A stretch of DNA of 45,730 nucleotides, taken from NCBI GenBank assembly GCA_017536625.1, contig JAFXGY010000001.1, positions 1 through 45,730 of the forward strand, written 5' to 3'. Made by a program: the position numbers and the translations under genes. Each line of letters opens with the position of its first letter. Position 1 is the first letter of the stretch. This DNA comes from Oscillospiraceae bacterium. Lineage in GTDB: Bacteria > Bacillota > Clostridia > Oscillospirales > Ruminococcaceae. Positions 1 through 45,730 of the stretch are shown here, piece after piece. The notes under the pieces were generated by a model. It was not told the DNA's origin. It worked only from the letters and a program-made list of their open reading frames with translations, and searched no databases.

Positions 1-2876
1 GAATCGAGAATGAAACCTTTAGGCGCAACAGTTTCTTTTACAAAGTATCCACCATAAACAAGACCGGACATGCTGTAAATGCCTCTTTCAGTTTCGGTGA
101 GCTTTCCGAGAAGAGTATCATTTGCATCGAGTTTCTTATCATTGTTGGTATCAACGTAAACTTCAAATTCTGCGCCGGTGAGTTTGTTTTCGGGGAAGTC
201 TTTATCAACCTTGGTAAGCTGAACAGTACCTTTAATTACCTGTTCGGTTACTGCAAGGGATTCGGTGTTTTTCTCAATAGAGTAATTGTCAGCTGCTACA
301 TCGAGGGTGTAAACAGTTTCGTCAAGGAGATAACCTTTGGAAGGAGTGATTTCTTTTACGGTATAACCTTCACCGCATACGAAGTAATCGGTAGTGAATT
401 TGCCGTTTGCATCAGTGGTGTAGGATTTAAGAAGTTCACCGTCTTTGTAGATGCCATATACAGCACCTTCAAGGGTTGCATCACCCTGAGCACCGCCTTT
501 TTCAGCGTCGGTTTTTGTGAGCACGAGGTTGAATTTTTTGAGCACGTTATTAAAAGTTGCTTCGGTTACGTATTCCCATTCAACTTTTACATTCTGTTTT
601 GCGGGAACAACATATTTTTCTGCGGTGTCAACTTCTTCAAGAACATAGTTATCGCCTACGGGGATATCTTCAAAGAGTGCAAAGCCTTCAGCATTGGTGA
701 TTGCGTATTCTTCTACAACAATACCGGTGGTGGAAGTACCGGAGAGTTTGAATTTAACGCCTTCAACGAGTCCGTCTTCGGAAGTTTTGGTAACTTCGAT
801 ATCGCCTCTCTGGAGTTTGTTTTCAAATTCAACAGTAGAGGTATTACCATAACTTACCCATACAGGCTGGTATTCCATTTCAGTGTAATAACCTTCGGGA
901 GTTACTTCCATTACACCATAGTAGTTAGAAAGGAGCCCTTCAACGATTGCAACACCATTTTCATCGGTGAATACATGAATGGGTTCAAAGCTGTTTTCAT
1001 CATCAAGGGAAACAGCTTCGGTGTTGGGTCCTACGATAAATTCAATACCTTCAACCTTGCCGTCTTCGGAGGTTTTGATGATTTTGATTCCGCCGTAGTT
1101 TACTACGTTGTGGAACTCAACAGTTGCGGTTTTATCATATTCAACTACAACAGTTTTGGGTTCCTGGGGAACATATTCATCATACTGACCTTCGGTTACG
1201 GTGTAGGTTCCGGGAACAAGTCCTTCAACAAGAACTCTGCCGTTTGCATCAGTGGTTACGGATTTGTTTACGCCGTTGCCGGTGATGGTGAAGTTGATAC
1301 CTTCGATATTGCCGTCTTCAGAAGTTTTTATGATTTCAAGGTTTCCTTTTTTGAGTTCGTTATGGAATTCTACAGTGGTAGTTTTACCGTATTCTACAAC
1401 TACCATTTTGAATTCGGTTCCGATATATCCTTCAGGAATGGTTTCATAAATGAAGTATTCTCCTTCGTGAAGATCGGGGAGAAGGATTTCGCCGTTTGCA
1501 TCGGTATATACTGTTCTGCTTTCAAACGGATGTGCCGGTTCTGCACCGCCGGTGATGATGAATTCAATGCCTTCAACATTACCGTCATCTGCGGTCTTAA
1601 CAATCTTGAGTGCACCATAGTTCATTTCGTTATGGAACTGTGCAACTGCGGTTTTGCCGTTCTCTACGATTACGGTCTGGGGCTGCTGTGCTTTGTATTT
1701 GGAGTAGCTTGCTTCGGTGATGGTGTATTCGCCGGGAGCAAGACCTTCAACAAGAACTTCACCGTTTTCTTCAGTGAATACAGTAGTGTTGTAGCCTTCG
1801 CCTTTGATATTGAACTCAATAAAGCTTACGTTGTTATCTTCTGCGGTTTTGATGATTTTGATATCACCTGCTGCAGCAGAAGTAAGGGTAAGATTGAGAT
1901 AACCGGTAAGGGTTTCGTTTACTTCCTGACCAAAGGAGATTACGTCCTGATCACCTGCACCGGTGTTGCCGTCAGTCCAGACAAGGAAGTTGTTTACGCT
2001 TGCTTCTTTTTCTGCAACTACAAGGATTTCAGAAACATCGGGGTTGGTGGTATAGAAAGTGATTTTGTTTCCATTGATTTCGCATTTGAGGTCAGTGGAA
2101 TCAGTTTTAAGCCCGCATTCACGGAGAACTCCGTTGGTATCGGTAAGGGTGATTTCATATCTGGAACCATTCCAGATAAGTTCGTGGGTGGGAGCGGTAG
2201 CTTCGTTATCACTCATGAAACTCGGAAGCAGGGTATGATTCTGTACTGCGTACTCAATAGAATCGTATGCGTCCCAGATGTCATCATAGAGAGGGTTTCC
2301 GGAAGAGATACTGTCCATTACGCTGTCATAACCTCTTCTGCTTGCATCTACGTGGCTGAAAGAAAGAGTTCTTTCACCAACAACTACTTCCCATACGAGC
2401 ATCTGGGTTGCAATGAGTTCTGCGACTTCCTGTCTATGGGAAGCATTGGTGGTGTTCCAACTGGTATTACCGTTACCTCTCCAGCCATACTGAAGAAGTC
2501 TTCCAAGAACAGTTTTGATACCGTCCGGAGAAAGGGTCGGGTTCATATTGCTGGGGTAGTTGTTCCAATAGGTGGAATCATTTGCCTGAGAGAGAACATT
2601 TCCGGTTCTAACTCCATAACCAGGCTCAATGCAATAGACTACCGGACCACTGTGGGAATCCTTGCAATAGACCAGGTAGTTATCGGTTTCGATTGTTTCC
2701 CATCCACCCATGAGGTAGAGTTCTGCAAGGCCCCAATCGCCTTTGTTTGTATCGGCGGATCTTGGAAGTGCGATAACTGCCATGGTCATCTGGGTGGCTG
2801 CGAAAGCCTGTACAGCGCCGGTGAAAACCATCATCAGCGCAAGAAGAAGTGCTACTGCTCTTTTTGTGTAAGTCAT
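1..2876 (-). CDS. Thioester-domain / SpaA-repeat surface adhesin (3' end outside window)
   Basis: Secreted, probably wall-anchored adhesin; at least 958 residues are in the window and the C-terminal anchor lies beyond the left edge. The start is the ATG at 2876, preceded by GGAGG. A signal peptide covers about residues 1-27 (ends AFA). Residues 45-220 look like a TED thioester domain: Cys82 in YCIEPG and Gln158 in ATQMLVWE are the likely internal Cys-Gln thioester pair, a chemistry known from Gram-positive adhesins that bind host amines covalently. From residue 337 come seven SpaA/Cna-B-like repeats, starting near 337, 421, 511, 595, 691, 782 and 883. Most open with a Lys in an IIKT/VTKT strand and carry a Glu in an ITE/KE-type motif, as expected for isopeptide-forming folds. 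An intrinsic terminator sits just ahead of the ribosome binding site. Class is confident; ligand unknown. Confidence 0.88.
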   Translation of the reverse strand, partial: MTYTKRAVALLLALMMVFTGAVQAFAATQMTMAVIALPRSADTNKGDWGLAELYLMGGWETIETDNYLVYCKDSHSGPVVYCIEPGYGVRTGNVLSQANDSTYWNNYPSNMNPTLSPDGIKTVLGRLLQYGWRGNGNTSWNTTNASHRQEVAELIATQMLVWEVVVGERTLSFSHVDASRRGYDSVMDSISSGNPLYDDIWDAYDSIEYAVQNHTLLPSFMSDNEATAPTHELIWNGSRYEITLTDTNGVLRECGLKTDSTDLKCEINGNKITFYTTNPDVSEILVVAEKEASVNNFLVWTDGNTGAGDQDVISFGQEVNETLTGYLNLTLTSAAAGDIKIIKTAEDNNVSFIEFNIKGEGYNTTVFTEENGEVLVEGLAPGEYTITEASYSKYKAQQPQTVIVENGKTAVAQFHNEMNYGALKIVKTADDGNVEGIEFIITGGAEPAHPFESRTVYTDANGEILLPDLHEGEYFIYETIPEGYIGTEFKMVVVEYGKTTTVEFHNELKKGNLEIIKTSEDGNIEGINFTITGNGVNKSVTTDANGRVLVEGLVPGTYTVTEGQYDEYVPQEPKTVVVEYDKTATVEFHNVVNYGGIKIIKTSEDGKVEGIEFIVGPNTEAVSLDDENSFEPIHVFTDENGVAIVEGLLSNYYGVMEVTPEGYYTEMEYQPVWVSYGNTSTVEFENKLQRGDIEVTKTSEDGLVEGVKFKLSGTSTTGIVVEEYAITNAEGFALFEDIPVGDNYVLEEVDTAEKYVVPAKQNVKVEWEYVTEATFNNVLKKFNLVLTKTDAEKGGAQGDATLEGAVYGIYKDGELLKSYTTDANGKFTTDYFVCGEGYTVKEITPSKGYLLDETVYTLDVAADNYSIEKNTESLAVTEQVIKGTVQLTKVDKDFPENKLTGAEFEVYVDTNNDKKLDANDTLLGKLTETERGIYSMSGLVYGGYFVKETVAPKGFILD

Positions 2877-2896
2877 ATTTTTGCCTCCTTTTGTGC

Positions 2897-2931
2897 AATA
2901 AAAAAAGACCCACATAAACTTGTGAGTCTTT
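2897..2931 (-). terminator. Intrinsic terminator/attenuator directly upstream of the adhesin RBS
   Basis: On the minus strand an 11-bp stem (2921-2931 with 2904-2914, one G-U pair) with a 6-nt loop is followed by a U-tract. The tract ends about 10 nt before the adhesin Shine-Dalgarno, so no promoter fits between them. It may be the end of the parAB transcript or a regulated attenuator for the adhesin. Confidence 0.8.
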
Positions 2932-3048
2932 AATCTGCTTTTTCTTTGATATTTAGTTTTGTTTTGATATTGATTAGCTTCTCTCTTTCAGCTGGTAAAC
3001 AGCCGGTAATTGAAGGGGAGAGGTATGGAGAGGGGGAACAAAAGCTAT

Positions 3049-3982
3049 TCATCGTTCTGCCTCCCTTTGACGTTTGCGGTATAATTCTAATGCCTTGATA
3101 ATCGTTTCCTCAATTTTCTGGCTACTCGTCCCCGGTGCGAAATATTTGGAAATGCGTTCTTTCGGCATACGGAACTGTTCTTTTTGGTTCGGTTTTTCCT
3201 CTTGCAGAATTGACTGGATTACTCCTTCATTTAGCTTTCCTTCCTGTGAAAACTGGCGCATTTTAATTGCTTGCACATGTGAGGGAGTGCAATCTTCCCA
3301 CTCCATAGTGTTCAGCAATATTTCCTGCTCGTTTTCAGTAAGGTACGAAAGTTCCACAGCCGGACGCATAGCAATTTTGCCTTCGTCCACCATATCAAGA
3401 AGCGGCGGTGAGAGATAAGTCAGGCGGATATATTTTCTTATTTGTTCGTGGCTTTCACCATATTGTTCGGCTAATATATCTCTACTTTTTTTACCTTCTA
3501 AATGGGGCAACACCGTTGCACCATTTTCTTTTGGACGACCTGCTTGCCGTTTCATCGCGTCAAGCTTCATTTTGTAAGCAAAGGCTTTCTCAGAAGGAAG
3601 AAGTTGTTCTCTTTGAAGATTGCTGTCAACCATGAGAATAATTGCTTCATCGTCGGTCACATCCTGGACAATACACTTGATACTGTCTTTGCCGGCAAGT
3701 TCACTTGCTTTTTTGCGCCGATGTCCAGCTATCATTTCGTATTCTCCGTTACCCTTCGGTCTTACAATTACGGGGGAGAGGACTTTCGTATGATTTTACG
3801 CTTTCGACTAAATCCGACATGGATTCGTCCATTTTAACTTTGAAAGGGTGATTAGGAAAATCCAATATCTGCGATAAAGGGATTTCCATTATTGTTAATC
3901 TCTTTGCTTCATCACGTTCCTCTTGGGTCGTGAAAAGGTCATCTACTGATGTCAGCAGACTTGCTGCGCTGTTTTTCACCAA
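3049..3982 (-). pseudogene. parB: parB-like partition protein, frameshifted
   Basis: The two halves of one ParB/Spo0J-type protein are in different frames. The N-terminal part starts at TTG 3982 (or GTG 3979) behind a strong AAAGGAGGTGAT site and ends in a premature stop near 3749. The C-terminal part (in frame from about 3786 to 3049) has the ParB nuclease-like core with RPKGNGEYEMIAGHRRKK, then the helix-turn-helix region and a charged tail. Consensus ParB spacing is restored if one base is removed from the TTT run at 3784-3786 (AAA on the coding strand), giving Y-E-V-L-S-P-V-I-V-R-P. The start overlaps the parA end by 44 bp. It resembles ParB proteins of Firmicute conjugative elements. It could be a true pseudogene, a sequence error, or less likely a +1 shift at the C5 run 3772-3776. 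Confidence 0.8.
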
Positions 3983-4760
3983 TTTCTATCACCTCCTTTA
4001 CAAGCGTTCTGTAGCTTTCAGCGGCACGTCCGGTTGGTTCATGCCGGAAAATACTTTTGTTGGCGGTGCTTATTTCTGCAAGACGAACAGTCGAAGGAAT
4101 TACGGATTCCATCACTGGAAGATGTTTGCCATAGTTTTCTTTTACAGACGATACAATGTCTTTTCTGAAATTGGTTTCGTTTGCCATCGTGAGAAAGATT
4201 CCTCCGACTTTTAACCTCGGGTTGATTTGCCGTTTAATGCTCTGTACAGTTCCGATAAGTTCTGTCATATCCTCGGCAGCAAGATAATCTGCCTGAACGG
4301 GTATCAGAACATAATCCGAAGCGGACAAGGCATTGATAACCAGCATACCGAGAGAAGGTCTGCAATCAAGCAGCACATAATCGTAATCTTTCTTTACTCT
4401 GTCAATGTACTGCCGCAGGACCGTTTCTCTGCTCATTACGTTTACTAAACCTACCTCCACAGCGGACAGGGTTCTGTTTGCAGGGATAAAATCAAATCCC
4501 TCATAGTGGTGTTTAATTTCCGGATGTTCATCCTTGCCGCCGACACCGGACACAACATCATTCATGACGTTACTTAGTGTCAGCGGCAAATCATGGGGTT
4601 TCCGAAGACCAAGCATTTTTGTGAGATCTCCTTGTGGGTCAACATCCACAAGAAGAACTTTTTTGCCGTTCATCGCAAGACCAGCGCCGAGGTTATACAC
4701 AGTAGTGCTTTTCCCAACACCGCCTTTTTGATTTGCTACGGCAATTACTTTTGGTTTCAT
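3939..4760 (-). CDS. parA: ParA/Soj-type partition ATPase
   Basis: 273-residue ParA-family ATPase. A deviant Walker A (KGGVGKST, residues 12-19) sits at the N-terminus, followed by VDVDPQGDLTKML (switch I) and the Walker B-like strand YDYVLLDCRPSLG. These ATPases bind DNA nonspecifically and move ParB-bound cargo, or support maintenance of plasmids and integrative elements. The RBS AAGGAG precedes ATG 4760. Upstream lies a 54-codon gene and a small GC-rich hairpin; downstream parB overlaps and is frameshifted. It lies far from any recognisable oriC genes, and the gene set resembles ParA of integrative conjugative elements more than chromosomal soj; the element assignment is inference. Confidence 0.92.
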   Translation of the reverse strand: MKPKVIAVANQKGGVGKSTTVYNLGAGLAMNGKKVLLVDVDPQGDLTKMLGLRKPHDLPLTLSNVMNDVVSGVGGKDEHPEIKHHYEGFDFIPANRTLSAVEVGLVNVMSRETVLRQYIDRVKKDYDYVLLDCRPSLGMLVINALSASDYVLIPVQADYLAAEDMTELIGTVQSIKRQINPRLKVGGIFLTMANETNFRKDIVSSVKENYGKHLPVMESVIPSTVRLAEISTANKSIFRHEPTGRAAESYRTLVKEVIEIGEKQRSKSADISR

Positions 4761-4785
4761 TGGCTGAGCTCCTTTCTAAAGAATA

Positions 4786-4805
4786 AGCCGCCCAATAAGG
4801 CGGCT
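4786..4805 (-). promoter_or_regulatory. GC-rich hairpin in the parA leader
   Basis: A perfect 7-bp stem (4786-4792 with 4799-4805) with loop CAATAA lies 25 nt before the parA start, between the 54-codon gene and the parA RBS. The U-rich stretch after it is weak, so it may be an mRNA-stability or attenuation element rather than a full terminator. Confidence 0.45.
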
Positions 4806-4831
4806 ATGTATCTATTAAATTAATCAATATG

Positions 4832-4996
4832 TTATAATCTTTTGAATTTTGCATTATAGATTATTTCAATTATGTCGTCCACACAGTCAGGGAAGCGTCC
4901 TTCTTTGATTAGGGAATTACGAAGATCTACAAGACTTCTAATTATAATATCTGTTTCTGAATCATTAAGATAATGACAAAATTTTTTTTCTTTCAT
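4832..4996 (-). CDS. 54-residue conserved-looking small protein upstream of parA
   Basis: Short gene, ATG 4996 to TAA 4832, with a consensus RBS (AAAGGAGGG) 8 nt upstream and its own promoter. The product is charged and predicted helical (begins MKEKKFCHYL, ends AKFKRL), with no signal peptide or membrane segment. It resembles small helical proteins that accompany parA in Firmicute conjugative elements, but the function is unknown. Its position as first gene of a parA-parB operon suggests a role in maintenance or regulation of that unit. Supported by the start signals, spacing and operon position only. Confidence 0.65.
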   Translation of the reverse strand: MKEKKFCHYLNDSETDIIIRSLVDLRNSLIKEGRFPDCVDDIIEIIYNAKFKRL

Positions 4997-5017
4997 AGAA
5001 ATCCCTCCTTTGCTTTT

Positions 5018-5045
5018 AGTATAAGTATTTAAGAAAAAATCACAA
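5018..5045 (-). promoter_or_regulatory. Promoter of the 54-aa/parA/parB operon
   Basis: On the minus strand TTGTGA (5040-5045) and TATACT (5018-5023) are separated by 16 bp, a SigA-type match about 22 nt upstream of the small gene's start. Confidence 0.6.
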
Positions 5046-5050
5046 ATGTG

Positions 5051-5088
5051 TAAAAAATAAGCGTATCATTTTTAAAATGATACGCTTA
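5051..5088 (-). terminator. Terminator downstream of lysS
   Basis: A perfect 15-bp inverted repeat (5058-5072 with 5074-5088) is followed on the minus strand by a U-rich tract. It ends lysS transcription before the parA operon promoter. Confidence 0.8.
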
Positions 5089-5152
5089 AGTTTTAAAGAG
5101 ATATGTTATAGAAATAATAAGATATGTGAACTTATGTAAACTTTTTGCATCG

Positions 5153-5183
5153 ATTGGCGTACAATTGGCGTATGATTGGCGTA
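5153..5183. repeat. Three 11-bp-spaced copies of ATTGGCGTA
   Basis: The 9-mer ATTGGCGTA occurs at 5153, 5164 and 5175, exactly 11 bp apart, so all copies face the same side of the helix. They lie about 50 bp beyond the lysS stop in non-coding DNA. The arrangement resembles arm-type integrase sites or an iteron/operator array. The bound protein is unknown. Confidence 0.75.
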
Positions 5184-5230
5184 TTTCTCGCTTGTCAGTA
5201 GCCAGAAAACCGCATAACTAAGCCATTTGT

Positions 5231-6751
5231 TTAGTTCTGAGGTTTCATCGTGGGGAAGAGGAGAACGTCGCGGATGGATGCGCTGTCGGTAAGGAGCATA
5301 ACAAGTCTGTCAACACCGAATCCAAGTCCGCCGGTGGGTGCCATGCCATATTCAAGAGCGGTTACATAGTCATAGTCAACCTGTGCTTTGCTGGTGGGGT
5401 CAAGTTCAAGACGTTCTGCAACCTGGCGTTCAAAACGGCCTTTCTGGTCAATGGGGTCGTTAAGTTCGCTGAATGCGTTGCCGAATTCGGTGGCGTTGAT
5501 GAAATATTCAAAGCGTTCGGTGAATGCGGGGTCTTCCGGTTTGCGTTTTGCAAGGGGGCTGATTTCGACCGGGTAATCATAGATGAAAGTGGGCTGAATA
5601 AGGTTTTCTTCAACGAATGCATCAAAGAATTCAGCAAGAATCGCGCCTTTGGTGGGAACTTCGGGAAGTTCGACATTGTGTTTTTTAGCAAGTTCGATGG
5701 CTTCTTCGTCAGAAGCAACTTCTGCAAAGTCAACGCCGGAATATTTTTTGACAGCTTCGATCATGGTAAGACGTTCCCAGTGACCGAGGTCGATTTCAGT
5801 ACCCTGATAATTAATTTTGAGGGTTCCGCAAACGTTCATGGCAACGGTTTTCATCATATCTTCAACAAGGTCCATCATGCCGCGGAAATCGGTGAAAGCC
5901 TGATAAAGTTCGATGGAAGTGAATTCGGGGTTGTGTTTGGTATCCATACCTTCATTGCGGAAGATACGGCCGACTTCATAAACCCTGTCAAAACCGCCGA
6001 CAATAAGGCGTTTGAGGTAAAGTTCGGTTTCGATGCGGAGAACCATATCCATATCAAGGGTGTTGTGATAAGTAAGGAAAGGCCTTGCGGAAGCACCGAT
6101 TTCGAAAGGAGTAAGGATAGGGGTTTCAACTTCAAGGAAGCCGCGGCCATCAAGGAAGGAACGGAGTTCGCGCATGATCTGGCTGCGTTTTACGAAAGTA
6201 TCCTTAACTTCAGGGTTGATAATGAGGTCAACATATCTCTGTCTGTAACGGAGTTCCTGGTCTTTAAGGCCGTGGAATTTTTCCGGAAGGGGAAGAAGAG
6301 ATTTGGAAAGAAGAACGATTTTGGTTGCTTTTACGGAAATTTCGCCCATGTGGGTACGGAAAACAATGCCTTCGACACCGATGATATCGCCGATATCCCA
6401 TTTTTTGAAATCCGCATAATCTTCTTCGCCAACCATATCTTTACGGATATAAAGCTGGATTCTGCCTTCTTTATCCTGAAGGTCTGCAAAGGAAGCTTTG
6501 CCCATTCCACGTTTGCTCATAATGCGTCCCGCAAGAGAAACTGTCGTGGTGCTTTCTTCGCCCTCAGCAGGGTCAACGAAAGTTTCTTTAACGGTGCCGG
6601 AATAACCGGTTACGTTGAATTTGGTGATGGTGAAGGGGTCTTTTCCTGCTTCACGAAGTGCGGTGAGTTTATCACGGCGGATCTGGAGAAGTTCGGAAAG
6701 CTGTTCTGCAGAAAGTTCCTGCTGTTCCTGTTCCTGAATCTGTTCAGCCAT
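5231..6751 (-). CDS. lysS: Lysine--tRNA ligase, class II
   Basis: 506 residues, the usual length for bacterial LysRS. It charges tRNA-Lys in the cytosol using ATP. The N-terminal OB-fold anticodon-binding domain spans about residues 55-175. The class II catalytic core follows, with motif 2 around [18 protein letters not shown] and motif 3 in [13 protein letters not shown] near the C-terminus. The start ATG 6751 has a GGAAG site. The gene has its own promoter and is separated from upstream greA by a terminator, although greA-lysS adjacency is common in Firmicutes. The region just past the stop carries the phased repeats, making it a candidate integration site. Confidence 0.98.
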
Positions 6752-6802
6752 TTATTTTATCTTCCTTTCAAAAGGTTATTTTATTGCATAATAGAACATC
6801 TT

Positions 6803-6831
6803 ATTTTAACATATTTAAATAAAAATGACAA
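6803..6831 (-). promoter_or_regulatory. lysS promoter
   Basis: Minus strand TTGTCA (6826-6831), 17-bp spacer, TAAAAT (6803-6808), with an extended -10 TG. About 50 nt upstream of the lysS start. Confidence 0.8.
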
Positions 6832-6845
6832 CAGTTAAAACAAAG

Positions 6846-6873
6846 AAAAAGCCCGCAAATGCGGGCTTTTTTT
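6846..6873 (-). terminator. greA terminator
   Basis: An 11-bp stem (6846-6856 with 6861-6871) has a GC core GCCCGC/GCGGGC and loop AAAT. A U-tract follows on both strands; its position makes it the greA terminator. Confidence 0.85.
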
Positions 6874-6887
6874 AGACTGCTCAGTTA

Positions 6888-7361
6888 TCAGCCGATGCTG
6901 AGAACTTTAAATTTTGCGATATCGCCGCCGGGAAGAATTGCTTCAGCAACTTCGCCGACTTTTTTGCCGATAAGAGCCTTGCCGACGGGGGATTCATCGG
7001 AAATTTTGCCAAGGTCAATATCAGCTTCGGTGGAACCGACAATGGTATATTCGAGTTCTTCCTCAAAATCTTCGTCGTAAACTTTTACGAGGGAACCGAG
7101 GGAAATAACGTCTTTTACAATTTCGTTTTCATCAAGAATAACGACGTTTTTGAGCATTACTTCAAGGTCTGCGATTCTTGCTTCAACGATTGCCTGTTCG
7201 TTTTTTGCTTCATCATATTCGCTGTTTTCGGAAAGGTCGCCGTATCCGCGTGCAACACGGATTTTTTCGGAAACTTCTTTGCGGCGAACGGTTTTAAGCA
7301 TCTCAAGTTCTTCTTCAAGAGCTTTGAGACCGCTTGCGGTTACAACAACTTTTTTATCCAT
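6888..7361 (-). CDS. greA: Transcription elongation factor GreA
   Basis: 157 residues, the full family length. GreA enters the RNA polymerase secondary channel and stimulates cleavage of backtracked RNA. The N-terminal coiled coil covers about residues 1-77, with the tip motif [15 protein letters not shown] holding the acidic residues needed for cleavage. The C-terminal FKBP-like domain ends with the GxKVGE/PGG segment. The RBS GGAG precedes ATG 7361. A perfect consensus promoter sits in the short gap after the S41 gene, so greA can be transcribed independently of the ftsEX operon. Confidence 0.97.
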
Positions 7362-7397
7362 TTATAAATACACTCCTTATGGATTCGCAATGTTTCA

Positions 7398-7426
7398 ATT
7401 ATATTCCCGGAAAGTGCCGTTGTCAA
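7398..7426 (-). promoter_or_regulatory. greA promoter, perfect SigA consensus
   Basis: Minus strand TTGACA (7421-7426), 17-bp spacer, TATAAT (7398-7403). The -35 begins only 7 nt beyond the stop of the upstream S41 gene, and no terminator separates the two. Confidence 0.9.
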
Positions 7427-7432
7427 GCAAAA

Positions 7433-8683
7433 TTAATTGTTTGGTTCATTTTCTTCAGAAGTATCGGATTCTTCCGGAACTTCGGACATAACAGAGGAAG
7501 AAGCAACTTCCAAAGCTTTGACAAGCTGGGTATCAAGGGAATAGGTATCAGCTGTGGGAAGGGAAGCGAGGTTCGAAAATTCGGTAGTCACAACATGGTC
7601 AGGAACGATTCCGGTTCCTTCCCAGGAATTGCCGGAATTCGCAAGGATATATTTGCCGGTGGTGAGCTGAACCGCGGAACCGTCGCTGAGTTTGAAAGTT
7701 TCCTGAAGTGAACCAAAGCCGGTGCTCTGAGTTCCGACCGTTTTTGCCTTTCCAAAGTCATAAAGGCTTGCCGCAAAAAATTCGGAAGCGCCCGCGCAGC
7801 CTTCGTTAATGAGAACAACTGCGGGAATTTCGGTTTCACGCGCGTTGGAAGAATAAAGGACTTCCTGATGATCTTCGCTGTATTCAACCATAAGGATATC
7901 GCCGGAACCAACCATTTTATCAACCATTTCCGCAGCGGCGGAAATAAGACCGGTGCTGACGGAACGGACGTCAAAAATGAGCGCGGAAACACCTTCGGAA
8001 ATAAGCTTTTCAACAGCTTTGCTGAACTGATCAGGGGTGCTTTCGGAAAAATCGCTTATGCGGATATAACCAAAGCTGTCGAGCTTTGTGGAAAAAACTG
8101 TGGTTTTGGTAAGAACACGGCGAGTGATCTCCATTTCGGTATCTTCGCTGTCGCGGCGGACTGTAAGAGTAACTTTTGTTCCCGCTTCGCCGGTAAGAAG
8201 AACTTCCGCTTCTGCAAATGTTTCGGAAGAAAGGGAAATATCATCGACTTTTACGATAATGTCGTTTACGAGGATTCCTGCGGAAGAAGCCGTAGAACCT
8301 TCCAGAACTTCGGTTACAAGCATATATCCGTCATTGTTCATGCTTACGGAAACGCCTACGCCTGCAACAGTTTCGGTGGAAGCTTCGAGATATAAGGCAT
8401 ATTCTTCTGCGCTCATATATTTTGCATAGGGGTCTTCGATGCCGCCGAGGTAGCCTTTTGCGACGGAGTCCATAAGAACGTTTTCATCAATGTGTTCGGG
8501 ATGATAGATTCGGACTATATTATCGATTTCGGTGAATTTTGCGTACATATTTTCGCGTTCGGTAATGCTGCTTACCTTATTATTGAAATTGCGCAGAGAG
8601 AAAACCGAAGTTAAAGTAAAGGTTATGGCAATTGCAATAAGAATAAGAGTAAAAGCAGTACCAAGACTGATTTTTTTACCCAT
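7433..8683 (-). CDS. CtpA-like S41 family protein lacking catalytic Ser and Lys (pseudo-protease)
   Basis: 416 residues. It has an N-terminal membrane anchor (about 8-30), then a cap region, a PDZ domain (about 100-180, with AGVGVSV and STASSAGILVNDIIVKVDD) and an S41 core. In C-terminal processing proteases a Ser in GxASASE and a Lys 25 residues later in TxGKGxxQ form the dyad. Here the positions read GCAGASE (Gly298) and TGFGSLQ (Phe323). The 25-residue spacing and the supporting Gln327 are kept, so the alignment is secure and both catalytic residues are gone. The usual RNNPGG-like segment is also degenerate (DVRSVSTG). It is the last gene of the ftsE-ftsX-M23 operon, 18 bp after the peptidase gene. 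A scaffolding or substrate-binding role outside the membrane is inferred. Confidence 0.88.
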   Translation of the reverse strand: MGKKISLGTAFTLILIAIAITFTLTSVFSLRNFNNKVSSITERENMYAKFTEIDNIVRIYHPEHIDENVLMDSVAKGYLGGIEDPYAKYMSAEEYALYLEASTETVAGVGVSVSMNNDGYMLVTEVLEGSTASSAGILVNDIIVKVDDISLSSETFAEAEVLLTGEAGTKVTLTVRRDSEDTEMEITRRVLTKTTVFSTKLDSFGYIRISDFSESTPDQFSKAVEKLISEGVSALIFDVRSVSTGLISAAAEMVDKMVGSGDILMVEYSEDHQEVLYSSNARETEIPAVVLINEGCAGASEFFAASLYDFGKAKTVGTQSTGFGSLQETFKLSDGSAVQLTTGKYILANSGNSWEGTGIVPDHVVTTEFSNLASLPTADTYSLDTQLVKALEVASSSVMSEVPEESDTSEENEPNN

Positions 8684-8701
8684 GTTTTTCTCCTTGGTAA
8701 A

Positions 8702-9946
8702 TTAGGTTATATAAGAAATGGGGTTTACGGCAGTGCCGTCAACACGAACTTCAAAATGAAGATGTGCGCCGGTGCTCCAGCCGGTGTTGCCGACATTTCC
8801 TATCTGTTCGCCCATAACAACAATATCGCCCTTTTGTACGGTGATATTGCTGAGGTGGGCATAAAGAGTCGATATACCGCCGCCATGGTCAACGATTACA
8901 TAAGTTCCGTAACCATAGGCATATCCGTTATAGGGACAGGTTTTTGTGAAAACAACGGTACCGGTGTTGGCTGCAACAACCTTTGCACCGTGAACGCCGC
9001 TGCCGGTAATATCGATTCCGGTATGGAAATCGGTGTTGTTAAAGCGCCATCCGTAATAGCTGGAAATTTTGGAATAACCGGGAACGGGCCACATCATTTC
9101 TCCGCCGACATATTCGGTATCGGAAGAATTGAGAGATCGGTAAATTTCAAGAATTTCTTCCTGAATTTTTTTGGACATTGCGGCATATTCCTCATAGTTT
9201 GCCTCGTATTCCTTCTGCATGGCGTTAAGGTCCTGAATAGAGTTTTTGGCCTCTTTAAGGTCTTTTTCGAGTTCTGCCTGTTCCGCTTCAAGAATGGCTT
9301 TTTCTTCTTCCAAAGCGGCTTTTTCCGCTTCAAGAACGGCTTTTTCTTCATCAAGAGCGTGAAGCTCGTCACGAAGTTCGTTGAGCATCTTCTGGTCGTG
9401 TTCAGCGATTCTTGCAAGATATTCGCTTCTGGTAAGGAATTCAGAAACGCTTCCGGAACCGAGAAGCATCATAAGCGAATTGGCGGTATCGGAATATCCG
9501 CCGGTCATATAAATCGCGCGGACTCTGTCACGGAAAAGCTGAAGATTATTTTCGATATCCTTTTCCTTATTACGGATTTCGATGTTTTTCTGGGTTATAT
9601 AGTTATTAGTGAGGGCGATTTTTTCTTTGCCCACTGCAATAAGCTCTTCGGTGATGCTGATTTTTTCGTCAATGGAATTTGCAAGCTTCTGAGCTTTTTT
9701 CTTTTCATCTTTGGTGCTGTTGATTTTATCCTTATAGGCATTCATCTGCTCCTGAAGCTTTACCTGCTCATCCTGAAGATCAGAAATCTGCTCGCGGTAT
9801 TCTTCGTCAGAAGCATCTTTTCCGGATTCTTTTGCTTCATCGCCTTCGTTTGCAAAAACGATGGGGGAGGAAACAAAAATCATAACGGCACCCATAAAAC
9901 AGCAAAGAACAGAAACAAGAAAGCGTTTTATCTTTTTAATGTTCAT
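8702..9946 (-). CDS. Secreted M23 (LytM-type) peptidoglycan hydrolase with coiled coil, FtsEX partner
   Basis: 414 residues. A signal peptide spans about 1-32 (ends VFA), then a long Glu/Lys-rich coiled coil (about 40-260), then an M23 domain (about 305-414). The layout is that of EnvC/PcsB-like hydrolases gated by FtsEX. Unlike E. coli EnvC, the zinc-site motifs look intact: FHTGIDI (His and Asp), the catalytic His in LYAHLS and the HLHFE pair, so it is probably an active endopeptidase cutting peptide cross-links. The RBS AAAGGAGG precedes ATG 9946 and the gene follows ftsX by 15 bp. The exact bond cut is unknown. Confidence 0.93.
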   Translation of the reverse strand: MNIKKIKRFLVSVLCCFMGAVMIFVSSPIVFANEGDEAKESGKDASDEEYREQISDLQDEQVKLQEQMNAYKDKINSTKDEKKKAQKLANSIDEKISITEELIAVGKEKIALTNNYITQKNIEIRNKEKDIENNLQLFRDRVRAIYMTGGYSDTANSLMMLLGSGSVSEFLTRSEYLARIAEHDQKMLNELRDELHALDEEKAVLEAEKAALEEEKAILEAEQAELEKDLKEAKNSIQDLNAMQKEYEANYEEYAAMSKKIQEEILEIYRSLNSSDTEYVGGEMMWPVPGYSKISSYYGWRFNNTDFHTGIDITGSGVHGAKVVAANTGTVVFTKTCPYNGYAYGYGTYVIVDHGGGISTLYAHLSNITVQKGDIVVMGEQIGNVGNTGWSTGAHLHFEVRVDGTAVNPISYIT

Positions 9947-9961
9947 AAAATGCCTCCTTTA

Positions 9962-10864
9962 TTATACTTTAAGATGTTTGCCGATAAACGCAACACAGCC
10001 GAAAAGTCCGATAAAAGCGCCGCCGCCGATGAATCCGATGAGAAGATACTGAGAAACTTCGGCAAAGGGAACAAGGTCGGAAATTATCTGGCTGAACCAG
10101 GTTGCGTTCTGGGAAGAAACCCATTTTACAAGATAGTCATAAGCAAAATAGATAATTCCATAAGAAATTGCGCCGGAAATAATGCCGAGGCTTATGCCTT
10201 CAACAACGAAAGGAAGGCGGATAAAGCCGTTGGTCGCACCGACATATTTCATTATGTTGACTTCTCTTCTTCTGCTGAAAACGGTGATTTTAATGGTGTT
10301 TCCTATAATCATAAGGGAAACCGCCACAAGAAGACCAATGATTATTGCACCGCCGATATATACCATGCGCTTGATTCCGGTAATGACTTCCGCAACTTCG
10401 GTAAGAGCGGAAACGGAATATACTCCGGGAAGGGCGGTTATATGGGCAACGGTAATTTCAAGGTCAGAAACATCATGGAAGGTGACACGGTAAGAATCCG
10501 GAAGATTGTTGTTGTCGTCATAGGCATCAAAAAGGATTCCATCATCGCCCATGGATTCCATCATGGAAAGAAGAGCGTCATGCTTCGAAATAAATTCGAT
10601 GGTGGCAACTTTTCCGGTGGCAACTATACCGTCACGAACTTCTTCTCTTTCGTCGGAATCAAGGTTATCTTCAAGATAAACAATAGCCTCGCTCTGGTCT
10701 TCAAGCGCATCAACAACGCTTGAAATATTAACGGAAAGAAGAAGAGCCGCACCGATAAGGAGCATACAGGAAGTGAGAACGCCGACGGAAGCTATGGACA
10801 TAAGACGGTTGTTCCAAAGGTTTTTGAAGCCCTGTCCCACAAGATAGAAGAAACTGTTCAGCAT
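9962..10864 (-). CDS. ftsX: Cell-division ABC transporter-like permease FtsX
   Basis: 300 residues in standard FtsX topology. There is one helix near residues 22-46, an extracellular loop of about 120 residues, and three C-terminal helices ending in a hydrophobic tail. The conserved cytosolic turn RRREVNIMKYVGATNGFIRLPFVVEG is present. FtsX does not transport; with FtsE it turns ATP hydrolysis into activation of an extracellular hydrolase, here most likely the adjacent M23 protein. The ATG at 10864 overlaps the ftsE 3' end, with GGAGG inside ftsE, so the two are translationally coupled. Confidence 0.96.
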   Translation of the reverse strand: MLNSFFYLVGQGFKNLWNNRLMSIASVGVLTSCMLLIGAALLLSVNISSVVDALEDQSEAIVYLEDNLDSDEREEVRDGIVATGKVATIEFISKHDALLSMMESMGDDGILFDAYDDNNNLPDSYRVTFHDVSDLEITVAHITALPGVYSVSALTEVAEVITGIKRMVYIGGAIIIGLLVAVSLMIIGNTIKITVFSRRREVNIMKYVGATNGFIRLPFVVEGISLGIISGAISYGIIYFAYDYLVKWVSSQNATWFSQIISDLVPFAEVSQYLLIGFIGGGAFIGLFGCVAFIGKHLKV

Positions 10865-11541
10865 AACTGCGCCTCCAATCCCTCGGTATCTCTTATAACT
10901 TCGCCCTCATCGATAGTGATAACGCGGTGATTGAACTGCTCAACAAGGTCATGCTCATGGGTTACCATTACAATGGTTACGCCGAGCTTATTGATTTCAT
11001 TAAGAAGATCCACGATTTCGTAAGAAAGCTCCGGGTCGATATTTCCGGTGGGTTCATCCGCAATGATAAGTGAAGGGGAATTTACGAGCGCCCTTGCAAG
11101 AGCAACACGCTGCTGTTCGCCGCCGGAAAGTTCTTCGGGTTTGCATTTCATTTTTGAAGAAAGCCCCACAAGATTCAGCATATAAGGAACTTTTCTTTTG
11201 ATTTCCTTATTGCGGACATTGGTGACACGAAGAGCAAACGCGACGTTATCATAAGCGGTCATATTCGGAATAAGGCGGAAATCCTGGAAAACAATGCCGA
11301 TGGAACGGCGGAATTTCGGGATTTTATATCTTGCCATTTTTCCAAGGTTTTTGCCGTTTACCTTAACAACGCCGGAATTTGCGGTTTCTTCCCTCAGCAT
11401 AAGTTTGATAAGGGTGGATTTTCCTGCGCCGGAAGAACCGACGATAAAAACGAATTCTCCGTCGTCAATGCGAAGATCAACGTTGTTCAATGCGACGGTG
11501 CCGTTTGGATATTTTTTGGTAACATTACGAAATTCTATCAA
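10858..11541 (-). CDS. ftsE: Cell-division ATP-binding protein FtsE
   Basis: 227-residue ABC ATPase. Walker A is GSSGAGKST, the Q-loop is VFQDF, the signature is LSGGEQQR, Walker B is LIIADEPTG and the switch His is in VTHEHD. It pairs with FtsX at the division site. The start is TTG 11541, chosen because GAGG lies 7 nt upstream. The gene follows the CdaR-type regulator by 35 bp without a terminator, so the operon reads regulator-ftsE-ftsX-M23-S41. Confidence 0.96.
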
Positions 11542-11576
11542 TGTTATACCTCACTATAAACGGTTTTGATTTTGGA

Positions 11577-12662
11577 TTAGTATTTAACGGGATTTGCGGA
11601 AAGATATTTTTTGACCATAAGAGCAACTTTGAAGATAATTGCATGGTCAAATTCGCGAAGGTCGAGTCCGGTGAGCTTTTTGATTTTTTCAAGACGGTAA
11701 ACAAGGGTGTTTCTGTGAACAAAAAGCTTGCGGCTGGTTTCGGAAACATTGAGGTTGTTTTCAAAGAATTTCTGGATGGTGAAAAGGGTTTCCTGATCGA
11801 GGCTTTCGATGGAACCTTTTTTGAAAACTTCCTTAAGGAACATTTCGCAAAGGGTGGTGGGAAGCTGATAGATAAGTCTTGCGATGCCAAGGTTGTTATA
11901 GCTTACGATGGCTTTGTCGGTATCAAAAACTTTTCCGACTTCAAGAGCAACCTGTGCTTCTTTAAAGCTCTTTGCAAGATCCTTGATTCCGGTAGCGGAT
12001 GTGCCGATACCTACGTTTACTTTGGTGAAAAATTCGCTGCCGAGGGTATCGACAATCGAGCGTGCGAGTTTTTCGAGATCGGCGATTTCGATTCCGGGTT
12101 TGATTTCTTTAACAAGAACAACGTCGGATTCGCTTACGCTGAAAACGAAATCCTTGGATTTATCCGGGAAAAGGTTCTGCACAACGTCGAAAACGGAAAT
12201 ATCGTTCGGAGTGAGAACGCGGATAAAGAGAACGACTCTCGAAACATCGGTGGGGAAGCGAAGTTCCCTTGCTTTGATATAAATATCGCCGGGAAGAATG
12301 TTATCGAGAATTACGTTTTTGATAAAGTTTGCACGGTCATATTTTTCATCGTAATATTGTTTGATTCCGGCAAGGGAAACAGCCATAAGAGAGCAGAACT
12401 GAGATGCAAGCTCATCTGTTCCTGCAACAAAAACCGCATATTCGGGTTTTTCTTCATTGCCGAAAGTTTTATATGTAAAACCGTCGCGGATATGGCATTC
12501 GCTTGTGGAACCGTAATCGGTTACGAGAAAATCGTTTCTTTCGCCGGTGCGGGCGAGATCGCTGCATGCGACAACGGAAGCTCCGTCATCAACAACGCCG
12601 ACAGTACGACCGATACTGTCATGCATCTGGTGTATTATACCCTGAAATAATCTGTTTGACAT
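11577..12662 (-). CDS. CdaR/PucR-type HTH regulator at the head of the ftsEX operon
   Basis: 361 residues from the ATG at 12662, chosen over an ATG 33 nt upstream because AGAGGGG lies just before it. The C-terminal PucR-type helix-turn-helix is clear in LNVSETSRKLFVHRNTLVYR near residues 305-330, followed by the usual YRLEKIKKLTGLDLR segment. The middle has a GGDEF-like fold seen in CdaR regulators, and the N-terminus is probably a ligand-sensing domain. Family members sense small metabolites, but the ligand here cannot be read. Its position as first gene of the division operon implies that it affects wall hydrolysis or simply shares the promoter. Confidence 0.85.
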   Translation of the reverse strand: MSNRLFQGIIHQMHDSIGRTVGVVDDGASVVACSDLARTGERNDFLVTDYGSTSECHIRDGFTYKTFGNEEKPEYAVFVAGTDELASQFCSLMAVSLAGIKQYYDEKYDRANFIKNVILDNILPGDIYIKARELRFPTDVSRVVLFIRVLTPNDISVFDVVQNLFPDKSKDFVFSVSESDVVLVKEIKPGIEIADLEKLARSIVDTLGSEFFTKVNVGIGTSATGIKDLAKSFKEAQVALEVGKVFDTDKAIVSYNNLGIARLIYQLPTTLCEMFLKEVFKKGSIESLDQETLFTIQKFFENNLNVSETSRKLFVHRNTLVYRLEKIKKLTGLDLREFDHAIIFKVALMVKKYLSANPVKY

Positions 12663-12700
12663 CAGTACCCCTCTTTCAATAATAAAAATGTCCATTACAT

Positions 12701-12729
12701 ATTTTAAAGGATAATTTAAAATTTTTCAA
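12701..12729 (-). promoter_or_regulatory. Promoter of the regulator-ftsEX operon
   Basis: Minus strand TTGAAA (12724-12729), 17-bp spacer, TAAAAT (12701-12706), about 40 nt before the regulator start. Confidence 0.75.
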
Positions 12730-12870
12730 TATAAATTAGTAAAAATTTCATAAAAATTCATATTTATTTTTATTACTGTTTACCAGTCGGTATGTATATT
12801 TGCATAAAATCGGTGGAAAACCTTTGTACAAAAAGTATTTTTTGCCAAAAAATTCCTATTCGGCTTAAAT

Positions 12871-12902
12871 AATAAAGCCCGGCAATAAAAAAGCCGGGCT
12901 TT
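12871..12902 (-). terminator. Terminator after the 56-codon gene
   Basis: 10-bp stem (12874-12883 with 12893-12902), core GCCCGGC/GCCGGGC, loop of nine mostly A residues, with a U-rich tail on both strands. It separates the small gene from the regulator-ftsEX promoter. Confidence 0.8.
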
Positions 12903-12926
12903 TGTGCAAAATAAATGATACCGTTA

Positions 12927-13097
12927 TCACCGTTTCATCACATAAGGAGAAACTGTTTTTTCTTCATCGGCATCAAAAATGAATTCGGAATCCTCTTCAA
13001 ATCGAATAAAAGAAAGTCTGTGGGGGCTGAATTCGCCGATATAATCCGAAATTTCCTTTCCGCAGATTTCATCATTTACCTTTTTTATGTATTTCAA
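12927..13097 (-). CDS. 56-residue acidic small protein, TTG start
   Basis: Runs from TTG 13097 to TGA 12927, with GGGAGTG as ribosome binding site about 8 nt upstream. The product is soluble and acidic, with a middle segment SPHRLSFIRFEEDSEF and a C-terminal YVMKR. No family is recognised. A terminator follows directly, and the GNAT gene ends 57 bp upstream on the same strand. A frame on the opposite strand here has no start signal and is not believed. Confidence 0.55.
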   Translation of the reverse strand: MKYIKKVNDEICGKEISDYIGEFSPHRLSFIRFEEDSEFIFDADEEKTVSPYVMKR

Positions 13098-13154
13098 TTA
13101 TATCACTCCCGAATGATTTTTTCATTTTATATTATGAAAAAATCCGGGAACGGT

Positions 13155-13643
13155 TCAAAGATTGTGATAGAAAAGAACTATGTTTGAAAAATGGCCGTCT
13201 TTCATGCGGAATCCGCCGGGAATTGTTCCAAGCCGGATAAAGCCGAGTTTTTCATAAAGATGCAGCGCAGGGTGATTTTCCGCAACAACGGCATTGAATT
13301 GCATGATTCTGAAGCCAAGCTCTGCGGCTTTTTCTAATGAATGTGAAACAAGGCTTTCGCCGATATGCCTGCCGCGGCAATCAAATCTTACGGCGTAGCT
13401 TGCGTTCGCGATATGCCCGCATCTTCCAATGTTGTTCGGATGGAGAATATAAAGACCTACCATTTCGCCGGTATCGGTATCAAAGGCGATGCCGCTGAAA
13501 TTCTGCGCTTCAAAAAATTTTATTGCTTCTTTTTCAGAAAGCGTTTCCAGCTGGGGAAAGGCAACGCCGTCTTCCACAACACGGTTCCAGATAGCCGCAG
13601 CTTCCTTTGCGTCGGTTTTATAAAATTCCCTTATATAAATCAT
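13155..13643 (-). CDS. GNAT family N-acetyltransferase
   Basis: 162 residues from ATG 13643, chosen because GGAGGCGC lies 6 nt upstream; an earlier in-frame ATG lacks such a site. The acetyl-CoA binding motif A is in VRFDCRGRHIGESLVSHSLEKA, and the motif B region holds ENHPALHLYEKLGF. It resembles phosphinothricin/amino-acid type acetyltransferases. Substrate unknown. It is monocistronic or read together with the 56-codon gene. Confidence 0.88.
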   Translation of the reverse strand: MIYIREFYKTDAKEAAAIWNRVVEDGVAFPQLETLSEKEAIKFFEAQNFSGIAFDTDTGEMVGLYILHPNNIGRCGHIANASYAVRFDCRGRHIGESLVSHSLEKAAELGFRIMQFNAVVAENHPALHLYEKLGFIRLGTIPGGFRMKDGHFSNIVLFYHNL

Positions 13644-13705
13644 AATTGCGCCTCCGAAAAGCCTGATATTCATATTGTATCACATAAAAAGAAATCGGTA
13701 TATGT

Positions 13706-13739
13706 TTCGACCGAAAATTCATCAATAAAAATATATAAT
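13706..13739 (+). promoter_or_regulatory. spoIIGA promoter with a Spo0A-box-like element
   Basis: TTCGACC (13706-13712) matches the reverse of the 0A box (TTCGACA) at 6 of 7 positions and lies in a short dyad TTTCG-AC-CGAAA. TATAAT follows 21 bp later (13734-13739). In B. subtilis the spoIIG promoter likewise has 0A boxes and an unusually long -35/-10 spacing. Confidence 0.6.
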
Positions 13740-13761
13740 TTTTCAGGGTGAGGTGATGCTT

Positions 13762-14625
13762 TTGCCTGTTATATATGCGGATATCCTTCTTATTCTTAAT
13801 CTTGCTGTGGATTATCTTGTTCTTTTCGGAACGGCAAGGCTTGGGGGACTTCGCTTCGAAAGGCTGAAAGGATTCTTTTCTGCGGCAATAGGAGCATTTT
13901 ATTCGCTGATAATTTTGTTTCCGTTTACGAACTCGATACTCGTTTTATCAAAACTGGCAGTTTCTGTTTTGATGGTGTTTGTGGCTTTCGGAAAAAGAAA
14001 AACGAATGAAATAATTCGCATTCTGCTAATTTTTTACATATGCAGTTTTATATTTTCCGGATTTATGATGCTTTTAGGCTCTGTATTCAATTCGGATTCG
14101 TTTTTTATTAAAAACGGAATAGTTTATTTTGAATTTTCCGCAATGGAAATCGTGATTTCTGGAACCGCAGCGTTCCTTGTTACGGAAATTTTGAGAAGAC
14201 TTTTTCGGCATGGGGAACCGGAAGGCTGTTCATTTGCGAAGATTTATCATAACGGAAAATGTACCGTGCTCAAATGTTTTACGGATACCGGAAACAGTCT
14301 TTCGGAACCGTTTTCCGGAACGCCGGTTGCCGTTGCAAAAGCAAGCTCCCTTGCAGAAATATTGCCGGAAGAACTTTTTGAAGAACTGAAAACCGGAAAT
14401 CCGAGTACAGGCAGCAATATAAGATTCATTCCGGCAAAAACGGTTTCCGGAACGGTGCTCATGCCTGCTTTCAAACCGGAAAAAGTGGAAATATCCGGGA
14501 AAAATGAGGAATATGAAGCGGAAGAAATTATGATTGCGGTTTCGGAATATGCGGAAGAAAACACTTTGATAATCGGAAAAAACCTTGTTTTAAAAGAAAA
14601 AGGGAAATTTTTTACGGAGGTATAG
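13762..14625 (+). CDS. spoIIGA: Pro-sigma-E processing peptidase SpoIIGA
   Basis: Membrane aspartic protease that cleaves pro-SigE in the mother cell after septation. The N-terminal half has about five membrane helices. The cytosolic C-terminal half holds the catalytic DTGN motif (Asp175) in [12 protein letters not shown]. The start is chosen as TTG 13762 because GAGGTGAT (13750-13757) pairs fully with the 16S end and sits 4 nt before it; this gives [10 protein letters not shown], as in other SpoIIGA proteins. GTG 13753 and ATG 13756 overlap that site and are less likely. sigE follows 5 bp later. 287 residues. Confidence 0.93.
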
Positions 14626-14630
14626 ATTTT

Positions 14631-15347
14631 ATGAAATTGATATTCGGAATTGAGAACATAATAAAAAAAGCGATGCTCAAATATCTGAGCAAAGAGTTGT
14701 TTTATATAAATGGCCCGGATAATCTTCCACCTCCGCTTTCAAAAGAAGAAGAGGAAAGGGCTTTTGAACTTCTTGAAAAAGGAATGACCGAGGGCAAAAA
14801 TCTTCTTATTGAGCATAATCTTCGGCTTGTGGTATATATTGCAAGAAAATTTGAATCCACGGGAATCGGAATTGAGGATCTGATTTCAATAGGAACAATC
14901 GGGCTTATCAAAGCGGTCAATACATTCGTTCCGAGCAAAGGAATCAAGCTTGCGACATATGCTTCGAGATGTATCGAAAACGAAATTCTGATGTTTATAC
15001 GGAAAAGTCAGCCACAGAAAAACGAGGTTTCAATCGATGAACCGCTTAATGTGGATTGGGACGGCAACGAACTTTTGCTTTCTGACGTTTTGGGAACAGA
15101 AAATGACTGCGTAAATAAAGGTGTTGAGCAGGAGGCGGAAAAAGCCGTGCTCAACGAAGCGGTGGACCGACTTGGGGAAAGGGAACATAAAATAATGGTG
15201 CTCCGTTTCGGCCTTGAAGGGGAAAAGGAGCACACTCAAAAAGAGGTTGCGGATATTATCGGAATAAGCCAGTCTTATATTTCCAGGCTCGAAAAAAAGA
15301 TTATAGTCAAGCTGAAAAGGGAACTTGAAAAAACGGCAATGTTCTGA
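14631..15347 (+). CDS. sigE: RNA polymerase sporulation sigma factor SigE (pro-form)
   Basis: 238 residues. It directs early mother-cell transcription during sporulation. The N-terminus carries an amphipathic pro-sequence (about residues 1-25), then [17 protein letters not shown], typical of SigE/SigK. Region 2 holds [24 protein letters not shown]-type residues and region 4 the helix-turn-helix [20 protein letters not shown]. The RBS overlaps the end of spoIIGA, so the protease and its substrate are co-expressed. No sigG follows, unlike B. subtilis; the next gene is convergent tspO with no spacing. Confidence 0.97.
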
Positions 15348-15815
15348 TTATCTGTTGAGCATCCATATCATATAGTTTAAATAACCAGCGAAGGCGACCC
15401 ATGCAAAATACGGAACCAAAAGCCAGCCTGCGGTTCTGCTTATTTTGAAAAATTTTACCGCCGTTATGCCAATGAGCACAAGGAGCATTATCAGCCAGAT
15501 AAATGCTGCAAAATATTCACGGAAGTTGAAAAAAATAAGAGTCCAGCATAAATTGAAAACAAGCTGAAAGCCATAAAAAATCAAAGCAGAATCGATTTTT
15601 CTTCCGTTTGAGCACCATATAATTGCAGCAGCAATTCCCATGAGCACGAAGAGTATCGACCAGACTATCGGAAAAAGTTCCGGCGGCGGAGAAAGAGCAG
15701 GTCGGTTTATCGCCGAATAAATGGGCATACTTTCTTTTGTAAGATATGCGGAAAGTCCGCCAATGCCAAGAGAAATGAGCACCGATATGATATAAGGCGA
15801 ATATTTTTTTAGCAT
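15348..15815 (-). CDS. tspO: TspO/MBR family membrane protein
   Basis: 155 residues from ATG 15815 (GGAGGTG site; an upstream GTG frame is ignored). There are five predicted helices, matching the tryptophan-rich sensory protein fold. Conserved family residues are seen in the NRPALSPPPELFPIVWSILF and WLLVPYFAWVAFAGYLNY segments. TspO proteins bind tetrapyrroles and affect stress responses in bacteria; the role here is unknown. It converges on sigE, the two stop codons abutting with no terminator between them. Confidence 0.93.
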   Translation of the reverse strand: MLKKYSPYIISVLISLGIGGLSAYLTKESMPIYSAINRPALSPPPELFPIVWSILFVLMGIAAAIIWCSNGRKIDSALIFYGFQLVFNLCWTLIFFNFREYFAAFIWLIMLLVLIGITAVKFFKISRTAGWLLVPYFAWVAFAGYLNYMIWMLNR

Positions 15816-15884
15816 AAAAAACACCTCCGGTGTGATTATACGGAAATAAAAATATTTTTATACGGTAAACCGAAAGGAAAAGAA

Positions 15885-16034
15885 ATGAAAAAACAAAAAA
15901 AGAAGAATAAAAATAAAATTATAATTCCGCTTTATGAAACAAATCCAATTGTGAATGCGGAAAAGGGGAACGAAAAAACGCTGGAAGATGCAATTGAAAT
16001 GGCAAAAAAATGGGTTGAGGAAAATAAACTTTGA
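15885..16034 (+). CDS. 49-residue Lys-rich small protein, possibly a spore-surface protein
   Basis: ATG 15885 to TGA 16032-16034, with AGGAAA upstream and a terminator 12 nt downstream. The N-terminus is strongly basic (MKKQKKKNKNK), then PLYETNPIVNAEKGN, and an amphipathic C-terminus AIEMAKKWVEENKL. The AKKWVEEN ending recalls the short clostridial DUF3787-type spore-surface proteins, which end in AKEWVDxN; this is a resemblance, not a firm assignment. Proximity to spoIIGA-sigE makes a sporulation role plausible. Confidence 0.55.
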   Translation: MKKQKKKNKNKIIIPLYETNPIVNAEKGNEKTLEDAIEMAKKWVEENKL

Positions 16035-16045
16035 AACTGAAAGAG

Positions 16046-16080
16046 CCCTGCTTTGAACAAAAAAGCAGGGTAATTGTTTT
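16046..16080 (+). terminator. Terminator of the 49-codon gene
   Basis: 9-bp stem CCCTGCTTT/AAAGCAGGG (16046-16054 with 16062-16070), 7-nt loop, then TAATTGTTTT. Confidence 0.75.
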
Positions 16081-16114
16081 AATAAATATATTTTTAAAAA
16101 TTTTTTTAAAAAAG

Positions 16115-16144
16115 CTGTCGATTATGCGGATTTTGTGCTATAAT
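16115..16144 (+). promoter_or_regulatory. Promoter of the transketolase operon
   Basis: A perfect TATAAT (16139-16144) with extended TGC sits 42 nt before the first start; the -35 is weak (CTGTCG, 18 bp upstream). A 6/7 match to a Spo0A box (TGTCGAT, 16116-16122) overlaps the -35. Confidence 0.6.
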
Positions 16145-16185
16145 GTATCTGTCTAGTTGTGTATAACTGGAAGGAGTGAATTAGA

Positions 16186-16983
16186 ATGGATGAAATCTGC
16201 AAAGAAATACGCAGAATGACGGTTGAATGTATCGGCAGCATAGGAAGCGGCCATATCGGCGGTTCCATGTCCATTGCCGAACTTATGAAGGTTCTTTATT
16301 TTGAAAAAATGAATATTGACCCCGCAAACCCCAAAATGGAGGGCAGGGACAGACTTGTTGTTTCAAAAGGTCATGCGGGCCCGGTTGTTTATGCAACCCT
16401 CGCTCTCAAAGGATTCTTCCCGAAAGATTGGCTTTATACTCTCAATAAATTCGGCACAAATCTTCCGAGCCACTGCGATATGAACAAAACCCCCGGTGTT
16501 GATATGACCGCAGGTTCCCTCGGACAGGGATTTTCCTGCGCTGTGGGAATTGCAATCGGCTCCAAGATTAAAAAAGACGGCGCAACCATTTATACCATCA
16601 TCGGCGACGGCGAATCCCAGGAAGGACAGATTTGGGAAGCTGCAATGCTTGCCGCGAGCAGAAAAGTCGATAATCTTATTGCTTTCACCGATTATAACGG
16701 AATGCAGCTTGACGGAAATGTTGAGGATATAAACTCTCTTGGCAACCTCAAATCCAAATGGAAAGCCTTCGGCTGGTATACTCAGGAAATTGACGGACAC
16801 GACTGCGAAGCGATTTCTGCCGCCATCGAAAAAGCAAAGGCAAAAAAAGGCCAGCCTTCCATGATCATTCTTGATACGGTCAAAGGAAAAGGCATCAGCT
16901 TTGTTGAAGCAGCCGGCTATAAATCCCACAGCATGACCATGAATAAAGAAAATGTTGAAGCCGCGCTTGCGGAACTTCAGTAA
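16186..16983 (+). CDS. Transketolase, N-terminal subunit
   Basis: 265 residues covering only the thiamine-diphosphate pyrophosphate-binding half of transketolase. The TPP/Mg motif is GDGESQEGQIWEA (about 139-151). The GHIGGSMS and SKGHAGP segments hold the conserved active-site His residues. With the next gene it forms a split enzyme that moves two-carbon ketol units in the non-oxidative pentose phosphate pathway, supplying pentoses in an anaerobe. The RBS GGAGTG precedes ATG 16186. Split transketolases are common in Clostridia and archaea. Confidence 0.95.
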   Translation: MDEICKEIRRMTVECIGSIGSGHIGGSMSIAELMKVLYFEKMNIDPANPKMEGRDRLVVSKGHAGPVVYATLALKGFFPKDWLYTLNKFGTNLPSHCDMNKTPGVDMTAGSLGQGFSCAVGIAIGSKIKKDGATIYTIIGDGESQEGQIWEAAMLAASRKVDNLIAFTDYNGMQLDGNVEDINSLGNLKSKWKAFGWYTQEIDGHDCEAISAAIEKAKAKKGQPSMIILDTVKGKGISFVEAAGYKSHSMTMNKENVEAALAELQ

Positions 16984-16998
16984 GGGGGCGTTTCTGAT

Positions 16999-17925
16999 AT
17001 GATGATGAGAGAAGCTTTTGGCAGCACTATCGCAGAACTTATGAGAAAAGATGAACGCATCTGCGTTCTTGATGCCGACCTTGCAAACTGCAACGGTACC
17101 GCGGGCCTTCGCAACGAATTCCCGGATAGGGCTTTTGATGTGGGTATTGCGGAACAGAACATGGCTTCCGTTGCTGCGGGACTTTCTTCCTATGGTTTTA
17201 TTCCTTTTATTTCTTCTTTCACTCCTTTTGCAACAAGAAGAATCTGCGACCAGATTGCGATTTCCATCGCTTACGCAAAACAGAACGTAAAAATAGTCGG
17301 TTCCGACCCCGGCATTTCCGCACAGCTTAACGGCGGCACCCACATGAGCATGGAGGATATCGGCGTTCTTCGTTCAATTCCCACCATGGTTATTTTTGAA
17401 CCCGTTGATAATGAACAGATGATCCAGGCTCTGCCCCAGATCGTCGATTATTACGGACCGGTTTATATCCGTATGTTCAGAAAAGACTGCCCCGAAATAT
17501 TCGGAAAAGATTATAAATTTGATCTTTTCAAAGCTGACAAAATCAAAGAGGGAAAAGATGTTACTATCTTTGCTTCCGGCATTATGGTAAAAACTTCTCT
17601 TGATGCAGCCGAAAAACTTAAAGAAGAGGGTATTGATGCCGAAGTAATCAATGTACATACCATCAAACCCATTGATGAGGAAACGGTTATCGAATCTCTT
17701 AAAAAGACAAAATGTGCCGTTGTCGCAGAAAACCATAACATCATCGGCGGCCTTTTTTCCGCTGTTTCTGAAGTTGCGGTTCAAAACTGCCCTGCGACCA
17801 TTGTTCCGGTTGGCGTAAAAGACGTTTTTGGAGAAGTCGGAAAACTTGATCCATTAGCAGAAAAATTCGGCATGACCGAAAAAGACGTTATCGAAGCGGT
17901 AAAAAAAGCAGTTGCCGCTAAATGA
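16999..17925 (+). CDS. Transketolase, C-terminal subunit
   Basis: 308 residues with the pyrimidine-binding domain and the C-terminal domain. The conserved glutamate region is DVGIAEQNMASVAAGLSS, and SFTPFATRRICDQI lies in the same domain. The C-terminal part includes VINVHTIKPIDEE and AVVAENHNIIGGL. It starts 15 bp after the partner gene and completes the transketolase. It could be confused with the matching half of DXP synthase, but the separated halves and the motif set favour transketolase. Confidence 0.94.
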   Translation: MMMREAFGSTIAELMRKDERICVLDADLANCNGTAGLRNEFPDRAFDVGIAEQNMASVAAGLSSYGFIPFISSFTPFATRRICDQIAISIAYAKQNVKIVGSDPGISAQLNGGTHMSMEDIGVLRSIPTMVIFEPVDNEQMIQALPQIVDYYGPVYIRMFRKDCPEIFGKDYKFDLFKADKIKEGKDVTIFASGIMVKTSLDAAEKLKEEGIDAEVINVHTIKPIDEETVIESLKKTKCAVVAENHNIIGGLFSAVSEVAVQNCPATIVPVGVKDVFGEVGKLDPLAEKFGMTEKDVIEAVKKAVAAK

Positions 17926-17943
17926 TAGAAAGGCAAAATATCT

Positions 17944-18381
17944 ATGAAAAAGAAAGTAAAAAAACCACTGTTTGATCCAAGACTTCCCGGTGCAAAAATG
18001 ATTTTCTACGGCGCATTCCTTCTTATGATTGCGGGATGCATCAATGCATTTTTCTCCTGGGTATTTGTAGTAGGAACCTATCTCGGTGCGGCACAGATGA
18101 GTGACGTTTTTGGTTCCGCAATGGTAACCTGCCTTATGGTTGCGGTTGCATTCCTTGTCGCAGTTGACGGAATTAACCACAGAAACCATCCGAGCAAGGC
18201 AAGAGGCATTATTTTAAAAGCAATCTGTGCCCTTGTAATTGCGGTTGCATTTATGCTCCAGTTCAGCAATTTTGAAGAAGAATTCTGGGGAGTAGTCGCG
18301 GCAGGTATTACCATCGCAGGTTCCGCTGTTATGGCTATCGGCGCTTTCAGAAACGCAAAAATGGCCGGCGGCAAAAAATAA
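17944..18381 (+). CDS. Uncharacterised four-helix membrane protein
   Basis: 145 residues with a basic N-terminus (MKKKVKKPLFDPRLPGAK) and four predicted helices near residues 18-42, 55-75, 87-105 and 112-132, then a Lys-rich end. No family is recognised. It sits 18 bp after the transketolase pair and before a strong terminator, so it belongs to that transcript. A shared function is not evident from the sequence. Confidence 0.8.
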   Translation: MKKKVKKPLFDPRLPGAKMIFYGAFLLMIAGCINAFFSWVFVVGTYLGAAQMSDVFGSAMVTCLMVAVAFLVAVDGINHRNHPSKARGIILKAICALVIAVAFMLQFSNFEEEFWGVVAAGITIAGSAVMAIGAFRNAKMAGGKK

Positions 18382-18395
18382 CTGAATCAAATAGA

Positions 18396-18427
18396 AAAAA
18401 CCGCAGGTCAAAAGACCTGCGGTTTTT
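18396..18427. terminator. Bidirectional terminator between convergent genes
   Basis: A 14-bp stem (18396-18409 with 18414-18427) with loop AAAA carries A and T tracts at its ends, so it serves both the transketolase operon and the convergent GH2 transcript. Confidence 0.88.
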
Positions 18428-18471
18428 ATTGTGTATTAAAAGCAAGATTCAGTTATATTCCGTTGATGGAA

Positions 18472-20205
18472 TTATTTAAGCAAGTTTAACTTTTCATAAA
18501 TTTTTTCGGAAACGGAAAGGAATTCTTCCGGTTTTACTTTTATAATTTTTCTGTCATAGCTGAGGAACCCATTCGTTTCGTCCTCAACGTCCGAAAGCTG
18601 GGTATAGATTGCGGTGCAAAGGCCTTTTTCTATTGCGGGAATGATGTCTTTTTCATAAAGTTCTTTTATTGCATTGGAAAGTTCTTCTCTTCTCCCGAAT
18701 TTTTTATAGCCGTATTCATTTTCCGGATTGAAGCGGTGACCTTCCGGTGCAAAAGCGTATCCACCGAATTCTGTGAGAACAAGAGGTTTTTCGGATTTAT
18801 ACGGTTTAAAAGATTTGAAGTAGCAGTGCTCGCTCGAAACATCGCTTTCGCCGCTTTTGAACCAGCCGGACGTTGATGCGATAAATCTGGTTTCATCAAG
18901 AGATTTTAGCTTTCTGTAATTTTCGGTACTCTCAAACTGTCCCCAGCCTTCATTGAAAATGGTCCACCAGCAAATGCATGGATGATTTTTGAGCTGACGA
19001 ACAGTCATTTCCATAGCTTCCGCAAAAGCTCTGCGGCAATTAATATCCCGATGAAGTTTTTTATCATTTCTGTGTTTGATTCCAATAGTCGGAAGAACGG
19101 TGTCTCTTATATAATTATAATCGCCGTTGTTGATCATATCCTGAAAAACAACCATGCCGAGTCTGTCGCAGTCATAATAGAACTGTTCGGGCTCGATTTT
19201 GATGTGCTTTCTTAAAGTGTTGAAGCCGAGTGATTTCATTGCAAGAATATCTTTTTCATAACAGGAAGCATCCGCAGGAGTGAAAATTCCGTCACTCCAA
19301 TATCCCTGATCGAGAACGCCATGGAAGAAATATGGCTTTCCGTTAAGGCAAAGACGCTTTATCCCGCCGAAATCTTCTATGGAAAGGGTCCGTAAAGCAA
19401 AATAGCTTTCCACAGAATCCTCTCCGGCGGAAGCGGTGAAATAATAAAGATAGGGTTCTTCCGGAGACCACATTTTCGGGTTTTTAAAATGAATCATTGC
19501 TTTTCCGTCGGAAATTGCGGATTCTATTTCTCCTTCGGGAGTTTTCAAGGTGATTTTTCCTTCGGAAACACCGGAAAGAGAGATTTCGGCATAATCAGCT
19601 CCGGTTTTTATATTTATAGATTCAATATATTTTTCTGGAACGGATTCCATCCAGACGCTTTGCCAGATTCCGGAAACGGGAGTGTACCACATTCCGCCGC
19701 GGTTTGCGCTTTGTTTCCCATAAGGGAGAATATGGCTGCTCATTTTGTCAATTACGCGAATGATAAGGGTATTTTCTTCAGAAAGAGTTTCTGTGATATC
19801 AAAAGAAAAATGCTCATATCCTCCGGTATGGCTTCCGATATTTTTTCCATTCAGAATAATATCCGCATATTGGTCAGCGCCGCCGATATGGAGAATTACT
19901 TTTCCGCGGAAAAATCCCTTTGGTAAAGTGAATTTTTTTCTGTAAAAAAGATAGTGTTCCTCAGGAATATTCCGGTGAATTCCGGAAAGAAGGGATTGGG
20001 GAGGGAAAGGCAGGATTATTTTCTCTTCGAATTTTTTAAAGTCAATATCTGCGGATTCGGAAGTGTAAAAATCCCACTCTCCGTTAAGATTAAAAAAGGA
20101 ACCCCTTTTCATCTGCGGACGGGGATAACTGTTCCATGGAATGGAAGAAAGATTTTCTCCTTCCGGGGTATATAAATCCGCAAAGTTTTCTTTTTTGTTT
20201 TTCAT
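18472..20205 (-). CDS. Glycoside hydrolase family 2 (beta-galactosidase/beta-glucuronidase-like)
   Basis: 577 residues, cytosolic (no signal peptide). The order of domains is GH2 sugar-binding jelly roll (about 35-185), immunoglobulin-like (about 190-275) and TIM barrel (about 285-577). The likely acid/base is Glu419 in IFNEGWG and the nucleophile Glu479 in LTEFGGY. It is shorter than LacZ and matches compact GH2 enzymes; the substrate (galactoside, glucuronide or mannoside) cannot be fixed. Its ATG overlaps the stop of the TIKI-like gene (ATGA), so translation is coupled. No sugar transporter or regulator lies nearby. Confidence 0.92.
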   Translation of the reverse strand: MKNKKENFADLYTPEGENLSSIPWNSYPRPQMKRGSFFNLNGEWDFYTSESADIDFKKFEEKIILPFPPQSLLSGIHRNIPEEHYLFYRKKFTLPKGFFRGKVILHIGGADQYADIILNGKNIGSHTGGYEHFSFDITETLSEENTLIIRVIDKMSSHILPYGKQSANRGGMWYTPVSGIWQSVWMESVPEKYIESINIKTGADYAEISLSGVSEGKITLKTPEGEIESAISDGKAMIHFKNPKMWSPEEPYLYYFTASAGEDSVESYFALRTLSIEDFGGIKRLCLNGKPYFFHGVLDQGYWSDGIFTPADASCYEKDILAMKSLGFNTLRKHIKIEPEQFYYDCDRLGMVVFQDMINNGDYNYIRDTVLPTIGIKHRNDKKLHRDINCRRAFAEAMEMTVRQLKNHPCICWWTIFNEGWGQFESTENYRKLKSLDETRFIASTSGWFKSGESDVSSEHCYFKSFKPYKSEKPLVLTEFGGYAFAPEGHRFNPENEYGYKKFGRREELSNAIKELYEKDIIPAIEKGLCTAIYTQLSDVEDETNGFLSYDRKIIKVKPEEFLSVSEKIYEKLNLLK

Positions 20206-21170
20206 AATTCAATATTTATCTCCGTTGTAATAAATCCGTATTCTTCGGAAAAATCATCGCAAACAAAAAGCTGCTTCTGAACATATTCGCCGTTTTTTAT
20301 GGAATATATAAGGAAAACGTCGTTTTTATTCAAAGTGCATGGATAAAGAGCTTCAGGAATGAAATTTTCAAACCTTTCATATTTTTCAAAATCATTTCCG
20401 GGATTTTCAATCCGATATATTTCGATATAATCGCAGCTTTCGTCAAAAGGTGTGAAAATTTTTCCAAAGTATGAGGATTCATAATTCTTTCCGTGAATCA
20501 TAATTTCGGAACGTGAAATTGGACTGATGAGGTTTTTGAGAAGTTTTGAATCGATCAGGATACGATCGCCGTAATGTGTTTTAATCCTTTCACACATATT
20601 GGATTTTATTCCGAAATTTCCGGTTCCTTCGGAAAAAACATGCGCCTCGCCGTATATTCCTACTATATCGCCTTCGACAGAGTCGAATTCACGGATAAAA
20701 TTTTCCGCCAATGCTTTTTCACGGATATTATCCGCATCCGAATATTCCGTACCTTCGGAATTTCTGAGATATTCATAAAATATTCGGCCTTGTTCGATAT
20801 TTTCAAGGGCCTTGCGATATTCTTCGGAATCAGAAAAAAGAGCTTCAATATATCTTTTCCCGACGGTATCGAAGGAATGTCCGATATCGGTGCCGTGAAA
20901 AACGGTTTTCGGACATTTTTCTTTGATAAGTCTGAAAAAATTCTTATCAAATTCAGAATTTCCCGAAGTTTTATCTTCAAAAAGCAAATCGAAGAAATCA
21001 TCGTTTTGCGATTTCATCCAAAGGTTAAGAAAGCCGGTATAAAAATAGGGGAGTTCCATAAAAAGATCGTGAACACCGCGGTTATAAAAATCCTGCCAGA
21101 TTTCAAACTCTTTTAAGTTTACGATTTCGCTTCCGTGAATCTCTCCGAAAAGATATGCTGTTTTTGCCAT
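20202..21170 (-). CDS. TIKI/ChaN/EreA-like superfamily protein
   Basis: 322 residues, no signal peptide. Two GxxH motifs, GEIH (9-12) and GEAH (174-177), and an acidic ELPY segment (39-42) match the TIKI superfamily (TraB, ChaN, erythromycin esterase, TIKI proteases), where these residues bind metal or catalyse hydrolysis. The substrate is unknown. The C-terminal 100 residues are beta-rich and unlike known members. A consensus AAAGGAG precedes ATG 21170. It is the first gene of a two-gene operon with the GH2 enzyme. Confidence 0.72.
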   Translation of the reverse strand: MAKTAYLFGEIHGSEIVNLKEFEIWQDFYNRGVHDLFMELPYFYTGFLNLWMKSQNDDFFDLLFEDKTSGNSEFDKNFFRLIKEKCPKTVFHGTDIGHSFDTVGKRYIEALFSDSEEYRKALENIEQGRIFYEYLRNSEGTEYSDADNIREKALAENFIREFDSVEGDIVGIYGEAHVFSEGTGNFGIKSNMCERIKTHYGDRILIDSKLLKNLISPISRSEIMIHGKNYESSYFGKIFTPFDESCDYIEIYRIENPGNDFEKYERFENFIPEALYPCTLNKNDVFLIYSIKNGEYVQKQLFVCDDFSEEYGFITTEINIEL

Positions 21171-21247
21171 AAAAATACTCCTTTAATATTTTTTCAGAAG
21201 TATATATTGCGCATTCGGAACACGCCCTTTCATCGAAATATAAATAT

Positions 21248-21276
21248 ATAGTATCACAGGGAAAATAAGCTGTAAA
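21248..21276 (-). promoter_or_regulatory. Promoter of the TIKI-GH2 operon
   Basis: Minus strand TTTACA (21271-21276), 17-bp spacer, TACTAT (21248-21253), about 78 nt upstream of the first start. Moderate match. Confidence 0.45.
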
Positions 21277-21410
21277 GGTATTGAAGTTTTTTGAAACAAT
21301 AAAAGTAAAACAAATTTCCGATAAAATAGCAGGAATTATCAATATTTTGTAAAAGGTATGTGGCCGTTTTTTCGATGATTTTTGACGAATTGGAAATATT
21401 TGTATATAAC

Positions 21411-21442
21411 AAAAAAACCGCTTAATCATGCGATTAAACGGT
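21411..21442 (-). terminator. tRNA-Pro terminator
   Basis: 11-bp stem (21417-21427 with 21432-21442, one wobble pair), 4-nt loop, then seven U on the minus strand, directly after the tRNA. Confidence 0.85.
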
Positions 21443-21453
21443 CTTTTTTTGTT

Positions 21454-21529
21454 TGGTCTGAGTGACGGGACTTGAACCCACGGCCTCTACCACCCCAAGG
21501 TAGCGCGCTACCAACTGCGCCACACCCAG
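21454..21529 (-). tRNA. tRNA-Pro (anticodon GGG)
   Basis: A 76-nt cloverleaf on the minus strand. The acceptor stem CTGGGTG/CACTCAG has one G-U pair. The D stem is GCGC, the anticodon stem CTACC/GGTAG with loop TTGGGGT (anticodon GGG), and the T loop TTCAAGT. The 3' CCA is encoded. It reads CCC/CCU codons. Confidence 0.96.
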
Positions 21530-21552
21530 ATGCTGTTACGTCAGCAGGAATT

Positions 21553-21581
21553 ATTATAGCACAGTCGAAATAAAAAAGCAA
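21553..21581 (-). promoter_or_regulatory. tRNA-Pro promoter
   Basis: Minus strand TTGCTT (21576-21581), 17-bp spacer, TATAAT (21553-21558) with extended TGC, 24 nt before the tRNA. Confidence 0.75.
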
Positions 21582-21609
21582 GCATTATTTTTAGTTTTTT
21601 GTAAAATTT

Positions 21610-22197
21610 TCATTTATTTAAGAATTCGGTGATATCGCAGACGGATTTTGCTGATTTACTGCTTAAAATTTCAAGAACAGGATTATCACTTTTCATTTTG
21701 GAAAAGTATTTTCTTGCGGCAGAAAGAACAGCGTCAACATCCTCACGTTCTTCCATTGCGGTATATCCTTCATCATAAAGGCGCATATCAAAAAACTGCG
21801 GCTCATCGTCGTCAAGTTCTATTTCAAAAAGATGTATGGCGGCGCGTTCTTCTTCGGAAGCCTGACCCCAGTCATAATCATAAAGGATTCTGCAGTTTTC
21901 AAGGCTGTCGTAATAATAATTGCAGTTTATTCTGCTGCAGCAATCCGGAAATTCCGTTTTGCGTATATATTCAAATGCACCTTCAACGGACCATTTGATA
22001 TAATCGCTCCATTCCCACAAATCAAATTTTCCGAGCACGGCACGAAGGTATTTTCCATTCAGAACCATTGCGTAAAAACAGTCTTTGCTTTGCTCAAGTG
22101 CCTGAACAAACGGCAATGCAAGGGAAGAATTTCCACTAAAATCGCATTTGAGTTCATCATCAAGCTTGAGTTTGTCGCTCATGTGATATACTTTCAT
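21610..22197 (-). CDS. Uncharacterised acidic protein (DUF2441-like?)
   Basis: 195 residues, soluble, Asp/Glu-rich. It opens MKVYHMSDKLKLDD, then ALEQSKDCFYAMVLNGKYLRAV, and has a Cys/Tyr-rich middle (CCSRINCNYYYDS). The opening vaguely recalls DUF2441 proteins, but this is unproven. The start ATG 22197 lies 1 nt after the ltaS stop, with GGAG inside the ltaS end, so it is co-translated with that gene. The function cannot be read from the sequence; co-expression is the only clue. Confidence 0.75.
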   Translation of the reverse strand: MKVYHMSDKLKLDDELKCDFSGNSSLALPFVQALEQSKDCFYAMVLNGKYLRAVLGKFDLWEWSDYIKWSVEGAFEYIRKTEFPDCCSRINCNYYYDSLENCRILYDYDWGQASEEERAAIHLFEIELDDDEPQFFDMRLYDEGYTAMEEREDVDAVLSAARKYFSKMKSDNPVLEILSSKSAKSVCDITEFLNK

Positions 22198-22198
22198 A

Positions 22199-24280
22199 TT
22201 AATCTCCGAGAACTATTTCAAAATAATCATGGTTAAGAACCGCTTTGGAATATGTGATTTTGTTTTTAACTACGTTATTTATATATTCAATATAAGAATC
22301 GCTTACGGGGATGCTTTCATCGGAAGAAATAAACTTTCTTTTGGTATAATCATAATAACCGTATTTGGTTTTCCAGTTGTAATCCGGCCAGATAACAATT
22401 GCGTCCGCATCGGAAAAAACATCTCTTCCGACAAGAAGCCTTGAATCATAGGGAACACCGAAAAGATTGCAAAGAGTTGGAAGAAGGTCAAGGGAATATG
22501 TCGGTTCGTTTATTTCGATGGCCATGTCGGAGTATTCATTTTCAAGGCAGCCGGACCAGATTAGAAGGGCGTTATGATCTCTTCCCATGTTGTTTTCATA
22601 AGCAAAGCCGTAAAATTCCGCAAGATAATCCTTATCGTTTCCCCAGGCTTCTCCGTATTCAAGGGCATAGGGGTAATGGTCGCTGGTTATCGCAATGACG
22701 GTATCGTCCGCTATTCCTGCTTTTTCGAGTTCTTCAACAAGATATGCCATGGCAAACTCAAATTCAAGGTTTGCGGCAATATAGGACTGAACCGTTGCGG
22801 AATAATCAAGATCTTTTACATATTGATAGTTTTTTGAAGCAATAGGGTGGTTAAAATCCGTATAGAATCCGTGCCCGCTGACGCTCATATAATAAACGGA
22901 AAAAGGTTCTTTTCCGATATAATCGCCGATGGTGCCTTCAATCATTTCAAGGTCGCTTGCGGGCCAGATATTCGGCTTTGCAACTTTTTCTTCAAGTCCG
23001 TTTCCGAAACCGATATATGTTTCATAACCAAGCTTCGTGTGGGTCAGGTGACGGCTGTAATAATCAAAGGAACCGTTATGATAGGATGCGGAAAAATATC
23101 CTTCTTTCCGAAGAAGATTCCCTATGGTGAAGTCGGTGTTGCCTTCCGTAAGGCGCAAAAGGCTGCCGACTCCGGAAGTGGGGATAAGCCCGGTAAAAAT
23201 CGAATATTCCCCGGTGGAGGTGCTTCCGCCCCAGGTGGGCTGATAATAATCCGTAAAGGTGAAACCGTTGGAATAAAGCCTGTAAAGAGTTGGGGTAAGC
23301 TTCGGATCGATCATTTCTTTAGAAAAGGATTCCGCCGCAATAAGAATAAGGTTTTTGCCTTTGAAAAGACCGGTATATTCGTTCTGTTTCGTTCCGGAAA
23401 GGGAAGAAACGTATTTGTGGACGTTAAGAAGGGAAGAATCGTTCGTATTAGCGATTATGTTTTCGAAATCAATATCAAGGACGTTATAGCCATATTCTTT
23501 TTCCGGTTCTTCTTCGGGAATTTCATCCGAAGGTGATTCTTCGGGAACAGAAGGAGTTACAGGCTCAAGGGGCATTTCGGGTTCTTCAATGATAAAATCA
23601 TTTTCTGCGGAATTTCCGAATATCTCATATTGAAAATCAAGTCTGCTTCCGGTGATAAGACCGAAGGAACTTACTGCGTTATCAAAATTATAAGCGTTCT
23701 GATATATTCCAAGGGTGGTTTCGCCGCTGCGGATTATTTTGGCTCCGGCAACGGAAAAAACAAAAGAAACTGCGAGCATAAAAATGAGCACGGAGTTTTT
23801 CTTTTCCGAAGAAACTTCATAGGGGAAATGTAAAGCCATGAGCACCGCAAAAATAATAAGGGGCAGAAACATTGCGAGAATGAAAACAAAACCGCCGCTG
23901 ATTGCCTGAATAAAGGCATCGGAAAAATCCGTGAGCACGCCGCCGGTCCCCTGAGCAATCGAACTGATATTCATGAAAACATGATAGCTTCCGTTTACAA
24001 AAGATTCTACGGTAAAATAAAGGCAGAAAGCAAAAATCATTACGGATGCAATGATATTCCGGAATGTTGCTTTCCGGGAAAGAAGGGAAATTAATCCGCC
24101 CAAAAGACCGAATGCAAAAATAAGCAAAAAAGAGGGAAAAAGAAAACCGAATAAATCCGTTTTGCATTTTATGCAAAGAGCGGTTTCGAGAAATAACGCT
24201 GTTATAGGAATATAGAGAGCAGAAATAAGCTCTGTGATTTTATTTTTACAAAAAATATTTTTTCTGATTTTTTCAGCCAT
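22199..24280 (-). CDS. LtaS-type phosphoglycerol transferase (sulfatase family)
   Basis: 693 residues. Five hydrophobic helices occupy about residues 18-185, then a Pro/Glu-rich linker (230-262), and an extracellular sulfatase-fold domain (about 305-640). The likely nucleophile is Thr354 in GGSTSTGEY, with Glu317 in AAESFS and the DH pair in ITSDHYP as metal ligands, as in lipoteichoic acid synthase, which polymerises glycerol phosphate from phosphatidylglycerol on the outer face of the membrane. It may instead decorate another polymer. The start ATG 24280 has AAAAGGAAAC. Upstream DNA holds a Spo0A-box match and an inverted repeat. Confidence 0.9.
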   Translation of the reverse strand: MAEKIRKNIFCKNKITELISALYIPITALFLETALCIKCKTDLFGFLFPSFLLIFAFGLLGGLISLLSRKATFRNIIASVMIFAFCLYFTVESFVNGSYHVFMNISSIAQGTGGVLTDFSDAFIQAISGGFVFILAMFLPLIIFAVLMALHFPYEVSSEKKNSVLIFMLAVSFVFSVAGAKIIRSGETTLGIYQNAYNFDNAVSSFGLITGSRLDFQYEIFGNSAENDFIIEEPEMPLEPVTPSVPEESPSDEIPEEEPEKEYGYNVLDIDFENIIANTNDSSLLNVHKYVSSLSGTKQNEYTGLFKGKNLILIAAESFSKEMIDPKLTPTLYRLYSNGFTFTDYYQPTWGGSTSTGEYSIFTGLIPTSGVGSLLRLTEGNTDFTIGNLLRKEGYFSASYHNGSFDYYSRHLTHTKLGYETYIGFGNGLEEKVAKPNIWPASDLEMIEGTIGDYIGKEPFSVYYMSVSGHGFYTDFNHPIASKNYQYVKDLDYSATVQSYIAANLEFEFAMAYLVEELEKAGIADDTVIAITSDHYPYALEYGEAWGNDKDYLAEFYGFAYENNMGRDHNALLIWSGCLENEYSDMAIEINEPTYSLDLLPTLCNLFGVPYDSRLLVGRDVFSDADAIVIWPDYNWKTKYGYYDYTKRKFISSDESIPVSDSYIEYINNVVKNKITYSKAVLNHDYFEIVLGD

Positions 24281-24314
24281 GTCTGTTTCCTTTTCAAAGA
24301 TGATTTACTGTTAA

Positions 24315-24320
24315 ATTATA
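24315..24320 (-). promoter_or_regulatory. Extended -10 of the ltaS-like gene
   Basis: Minus strand TGCTATAAT, with TATAAT at 24315-24320, 34 nt before the start. No good -35 is present; the TG extension may compensate, or an activator may be needed. Confidence 0.55.
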
Positions 24321-24370
24321 GCACGAAAAATGCAGAAATAAATGTTTTTTAAGAAAAATTAATATATTTA

Positions 24371-24411
24371 TGTCGAAAATATATGTAAAGGGATATGACA
24401 TTACATATATT
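24371..24411. promoter_or_regulatory. Spo0A-box match and inverted repeat upstream of the ltaS-like gene
   Basis: TGTCGAA (24371-24377, followed by AA) is a full match to the 0A-box core. Next to it an 11-bp inverted repeat (24378-24388 with 24401-24411, 12-nt loop) is centred about 75 bp upstream of the -10. Together they look like a regulatory site, but the region is AT-rich. Confidence 0.4.
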
Positions 24412-24489
24412 AATTCTGCGTGTGAATATTTCATGAGAACGGTTGCAAAGTGTTAGAAAAACAGAAAAAACAAAGTTTTTGTATAAAAG

Positions 24490-24527
24490 AAAAAATCCCC
24501 AAAAACGGCTTGTTTAAGGGGATTTTT
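24490..24527 (-). terminator. tRNA-Thr terminator
   Basis: 10-bp stem (24491-24500 with 24518-24527), core TCCCC/GGGGA, followed by a U-run on the minus strand just after the tRNA. Confidence 0.75.
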
Positions 24528-24530
24528 GAA

Positions 24531-24606
24531 TGGAGCTAGTGACGTGACTCGAACACGCGACCTGCTGATTACGAATCAGCTGCACTACCGACTGTGCTAC
24601 ACTAGC
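24531..24606 (-). tRNA. tRNA-Thr (anticodon CGU)
   Basis: A 76-nt cloverleaf on the minus strand. The acceptor stem is GCTAGTG/CACTAGC, the D stem GCAC/GTGC, the anticodon stem GCTGA/TCAGC with loop TTCGTAA (anticodon CGU), and the T arm GCGTG TTCGAGT CACGT. Discriminator U and the encoded CCA follow. It reads ACG codons. Confidence 0.96.
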
Positions 24607-24628
24607 AAGGATTTTATTGACTTTGAAT

Positions 24629-24657
24629 ATTATATATGAAGTTCTTCGTTCAGTCAA
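24629..24657 (-). promoter_or_regulatory. tRNA-Thr promoter
   Basis: Minus strand TTGACT (24652-24657), 17-bp spacer, TATAAT (24629-24634), 22 nt before the tRNA. Confidence 0.85.
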
Positions 24658-24701
24658 GAAGAATTTTGGAAGGAAAAAATAAAAAATTAATAAATTTTAA
24701 G

Positions 24702-24729
24702 TAGACATATCAAATTTATATGATATAAT
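24702..24729 (+). promoter_or_regulatory. Promoter of the SGNH-like gene
   Basis: TAGACA (24702-24707), 16-bp spacer, TATAAT (24724-24729), followed by an AAAGGAG site ahead of ATG 24768. It is divergent from the tRNA-Thr promoter. Confidence 0.75.
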
Positions 24730-24767
24730 ATTTCAGATACAAATGACGAAAGGAGAAAAAGCTTTTC

Positions 24768-25736
24768 ATGCTTGGAAGAAAAAACGCGGTTGTGCGCACA
24801 AAAAAATACGGAAAGCTTCTTCGCTTTTCGATAATATTTATTTTAGTCGCAGCTGTTGCCGGAGCCATAGCTTATGGCTGGCAGCAGTATGAAGAAACAA
24901 AATATCCCGAAGGAACAGAGAAAGATTACAGCCTTCCCGATGCGTTTATTGAATTTGCGGGACTTATTTCCGATTTTATGACTCAGGATGAAGAAGATGA
25001 AGAGGAACCTGCGGAACCCGCCGAAACCAAGAATAAGGATGAAGAAGATAACGTAATCATAGTCGGAGGCGACGAAGAAGACCCGGAGGTATCGGAAGCG
25101 GAACCCGAACAGGAACCGGAAATCCGCGGAGGAATCGTTGAAAAAAGCGATGCGCAGGGATTTTATGATTTCAGAAATTCTCTCTTCGTCGGGGACTATT
25201 TTATTTCCCAGGCACAGTCGCTCGGTTATTTTGAGCACACAAAATTTGCTTATGCAACCGGGCTCGATATGAACACGATGCTAACAAAAAAAGTGCTTAA
25301 ATATGAAGAAGAATACCTCACCCTTGCGGGTTATGTGGGAAAATTCGAAGGAGTGGAAGCGGTTTATATCATGATTTCCGCAGAAAGCGTTTCGTGGATG
25401 GATGTTCCCACCTTTGTAAAGAAATATACCGCTTTTGTTGATGATATAATTGCCGCACAGCCCGATGCCCATATCTATATCCAGCCTATTCTTCCCATAA
25501 ATGAAGAAAAAGCGAAAAAACGCAGCTATTCGGTAACAAATGAAAAAATAAATCAGATAAACAGCTATCTTTTCTCTATGGCGGAGGAAAAAAGCATCTG
25601 GATTCTTGATATGCATGATGAATTTTTGGGCGGCGGCAGCGAACTTCCTGCGGAATATACCACCAACGGAATCCGCTTCGAAAAGGATACATACGAAATC
25701 TGGAAGGATTATGTCATAACACATAAAGCGCATTAA
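24768..25736 (+). CDS. Membrane-anchored SGNH-hydrolase-like protein lacking catalytic residues
   Basis: 322 residues. A basic cytosolic tail, one helix (about 18-37), a very acidic linker (about 73-120) and an SGNH-fold domain (about 130-320) follow in order. Active clostridial relatives have SLFIGDS, then YIML-GxN, then DGxH. Here these blocks read SLFVGDY (Tyr144 for the nucleophile Ser), YIMISAE (Glu206 for the oxyanion Asn) and TNGIR (Asn300 and Arg303 for Asp and His). The rest of the fold (IQPILPINEE and similar) is well kept. It is therefore a likely pseudo-hydrolase with a binding or regulatory role at the wall. Monocistronic, with its own promoter and terminator. Confidence 0.85.
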   Translation: MLGRKNAVVRTKKYGKLLRFSIIFILVAAVAGAIAYGWQQYEETKYPEGTEKDYSLPDAFIEFAGLISDFMTQDEEDEEEPAEPAETKNKDEEDNVIIVGGDEEDPEVSEAEPEQEPEIRGGIVEKSDAQGFYDFRNSLFVGDYFISQAQSLGYFEHTKFAYATGLDMNTMLTKKVLKYEEEYLTLAGYVGKFEGVEAVYIMISAESVSWMDVPTFVKKYTAFVDDIIAAQPDAHIYIQPILPINEEKAKKRSYSVTNEKINQINSYLFSMAEEKSIWILDMHDEFLGGGSELPAEYTTNGIRFEKDTYEIWKDYVITHKAH

Positions 25737-25740
25737 ACTG

Positions 25741-25776
25741 AAAAAACGGTGCTCATTTTGAGCACCGTTTTTTTTT
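25741..25776. terminator. Bidirectional terminator, SGNH-like gene / DUF952 gene
   Basis: AAAAAACGGTGCTC and its complement flank a 5-nt loop (25755-25759), ending in eight or more T. It serves both convergent genes. Confidence 0.88.
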
Positions 25777-26128
25777 ATGCGTTTTCATATTTTGCTAATT
25801 CCATGTTTTTAAGCCATTTTCCGTCTTTGCTTCTAATAAAGGGAAGAACCGCGGTTACGGCGGAATTATTTATTAATCCATAAACATGGGGATATGCTCT
25901 TTTGCAATTATCGCCGTCTTCATATTTAACTTTTGAAATGAGCATTGTTTCGTCGATGCATAAGATAACAAGTTCTTCTGCCGAATCTTCAAAAACAGGC
26001 GCAATACGCCAAAAAAATTCGGGCTTGGAACAATGTATGAATCCTTCGGATTCGATGTTGCGTTTACCCCAAAATTCTTTATTTTTTCGTTCTTCCCATG
26101 TGGATTTTTTCATGCAATGTAAAATCAT
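25775..26128 (-). CDS. DUF952-like protein
   Basis: 117 residues from ATG 26128, which has AAGGAAA upstream; the longer open frame starts inside the methyltransferase gene and is rejected. The GFIHCSKPEFFW block (FIHxS) and the later CKRAYPHVYGLINNSAV segment fit the DUF952 family, small proteins of unknown activity. The gene begins 5 bp after the methyltransferase stop, forming a two-gene unit. Confidence 0.75.
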   Translation of the reverse strand: MILHCMKKSTWEERKNKEFWGKRNIESEGFIHCSKPEFFWRIAPVFEDSAEELVILCIDETMLISKVKYEDGDNCKRAYPHVYGLINNSAVTAVLPFIRSKDGKWLKNMELAKYENA

Positions 26129-26133
26129 AAAGT

Positions 26134-26928
26134 TTATTTCCTTCCCGCAAACAAAAGATGGTTGCTTCTGCCGAGCATTTCGGGCTTTTCGCAGCAGTAA
26201 TAATGATAGCAAAGATAAATTTCATATTCCTCTTCGTCCATTTCGTTTATGCGATTTGCAAGAAGTTCGGAAACTCCGTCAGAAGCCACTTCGTGAATAA
26301 TCTTTATTCCGCCGTTTTTAAGGATTTCACGGCAGGAGTCAACAGTATGGAAAACAAAAGGGAAGTCCTCTTCCTTGAACGTTTCGTGGTCATAAGAATT
26401 GCCTTTGATGAAATCTTTGCTGTAAAGCATTTCGGTAATAAAAATCATATCGTTTCCGATGAACGCAAAGAAAAGGACGGCGGATTTTTTGGCGACTCGC
26501 TTTGCTTCCGCAATGGCTTTCTGCCGGTCGGATTCTTTATGAAGGTGATAAAGCGGTCCGAACATGAGTACTATATCAAAACTATCATCTTCGTAATGAG
26601 AAAGATCGATTGCATTGCCCTGAATAAGCTCAATTTTGTGTTCCGGTCTGATTTTCTTTCTGAATGCGGCGATGTTGTTATCAGCGAGTTCAAGAGCTGA
26701 AACCTCATAGCCTTTTTCGGCAAAATAGAGGCTGTATTCACCTGCACCCGCTCCGATATCAAGAATTTTCATGCCGGGTTTAAGATATTTCTCGATATAT
26801 TTTACTGTGGTGAAAAATTCGACCCGGGAAGCTTTGGAATGAAGCCTTGCTTCCTCGTTGAAAATATCATAAGTTCTGTTGATTTGTTCAAATTCATCTT
26901 TTATTTCATAAAGTTCGTTAAAATCCAT
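26134..26928 (-). CDS. Class I SAM-dependent methyltransferase
   Basis: 264 residues. Motif I is ILDIGAGAGEYSLYFA (about 55-70), motif II is VSALELADNN, and motif IV is DIVLMFGPLYHL. The C-terminal part ends in CYHYYCCEKPEMLGRSNHLLFAGRK, seen in small-molecule methyltransferases of Clostridia. Substrate unknown. The RBS TTAGGAGG precedes ATG 26928, but the pfkB terminator ends only 16 nt upstream, so no promoter fits in between. Confidence 0.9.
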   Translation of the reverse strand: MDFNELYEIKDEFEQINRTYDIFNEEARLHSKASRVEFFTTVKYIEKYLKPGMKILDIGAGAGEYSLYFAEKGYEVSALELADNNIAAFRKKIRPEHKIELIQGNAIDLSHYEDDSFDIVLMFGPLYHLHKESDRQKAIAEAKRVAKKSAVLFFAFIGNDMIFITEMLYSKDFIKGNSYDHETFKEEDFPFVFHTVDSCREILKNGGIKIIHEVASDGVSELLANRINEMDEEEYEIYLCYHYYCCEKPEMLGRSNHLLFAGRK

Positions 26929-26944
26929 TTGATTACCTCCTAAG

Positions 26945-26974
26945 AAAAAAGGCAGACGGTTTTATCCGTCTGCC
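26945..26974 (-). terminator. pfkB-type kinase terminator, abutting the methyltransferase RBS
   Basis: 9-bp stem GGCAGACGG/CCGTCTGCC (26951-26959 with 26966-26974), 6-nt loop, six U on the minus strand. Confidence 0.85.
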
Positions 26975-26993
26975 TATGTTATATTCACAAAAA

Positions 26994-27923
26994 TCAATTT
27001 TCGAACTGCTCAAAAAACTTCGGGTTTTTGGGGCAGGAACTTTCTTCGACCTGAATGGTAGCGGAAGCAAGGTGCGTTCCGGCTTTTACTGCCTTTTCAA
27101 GGCTGTAACCCTTGGTAAGTCCCATAACGGTTCCGGAAAGGAAGGCGTCGCCTGCGCCGGTTGTATCAACAAGATTGCAGGGAACACAGGGGCAGTGTCC
27201 TTCTTCGCCGGTGCGGCTGTCATAAAAAACAGCACCGTTTTTGCCCATGGTAACAACCATGGAAGGAACACGAAGTTCGGATGATTTTTCTTTGACAACT
27301 TCAAGCATCTGTTCGGGAGTATATTCTTCAAGATTCATGTTGAAGAATTTGCCTGCTTCGATTTCGTTGCAGATATAGCAGTCAACTCTGCTGAGGAAAT
27401 CGGGGCGTTTTCCAATAATGCTGAGGTTGCCGACGATAACATAGACTTTTTTATTATATTTTTCAGCAAGGGAGAGAACTTTTTCTGCGATTGCTTCATT
27501 CATATCGATTTCAAGAATGATGTTTTCGCATTTTTCAACGATTTCTTCACCCTTTGCGCCAATGAAAGCTTCAAGAGCATCAAGGTCTGGCATCTGGGAA
27601 GTGGAACCGGCAAGATCGCCTTTTTCATCCATCACCGCAAGCCACATTCCAACGCCGCGGTTTGGGATAAGGGTGATATAATCGGTTCCAACGCCGATAT
27701 TCTGAAGGTGGTCAACAACGTCCTGACCGATTATGGTGTGGTCGGTAACGCTTACGAAGTTTACGGGCATTCCAACATTTGCGAAGTCTTCGCAGACATT
27801 GCGGGAAACACCGCCGTGAACGATTTTTATATTACCAAGGTTGGTACCGGTGGGGATATATTTGCCGAAAGGGAAGCCTTTGATATCGACGAACGCTACG
27901 CCGAAAACTGCTGTTGAAGCCAA
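26994..27923 (-). CDS. PfkB-family carbohydrate kinase
   Basis: 309 residues from TTG 27923, chosen because AGGAGAG lies 8 nt upstream; the longer frame places that site inside the coding region. PfkB signatures are GGVSRNVCEDFANVG near the N-terminus and DTTGAGDAFLSG near the C-terminus (catalytic Asp and anion hole). It phosphorylates a sugar or nucleoside with ATP; the exact substrate is unclear. Its own terminator follows, and an extended -10 (TGTTATAGT) lies at about 27961-27969 on the minus strand. Confidence 0.92.
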   Translation of the reverse strand: MASTAVFGVAFVDIKGFPFGKYIPTGTNLGNIKIVHGGVSRNVCEDFANVGMPVNFVSVTDHTIIGQDVVDHLQNIGVGTDYITLIPNRGVGMWLAVMDEKGDLAGSTSQMPDLDALEAFIGAKGEEIVEKCENIILEIDMNEAIAEKVLSLAEKYNKKVYVIVGNLSIIGKRPDFLSRVDCYICNEIEAGKFFNMNLEEYTPEQMLEVVKEKSSELRVPSMVVTMGKNGAVFYDSRTGEEGHCPCVPCNLVDTTGAGDAFLSGTVMGLTKGYSLEKAVKAGTHLASATIQVEESSCPKNPKFFEQFEN

Positions 27924-28026
27924 TTTAAACACTCTCCTAATAAATTCAGTCAATAAAAAGACTATAACACACTTTCGTTAAAAAAGCGACACAATTTGAC
28001 AAATTTTTGATAAAAATATGAAAATT

Positions 28027-28052
28027 AAAAAAAGAGGCTCCTCCGGGAGCCT
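28027..28052 (-). terminator. Terminator of the 28085-28885 gene pair
   Basis: 7-bp stem AGGCTCC/GGAGCCT (28035-28041 with 28046-28052), 4-nt loop, U-tract on the minus strand. Confidence 0.8.
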
Positions 28053-28084
28053 ATTAATTTGTTCAAAAATCGGAACTTGCTGAA

Positions 28085-28477
28085 TTATTCTTTATTTTTC
28101 AGTTCACGTTTTTTCATTCGTTGTTCACGGTTATTTTTTTCGGATTCGAATAATTCAGCCGCCGCATCAGTCAGCTCATCCGGCCAGACTTCGCCGCTTT
28201 TTATTACGCTTGCCCAAGGGCAGAGTTTTTCATAGTCATCATCAAAAACAATGGTATAAGGAGGTCCGCAGCGGTCATCAACAGCCATATACATATGCCT
28301 TCCTTCGTGCATAATGCTGCCGGCTTCGCTCTCACGCATTTTTTTATCGAGGCGATTAAATATTTCTTTTGTTATTTCAAAAAGATGATAGTCCTGAAAA
28401 CCGCCGTATTCGCCGAAATATCTTTTGGTACTGTCATCAAAACAGGCTTTCCAGCCGGAACCTTGTTTAAATAGCAT
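28085..28477 (-). CDS. Hypothetical protein, 130 residues
   Basis: Soluble and charged, with a Lys/Glu/Arg-rich C-terminal tail. Visible segments include YFGEYGGFQDYHLFEITKEI, MHEGRHMYMAVDDRCGPPY and DYEKLCPWASVIKSGE. No family is recognised. AAGGATATG precedes ATG 28477. It lies 24 bp after the VOC gene on the same strand and before a terminator, so the two form a small unit. Function unknown. Confidence 0.7.
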   Translation of the reverse strand: MLFKQGSGWKACFDDSTKRYFGEYGGFQDYHLFEITKEIFNRLDKKMRESEAGSIMHEGRHMYMAVDDRCGPPYTIVFDDDYEKLCPWASVIKSGEVWPDELTDAAAELFESEKNNREQRMKKRELKNKE

Positions 28478-28501
28478 AATTTATCATATCCTTTTAATTT
28501 G

Positions 28502-28885
28502 TCAAATCGTTATTTCAATCTGGTTTCCCTCAATACCAATAATACAACTTTCGTAATATCCATCTCCCGTTGTTCTGGGATCGCTGATAACGTCATAGCC
28601 ATCGTGTTTCATTTTTTCGGCAAGAACATTAACCGCGTCCTTACTGCCAAGGCTGAAGGCAATATGTACATAGCCTGTTCGTGATAATGTTTTGGGGGAA
28701 TCTTCCATCACAGGTTTTTTCATAATTTCCAGCCGAGCACCATCATCAAAACTTAAAAAGTAAGAACGGAAATCCGTCGTTTTGTTATGATAATATTCAT
28801 AGGATTTCGCATTGAAATATTTTACAAAGAAATCTCTGGCTGCATCCAGGTCATTGACATACATTGCAATGTGTTCAATATGCAT
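28502..28885 (-). CDS. VOC (glyoxalase/bleomycin-resistance) family protein
   Basis: 127 residues with two beta-alpha-beta-beta-beta modules. Candidate metal ligands are His and Glu in MHIEHIAMYV, ARLEIM, GYVHIAFS and NQIEITI, as in glyoxalase I-like enzymes. It probably acts on or binds a small thiol adduct or toxic metabolite; the substrate cannot be read. It is the first gene of a two-gene unit with the 130-residue protein. Confidence 0.88.
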   Translation of the reverse strand: MHIEHIAMYVNDLDAARDFFVKYFNAKSYEYYHNKTTDFRSYFLSFDDGARLEIMKKPVMEDSPKTLSRTGYVHIAFSLGSKDAVNVLAEKMKHDGYDVISDPRTTGDGYYESCIIGIEGNQIEITI

Positions 28886-29018
28886 GATTGCCCTCCGTCA
28901 CATTATAACCTATTCAACGATTTTACTAATTCTTTAATTTTAATTATATCCCGATATGCGATTTTTTCAAGGGTCGTTTATTTGTTTTAATTTAACATAT
29001 AAAATAATTACCAATGTC

Positions 29019-29047
29019 TTAACTTTTCAAATAAAAAGTGGTATAAT
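29019..29047 (+). promoter_or_regulatory. Promoter of the mrp-HD-patB operon
   Basis: TTAACT (29019-29024), 17-bp spacer, TATAAT (29042-29047) with extended TGG, 38 nt before the mrp start. Confidence 0.75.
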
Positions 29048-29085
29048 AAGAAAATATCGAACAAAGTAAAAAAGGAGATATAAAT

Positions 29086-29913
29086 ATGAGTGAATGCAAT
29101 CACGATTGTGAACACTGCGGACAGAACTGTTCTTCAAGAACCGCTCCCGAAAGTTTTCTCGTCGATCAGAACGAATTTTCTGACATCAAACACGTAATCG
29201 GTGTTGTCAGCGGAAAAGGCGGCGTAGGCAAATCCCTTGTTACTTCTCTTCTTGCTGCAAATATGCAGCGTCTTGGCTATAAAACCGCCGTACTCGATGC
29301 CGACGTTACAGGCCCTTCCATTCCGAAGGCTTTCGGAATTACCAATAAAGCAACCGGAAGCGCCGCAGGCATTATTCCGGAACTTTCCAAAACCGGCATA
29401 GAAGTTATGTCTGTAAACCTTCTTCTTCAGGACGAAACAGAACCCGTCGTATGGCGCGGACCTGTTATTGCGGGAACTGTAAAACAGTTCTGGCAGGACG
29501 TAGTTTGGAATGACGTTGACTTTATGTTTGTCGATATGCCTCCGGGCACCGGCGATGTTCCGCTTACCGTTTTCCAGTCTCTTCCCGTTGACGGAATCGT
29601 TGTTGTAACTTCCCCCCAGGAACTTGTTGGTATGATAGTTGAAAAAGCGGTAAAAATGGCCGGAATGATGGATATTCCTGTTCTTGCGGTAGTAGAAAAT
29701 ATGTCCGGATTCAGATGCCCGGACTGCGGTAAGGTTCACAATATATTCGGCGAAAGCCATATTGACGAAATTGCCGAAAAATACGGAATCCCCGTAACCG
29801 CTAAAATCCCGATGGATCCTTCCGTTGCCGCAAAATGCGATGCGGGAGATATCGAATATTGCGAAGAGGAATGGCTCAAACCCGTTGCGGAGGCTCTTAA
29901 AAACCTCGGCTGA
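29086..29913 (+). CDS. Mrp/NBP35 (ApbC) family iron-sulfur carrier ATPase
   Basis: 275 residues. A Cys-rich N-terminus (CNHDCEHCGQNC, residues 4-15) precedes the P-loop GKGGVGKS (about 43-50), then VDMPPGTGD, and a C-terminal CPDC pair that holds the bridging Fe-S cluster in this family. These proteins carry and transfer Fe-S clusters. It lacks the N-terminal DUF59/MIP18 domain of many Mrp proteins and instead has the NBP35-like Cys cluster. First gene of an operon with an HD protein 18 bp downstream. Confidence 0.94.
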   Translation: MSECNHDCEHCGQNCSSRTAPESFLVDQNEFSDIKHVIGVVSGKGGVGKSLVTSLLAANMQRLGYKTAVLDADVTGPSIPKAFGITNKATGSAAGIIPELSKTGIEVMSVNLLLQDETEPVVWRGPVIAGTVKQFWQDVVWNDVDFMFVDMPPGTGDVPLTVFQSLPVDGIVVVTSPQELVGMIVEKAVKMAGMMDIPVLAVVENMSGFRCPDCGKVHNIFGESHIDEIAEKYGIPVTAKIPMDPSVAAKCDAGDIEYCEEEWLKPVAEALKNLG

Positions 29914-29931
29914 TACCCCAAGGAGGACAAA

Positions 29932-30510
29932 ATGAACAGAGAACATGCGGTTGAAACGCTGAAAAAATATAACAAAGTCGCTTTCCATATCCGCCATGCA
30001 TATACGGTCGAAGGCGTTATGCGCTGGTACGCAAACGAACTCGGCTTCGGCGATGAAGCGGATTTTTGGGCAGCGGTAGGTCTTCTTCACGACGTTGACT
30101 TCGAAAACTGGCCCGAAGAACATTGCAAAAAAGCTCCGGAACTTCTTTCTGAAGCGGGATTCGATGAAAGATTTATCCATGCGGTATGCAGCCATGCCTT
30201 TGGCATGACTTCCGATGTGGAACCGGAACATCTTATGGAAAAAGTTCTTTTTGCCGCAGATGAGCTTACCGGACTTATCTGGGCAGCCGCAAAAATGCGC
30301 CCGTCAAAAAGCTGTATGGATATGGATGTTTCCAGCCTTAAAAAGAAATTCAAGGATAAAAAATTTGCAGCAGGCTGCAGCCGTGATGTAATAAAGCTCG
30401 GTGCGGAACGCCTTGGCTGGGAACTTCCCGAACTTCTTGAAAAGACCCTTGAAGCAATGAAATCCTGCGAAGCTTCCGTTGAAAAAGAAATGGAAGGCAT
30501 CGAAGAATAA
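29932..30510 (+). CDS. HD-domain hydrolase
   Basis: 192 residues. The HD signature is GLLHDVDFENWPEEH (HD pair near residues 53-54), with the upstream His in FHIRHAYTVEG and the downstream HAFGM and AADELTGL segments completing a metal site. HD proteins hydrolyse phosphomonoesters or phosphodiesters, often of nucleotides; the substrate is not identifiable. The RBS AAGGAGG precedes ATG 29932. It is 10 bp ahead of the aminotransferase gene. Confidence 0.9.
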   Translation: MNREHAVETLKKYNKVAFHIRHAYTVEGVMRWYANELGFGDEADFWAAVGLLHDVDFENWPEEHCKKAPELLSEAGFDERFIHAVCSHAFGMTSDVEPEHLMEKVLFAADELTGLIWAAAKMRPSKSCMDMDVSSLKKKFKDKKFAAGCSRDVIKLGAERLGWELPELLEKTLEAMKSCEASVEKEMEGIEE

Positions 30511-30520
30511 GGAGAACAAA

Positions 30521-31693
30521 ATGAAATTCGATTTTGAAACCCTTGTCAGCAGAAAAAACACCGGTTCCCATAAATGGGAAGGAATGTATGCTCAGATTCC
30601 CGATGCGGGAGAAGATGTTGTTCCGCTTTCCGTTGCGGATATGGAACTTAAAAATCCCCCTGCCATTATCGAAGGACTGAAAAATTATCTTGATAAAACC
30701 ATTCTTGGCTATACCGGCGAAACCGAAAATTATTATAAAAGCGTTATTTCCTGGATGGAGCGCCGCCATGGATTTTCTCCTAAAAAAGAATGGTTTGTAA
30801 TGACCGCTGGTGTTGTTCCTGCAATCAAGGAAATGGTCGGTGCCTTCACCAAAGACGGCGATTCCGTGCTCATGCTCACGCCGGTTTATTATCCTTTCTA
30901 TTCCAGCGTTGAAGCCAACGGAAGAACGGTCCTCGGCAGCGAACTTATTCTTGAGGGAACGGAATACAGAATCGATTTTGATGATTTTGCCAAAAAAGCT
31001 GCAAGACCTGAAACCACTCTCTGCATTCTTTCAAGTCCCCATAACCCCATAGGCAGAATCTGGACAAAAGAGGAACTTCTCAGACTTTGCGAAATCTGCC
31101 TTGAAAACAATGTTTTTATTATTTCTGACGAAATTCATTTCGACCTAATAATGCCCGGATTCGAGCATGTTTCTATGGGTACTTTCGAGGAAAAATATCT
31201 CAATAACTGCGCGATCTGTACAGCCCCCAGCAAAACATTCAACCTTGCGGGCCTTCAGACTTCCAACATTTTTATTCCAAATGAGGATTACAGAAATAAA
31301 ATGACAGCCGCAAGAGGATATTTCTCTCTCAATATTTTCGGATATAAAGCCTGCGAACTTGCTTATGACGAATGCGAAGAATGGCTTGACGAACTTCTTC
31401 TTTTCCTTGACGAAAACAGAAAATTTGTTGAGGAATATGTTGCTGAAAATATGCCTGAGATAAAAGTTCATCGCCTTCAGGGTACATATCTTATGTGGCT
31501 GGATTTCCGCGCATGGGGAATGGACGAAAAAGAGCTTGAAGACTTTATGGTTAATAAAGCTCAGGCGATTTTTGACGAAGGCTATGTTTTCGGCGAAGGC
31601 GGAAAAGGCTTCGAGCGAATCAATATTGCCTGTCCGAAGCGTGTTCTTGAAGCAACCCTTGAAAGAATTTATAAAGCAAAAAAAGAAAACTGA
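30521..31693 (+). CDS. PatB/MalY-family PLP enzyme (cystathionine beta-lyase-like)
   Basis: 390 residues, fold type I. The PLP-binding Lys238 is in TAPSKTFNLAGL, Asp203 in ISDEIHFDLI pairs with the pyridine nitrogen, and SSPHNPIGRIW is the family segment. PatB/MalY proteins are C-S beta-lyases acting on cystathionine or cysteine. The start is ATG 30521, immediately after AAGGAG; the longer frame begins inside the HD gene. Third gene of the mrp operon. A cysteine lyase beside an Fe-S carrier could link sulfur supply to cluster assembly, but that is inference. Confidence 0.93.
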   Translation: MKFDFETLVSRKNTGSHKWEGMYAQIPDAGEDVVPLSVADMELKNPPAIIEGLKNYLDKTILGYTGETENYYKSVISWMERRHGFSPKKEWFVMTAGVVPAIKEMVGAFTKDGDSVLMLTPVYYPFYSSVEANGRTVLGSELILEGTEYRIDFDDFAKKAARPETTLCILSSPHNPIGRIWTKEELLRLCEICLENNVFIISDEIHFDLIMPGFEHVSMGTFEEKYLNNCAICTAPSKTFNLAGLQTSNIFIPNEDYRNKMTAARGYFSLNIFGYKACELAYDECEEWLDELLLFLDENRKFVEEYVAENMPEIKVHRLQGTYLMWLDFRAWGMDEKELEDFMVNKAQAIFDEGYVFGEGGKGFERINIACPKRVLEATLERIYKAKKEN

Positions 31694-31700
31694 TAAAGAT

Positions 31701-31737
31701 CAAGAAATCCCTCCGGAAAAACCGGAGGGATTTCTTG
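31701..31737. terminator. Long perfect hairpin between convergent genes
   Basis: 16-bp perfect stem (31701-31716 with 31722-31737), loop AAAAA. The following T-run is short on both strands, so it may block transcripts by stem strength and protect mRNA ends. Confidence 0.7.
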
Positions 31738-31744
31738 CTTTTCA

Positions 31745-32419
31745 TCAAGTATAAGGATTATCGGAACCGACAATTGAAACCGTTGTCCAGATATAAGTAT
31801 CGTACCAAATGCGTTTTCCTTTAAAGGTGACACGGTAAGCATATTCGTTTCCGCTTTTTGCTTCGCCTAAAACAGTAAAAGTGAGCCAGATATCCCTTTT
31901 GGAAGAATTCATTTCAACGTGTTCTTTTCCAACAGGCCTTGCGGAGACAAAAACCGGGTGACGCTCTTCGGAATTTTCAATGTTTTCAAGAAATTTTTCC
32001 GTAAGTTCTTCCGAATATTTATCAAAAAGAAAAGTGCGGTAACCTCCGGAACAGGCGGAGGAATCAAAACGCACCGTTCCGAAAAGACCGATTAAAACAT
32101 AAGCCGCCGCGGCAAGAAAAAGCATTGTTCCGATAATTATTGCGATGATTTTTATAACAACCTTTTTTGTTATTTTTATTTTCTTCTTTTCCGGAGAGGG
32201 TTTCCCTTCCGGGAAATAATAATCTTTTCCCGTTGCAAGAAACTGGACGGAAGTATTAAGAACTTCCGCAAGTTTTATAAGGTTTTCGGTATCCGGGGAA
32301 GATAAGTCTTTTTCCCATTTCGAAACAGCCTGGCGGGAAACTTCGAGCTGTTCAGCGATATATTCCTGGGAATACCCGCATTCATTTCTTAATTTTGCGA
32401 TTCTTTCGCCAAGAGTCAT
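31745..32419 (-). CDS. XRE-family regulator with a membrane segment and external domain
   Basis: 224 residues from ATG 32419 (GGAGGTGAT upstream; an upstream GTG is rejected). The N-terminal XRE helix-turn-helix covers about residues 1-60 (SQEYIAEQLEVSRQAVSKWE). A basic linker, one transmembrane helix (about 88-112) and an extracytoplasmic domain of about 110 residues follow. Such proteins can sense envelope or extracellular signals. It is divergent from the HTH gene at 32598 and shares a regulatory region with it. Confidence 0.85.
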   Translation of the reverse strand: MTLGERIAKLRNECGYSQEYIAEQLEVSRQAVSKWEKDLSSPDTENLIKLAEVLNTSVQFLATGKDYYFPEGKPSPEKKKIKITKKVVIKIIAIIIGTMLFLAAAAYVLIGLFGTVRFDSSACSGGYRTFLFDKYSEELTEKFLENIENSEERHPVFVSARPVGKEHVEMNSSKRDIWLTFTVLGEAKSGNEYAYRVTFKGKRIWYDTYIWTTVSIVGSDNPYT

Positions 32420-32465
32420 ATAAATCACCTCCGTGAGGATATGTTATCATATAAAATCAGTTGCA

Positions 32466-32500
32466 GTCCACCAACCCTATGTCAACTTTTGGTTGCGGAC
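32466..32500. promoter_or_regulatory. Possible operator between divergent HTH genes
   Basis: Imperfect dyad GTCC-AC-CAACC (32466-32476) against GGTTG-C-GGAC (32491-32500), centred near 32483. It lies between the XRE gene and the promoter at 32525. Confidence 0.35.
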
Positions 32501-32524
32501 ATGAAAAACCCGCGTAATTTCAAA

Positions 32525-32553
32525 TTGAAAAGGCGATTGTACGGCATTATAAT
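32525..32553 (+). promoter_or_regulatory. Promoter of the MerR-like gene
   Basis: TTGAAA (32525-32530), 17-bp spacer, TATAAT (32548-32553), 45 nt before the start. Confidence 0.8.
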
Positions 32554-32597
32554 TTAATCATAGCCTGCAGGATGAATTATAAAAAGGAGTTTTCATT

Positions 32598-33038
32598 ATG
32601 GAAGAAAAACTTTATCTTATTAACCACCTTACCCTGATAACCGGTCTTACTGACCGCACCATACGCAATTATATCTCTTCCGGAATTCTTAAAGGTGAGA
32701 AAATAAACGGAATGTGGCATTTCACCCCGGAAGAAGTGGATTCCTTTATCAAAAATCCAAGCGTCCGCCCGAGCATTATTGCGAAAAATAATTCCGTAGT
32801 TTATGATTTTATGCTTGATGATTCGAAGAAGAATGAGGAAACCTGCGTAATTCTCGATATCCCGGGTGCGGATATTAAAGCAACTTCAGAATTTTTCTGT
32901 TACAGAATAAGCAGCGGAAATTTTAAGGATATCAGCTTCAGCCTTGACGGAATCTATAAAACCCCAAGGGTGATTCTTAAAGGAAAACCAAAGGATGTTT
33001 TCGGTCTTATTGATGAATATTACAAAAGCTTCCGCTGA
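32598..33038 (+). CDS. MerR/excisionase-type HTH regulator
   Basis: 146 residues. A winged helix-turn-helix of the MerR/HTH_17 type occupies about residues 1-55 (INHLTLITGLTDRTIRNYISSGIL, then GMWHFTPEEVDSFI). A C-terminal domain of about 75 residues of unknown fold, with a Cys in the ETCVILDI strand, may bind a ligand or dimerise. AAAAGGAG precedes ATG 32598. The terminator overlaps the last codons. Confidence 0.82.
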   Translation: MEEKLYLINHLTLITGLTDRTIRNYISSGILKGEKINGMWHFTPEEVDSFIKNPSVRPSIIAKNNSVVYDFMLDDSKKNEETCVILDIPGADIKATSEFFCYRISSGNFKDISFSLDGIYKTPRVILKGKPKDVFGLIDEYYKSFR

Positions 33039-33052
33039 GTGCGGAAGCTTTT
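33024..33052 (+). terminator. Terminator overlapping the 3' end of the MerR-like gene
   Basis: 12-bp stem (33024-33035 with 33041-33052). The 5' arm encodes the last residues and the TGA stop is in the loop, so a ribosome finishing the gene would open the hairpin. Confidence 0.75.
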
Positions 33053-33058
33053 ATTGTT

Positions 33059-33943
33059 TTATTGTTTCTTTTTTATAAAACTGTGCACATCGTTATGGAG
33101 CTTCATCTTTGGGTCGTCGCGGTGGTCGGTAAGTTCCTTATTGATAAGTGCTCCGATAAAAACGATGTTGCTGAGGATATAAAGCCAGAGCATCAGAATA
33201 ATTACTGAAGCAAGAGAGCCATATACTGCAGAATATTTAACCGAAGAACTTATGAACCATGAAAAAAATCCGCTGACTACGGTGAAAAGTAAGGAACCTA
33301 TCGCCGCACCCGGAAGTATCTTCATTTTATAAGGGCTTCTCCAGGCGCTGAAATAATAAATAATATAAAGCATTCCGGCGGAAAGAAGTTCGAGTATTAT
33401 AAATCGCACCCAGTTCCAGAGATATGCAAGGTCTGCAAGCTCTATGAATTCAAAAAGCTCGAAAACCGGAACGAGAAGGTTTATAAGCCATTTTCCGGCA
33501 ACTACTATGATTGCGAAAAGATAGACCGCAAAAAGCAAGGCAACGGCATATATAAAGCTGAAAATGAACCTTGCGGCATCGTTTCCGCCGCGGCTTTCGA
33601 ATATTTCCCGAAGAGAATCAGTCAGCATTCGGAAGGCGGAAGCACCGGTGAAAACAGCTGTTGAAATGCCGATTATAAGCAGACCGTTTGATTGTGAACC
33701 GGTATAACTCAGATAATCCTCAATTATCGAGAGAACACCGGAAGGAATGATATATGAAAATTCTTCGAGGAAAATCACGATATTTTCCCCAAAGACCCCA
33801 AGTATCCACTGAACGCAGATAAGCATAGGGAAAAGGGTCATTATAAGAAAATATGAAAGGGAAGCGGCAGAACGGTTCAGCCGCATACCAAGGAATTTTT
33901 CAGTAATGCTGATTATTCCTTTTACTGAAAAAATACGGTTCAT
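33059..33943 (-). CDS. YihY/BrkB family membrane protein
   Basis: 294 residues from ATG 33943. Six predicted helices and the family segments RLNRSAASLSYFLIMTLFPML near the N-terminus and YGSLASVIILMLWLYILSNIVFIGALINKE near the C-terminus are present. The family was once named ribonuclease BN, but the members are integral membrane proteins of unresolved function, possibly transport. Monocistronic with a good promoter. The C-terminal tail is charged and cytosolic. Confidence 0.92.
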   Translation of the reverse strand: MNRIFSVKGIISITEKFLGMRLNRSAASLSYFLIMTLFPMLICVQWILGVFGENIVIFLEEFSYIIPSGVLSIIEDYLSYTGSQSNGLLIIGISTAVFTGASAFRMLTDSLREIFESRGGNDAARFIFSFIYAVALLFAVYLFAIIVVAGKWLINLLVPVFELFEFIELADLAYLWNWVRFIILELLSAGMLYIIYYFSAWRSPYKMKILPGAAIGSLLFTVVSGFFSWFISSSVKYSAVYGSLASVIILMLWLYILSNIVFIGALINKELTDHRDDPKMKLHNDVHSFIKKKQ

Positions 33944-33985
33944 CAAAAACACCTGTTAAAACAATGAATTTTATGTTATATTAAT

Positions 33986-34013
33986 ATTATACTACCGGGA
34001 AGAAAAAATTCAA
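33986..34013 (-). promoter_or_regulatory. Promoter of the YihY/BrkB-type gene
   Basis: Minus strand TTGAAT (34008-34013), 16-bp spacer, TATAAT (33986-33991). Confidence 0.75.
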
Positions 34014-34059
34014 CTTTTCGGATTATAAAATTTAGTTTACAGAAATGAAGGAGAATATT

Positions 34060-34560
34060 TTGACGAAATTTGAAGATATTCTTATTTTACATTTTGAAAA
34101 TTATCCTTTGATGACTCCGCAGGATGCGGTAAAACTTTGCTATCAAAGCGCTTTCGGGTGCGGCCATCTAATAAAAAATGAAGAATTTGCTTTGAGCATG
34201 CTCAAAAAAGAATTTGACGAAACAGAATCTTCCTTCGATGCTCAGCTCTTTGAACCCATAGGAAGTGGATATCTGCGGCTTAATCTTCAAAGGGCAAAAT
34301 ATGAAGAAATTCCGGCGGAAAGAATATGCGAAATATTTATTAAAAGTGCAAATGAAGGAGAAAAAACGGATTTGGAACCGAAAATAAAACTTCTTCGCAA
34401 GCTTGCAAAAGAAGGAAAAACGCCTTTTTCCGCAGAAGAACTTTCCTTTTTTCTTTCGAAATATAACGGCGAAATGCTGAGCCACAGCGAAATTTACGGA
34501 AAAGAGTATAAACCCGCATACAGGGTAATTACGGAAAAACTTGCGAAAGAATTGCAATAA
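34060..34560 (+). CDS. Conserved-looking clostridial protein of unknown function, TTG start
   Basis: 166 residues. The start is set at TTG 34060 because AAGGAG (34048-34053) would otherwise lie inside the coding region of a frame starting at 34045. Soluble and mostly helical. Distinctive blocks are YQSAFGCGHLI, EPIGSGYLRLNLQ and YKPAYRVI, with a His in SHSEIYG. I have no named family for it. DUF2284 and another unknown protein follow on the same strand. Confidence 0.75.
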   Translation: MTKFEDILILHFENYPLMTPQDAVKLCYQSAFGCGHLIKNEEFALSMLKKEFDETESSFDAQLFEPIGSGYLRLNLQRAKYEEIPAERICEIFIKSANEGEKTDLEPKIKLLRKLAKEGKTPFSAEELSFFLSKYNGEMLSHSEIYGKEYKPAYRVITEKLAKELQ

Positions 34561-34611
34561 ATTTTCTGTTATGCTATTATAGATAATAGTTTATAATTAA
34601 TAGGTGATAAT

Positions 34612-35217
34612 ATGATTCGCTTCAGAAAAGCAAAAGGAATAAAATCTGTCGAACGCAGTTATGAAAAAATAAAAACTTCGGATTACCTTCGGGATTTTGT
34701 CGAGGTGGAAAGATTTATCGAATGCTGCAAAATGTGCCCGAATTTCGGCGCAAAATGGGGCTGCCCACCCTATGCATTCGACGTAAAAGAAAAATATTGG
34801 AAAAACTATAAATATCTTCATCTTTTTGCATATAAAATGTATCTTGAAGATGACCTTGTGGAGCACGGAATGACAGAGGAACAGGTGGATGAACTTGTGC
34901 TTGGAATCCGCCACCAGAATTATATCCTTGCAAGCAAGTGGATCCTTTCTGTAGAAAGGGCAAATCCGGGTTCCTTTGCGCTTGACGGCGGTCATTGTGC
35001 AAAATGCAAACGCTGCACAAGACCGAAAGGAAAACCCTGCCGTCACGAAGATGATATTCGTCCCGCAATCGATGCCATCGGCGGAAATTTGGTTAAAACC
35101 GCGGAAGATATTTTCGGAACGAAAATCCTTTGGATTGAAAACGGAAAAGCCCCGGAATATTTTCTTTTCATTGTAGGGCTTCTTAGCGATTCCGAAGAAA
35201 TTACCGTAAACGATTGA
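34612..35217 (+). CDS. DUF2284 Cys-rich metal-binding protein
   Basis: 201 residues. The first cluster is CCKMCPNFGAKWGCPP (about 39-54), the second CAKCKRCTRPKGKPCRHEDD (about 129-148), the usual DUF2284 layout, and AIDAIGGN follows. The Cys pattern suggests a metal or Fe-S centre; no activity has been established that I can name. The RBS TAGGTGAT precedes ATG 34612. The next gene starts 10 bp later. Confidence 0.9.
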   Translation: MIRFRKAKGIKSVERSYEKIKTSDYLRDFVEVERFIECCKMCPNFGAKWGCPPYAFDVKEKYWKNYKYLHLFAYKMYLEDDLVEHGMTEEQVDELVLGIRHQNYILASKWILSVERANPGSFALDGGHCAKCKRCTRPKGKPCRHEDDIRPAIDAIGGNLVKTAEDIFGTKILWIENGKAPEYFLFIVGLLSDSEEITVND

Positions 35218-35227
35218 GGTTTTGAAT

Positions 35228-36037
35228 ATGAAATACGAAGAATCCATAAAACTTCTTAATGAAATGAAGGGGGAAGAGCTTTTTCAAAAGCTTGAAAGCC
35301 TTAAAAACCGCGAAAATCTTTCCCAAGAAGAGGTTGAATCCCTCCTTGAAGAAACCGTCGGAACTATATTTTCCGCATCAAAAGAGTTTAAAGCTCCGGA
35401 ACTTTACAGAGTTGTGAGAAACGGCGGAAAATGCCTTGAAAATCACGAAAAATCGCTTTTTGAAGAATCTCCGCTTTTCGGAGAGGATTATATCCGCCTT
35501 TTCGGAGATCCAATCATTCCTTTTGTTGAAGGAAAAATCAGAGAAGGAGAAACCATAAGCCTTATGACCTATCGCAAGGCCGTTGCGGAAAATCCCCTTG
35601 CGCTTCTGATGGAAGGATTCCCGGAAAATTCAAATGTTTTTGATATCCTTAAAAACGATGGGTTTGAAGAAAGCGGAAAAGAAAATTATCTTGAAATCGC
35701 CGCATTCATAAAAAGTGAACTTATCAAAGAAGAAAAAGACGAAGCGTTTATCCGTAAACTAAAAAATTATCTTGAAGGCGAAAATAAATGCGACGCTCTT
35801 TGCTATTCCCACGAAGGAGCTGATTATGCCGCGCTGCATAAAGATATAATTGACATTTATTACTGCTGCACAAGCGTGATTGTATGCCGCCTTGACTGGA
35901 TGGAAAATAAGGGGGAAATGGTTGAAGTTACACCTCTTTTCCATAGCAAATCTTTTGTCCTTCCGGGAAAAGATATTGAATATGAAGAATTCGGCGAAGT
36001 CGGAACCTTCACATTTGAAATGGATGATTACAGATAA
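35228..36037 (+). CDS. Uncharacterised protein, 269 residues
   Basis: From ATG 35228, with GAGG 8 nt upstream. Soluble and acidic, helical in the first two thirds, with a C-terminal beta-rich part (IIDIYYCCTSVIVCRLDW, then VTPLFHSKSFVLPGKD). No family is recognised with confidence. It is probably co-transcribed with the DUF2284 gene, and a strong terminator follows. Confidence 0.75.
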   Translation: MKYEESIKLLNEMKGEELFQKLESLKNRENLSQEEVESLLEETVGTIFSASKEFKAPELYRVVRNGGKCLENHEKSLFEESPLFGEDYIRLFGDPIIPFVEGKIREGETISLMTYRKAVAENPLALLMEGFPENSNVFDILKNDGFEESGKENYLEIAAFIKSELIKEEKDEAFIRKLKNYLEGENKCDALCYSHEGADYAALHKDIIDIYYCCTSVIVCRLDWMENKGEMVEVTPLFHSKSFVLPGKDIEYEEFGEVGTFTFEMDDYR

Positions 36038-36071
36038 AAAGATCCTGCAGAAATTTTTCTGCAGGATTTTT
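36038..36071. terminator. Bidirectional terminator between convergent genes
   Basis: Stem ATCCTGCAGAAA with its complement (36042-36053 with 36056-36067), short T-rich loop, A and T tracts at the ends. Confidence 0.85.
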
Positions 36072-36647
36072 TTACATTATGCCAAGAAAACCAAAGATAA
36101 TTCCGGCAGCGGCTGAAGCGCCGAGAATAACAATGGGGTGCGGATTGTATTTTTTAAGCACAAAAAAACATATTACCGCAAGAATAATCCCCGGAATGTT
36201 TATCAAATCAAAAAAAACTCCGGTTTGCTCAAAAAGAGGTATATCAATTAGAGATATTTTTACAACAGAAAAAAGTGCAGAACAGATAAGCGCAACAGAA
36301 ACCGCACGAAGTCCGTAAAAAGCGCCTTTGACAAATTTGTTTTCGTTAAATTTCTTAAGGAACTTTGAAACTATGCTGACGATTATTATTGAAGGAATGA
36401 TGAACCCGATTGTAGCCGCAATGGAACCGAAAATTCCGGCGGTGCTGAATCCGACATAGGTCGCCATATTGATTCCTATGGGGCCCGGGGTGGATTCCGA
36501 AACGGCGATCATATCCGCAAGCTGAGCATGGCTGAACCAGCCCGTTTTATCCGATATATCATAAAGAAACGGAAGGGAAGCAAGCCCTCCGCCGACGGTG
36601 AAAAGTCCGACCTTTAAAAATTCCCAAAAAAGATTTAAATATATCAT
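36072..36647 (-). CDS. Chromate transporter family protein, second half
   Basis: 191 residues, one CHR domain of about six helices. It has the family block FTVGGGLASLPFL and SESTPGPIGINMATYVG. In two-gene CHR systems two such halves pair in the membrane. The ATG overlaps the stop of the preceding half by 4 nt (ATGA). Chromate efflux is proven for some members, but the natural substrate in an anaerobe is uncertain. Confidence 0.9.
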   Translation of the reverse strand: MIYLNLFWEFLKVGLFTVGGGLASLPFLYDISDKTGWFSHAQLADMIAVSESTPGPIGINMATYVGFSTAGIFGSIAATIGFIIPSIIIVSIVSKFLKKFNENKFVKGAFYGLRAVSVALICSALFSVVKISLIDIPLFEQTGVFFDLINIPGIILAVICFFVLKKYNPHPIVILGASAAAGIIFGFLGIM

Positions 36648-37189
36648 TTTTTCAAACCTCCTTTAAGAAGGCTTGCAATGATTCCGAGGAAAGCAGCAAT
36701 TACTACGAAGAGAACAGGACTTATATCCGTAAAAACGGAAAGAATAAGCACCGCGGAAAAGAGGATAAGCGTAAATTTATCAATAATTGCCTTTTTGAAA
36801 AGTTTCAACACGGAAGTAAAAATCAAAACGCAAACCCCAACTCTTATTCCGGAAAAAGCGTACTGAACGATTGGAAGATCGGAAAAATTCTGTATAAGAG
36901 AAGCAATGGCCAAAATTATAATAATGGAAGGGGAAATCACGCCGAGAGATGCGGCAACTGCACCGGCAAGGCCTTTTACTTTATTGCCGATAAATACTGC
37001 AGTATTTACGGCGATAACGCCAGGAAGGCATTGCCCCACGGCGAAATAATCCATTAGTTCCGCTTCGGTTGCCCAGCCTTTTTTTTCAACGACTTCACGC
37101 TGGAGCATCGGAAGCATAGAATATCCTCCGCCGAAGGTTAGACCGCCGATTCTTGCGAAGGCAAGAAAAAGTTCCAGAAGTTCTTTCAT
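36644..37189 (-). CDS. Chromate transporter family protein, first half
   Basis: 181 residues, one CHR domain with FARIGGLTFGGGYSMLPML and VGQCLPGVIAVNTAVFIGNK. Translationally coupled to the second half. The RBS AAGGAG precedes ATG 37189, and a good promoter lies upstream. The two halves differ enough to imply an old split or paired duplication. Confidence 0.9.
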   Translation of the reverse strand: MKELLELFLAFARIGGLTFGGGYSMLPMLQREVVEKKGWATEAELMDYFAVGQCLPGVIAVNTAVFIGNKVKGLAGAVAASLGVISPSIIIILAIASLIQNFSDLPIVQYAFSGIRVGVCVLIFTSVLKLFKKAIIDKFTLILFSAVLILSVFTDISPVLFVVIAAFLGIIASLLKGGLKK

Positions 37190-37220
37190 TTATATCTCCT
37201 TGAAATAAAGATGATATATC

Positions 37221-37249
37221 ATTTTATCAAAAAAAGAATCCTTTGTAAA
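37221..37249 (-). promoter_or_regulatory. Promoter of the CHR transporter operon
   Basis: Minus strand TTTACA (37244-37249), 17-bp spacer, TAAAAT (37221-37226). Confidence 0.75.
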
Positions 37250-37261
37250 TATGATATGAAT

Positions 37262-37293
37262 AAAGCCGCAGATTATAAACTCTGCGGCTTTTT
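37262..37293 (-). terminator. Terminator after the anti-sigma-like gene
   Basis: 11-bp stem (37262-37272 with 37281-37291), core GCCGCAGA/TCTGCGGC, 8-nt loop. The T tract is better on the plus strand, but the position serves the minus-strand sigma operon. Confidence 0.7.
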
Positions 37294-37297
37294 CTTT

Positions 37298-38599
37298 TCA
37301 GTTGAAGTTTCCGTTCCATAAAGGAAGTCCGGTAATATATTTCATTTCAACAGCAGGAACGTAATATGCGCCGAATTCTTTAAATCCGTCAAAATTTCCT
37401 GCCTTTGTATTATCAAGCGTACCGGGTATTTCTATAAGAAAACGATAATATGGCATCCATATTTTTTCGGAAGTACGACTTCTGTAAAGAAGTTCAACCC
37501 GCGCAATATATTCCTCACCGGGGATTTCATAAGGAACCGTTGTGATATAATTTCCGCCAAGCAGCATTTCTTTTGCTTCTTCAGGGGAAATAATCGGGTA
37601 TTCACCGATTTTTTCGGCGCATGAAAGATAATCGTTTATTCTGATGAGCATGAGTTTTCCTTCGTCGTTCGGCGCAACATCAACCTTATTGAAAGCAAAA
37701 TTCAGCATATCACTCAGTTCATCGCCGGAAAAATCATAAATGCTGTAGCTTCTGTTTTGATTTCCGTCAAAGGTATAATCTGCCCAGCTTATAAAAGTGG
37801 GTTCTTCAACGCCAATGAAATCACTGTAGCTCTGATATACATACGAAAGGATCTCAAAAGCTTCGCCGTCGGTTGTTCCGGAATATGTGAAGTTATAATT
37901 TTCCGGAAGTTCGAGACCTTCACGGAAGCGGTTTTCTTCTTTCCCGAATCTTGCAACGATCTGCCCGGAGGAGGAAACGTCGATACAGCAGTTTTCCGTA
38001 TAGGTATAGGTAAGGGTTACTGTATCAGCAGGAAAGTCGATTCCGGAAGTGGTTTCGCCAAGGGTCTCTTTTATAATTTCGTTTATTTCGGCATCAAGCG
38101 CTTTTGCAGAAAAATCGAGTTTTTCGAGCATGGCTTCTTCTCCGATTCCGGGAAGGGCAATGCCTGTTTCATGGAAAGATTTGTTTTCGAAAACCGGAAG
38201 AGTTTCGAAAACCATATTTTCATTCCATGGGTTTCCGCTGTCAAGTTCAGAAACGTCGTGCGCAATGTATCCTTCCCACCCGTATGCCATACCTTCAGCT
38301 TCTTCATAATGCAGAATCGGCAGATTTTCATAACCGCCGTATTCCTGCTCGGTTCCGCTTATAAAACCGGGGTTTTCTGTTCCGCTGTTAAGAGGAAAAT
38401 CATTCGGTTCATCAATGGGAGGCTCTGAAACATCGAAGGCTTTTATGCCTGCAAGGGCAATTATTGCAATTGCTGCTGCAGAAGCACCGTATCGAAGCCA
38501 GATGTTTTTTCGATTTTTCGGTTTCCTCGTTTCGTTTGCGGATTTTATTATTTCATCGTCAATATCATTGATTGCGCGGCTGATATCTTCTGAATTCAT
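37298..38599 (-). CDS. Membrane protein with anti-sigma-like architecture, partner of the ECF sigma factor
   Basis: 433 residues. A short cytosolic N-terminus (1-35, acidic then Lys/Arg-rich), one helix (about 36-53), then a large external domain of about 380 residues with no recognised fold. This order, and the 4-nt overlap with the ECF sigma gene, match membrane anti-sigma factors that hold sigma until an envelope signal arrives. The cytosolic part is too short for a classical zinc anti-sigma domain, so binding is unproven. The external part might instead be the output of the regulon. Confidence 0.72.
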   Translation of the reverse strand: MNSEDISRAINDIDDEIIKSANETRKPKNRKNIWLRYGASAAAIAIIALAGIKAFDVSEPPIDEPNDFPLNSGTENPGFISGTEQEYGGYENLPILHYEEAEGMAYGWEGYIAHDVSELDSGNPWNENMVFETLPVFENKSFHETGIALPGIGEEAMLEKLDFSAKALDAEINEIIKETLGETTSGIDFPADTVTLTYTYTENCCIDVSSSGQIVARFGKEENRFREGLELPENYNFTYSGTTDGEAFEILSYVYQSYSDFIGVEEPTFISWADYTFDGNQNRSYSIYDFSGDELSDMLNFAFNKVDVAPNDEGKLMLIRINDYLSCAEKIGEYPIISPEEAKEMLLGGNYITTVPYEIPGEEYIARVELLYRSRTSEKIWMPYYRFLIEIPGTLDNTKAGNFDGFKEFGAYYVPAVEMKYITGLPLWNGNFN

Positions 38600-39156
38600 A
38601 TATTAAATCCCTCCTTTTCAAGGTGTTCTTTAAGGGCTTTTCGTGTTCGGAAAAGGCTGCTTTTGATTTTCGATTCTCCGCAGCCGAAAAAGGAAGCAAT
38701 TTCCTTTATCGAATCGGAATAGAAATATCTGCAAACGAATATATCACGGGATTCCTTCGGAATTGAAAGCAGAAAGCGGTTAATACTTTCCGCAAGAAGG
38801 CGGTGCTCAAAGATGTTTTCGGTTGAGCACGCATCCGGAACACATTCTTCAAGTTCCGAAAGGGAAAGAGAATATTCAGATTTTCCGCGTTTTTCGGCAT
38901 TCTTTTTTCGGAAAATATCAATGGCGAGACCTCTTGTTATTTTTCCGAGGAAAGTTTGGAGCACCGATGGATTTTGCGGAGGAATGGTATTCCATGCCCG
39001 GAAATAAGTATCGTTCACACATTCCTTGCTGTCCTCGTCATCAAAAACAATATTATTTGCAATTTTTAAAAGATAACGGCCGTATTTTCGTTCTGTTTCA
39101 GCAATCGCGTTTTCGTTTCTGTCAAAATAAAGTTTGATTATTCCGGAATCTTCCAT
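38596..39156 (-). CDS. ECF-type RNA polymerase sigma factor
   Basis: 186 residues. Sigma region 2 spans about 8-80 (DDEDSKECVNDTYFRAWNTIP is region 2.2-2.3), region 4 about 125-180 (PKESRDIFVCRYFYSDSIKEIA, then GCGESKIKSSLFRTRKAL as recognition helix). Region 3 is absent, as in all ECF factors. It redirects polymerase to AAC/CGT-type promoters; one such sequence lies just upstream, suggesting autoregulation. AAAGGAGG precedes ATG 39156. Confidence 0.94.
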   Translation of the reverse strand: MEDSGIIKLYFDRNENAIAETERKYGRYLLKIANNIVFDDEDSKECVNDTYFRAWNTIPPQNPSVLQTFLGKITRGLAIDIFRKKNAEKRGKSEYSLSLSELEECVPDACSTENIFEHRLLAESINRFLLSIPKESRDIFVCRYFYSDSIKEIASFFGCGESKIKSSLFRTRKALKEHLEKEGFNI

Positions 39157-39180
39157 AAAAAATACCTCCTTTCAACCATA

Positions 39181-39208
39181 TATCACGCAGTTTTTTAAAA
39201 AAGGTTGC
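39181..39208 (-). promoter_or_regulatory. Probable autoregulated ECF promoter
   Basis: Minus strand GCAACC (39203-39208) and CGTGATA (39181-39187), with exactly 16 bp between AAC and CGT, the usual ECF -35/-10 geometry, 25 nt before the sigma start. Confidence 0.65.
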
Positions 39209-39218
39209 GCATAAAAAC

Positions 39219-39247
39219 AAAAAATCCCGCATAACGCGGGATTTTTT
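39219..39247 (-). terminator. Terminator of the 114-residue membrane protein gene
   Basis: 12-bp stem (39219-39230 with 39236-39247), core TCCCGC/GCGGGA, T tracts on both strands. Confidence 0.85.
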
Positions 39248-39592
39248 TCACTGTTTGGTAAAATAATGTCCGAGATATTTTTTGTTGTTATAAATGCGCA
39301 TGAAAAATCCGACAATGAAAACAACAAGGGAAATTACAGAAATTATGGTGCTCAAAAGAGCATTGCTGTCCATAAAAGTTGCGGAGATACCGAAAATGAT
39401 AAAACCAAGTCCGATAAGCGAGCATCCGATTGACTCGTTTTTGCACCAGTCATCATATTTTTCGATGGTCTTTTTGGATTTAAGCTTCATTTTTGCTTCA
39501 TAAGGAACAAATTTCTGATTTCTTGCGTTTTTTGCTCGGCCAAGAAATACAATGCCGAGCACGATGCCGAGAATAAGATATAAATAGTTCAT
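39248..39592 (-). CDS. Small membrane protein, about three helices
   Basis: 114 residues. The first helix is at 2-18, a charged cytosolic loop (19-52, Lys-rich) follows, then two helices near 55-73 and 78-98. No family is recognised. Ribosome site GGAGGAAA precedes ATG 39592. The gene's own terminator separates it from the ECF sigma unit. Confidence 0.75.
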   Translation of the reverse strand: MNYLYLILGIVLGIVFLGRAKNARNQKFVPYEAKMKLKSKKTIEKYDDWCKNESIGCSLIGLGFIIFGISATFMDSNALLSTIISVISLVVFIVGFFMRIYNNKKYLGHYFTKQ

Positions 39593-39742
39593 TTCAAGTT
39601 TCCTCCGGAAAAATTCTTTATATAGAATAGCATAAAATTCATTATTATAAAAGGGGTTTGTTTCAAATAATTAAAAAATACTCAAAACTTGTATTATTTT
39701 TCAACAGCTTTTTATGTTTATCGGAGAAAAGAGGAAAAAATG

Positions 39743-39771
39743 TTGCAAATGAAACAATTTGAGTTTATTAT
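39743..39771 (+). promoter_or_regulatory. MATE transporter promoter
   Basis: TTGCAA (39743-39748), 17-bp spacer, TATTAT (39766-39771), 37 nt before the start. Confidence 0.6.
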
Positions 39772-39807
39772 TCATAAAGGAATATTTCAGAGAAGGGGGA
39801 AATTTAT

Positions 39808-41160
39808 ATGGCTTCAAAAGGCGGAACGCTCATGACTGAAGGCAATATTTGGAGCAGGATCATAAAATTTGCCCTTCCTTTGATGCTCGGTTATCTTTTT
39901 CAGCAGCTTTATACCGCCGTTGACAGCATTATAGTGGGAAATTTTGTCAGCAAACAGGCTCTTGCGGCTGTTGGAACTACCACCCCGATAGTCAATATGC
40001 TCATCGGTTTTTTCACAGGACTTTCAAGCGGCGCTTCGGTTGTTATTGCAAGAAACTTCGGTGCTCAGAACGAAAAGAAGGTTCAGGATGCGGTTCATAC
40101 CGCCATAGGAATGATTTTTATCCTCAGCATCTTCGCAACAGCCATTGGGGTTTTTATGGTCCCTTATATGCTTCGCTTCATGAAAACTCCGGACGATGTT
40201 TTTACTGAATCGGAAACTTATCTTACGATTTATTTTGCGGGAATAGCATCGCTTATGATTTATAATATGGGCGCGGCAATACTTCGTGCAGTTGGGGATT
40301 CGAAAAAGCCGCTTTATTTTCTGATCGCTTCTTCAGTGGTCAATGTTGTTTTTGACCTTATTTTTGTTGTGGCATTCAAAATGGGAGTTGCGGGTGCCGC
40401 TTATGCAACCGTTATTTCGCAAATTATATCAGCTGCTCTTGTGCTTATTACTTTGACGAAAACAAACGGAATTTTCAAAATCCATTGGAACAAAGTGAAA
40501 ATGCACAGCTACGTTATGAAAGAAATTCTGCATATAGGTTTTCCCACTGCGCTTCAGCAGAGCATAACTTCTTTTTCAAACGTTTTTGTTCAGTCATACA
40601 TCAACTCTTTCGGTTCTTCCGTTATGGCGGCATGGTCCGCATATATCAAAATTGACCATTTTGCGATAATTCCACTCGACAGCATTGCCATGAGCATCAC
40701 AACTTTTGTCGGGCAGAACCTTGGGGTCAAAAATGTCAAAAGGGCAGAGAAGGGAACAAAATATGCTGCAATTCTTGCCATTGCCGCAACGGCGGCAATT
40801 TCCGTACCGATTATTATTTTTGCTCCAAATTTAATTATGCTTTTCAATAAAGAAGCAGAAGTTGTTGAATACGGCATGTTCCTTCTTCGTTTTATGACTC
40901 CGTTTTATTCCCTTGTTGCGATAAATTCGGTACTTTCAGGTGCTCTTTGCGGAAGCGGCGAAACAAGAGTTCCGACAGCAATAAGGCTTTTTTCCTTCGT
41001 TGTGTTCCGCCAGATATATCTTTTCTTTGTAACGCAATATACGGAATCTTTTGTTGCGGTTGCTCTCGGATATCCTCTTGGCTGGATAATAAGCGCCGTT
41101 TTCGGAACGATTTATTATATGCATAAAAAACGTGAAATCGAAATCAGATTTTCGGATTAA
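39808..41160 (+). CDS. MATE family efflux transporter
   Basis: 450 residues with twelve predicted helices in two related bundles, the standard MATE size. N-terminal PLMLGYLFQQLYTAVDSIIVGNFVS and the second-half FPTALQQSITSFSNVFVQSYIN are family signatures. MATE proteins export cationic drugs or metabolites in exchange for Na+ or H+; the substrate is unknown. The start ATG 39808 has AGAAGGGGGAA. The terminator overlaps the next gene's control region. Confidence 0.95.
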   Translation: MASKGGTLMTEGNIWSRIIKFALPLMLGYLFQQLYTAVDSIIVGNFVSKQALAAVGTTTPIVNMLIGFFTGLSSGASVVIARNFGAQNEKKVQDAVHTAIGMIFILSIFATAIGVFMVPYMLRFMKTPDDVFTESETYLTIYFAGIASLMIYNMGAAILRAVGDSKKPLYFLIASSVVNVVFDLIFVVAFKMGVAGAAYATVISQIISAALVLITLTKTNGIFKIHWNKVKMHSYVMKEILHIGFPTALQQSITSFSNVFVQSYINSFGSSVMAAWSAYIKIDHFAIIPLDSIAMSITTFVGQNLGVKNVKRAEKGTKYAAILAIAATAAISVPIIIFAPNLIMLFNKEAEVVEYGMFLLRFMTPFYSLVAINSVLSGALCGSGETRVPTAIRLFSFVVFRQIYLFFVTQYTESFVAVALGYPLGWIISAVFGTIYYMHKKREIEIRFSD

Positions 41161-41164
41161 GTAC

Positions 41165-41222
41165 TTTAAAAACCTCCCGAAAAATGGTACAATGTATGTA
41201 TCATTTTTTAGGAGGCTTTTTT
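41165..41222 (+). promoter_or_regulatory. Overlapping MATE terminator, cupin promoter and cupin RBS
   Basis: A long hairpin (41173-41177 and 41179-41191 with 41197-41209 and 41211-41215) followed by TTTTTT ends the MATE transcript. Inside it, TTTAAA (41165-41170), a 17-bp spacer and TACAAT (41188-41193, extended TGG) form a promoter. The 3' arm GGAGG (41211-41215) is the cupin ribosome site. Confidence 0.65.
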
Positions 41223-41224
41223 CT

Positions 41225-41722
41225 TTGTTTACCGGTAAATATTTTGTTGAAAAGCTTAACATGAAAGAACATCCCGAAGGCGGATACTATAATGAATGCC
41301 TTAAATCGAAAGATATAATCGACGCTTCCGCGGTCGATTCTTCTTTTGACGGAAACAGAAAACTTTGGACGAGCATTTATTTTCTGCTCAAGGACAGGGA
41401 CGTTTCAAGATTCCATCGCCTTAAATCTGACGAAATCTGGTATTTCCATTCCGGCGTTCCCATGGTTATTCATATCATCAATAAAAACGGCGAACTCGAA
41501 AGAGTAAAACTCGGTCTTGATATAGAAAGAGGGGAACAGCCCCAGGTGCTTATCCCCAAAGGCTGTATTTTCGGTGCCGTTATGGATGGAACCGGATATT
41601 CTCTTGCTGGCTGCATGGTAGCTCCGGGTTTTGAATTCGGGGATTTTGAACTCCTCGAAAGGGAAGAACTTCTTCGTGAATATCCTCAGCACGAGCTTAT
41701 AATCAAGCGCCTTACAAAATAA
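41225..41722 (+). CDS. DUF985 family cupin, TTG start
   Basis: 165 residues. The start TTG 41225 lies 9 nt after GGAGG and gives the usual N-terminus YFVEKLNMKEHPEGGYYNE. The cupin core shows SRFHRLKSDEIWYFHSGVP (metal-site His and Glu), QVLIPKGCIFGAV and GYSLAGCMVAPGFEFGDFEL, all DUF985 traits. Cupins of this type bind metal; the activity is unknown. It can be translated freely only from a promoter inside the preceding hairpin. It converges on the tail-anchored small protein gene with no gap. Confidence 0.9.
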   Translation: MFTGKYFVEKLNMKEHPEGGYYNECLKSKDIIDASAVDSSFDGNRKLWTSIYFLLKDRDVSRFHRLKSDEIWYFHSGVPMVIHIINKNGELERVKLGLDIERGEQPQVLIPKGCIFGAVMDGTGYSLAGCMVAPGFEFGDFELLEREELLREYPQHELIIKRLTK

Positions 41723-41983
41723 TCAGAGAAAATACATTCCTATTGCAAGTCCGATTCCGGCGGAAGCGGCCATTTTGATGATTATTCTTGCCGTATCGCT
41801 GCTTAAAAGGCTTCTTTTGTATTTAAGAGCACAGCTTTCGGAAACGTATTTTTCCGCTTGGCGATTGAGCACCGAATCCGGTTCGGATTTTTTATCCTCA
41901 CTTATGAAAAATAAAACCCGGTCAAAATAACCACCTTCAACATTGTTTATTTCTATGATTTTTTTGTTGACTCCGCGCAGCAT
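41723..41983 (-). CDS. Small protein with a C-terminal membrane anchor
   Basis: 86 residues. The N-terminus MLRGVNKKIIEINNVEGGYFDR leads to a charged middle, and one hydrophobic segment (about 67-85) lies at the extreme C-terminus. GGAGGTG lies 13 nt before ATG 41983, a long spacing; an ATG nearer to it is out of frame and gives only a short peptide. No named family, though the N-terminus looks like a conserved clostridial motif. Function unknown. Confidence 0.7.
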   Translation of the reverse strand: MLRGVNKKIIEINNVEGGYFDRVLFFISEDKKSEPDSVLNRQAEKYVSESCALKYKRSLLSSDTARIIIKMAASAGIGLAIGMYFL

Positions 41984-42112
41984 TTGTCATTGCACCTCCG
42001 TATAATATTATCCATATATATTTTCTTTGGTTTGGTGAAAAATATGCATCTTTTTTGGCTGTTTTTCTAAAAACGGGAATTATACAAAATGTAATTGATT
42101 TTTCAGTGTTCG

Positions 42113-42142
42113 GTGGAAAACTCTGTTGAAAACGTTGAAAAC
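42113..42142 (+). repeat. Three copies of GT(T/G)GAAAAC
   Basis: GTGGAAAAC at 42113, GTTGAAAAC at 42125 and an immediately adjacent GTTGAAAAC at 42134. The two last copies are a perfect 9-bp tandem. A CGGTGGAAAAC copy also occurs at about 12811 in another intergenic region. Confidence 0.6.
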
Positions 42143-42247
42143 TCAAAGCAAAAAGGCTTTATTTCATGGGAAAAACCGGAATTTTAACATTGTGGAAACA
42201 AATTGTTCACAATCATACAAACAGTTTATTAGACTTTACGTAAAATA

Positions 42248-42293
42248 TTTTTGAGCACAGATGCTCGAAAAATGAACTTTTGGTGCTCAAAAA
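42248..42293 (+). repeat. 11-bp inverted repeat upstream of the DNA glycosylase gene
   Basis: TTTTTGAGCAC (42248-42258) and GTGCTCAAAAA (42283-42293) are separated by 24 bp, ending 48 bp before the start codon. It may be an operator or an mRNA leader hairpin. Confidence 0.5.
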
Positions 42294-42341
42294 AACTGTC
42301 GGAAATTTGCACAAAACCACGGAAAAAAAGGTGGAATTTTT

Positions 42342-43184
42342 ATGAAAACAGAGAAAACTCACGATGGAATAAAAATTACCGATATAAGCAAACTTTCGCT
42401 TGCCCAAACACTCGACTGCGGACAGTGTTTTCGTTGGAAGCCTGATGAGAATGGTAATTGGTGCGGAGTTGTGAAAGGTGTTTATAGAAAAATCCGCCAG
42501 GATGAGGACGGAATTACGATTCTTGGAATTGATGAAGATGAGTTTGAAAAAATATGGTTTGATTATTTTGATTTCGGAAGAGATTATGATTCACTGAAGG
42601 CGGATTTTTCTGCAAATGAAATGATTAAGAACGCCTGCGAATTTTCTCCGGGCATAAGGGTTCTTCGCCAGGAACCATGGGAAGCATTCATCACTTTTAT
42701 CATCAGCCAGAATAACAATATTTCGAGGATAAAAGGCATTGTGGAACGAATTTGTACTGCTTTCGGCGAAGAGCTTGCAGAAGGGGTTTATTCTTTTCCA
42801 ACTGCCGAAAGACTTGCTCAAGAACCTGCGGAATCATTTGCAAAACTTGGCTGCGGCTATCGCGCCGAATACATATCTTCCGCGGCGAAAGAAGTTTCGG
42901 AAGGGGAGCTCGATCTTGAATATCTTATGAATGCTCCGCTTGGCGAGGCAAGAGAACGCCTGCTTAAAGTTCACGGTGTCGGGCCTAAGGTTGCGGACTG
43001 TGTTTTGCTTTATGGACTTGGAAGGGTGGAGCGTTGTCCGGCAGATGTTTGGATGAAAAGAGTAATTGCCGCGCTTGGCGGAGAAATGCCGCAATGCGTT
43101 ACCGATTATGCCGGAATAGCCCAACAGTTCCTTTTTCACTATGCAAGAAATTTTCCGGAAAAATTTGTTGGCATTAATAAATAA
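42342..43184 (+). CDS. 8-oxoguanine DNA glycosylase/AP lyase, OGG1 type
   Basis: 280 residues. The OGG N-terminal beta domain (SLAQTLDCGQCFRW) is followed by the helix-hairpin-helix fold. SQNNNISRIKGIVE is the DNA-contact block. The HhH motif KVHGVGPKVADCVLLYG carries the catalytic Lys216, and Asp235 in PADVW is the second catalytic residue. It removes 8-oxoG opposite C and nicks the strand. OGG1-type enzymes are less common in bacteria than MutM but are frequent in Clostridia. ATG 42342 follows AAAGGTGG. Confidence 0.94.
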   Translation: MKTEKTHDGIKITDISKLSLAQTLDCGQCFRWKPDENGNWCGVVKGVYRKIRQDEDGITILGIDEDEFEKIWFDYFDFGRDYDSLKADFSANEMIKNACEFSPGIRVLRQEPWEAFITFIISQNNNISRIKGIVERICTAFGEELAEGVYSFPTAERLAQEPAESFAKLGCGYRAEYISSAAKEVSEGELDLEYLMNAPLGEARERLLKVHGVGPKVADCVLLYGLGRVERCPADVWMKRVIAALGGEMPQCVTDYAGIAQQFLFHYARNFPEKFVGINK

Positions 43185-43207
43185 ATTTACATTAGCATTA
43201 TTTTTCG

Positions 43208-43239
43208 AAAGCCGTTTGATTATCGAACGGCTTTTTATT
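43208..43239 (+). terminator. Terminator of the DNA glycosylase gene
   Basis: 12-bp stem (43208-43219 with 43223-43234, one wobble), core GCCGTT/AACGGC, then TTTTTATTT. Confidence 0.82.
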
Positions 43240-43280
43240 TAGTATAATATATTATTTTATTATAATATTGGTATATTTAC

Positions 43281-43309
43281 TTGATTTTATTTTCCAAAAA
43301 GTGTAATAT
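43281..43309 (+). promoter_or_regulatory. Promoter of the nucleotidase gene
   Basis: TTGATT (43281-43286), 17-bp spacer, TAATAT (43304-43309), 50 nt before the start. Confidence 0.55.
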
Positions 43310-43358
43310 TAATATGAAATACTGAGGCTTTATGCCCGGATTTTAAAGGAGGCAAAAG

Positions 43359-45730
43359 ATGAAAAGAATTTTAAGCTTTTTCCTTGCAGTAATCATGGTT
43401 CTTTCCATGGGAATCACCGCGTTTGCTGCAGAAAACGACGTTGTTATTCTTTATACCAACGACGTTCACACCTATATCGACGGGGAATTGAGCTACGACG
43501 TTATAGCTGGATATAAAACCCAGCTTACCGCCGCAGGCAACGACGTAATTCTCGTTGATGCAGGTGACCATATCCAGGGTACCGCATATGGTTCCATGGA
43601 TAAAGGCAAAACCATCATCGAACTCATGAACTCCGCAGGTTACGACCTTGCAACCCTCGGCAACCATGAATTCGACTATGGTATGGAAGGCCGCATCAAT
43701 GTTACTGATGTATGGGCAAACTTCCCTTACGTATCCTGCAACTTCTATCATGAAGCAGACGGCGTAAAGGGTGAATCCGTTCTCGATGCATACAAAGTAT
43801 TCACCGCAGGCGGCAAAAAAATTGCATTCATCGGTATCACTACTCCGGAATCCTTCACCAAATCCACCCCGAAATATTTCATGGATGAAAACGGAAACTA
43901 CATCTATGGTATTGCAGGCGGCGAAGATGGTCAGGAACTTTATGATGCAGTTCAGGCAGCAATCGATGCAGCATCCGCAGAAGCTGATATCGTAATCGCT
44001 CTCGGACACCTCGGCGACGATGTTTCTTCCCAGCCCTGGACTTCCGAAGAACTCATTGCAAACACCACCGGACTTGATGCATTCATCGACGGTCACTCCC
44101 ACAGCACCGTAGTTGGCAAAAATGTTGCTGATAAAAACGGTGATGCTGTTCTTCTTACCCAGACCGGCGAATACTTCGATACCATCGGTAAAATGACCAT
44201 CAAAGCTGATGGTACCGTTACCACCGAACTCGTAACCGAAGTTACCGCAGAACCCGACGTAGTAACCAAAGCAATCAAAGAAGCCTGGATGACCGAAGTT
44301 GATACCCTTCTCGGAACCAAAATCGGTACTACCGGCGAAATCGTTCTCGATAACTATGATGCAGAAGGCAACCGTCTTGTTCGTAAATACGAAACCAACA
44401 CCGGTGACTTTGCAGCAGATGCACTTTATCACCTCTTCGACGTAACCGAAGGTCTTAAAGTTGATGCAGCAATCATGAACGGCGGCGGCGTACGTAACAA
44501 AGCAATCACCGGCGACATCTCTTACAAAACCTGCAAAGAGATCCACACCTTCGGCAACGTAGCATGCCTTATCACCGTAACCGGCCAGCAGCTTCTTGAT
44601 GCTCTTGAATGGGGCGCAAAGAACACTCCTGCATCCGAAAACGGCGGTTTCCTCCATGTTTCCGGCGTAACTTATGAAGTACACGGATACATTCCCTCCA
44701 CTGTTCAGGCAGACGACAAAGGCGTATGGGTTGGCGGTCCTACCGGCGAATACAGAGTCAAAAACGTAACTGTCGGCGGACAGCCCCTTGAACTCGACAA
44801 AGAATATAACCTTGCAGGTTATAACTACACCCTCCGTGACCTCGGCGACGGCTTTGCAATGTTCGACGGCGCAAAAGCAGTTAAAGACTATGTCATGGAA
44901 GACTACATGGTTCTTGCAAACTACGTTCAGTCCTTCGAAGGCGGCGTTCTTCCCGAAAAATACGCTGCACCTCAGGGCAGAATCGTAATTGTTGAAGAAA
45001 GTGAAAACGTTAAAGATAAATACGAAGCACCTGCAGACGTAGAAGCAGGCTGGAACCCCTATGTTAAAGAAGCAATCGATGACCTCATTGCAGAATACGG
45101 CAACACCGAAAATGCATACGTAGTATTCGACTTCGATAACACCACTTCCATCTTCGACGTAGAAGAACAGCTCGCAGTATATCAGCTCCAGGTAATGGCA
45201 TTTGAATTCACTCCTGAAGAAATGCCTGCAATCCTTGCAACCGAACTCGGTGACCTCAACGAAGACAGAACTGACCTTGGTTATGGCAACGGTTCTTACC
45301 AGGATTGGATCGATGACATCACTGCAGCATATACTTACCTTTATGAAACCTATGGTCCGTTCAATGCAGCAGGTCTCAAATCTTATCAGCAGAATAAAGT
45401 ACATGCAGATCCCATGTGGGAAGAATTTGCAGCAAAAATGAGAGCAATGTATGACCTCGTTTATGACGCAGAATCTCCCGCAGTAGCATATCCTTGGGTA
45501 CTTTATTGGTTCACCGGCATGACTGAAGAGGAAGTTTATGATCTTGCTTATGCATCTCATTCTTACTACGGCGCAGTAGAAACCTCCGAAGTAACCTGGG
45601 AAACTGCAGGCGAAGGCACCAAAGTAGGTCCTGTATCCTACACCTGGACTTCCGGTACCGGCGTATCCGAACAGCTCAAAGATCTCTATAAATGGCTCGA
45701 CGAAGCAGGTATTGATGTATGGGTATGCTC
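43359..45730 (+). CDS. Secreted 5'-nucleotidase (UshA-like) fused to a HAD phosphatase domain (3' end outside window)
   Basis: At least 790 residues; the end lies beyond the window. ATG 43359 follows AAAGGAGG. A signal peptide covers about 1-22 (ends AFAA). The metallophosphatase domain has NDVH, GDH, GNHEFD, ALGHLGD and DGHSH, a full two-metal site. The 5-nucleotidase C-terminal domain has NGGGVRN and AGYNYTLRDLGDG. From about residue 560 a third domain follows, with HAD motif I FDFDNTTSIFD (Asp591, Asp593, Thr595). The window ends in VWVC plus TC, which must encode Ser, matching HAD motif II. The DFDNTT form recalls phosphorylcholine phosphatase. It would release phosphate outside the cell from nucleotides and a second ester. 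The codon use, rich in GCA/GTA, differs from nearby genes and suggests high expression. Confidence 0.9.
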   Translation, partial: MKRILSFFLAVIMVLSMGITAFAAENDVVILYTNDVHTYIDGELSYDVIAGYKTQLTAAGNDVILVDAGDHIQGTAYGSMDKGKTIIELMNSAGYDLATLGNHEFDYGMEGRINVTDVWANFPYVSCNFYHEADGVKGESVLDAYKVFTAGGKKIAFIGITTPESFTKSTPKYFMDENGNYIYGIAGGEDGQELYDAVQAAIDAASAEADIVIALGHLGDDVSSQPWTSEELIANTTGLDAFIDGHSHSTVVGKNVADKNGDAVLLTQTGEYFDTIGKMTIKADGTVTTELVTEVTAEPDVVTKAIKEAWMTEVDTLLGTKIGTTGEIVLDNYDAEGNRLVRKYETNTGDFAADALYHLFDVTEGLKVDAAIMNGGGVRNKAITGDISYKTCKEIHTFGNVACLITVTGQQLLDALEWGAKNTPASENGGFLHVSGVTYEVHGYIPSTVQADDKGVWVGGPTGEYRVKNVTVGGQPLELDKEYNLAGYNYTLRDLGDGFAMFDGAKAVKDYVMEDYMVLANYVQSFEGGVLPEKYAAPQGRIVIVEESENVKDKYEAPADVEAGWNPYVKEAIDDLIAEYGNTENAYVVFDFDNTTSIFDVEEQLAVYQLQVMAFEFTPEEMPAILATELGDLNEDRTDLGYGNGSYQDWIDDITAAYTYLYETYGPFNAAGLKSYQQNKVHADPMWEEFAAKMRAMYDLVYDAESPAVAYPWVLYWFTGMTEEEVYDLAYASHSYYGAVETSEVTWETAGEGTKVGPVSYTWTSGTGVSEQLKDLYKWLDEAGIDVWVC

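What the first reader, a model, noticed from the sequence alone, without database searches (positions are those of the whole stretch)
7433..8683. Catalytically dead CtpA-type protein encoded inside the ftsEX-M23 operon
Both dyad positions are replaced (Ser to Gly298, Lys to Phe323) while the exact 25-residue spacing and Gln327 are kept, and each change needs more than a single sequencing error. A PDZ-bearing pseudo-protease as the last gene of a division operon suggests a scaffold that docks or holds the LytM peptidase or its substrates. That would be an FtsEX branch in which proteolysis has been replaced by binding.
Basis: partly seen in the sequence, partly recalled or inferred. Interest (0 to 1): 0.72.

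Follow-up and report, generated by a model that had tools for sequence, protein, structure and literature searches.

The report
Dead protease kept in division operon
A gut bacterium and its sampled close relatives keep, beside the genes that control cutting of the cell wall at division, a protein shaped like a protease whose cutting residues are gone, and the same change recurs in related bacteria, which suggests that the protein works by binding rather than by cutting.

Summary
Confirmed and extended. The 416-aa protein at 7433-8683 (minus strand) is a CtpB/CtpA-type S41 protein with PDZ domain that has lost the catalytic Ser (Gly298), the Lys (Phe323) and the oxyanion Asn (Val242); the Gln is kept. 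It is neither an error nor erosion: all 14 genus genomes that hold the gene have Gly298 and lack the Lys, in the same cluster (CdaR-type regulator, ftsE, ftsX, M23, S41), under purifying selection (omega 0.14). It is the only S41 gene found in 12 of the 14. The neighbouring M23 hydrolase keeps its metal-ligand motifs.

The larger result is recurrence. Of 209 related S41 proteins sampled, 52 lack the nucleophile, all in one order, through about 16-19 changes (8 forced by well-supported branches); 0 of 46 from other orders of the class do. One family carries a tandem pair, a dead copy followed by an intact one. Loss of sporulation does not explain it (SpoIVB in 11 of 11 genus genomes tested).

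Most likely this is a membrane-anchored, non-proteolytic binding partner of the FtsEX-M23 module. The partner and the direction of the effect are inferred, not shown; the structure model was poor.

The parts
7433..8683 (-). S41-type pseudoprotease, 416 aa, last gene of the cluster
   Evidence: Pfam S41 and PDZ; dyad absent; omega 0.142 in the genus
8582..8665 (-). N-terminal hydrophobic helix (residues 7-34), probable membrane anchor
   Evidence: sequence; helix in a low-confidence model
8405..8587 (-). N-terminal helices (residues 33-93), CtpB_N-like, dimerisation motif in CtpB
   Evidence: Pfam PF22694 below its cut-off; CtpB dimer in PMC3808539
8123..8374 (-). PDZ domain (residues about 104-187)
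   Evidence: Pfam PDZ_2, PDZ_6, PDZ; omega 0.133
7949..7960 (-). former oxyanion motif NPGG, here VSTG (residues 242-245)
   Evidence: N242 in 152 of 152 intact rows, V in 14 of 14 genus rows
7790..7792 (-). Gly298, place of the catalytic Ser (GGC)
7715..7717 (-). Phe323, place of the catalytic Lys (TTT)
7703..7705 (-). Gln327, third triad residue, kept (CAG)
8702..9946 (-). M23 peptidase with PcsB-type coiled coil, 414 aa
   Evidence: Pfam M23 2e-29, CC_PcsB 3e-10; HxxxD and HxH motifs present
9962..10864 (-). ftsX
   Evidence: NCBIfam FtsX_Gpos above cut-off
10858..11541 (-). ftsE
   Evidence: NCBIfam FtsE above cut-off
11577..12695 (-). CdaR/PucR-type regulator, conserved upstream neighbour
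   Evidence: Pfam HTH_30, GGDEF_2; same place in the genus loci
7398..7426 (-). sigma-70-like site before greA
   Evidence: TTGACA-17-TATAAT, 12 of 12; consensus match only

Best explanation
A maintained pseudoprotease: a membrane-anchored CtpB-type protein that lost its cutting chemistry in the ancestor of the genus or earlier but kept fold, PDZ domain and place in the operon. I propose that the ancestral protease of this locus bound the M23 hydrolase (or another envelope protein) through the PDZ cleft and the channel between cap and core, and that in this lineage binding, not cleavage, is what selection keeps. The dead protein would hold the M23 hydrolase at FtsX or limit its access to the wall. 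Shown: dyad and oxyanion loss, retention, purifying selection, conserved cluster, recurrence in relatives. Inferred: absence of activity (from residues), dimer formation, the binding partner, and whether it activates or restrains.
For: Gly298 in 14 of 14 genus genomes holding the gene, Lys lost in all, Gln kept in all read. Same cluster in 14 of 14. omega 0.142; omega fixed at 1 is 766 log units worse, kappa also fixed in that run; pairwise dN/dS 0.076-0.157 in four genus pairs against 0.046-0.204 in seven intact pairs. Structural columns D238, R240, E301, G317 identical in 209 of 209 rows. Only S41 gene in 12 of 14. M23 motifs in 13 of 13 paired. Repeated loss in the order, none in 46 rows of other orders; tandem dead and intact copies in 11 of 12 f10 loci. 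S41-M23 distance link in the genus after control for CdaR, FtsE, FtsX, r 0.55 p 0.001. Precedents: CtpA degrades M23 hydrolases (PMC11021448 passages); FtsX partner EnvC is an inactive LytM protein (PMC7668044 passages).
Against: No binding or activity data. The S41-M23 link is absent in the 18 testable lost loci outside the genus (r 0.13, p 0.20), and S41 also follows CdaR (r 0.29-0.58), so a shared rate may explain it. Two lost loci (L102, L108) show no ftsEX or M23 gene upstream, so the link to FtsEX is not universal. The PDZ substrate-sensor position is not Arg/Lys in any of 14 genus rows. The structure model is poor.
Confidence: 0.6

Rival explanations
1. Ordinary decay: an ex-protease drifting under relaxed selection after its substrate was lost.
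For: S41 has a higher omega than its neighbours M23, FtsX and FtsE (0.142 against 0.092, 0.081, 0.043); more active-site residues are lost in some lineages.
Against: omega far below 1 in every part of the protein, and pairwise values like those of intact relatives; open frame and operon place kept in 14 genomes.
Confidence: 0.03
2. Cryptic or altered catalysis: a moved nucleophile or a new chemistry uses the old site.
For: Gln327 is kept; W354, E355 and L347 are new invariants near the site; Cys replaces Ser with Lys kept in a few relatives.
Against: No new invariant Ser, Cys, His or Lys in the genus; oxyanion motif lost; position 323 varies among F, Y, V, M.
Confidence: 0.06
3. Pseudo-subunit that assembles with, and regulates, an active protease.
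For: Family f10 keeps a dead copy directly before an intact one in 11 of 12 loci. In the P. aeruginosa CtpA-LbcA complex only one CtpA of each dimer is activated (PMC11021448 passages).
Against: In the window genome and 11 other genus genomes no other S41 gene was found, so the partner would have to be of another family.
Confidence: 0.12
4. A non-catalytic role in sporulation signalling, as CtpB acts in B. subtilis.
For: B. subtilis CtpB is a close solved relative and a sporulation protease (PMC3808539, PMC13174948 passages); SpoIVB is present in 11 of 11 genus genomes tested; the window holds SpoIIGA.
Against: The gene lies in the ftsEX-M23 cluster. SpoIVB does not separate dead from intact: 33 of 36 non-intact and 41 of 44 intact genomes have it.
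Confidence: 0.12

Closest known systems
B. subtilis CtpB (PDB 4c2c-4c2h)
   Same: N-terminal helices, PDZ, cap and core; aligned over residues 42-364
   Different: CtpB has the Ser309-Lys334-Gln338 triad and a C-terminal helical dimerisation domain (PMC3808539 passages); here Ser and Lys are gone and the chain ends soon after the core
P. aeruginosa CtpA-LbcA
   Same: Best sequence match in the PDB; a CTP that acts on wall hydrolases including two M23 peptidases
   Different: Active protease with a lipoprotein activator, in a Gram-negative
RBP3/IRBP of vertebrates
   Same: S41-derived protein that lost the protease catalytic residues and binds instead (PMC11750400 passages)
   Different: Retinoid carrier; no PDZ anchor role, no link to cell division
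EnvC of E. coli
   Same: Inactive peptidase relative that works as partner of FtsEX (PMC7668044 passages)
   Different: A degenerate LytM/M23 protein with coiled coil, not S41; here the M23 protein looks intact
SweC/SweD of B. subtilis
   Same: Non-enzymatic membrane cofactors of an FtsEX hydrolase module (PMC6705773 passages)
   Different: Small unrelated proteins, not protease-derived

Membership tests
Peptidase S41 / CtpA-CtpB type, as fold family | S41 core and PDZ above curated cut-offs | tested here: met
   PF03572 118 bits (cut-off 24), PDZ_2 49 bits (27)
Peptidase S41 / CtpA-CtpB type, as fold family | NCBIfam prc subfamily TIGR00225 cut-off | tested here: not met
   203.8 bits against 218.6
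Active C-terminal processing protease | Ser-Lys dyad and Gln | tested here: not met
   Gly298, Phe323; only Gln327 kept
Active C-terminal processing protease | Oxyanion motif with conserved Asn and Gly pair | tested here: not met
   VSTG; Asn in 152 of 152 intact rows
Active C-terminal processing protease | Proteolytic activity | not testable with these tools
   needs purified protein
Functional pseudoenzyme | Catalytic residues lost with purifying selection across species | tested here: met
   14 genomes; omega 0.142
Functional pseudoenzyme | A demonstrated non-catalytic function | not testable with these tools
   none known
FtsEX hydrolase module component | Conserved linkage to ftsE, ftsX and M23 | tested here: met
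   14 of 14 genus genomes; in other lost rows 25 of 38 show ftsEX, 10 more M23 only (mostly short loci), 2 none, 1 no room
FtsEX hydrolase module component | Physical contact with FtsX or M23 | not testable with these tools
   only rate covariation in the genus, not in other lost loci

The most novel reading that the evidence does not exclude
The CTP encoded with ftsEX is in general a structural or binding subunit of the FtsEX-hydrolase machine and its proteolysis is the dispensable part. In one bacterial order the chemistry has therefore been discarded many times, or left to a second copy (the f10 tandem pair). The window protein is one case of a recurrent conversion of a protease into a non-cutting regulator of wall hydrolysis, and intact members elsewhere would have an unrecognised non-catalytic role in division.
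Probability: 0.35. Interest if true: 0.85.

Novelty: new variant of a known kind. Interest (0 to 1): 0.7.

Why it matters
FtsEX modules are steered by partners that are known in only a few model bacteria. A protease-derived, apparently non-cutting protein that is retained beside ftsEX and has arisen repeatedly points to a binding role for CTPs next to wall hydrolases. That can be tested directly, because related dead and intact forms exist, in one family even in tandem. It also warns that an 'S41 family peptidase' label at these loci does not imply proteolysis.

Tried and rejected
Sequencing or assembly error: rejected, 14 genomes share the state. Local erosion: rejected by the codon models. 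Compensation by another S41 gene: not found in 12 of 14 genus genomes, nor in 20 of 25 other non-intact family genomes (two of the 25 are Cys variants). Loss of sporulation as cause: rejected. Moved nucleophile: no candidate. A C-terminal tail of M23 that separates dead from intact: none seen; the 13 genus tails end in YIT or YVT. PDZ sensor position 164: Arg/Lys in 0 of 14 genus and 8 of 38 other lost rows against 49 of 106 intact rows of the order (Fisher p 0.0002); rows are related, so that p is too small, and intact rows vary too. AlphaFold from seven sequences was poor (mean pLDDT 51.6, pTM 0.47), so its Foldseek matches to CtpA and CtpB add little. Viral contigs: no relative. Rfam on the window: two tRNAs only.

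Rows left out of counts: L063 (second fragment of the G011 gene; it reads G-V-Q) from trees and groups; L145, L148, L154 (same genes as L097, L105, L132); the 23 rows came later and are not among the 209. The tree used a simpler model (LG+G4), a short search and SH-aLRT support only. Family, order and class loci were chosen by me from the listed, higher-scoring matches (lists were capped), so fractions describe this sample and are not prevalence. Rows are 'intact' if Ser and Lys are kept; 2 of the 152 intact rows (L167, L183) lack the Gln. Codon model at omega 1 also fixed kappa at 2.

Full report
OBSERVATION. The gene is on the minus strand, 8683 down to 7433, 416 aa. Pfam finds Peptidase_S41 (204-365) and PDZ_2 (109-186) above cut-off and a sub-threshold CtpB_N-like stretch (33-93). 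The best solved relatives are P. aeruginosa CtpA (E 1.9e-41) and B. subtilis CtpB (E 8.9e-35) (the organism of the first from titles). The CtpB alignment is anchored by two mutant chains: 4c2e (S309A) and 4c2f (R168A) differ in the columns of Gly298 and Thr164. Lys334 falls on Phe323 and Gln338 on Gln327. CtpB uses Ser309, Lys334 and Gln338, and Q338E abolishes activity (PMC3808539, passages). The NPGG motif is also replaced, by VSTG. The remark that each change needs more than one error does not hold for Ser to Gly (one base from AGC or AGT), which no longer matters.

CLOSE RELATIVES. In the genus, 14 of 15 genomes hold an orthologue (60-73% identity outside the window genome, which is one of the 14); the fifteenth is 73% complete. 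All 14 have Gly at 298 and Val at 242. At 323 the 13 rows that can be read have F5, Y5, V2, M1, and Gln327 in all 13. The gene of G011 is split between two contigs; its second piece, L063, reads G-V-Q. The cluster CdaR-type regulator, ftsE, ftsX, M23, S41 is present in all 14: the window and loci L050-L062. The NCBI titles of seven genus contigs read Oscillospiraceae bacterium; six name a goat, deer or buffalo gut sample. PF03572 finds only this gene in 12 of the 14; G009 and G011 have further, divergent S41 matches.

SELECTION. A codon model over 13 genus sequences gives omega 0.142 for S41, 0.092 for M23, 0.081 for FtsX, 0.043 for FtsE. Fixing omega at 1 (and kappa at 2) costs 766 log-likelihood units. 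The restraint covers all parts: N-terminal 0.105, cap 0.162, PDZ 0.133, core 0.151, tail 0.254. Pairwise dN/dS is 0.076-0.157 in four genus pairs, against 0.046-0.204 in seven measurable pairs of intact relatives; one lost and one intact pair were saturated. The gene evolves faster than its neighbours, but no faster relative to silent change than intact proteases do.

RECURRENCE. From the same family outside the genus I fetched 80 loci (80 genomes, 67 genera): 55 keep Ser and Lys, 23 lack the nucleophile, 2 have Cys. In the order survey, 8 of 8 loci of family f24 are dead; f10 has a dead copy beside an intact one; one of three f19 loci is dead. Further family f1 rows there are mixed. Loci fetched from families f2, f3, f4, f6-f9, f12-f18, f20, f21, f23 and f26 keep Ser and Lys; f5, f11, f22 and f25 were not sampled. 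From other orders of the class 46 of 46 are intact. Of 209 rows, 52 lack the nucleophile (14 genus, 38 others), 5 have Cys, 152 are intact. Not every row was seen beside ftsEX, often because the fetched piece was short: 14 of 14 genus, 25 of 38 other lost (10 more with M23 only), 87 of 106 intact rows of the order, 23 of 46 of other orders, 2 of 5 Cys rows; two lost loci, L102 and L108, show neither gene upstream. A tree without the trait columns needs 16 changes (18 if Cys counts as lost), 8 forced by well-supported branches, and holds 19 separate all-lost groups when rooted on the other orders. The 94-row family tree under a better model needs 12, 5 forced, Cys counted as lost. Such counts do not tell loss from gain, but regaining a dyad is implausible and the outgroup is uniformly intact.

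PATTERN OF DECAY. Gly replaces Ser in 43 of 52 lost rows; R, A, Y, D and Q make up the other nine. Eleven of the 38 non-genus rows keep Lys. No row, of 209 or of the 236 in the full alignment, keeps Ser without Lys. So Ser goes first, then Lys, then, in some lineages, Gln and the oxyanion loop. D238, R240, E301 and G317 are the same in 209 of 209 rows. This is how selection on the fold without selection on the chemistry should look.

THE TANDEM PAIR. In family f10, 11 of 12 loci carry two S41 genes in a row: the first dead (D or G at 298; I, M, V, A or K at 323), the second intact. The twelfth is cut by its contig end. ftsE and ftsX are seen upstream in 10 of the 11 (L184 starts at the pair), and an M23 gene between in 7. 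The dead copies form one clade and the intact copies another, both at 100; the two are not sisters in that tree, so the origin of the pair is open. A dead copy kept beside an intact one suggests different jobs.

WHAT IT DOES. The M23 neighbour keeps HxxxD and HxH motifs in 13 of 13 genus members paired, 30 of 34 other lost, 80 of 85 intact rows of the order and 27 of 29 of other orders (loose motifs). So an apparently working hydrolase sits beside a dead protease relative. CTPs elsewhere act on such hydrolases: CtpA-LbcA degrades MepM and PA4404, both M23 (PMC11021448, passages). FtsEX systems use an inactive peptidase relative, EnvC (PMC7668044, passages), and membrane cofactors, SweC and SweD (PMC6705773, passages). 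In the genus, S41 distances follow M23 distances after control for CdaR, FtsE and FtsX (r 0.55, p 0.001; 0.47 to 0.59 with one or two taxa dropped), while the S41-FtsX link is not significant given M23. Against this, S41 also follows CdaR (r 0.29-0.58), and the 18 testable lost loci outside the genus show no clear M23 link (r 0.13, p 0.20). I favour a membrane-anchored binding subunit of the FtsEX-M23 module at 0.6 and mark the partner as inferred.

ALTERNATIVES. Decay is contradicted for the genus. Cryptic catalysis lacks a candidate residue. A pseudo-subunit of another protease fits f10 better than the window genus. A sporulation role cannot be excluded: SpoIVB is in 11 of 11 genus genomes tested and the window holds SpoIIGA. 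But SpoIVB does not separate dead from intact genomes (22 of 25 other non-intact, 41 of 44 intact).

KNOWN OR NEW. A dead S41-derived protein is known in vertebrates (RBP3; PMC11750400, passages). In ten paper searches (capped listings and starts of abstracts) and passages of seven papers I saw no report of an inactive S41 protein in bacteria or in an ftsEX operon; this covers that open-access library only. That B. subtilis ctpB also lies near ftsEX is recalled, not tested here. I rate it a new variant of a known kind.

Noticed in passing
L184-L187, L258-L260, L262-L265 (family f10): Tandem S41 genes, the first without and the second with the dyad, as two separate clades; where ftsEX is in view it lies upstream.
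   Followed up: partly
L099, L132, L152, L153, L161, L267-L269: Cys in place of the catalytic Ser with Lys kept; in one genus (g16) Cys and Gly forms both occur. Possibly thiol variants or steps towards loss.
   Followed up: partly
11577-12695: A CdaR/PucR-type regulator sits directly upstream of ftsE in the genus and in many loci of the order and class: a regulator may be coupled to FtsEX.
   Followed up: no
8756-10723, 5678-6838, 11541-12650 (plus strand): Long open frames (655, 386, 369 aa) antisense to M23-ftsX, lysS and the regulator; probably an effect of codon use.
   Followed up: no
3939-4760 and 3049-3735 (minus strand): A ParA-type ATPase (AAA_31) and a ParB-like frame without a Pfam match at 1e-6.
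   Followed up: no
43371-45560, 37298-38599, 975-2933: Large open frames (729, 433, 652 aa) without a Pfam match at 1e-6.
   Followed up: no
L186, L263, L264: f10 loci where no M23 gene was recognised between ftsX and the S41 pair; what lies there was not looked at.
   Followed up: no
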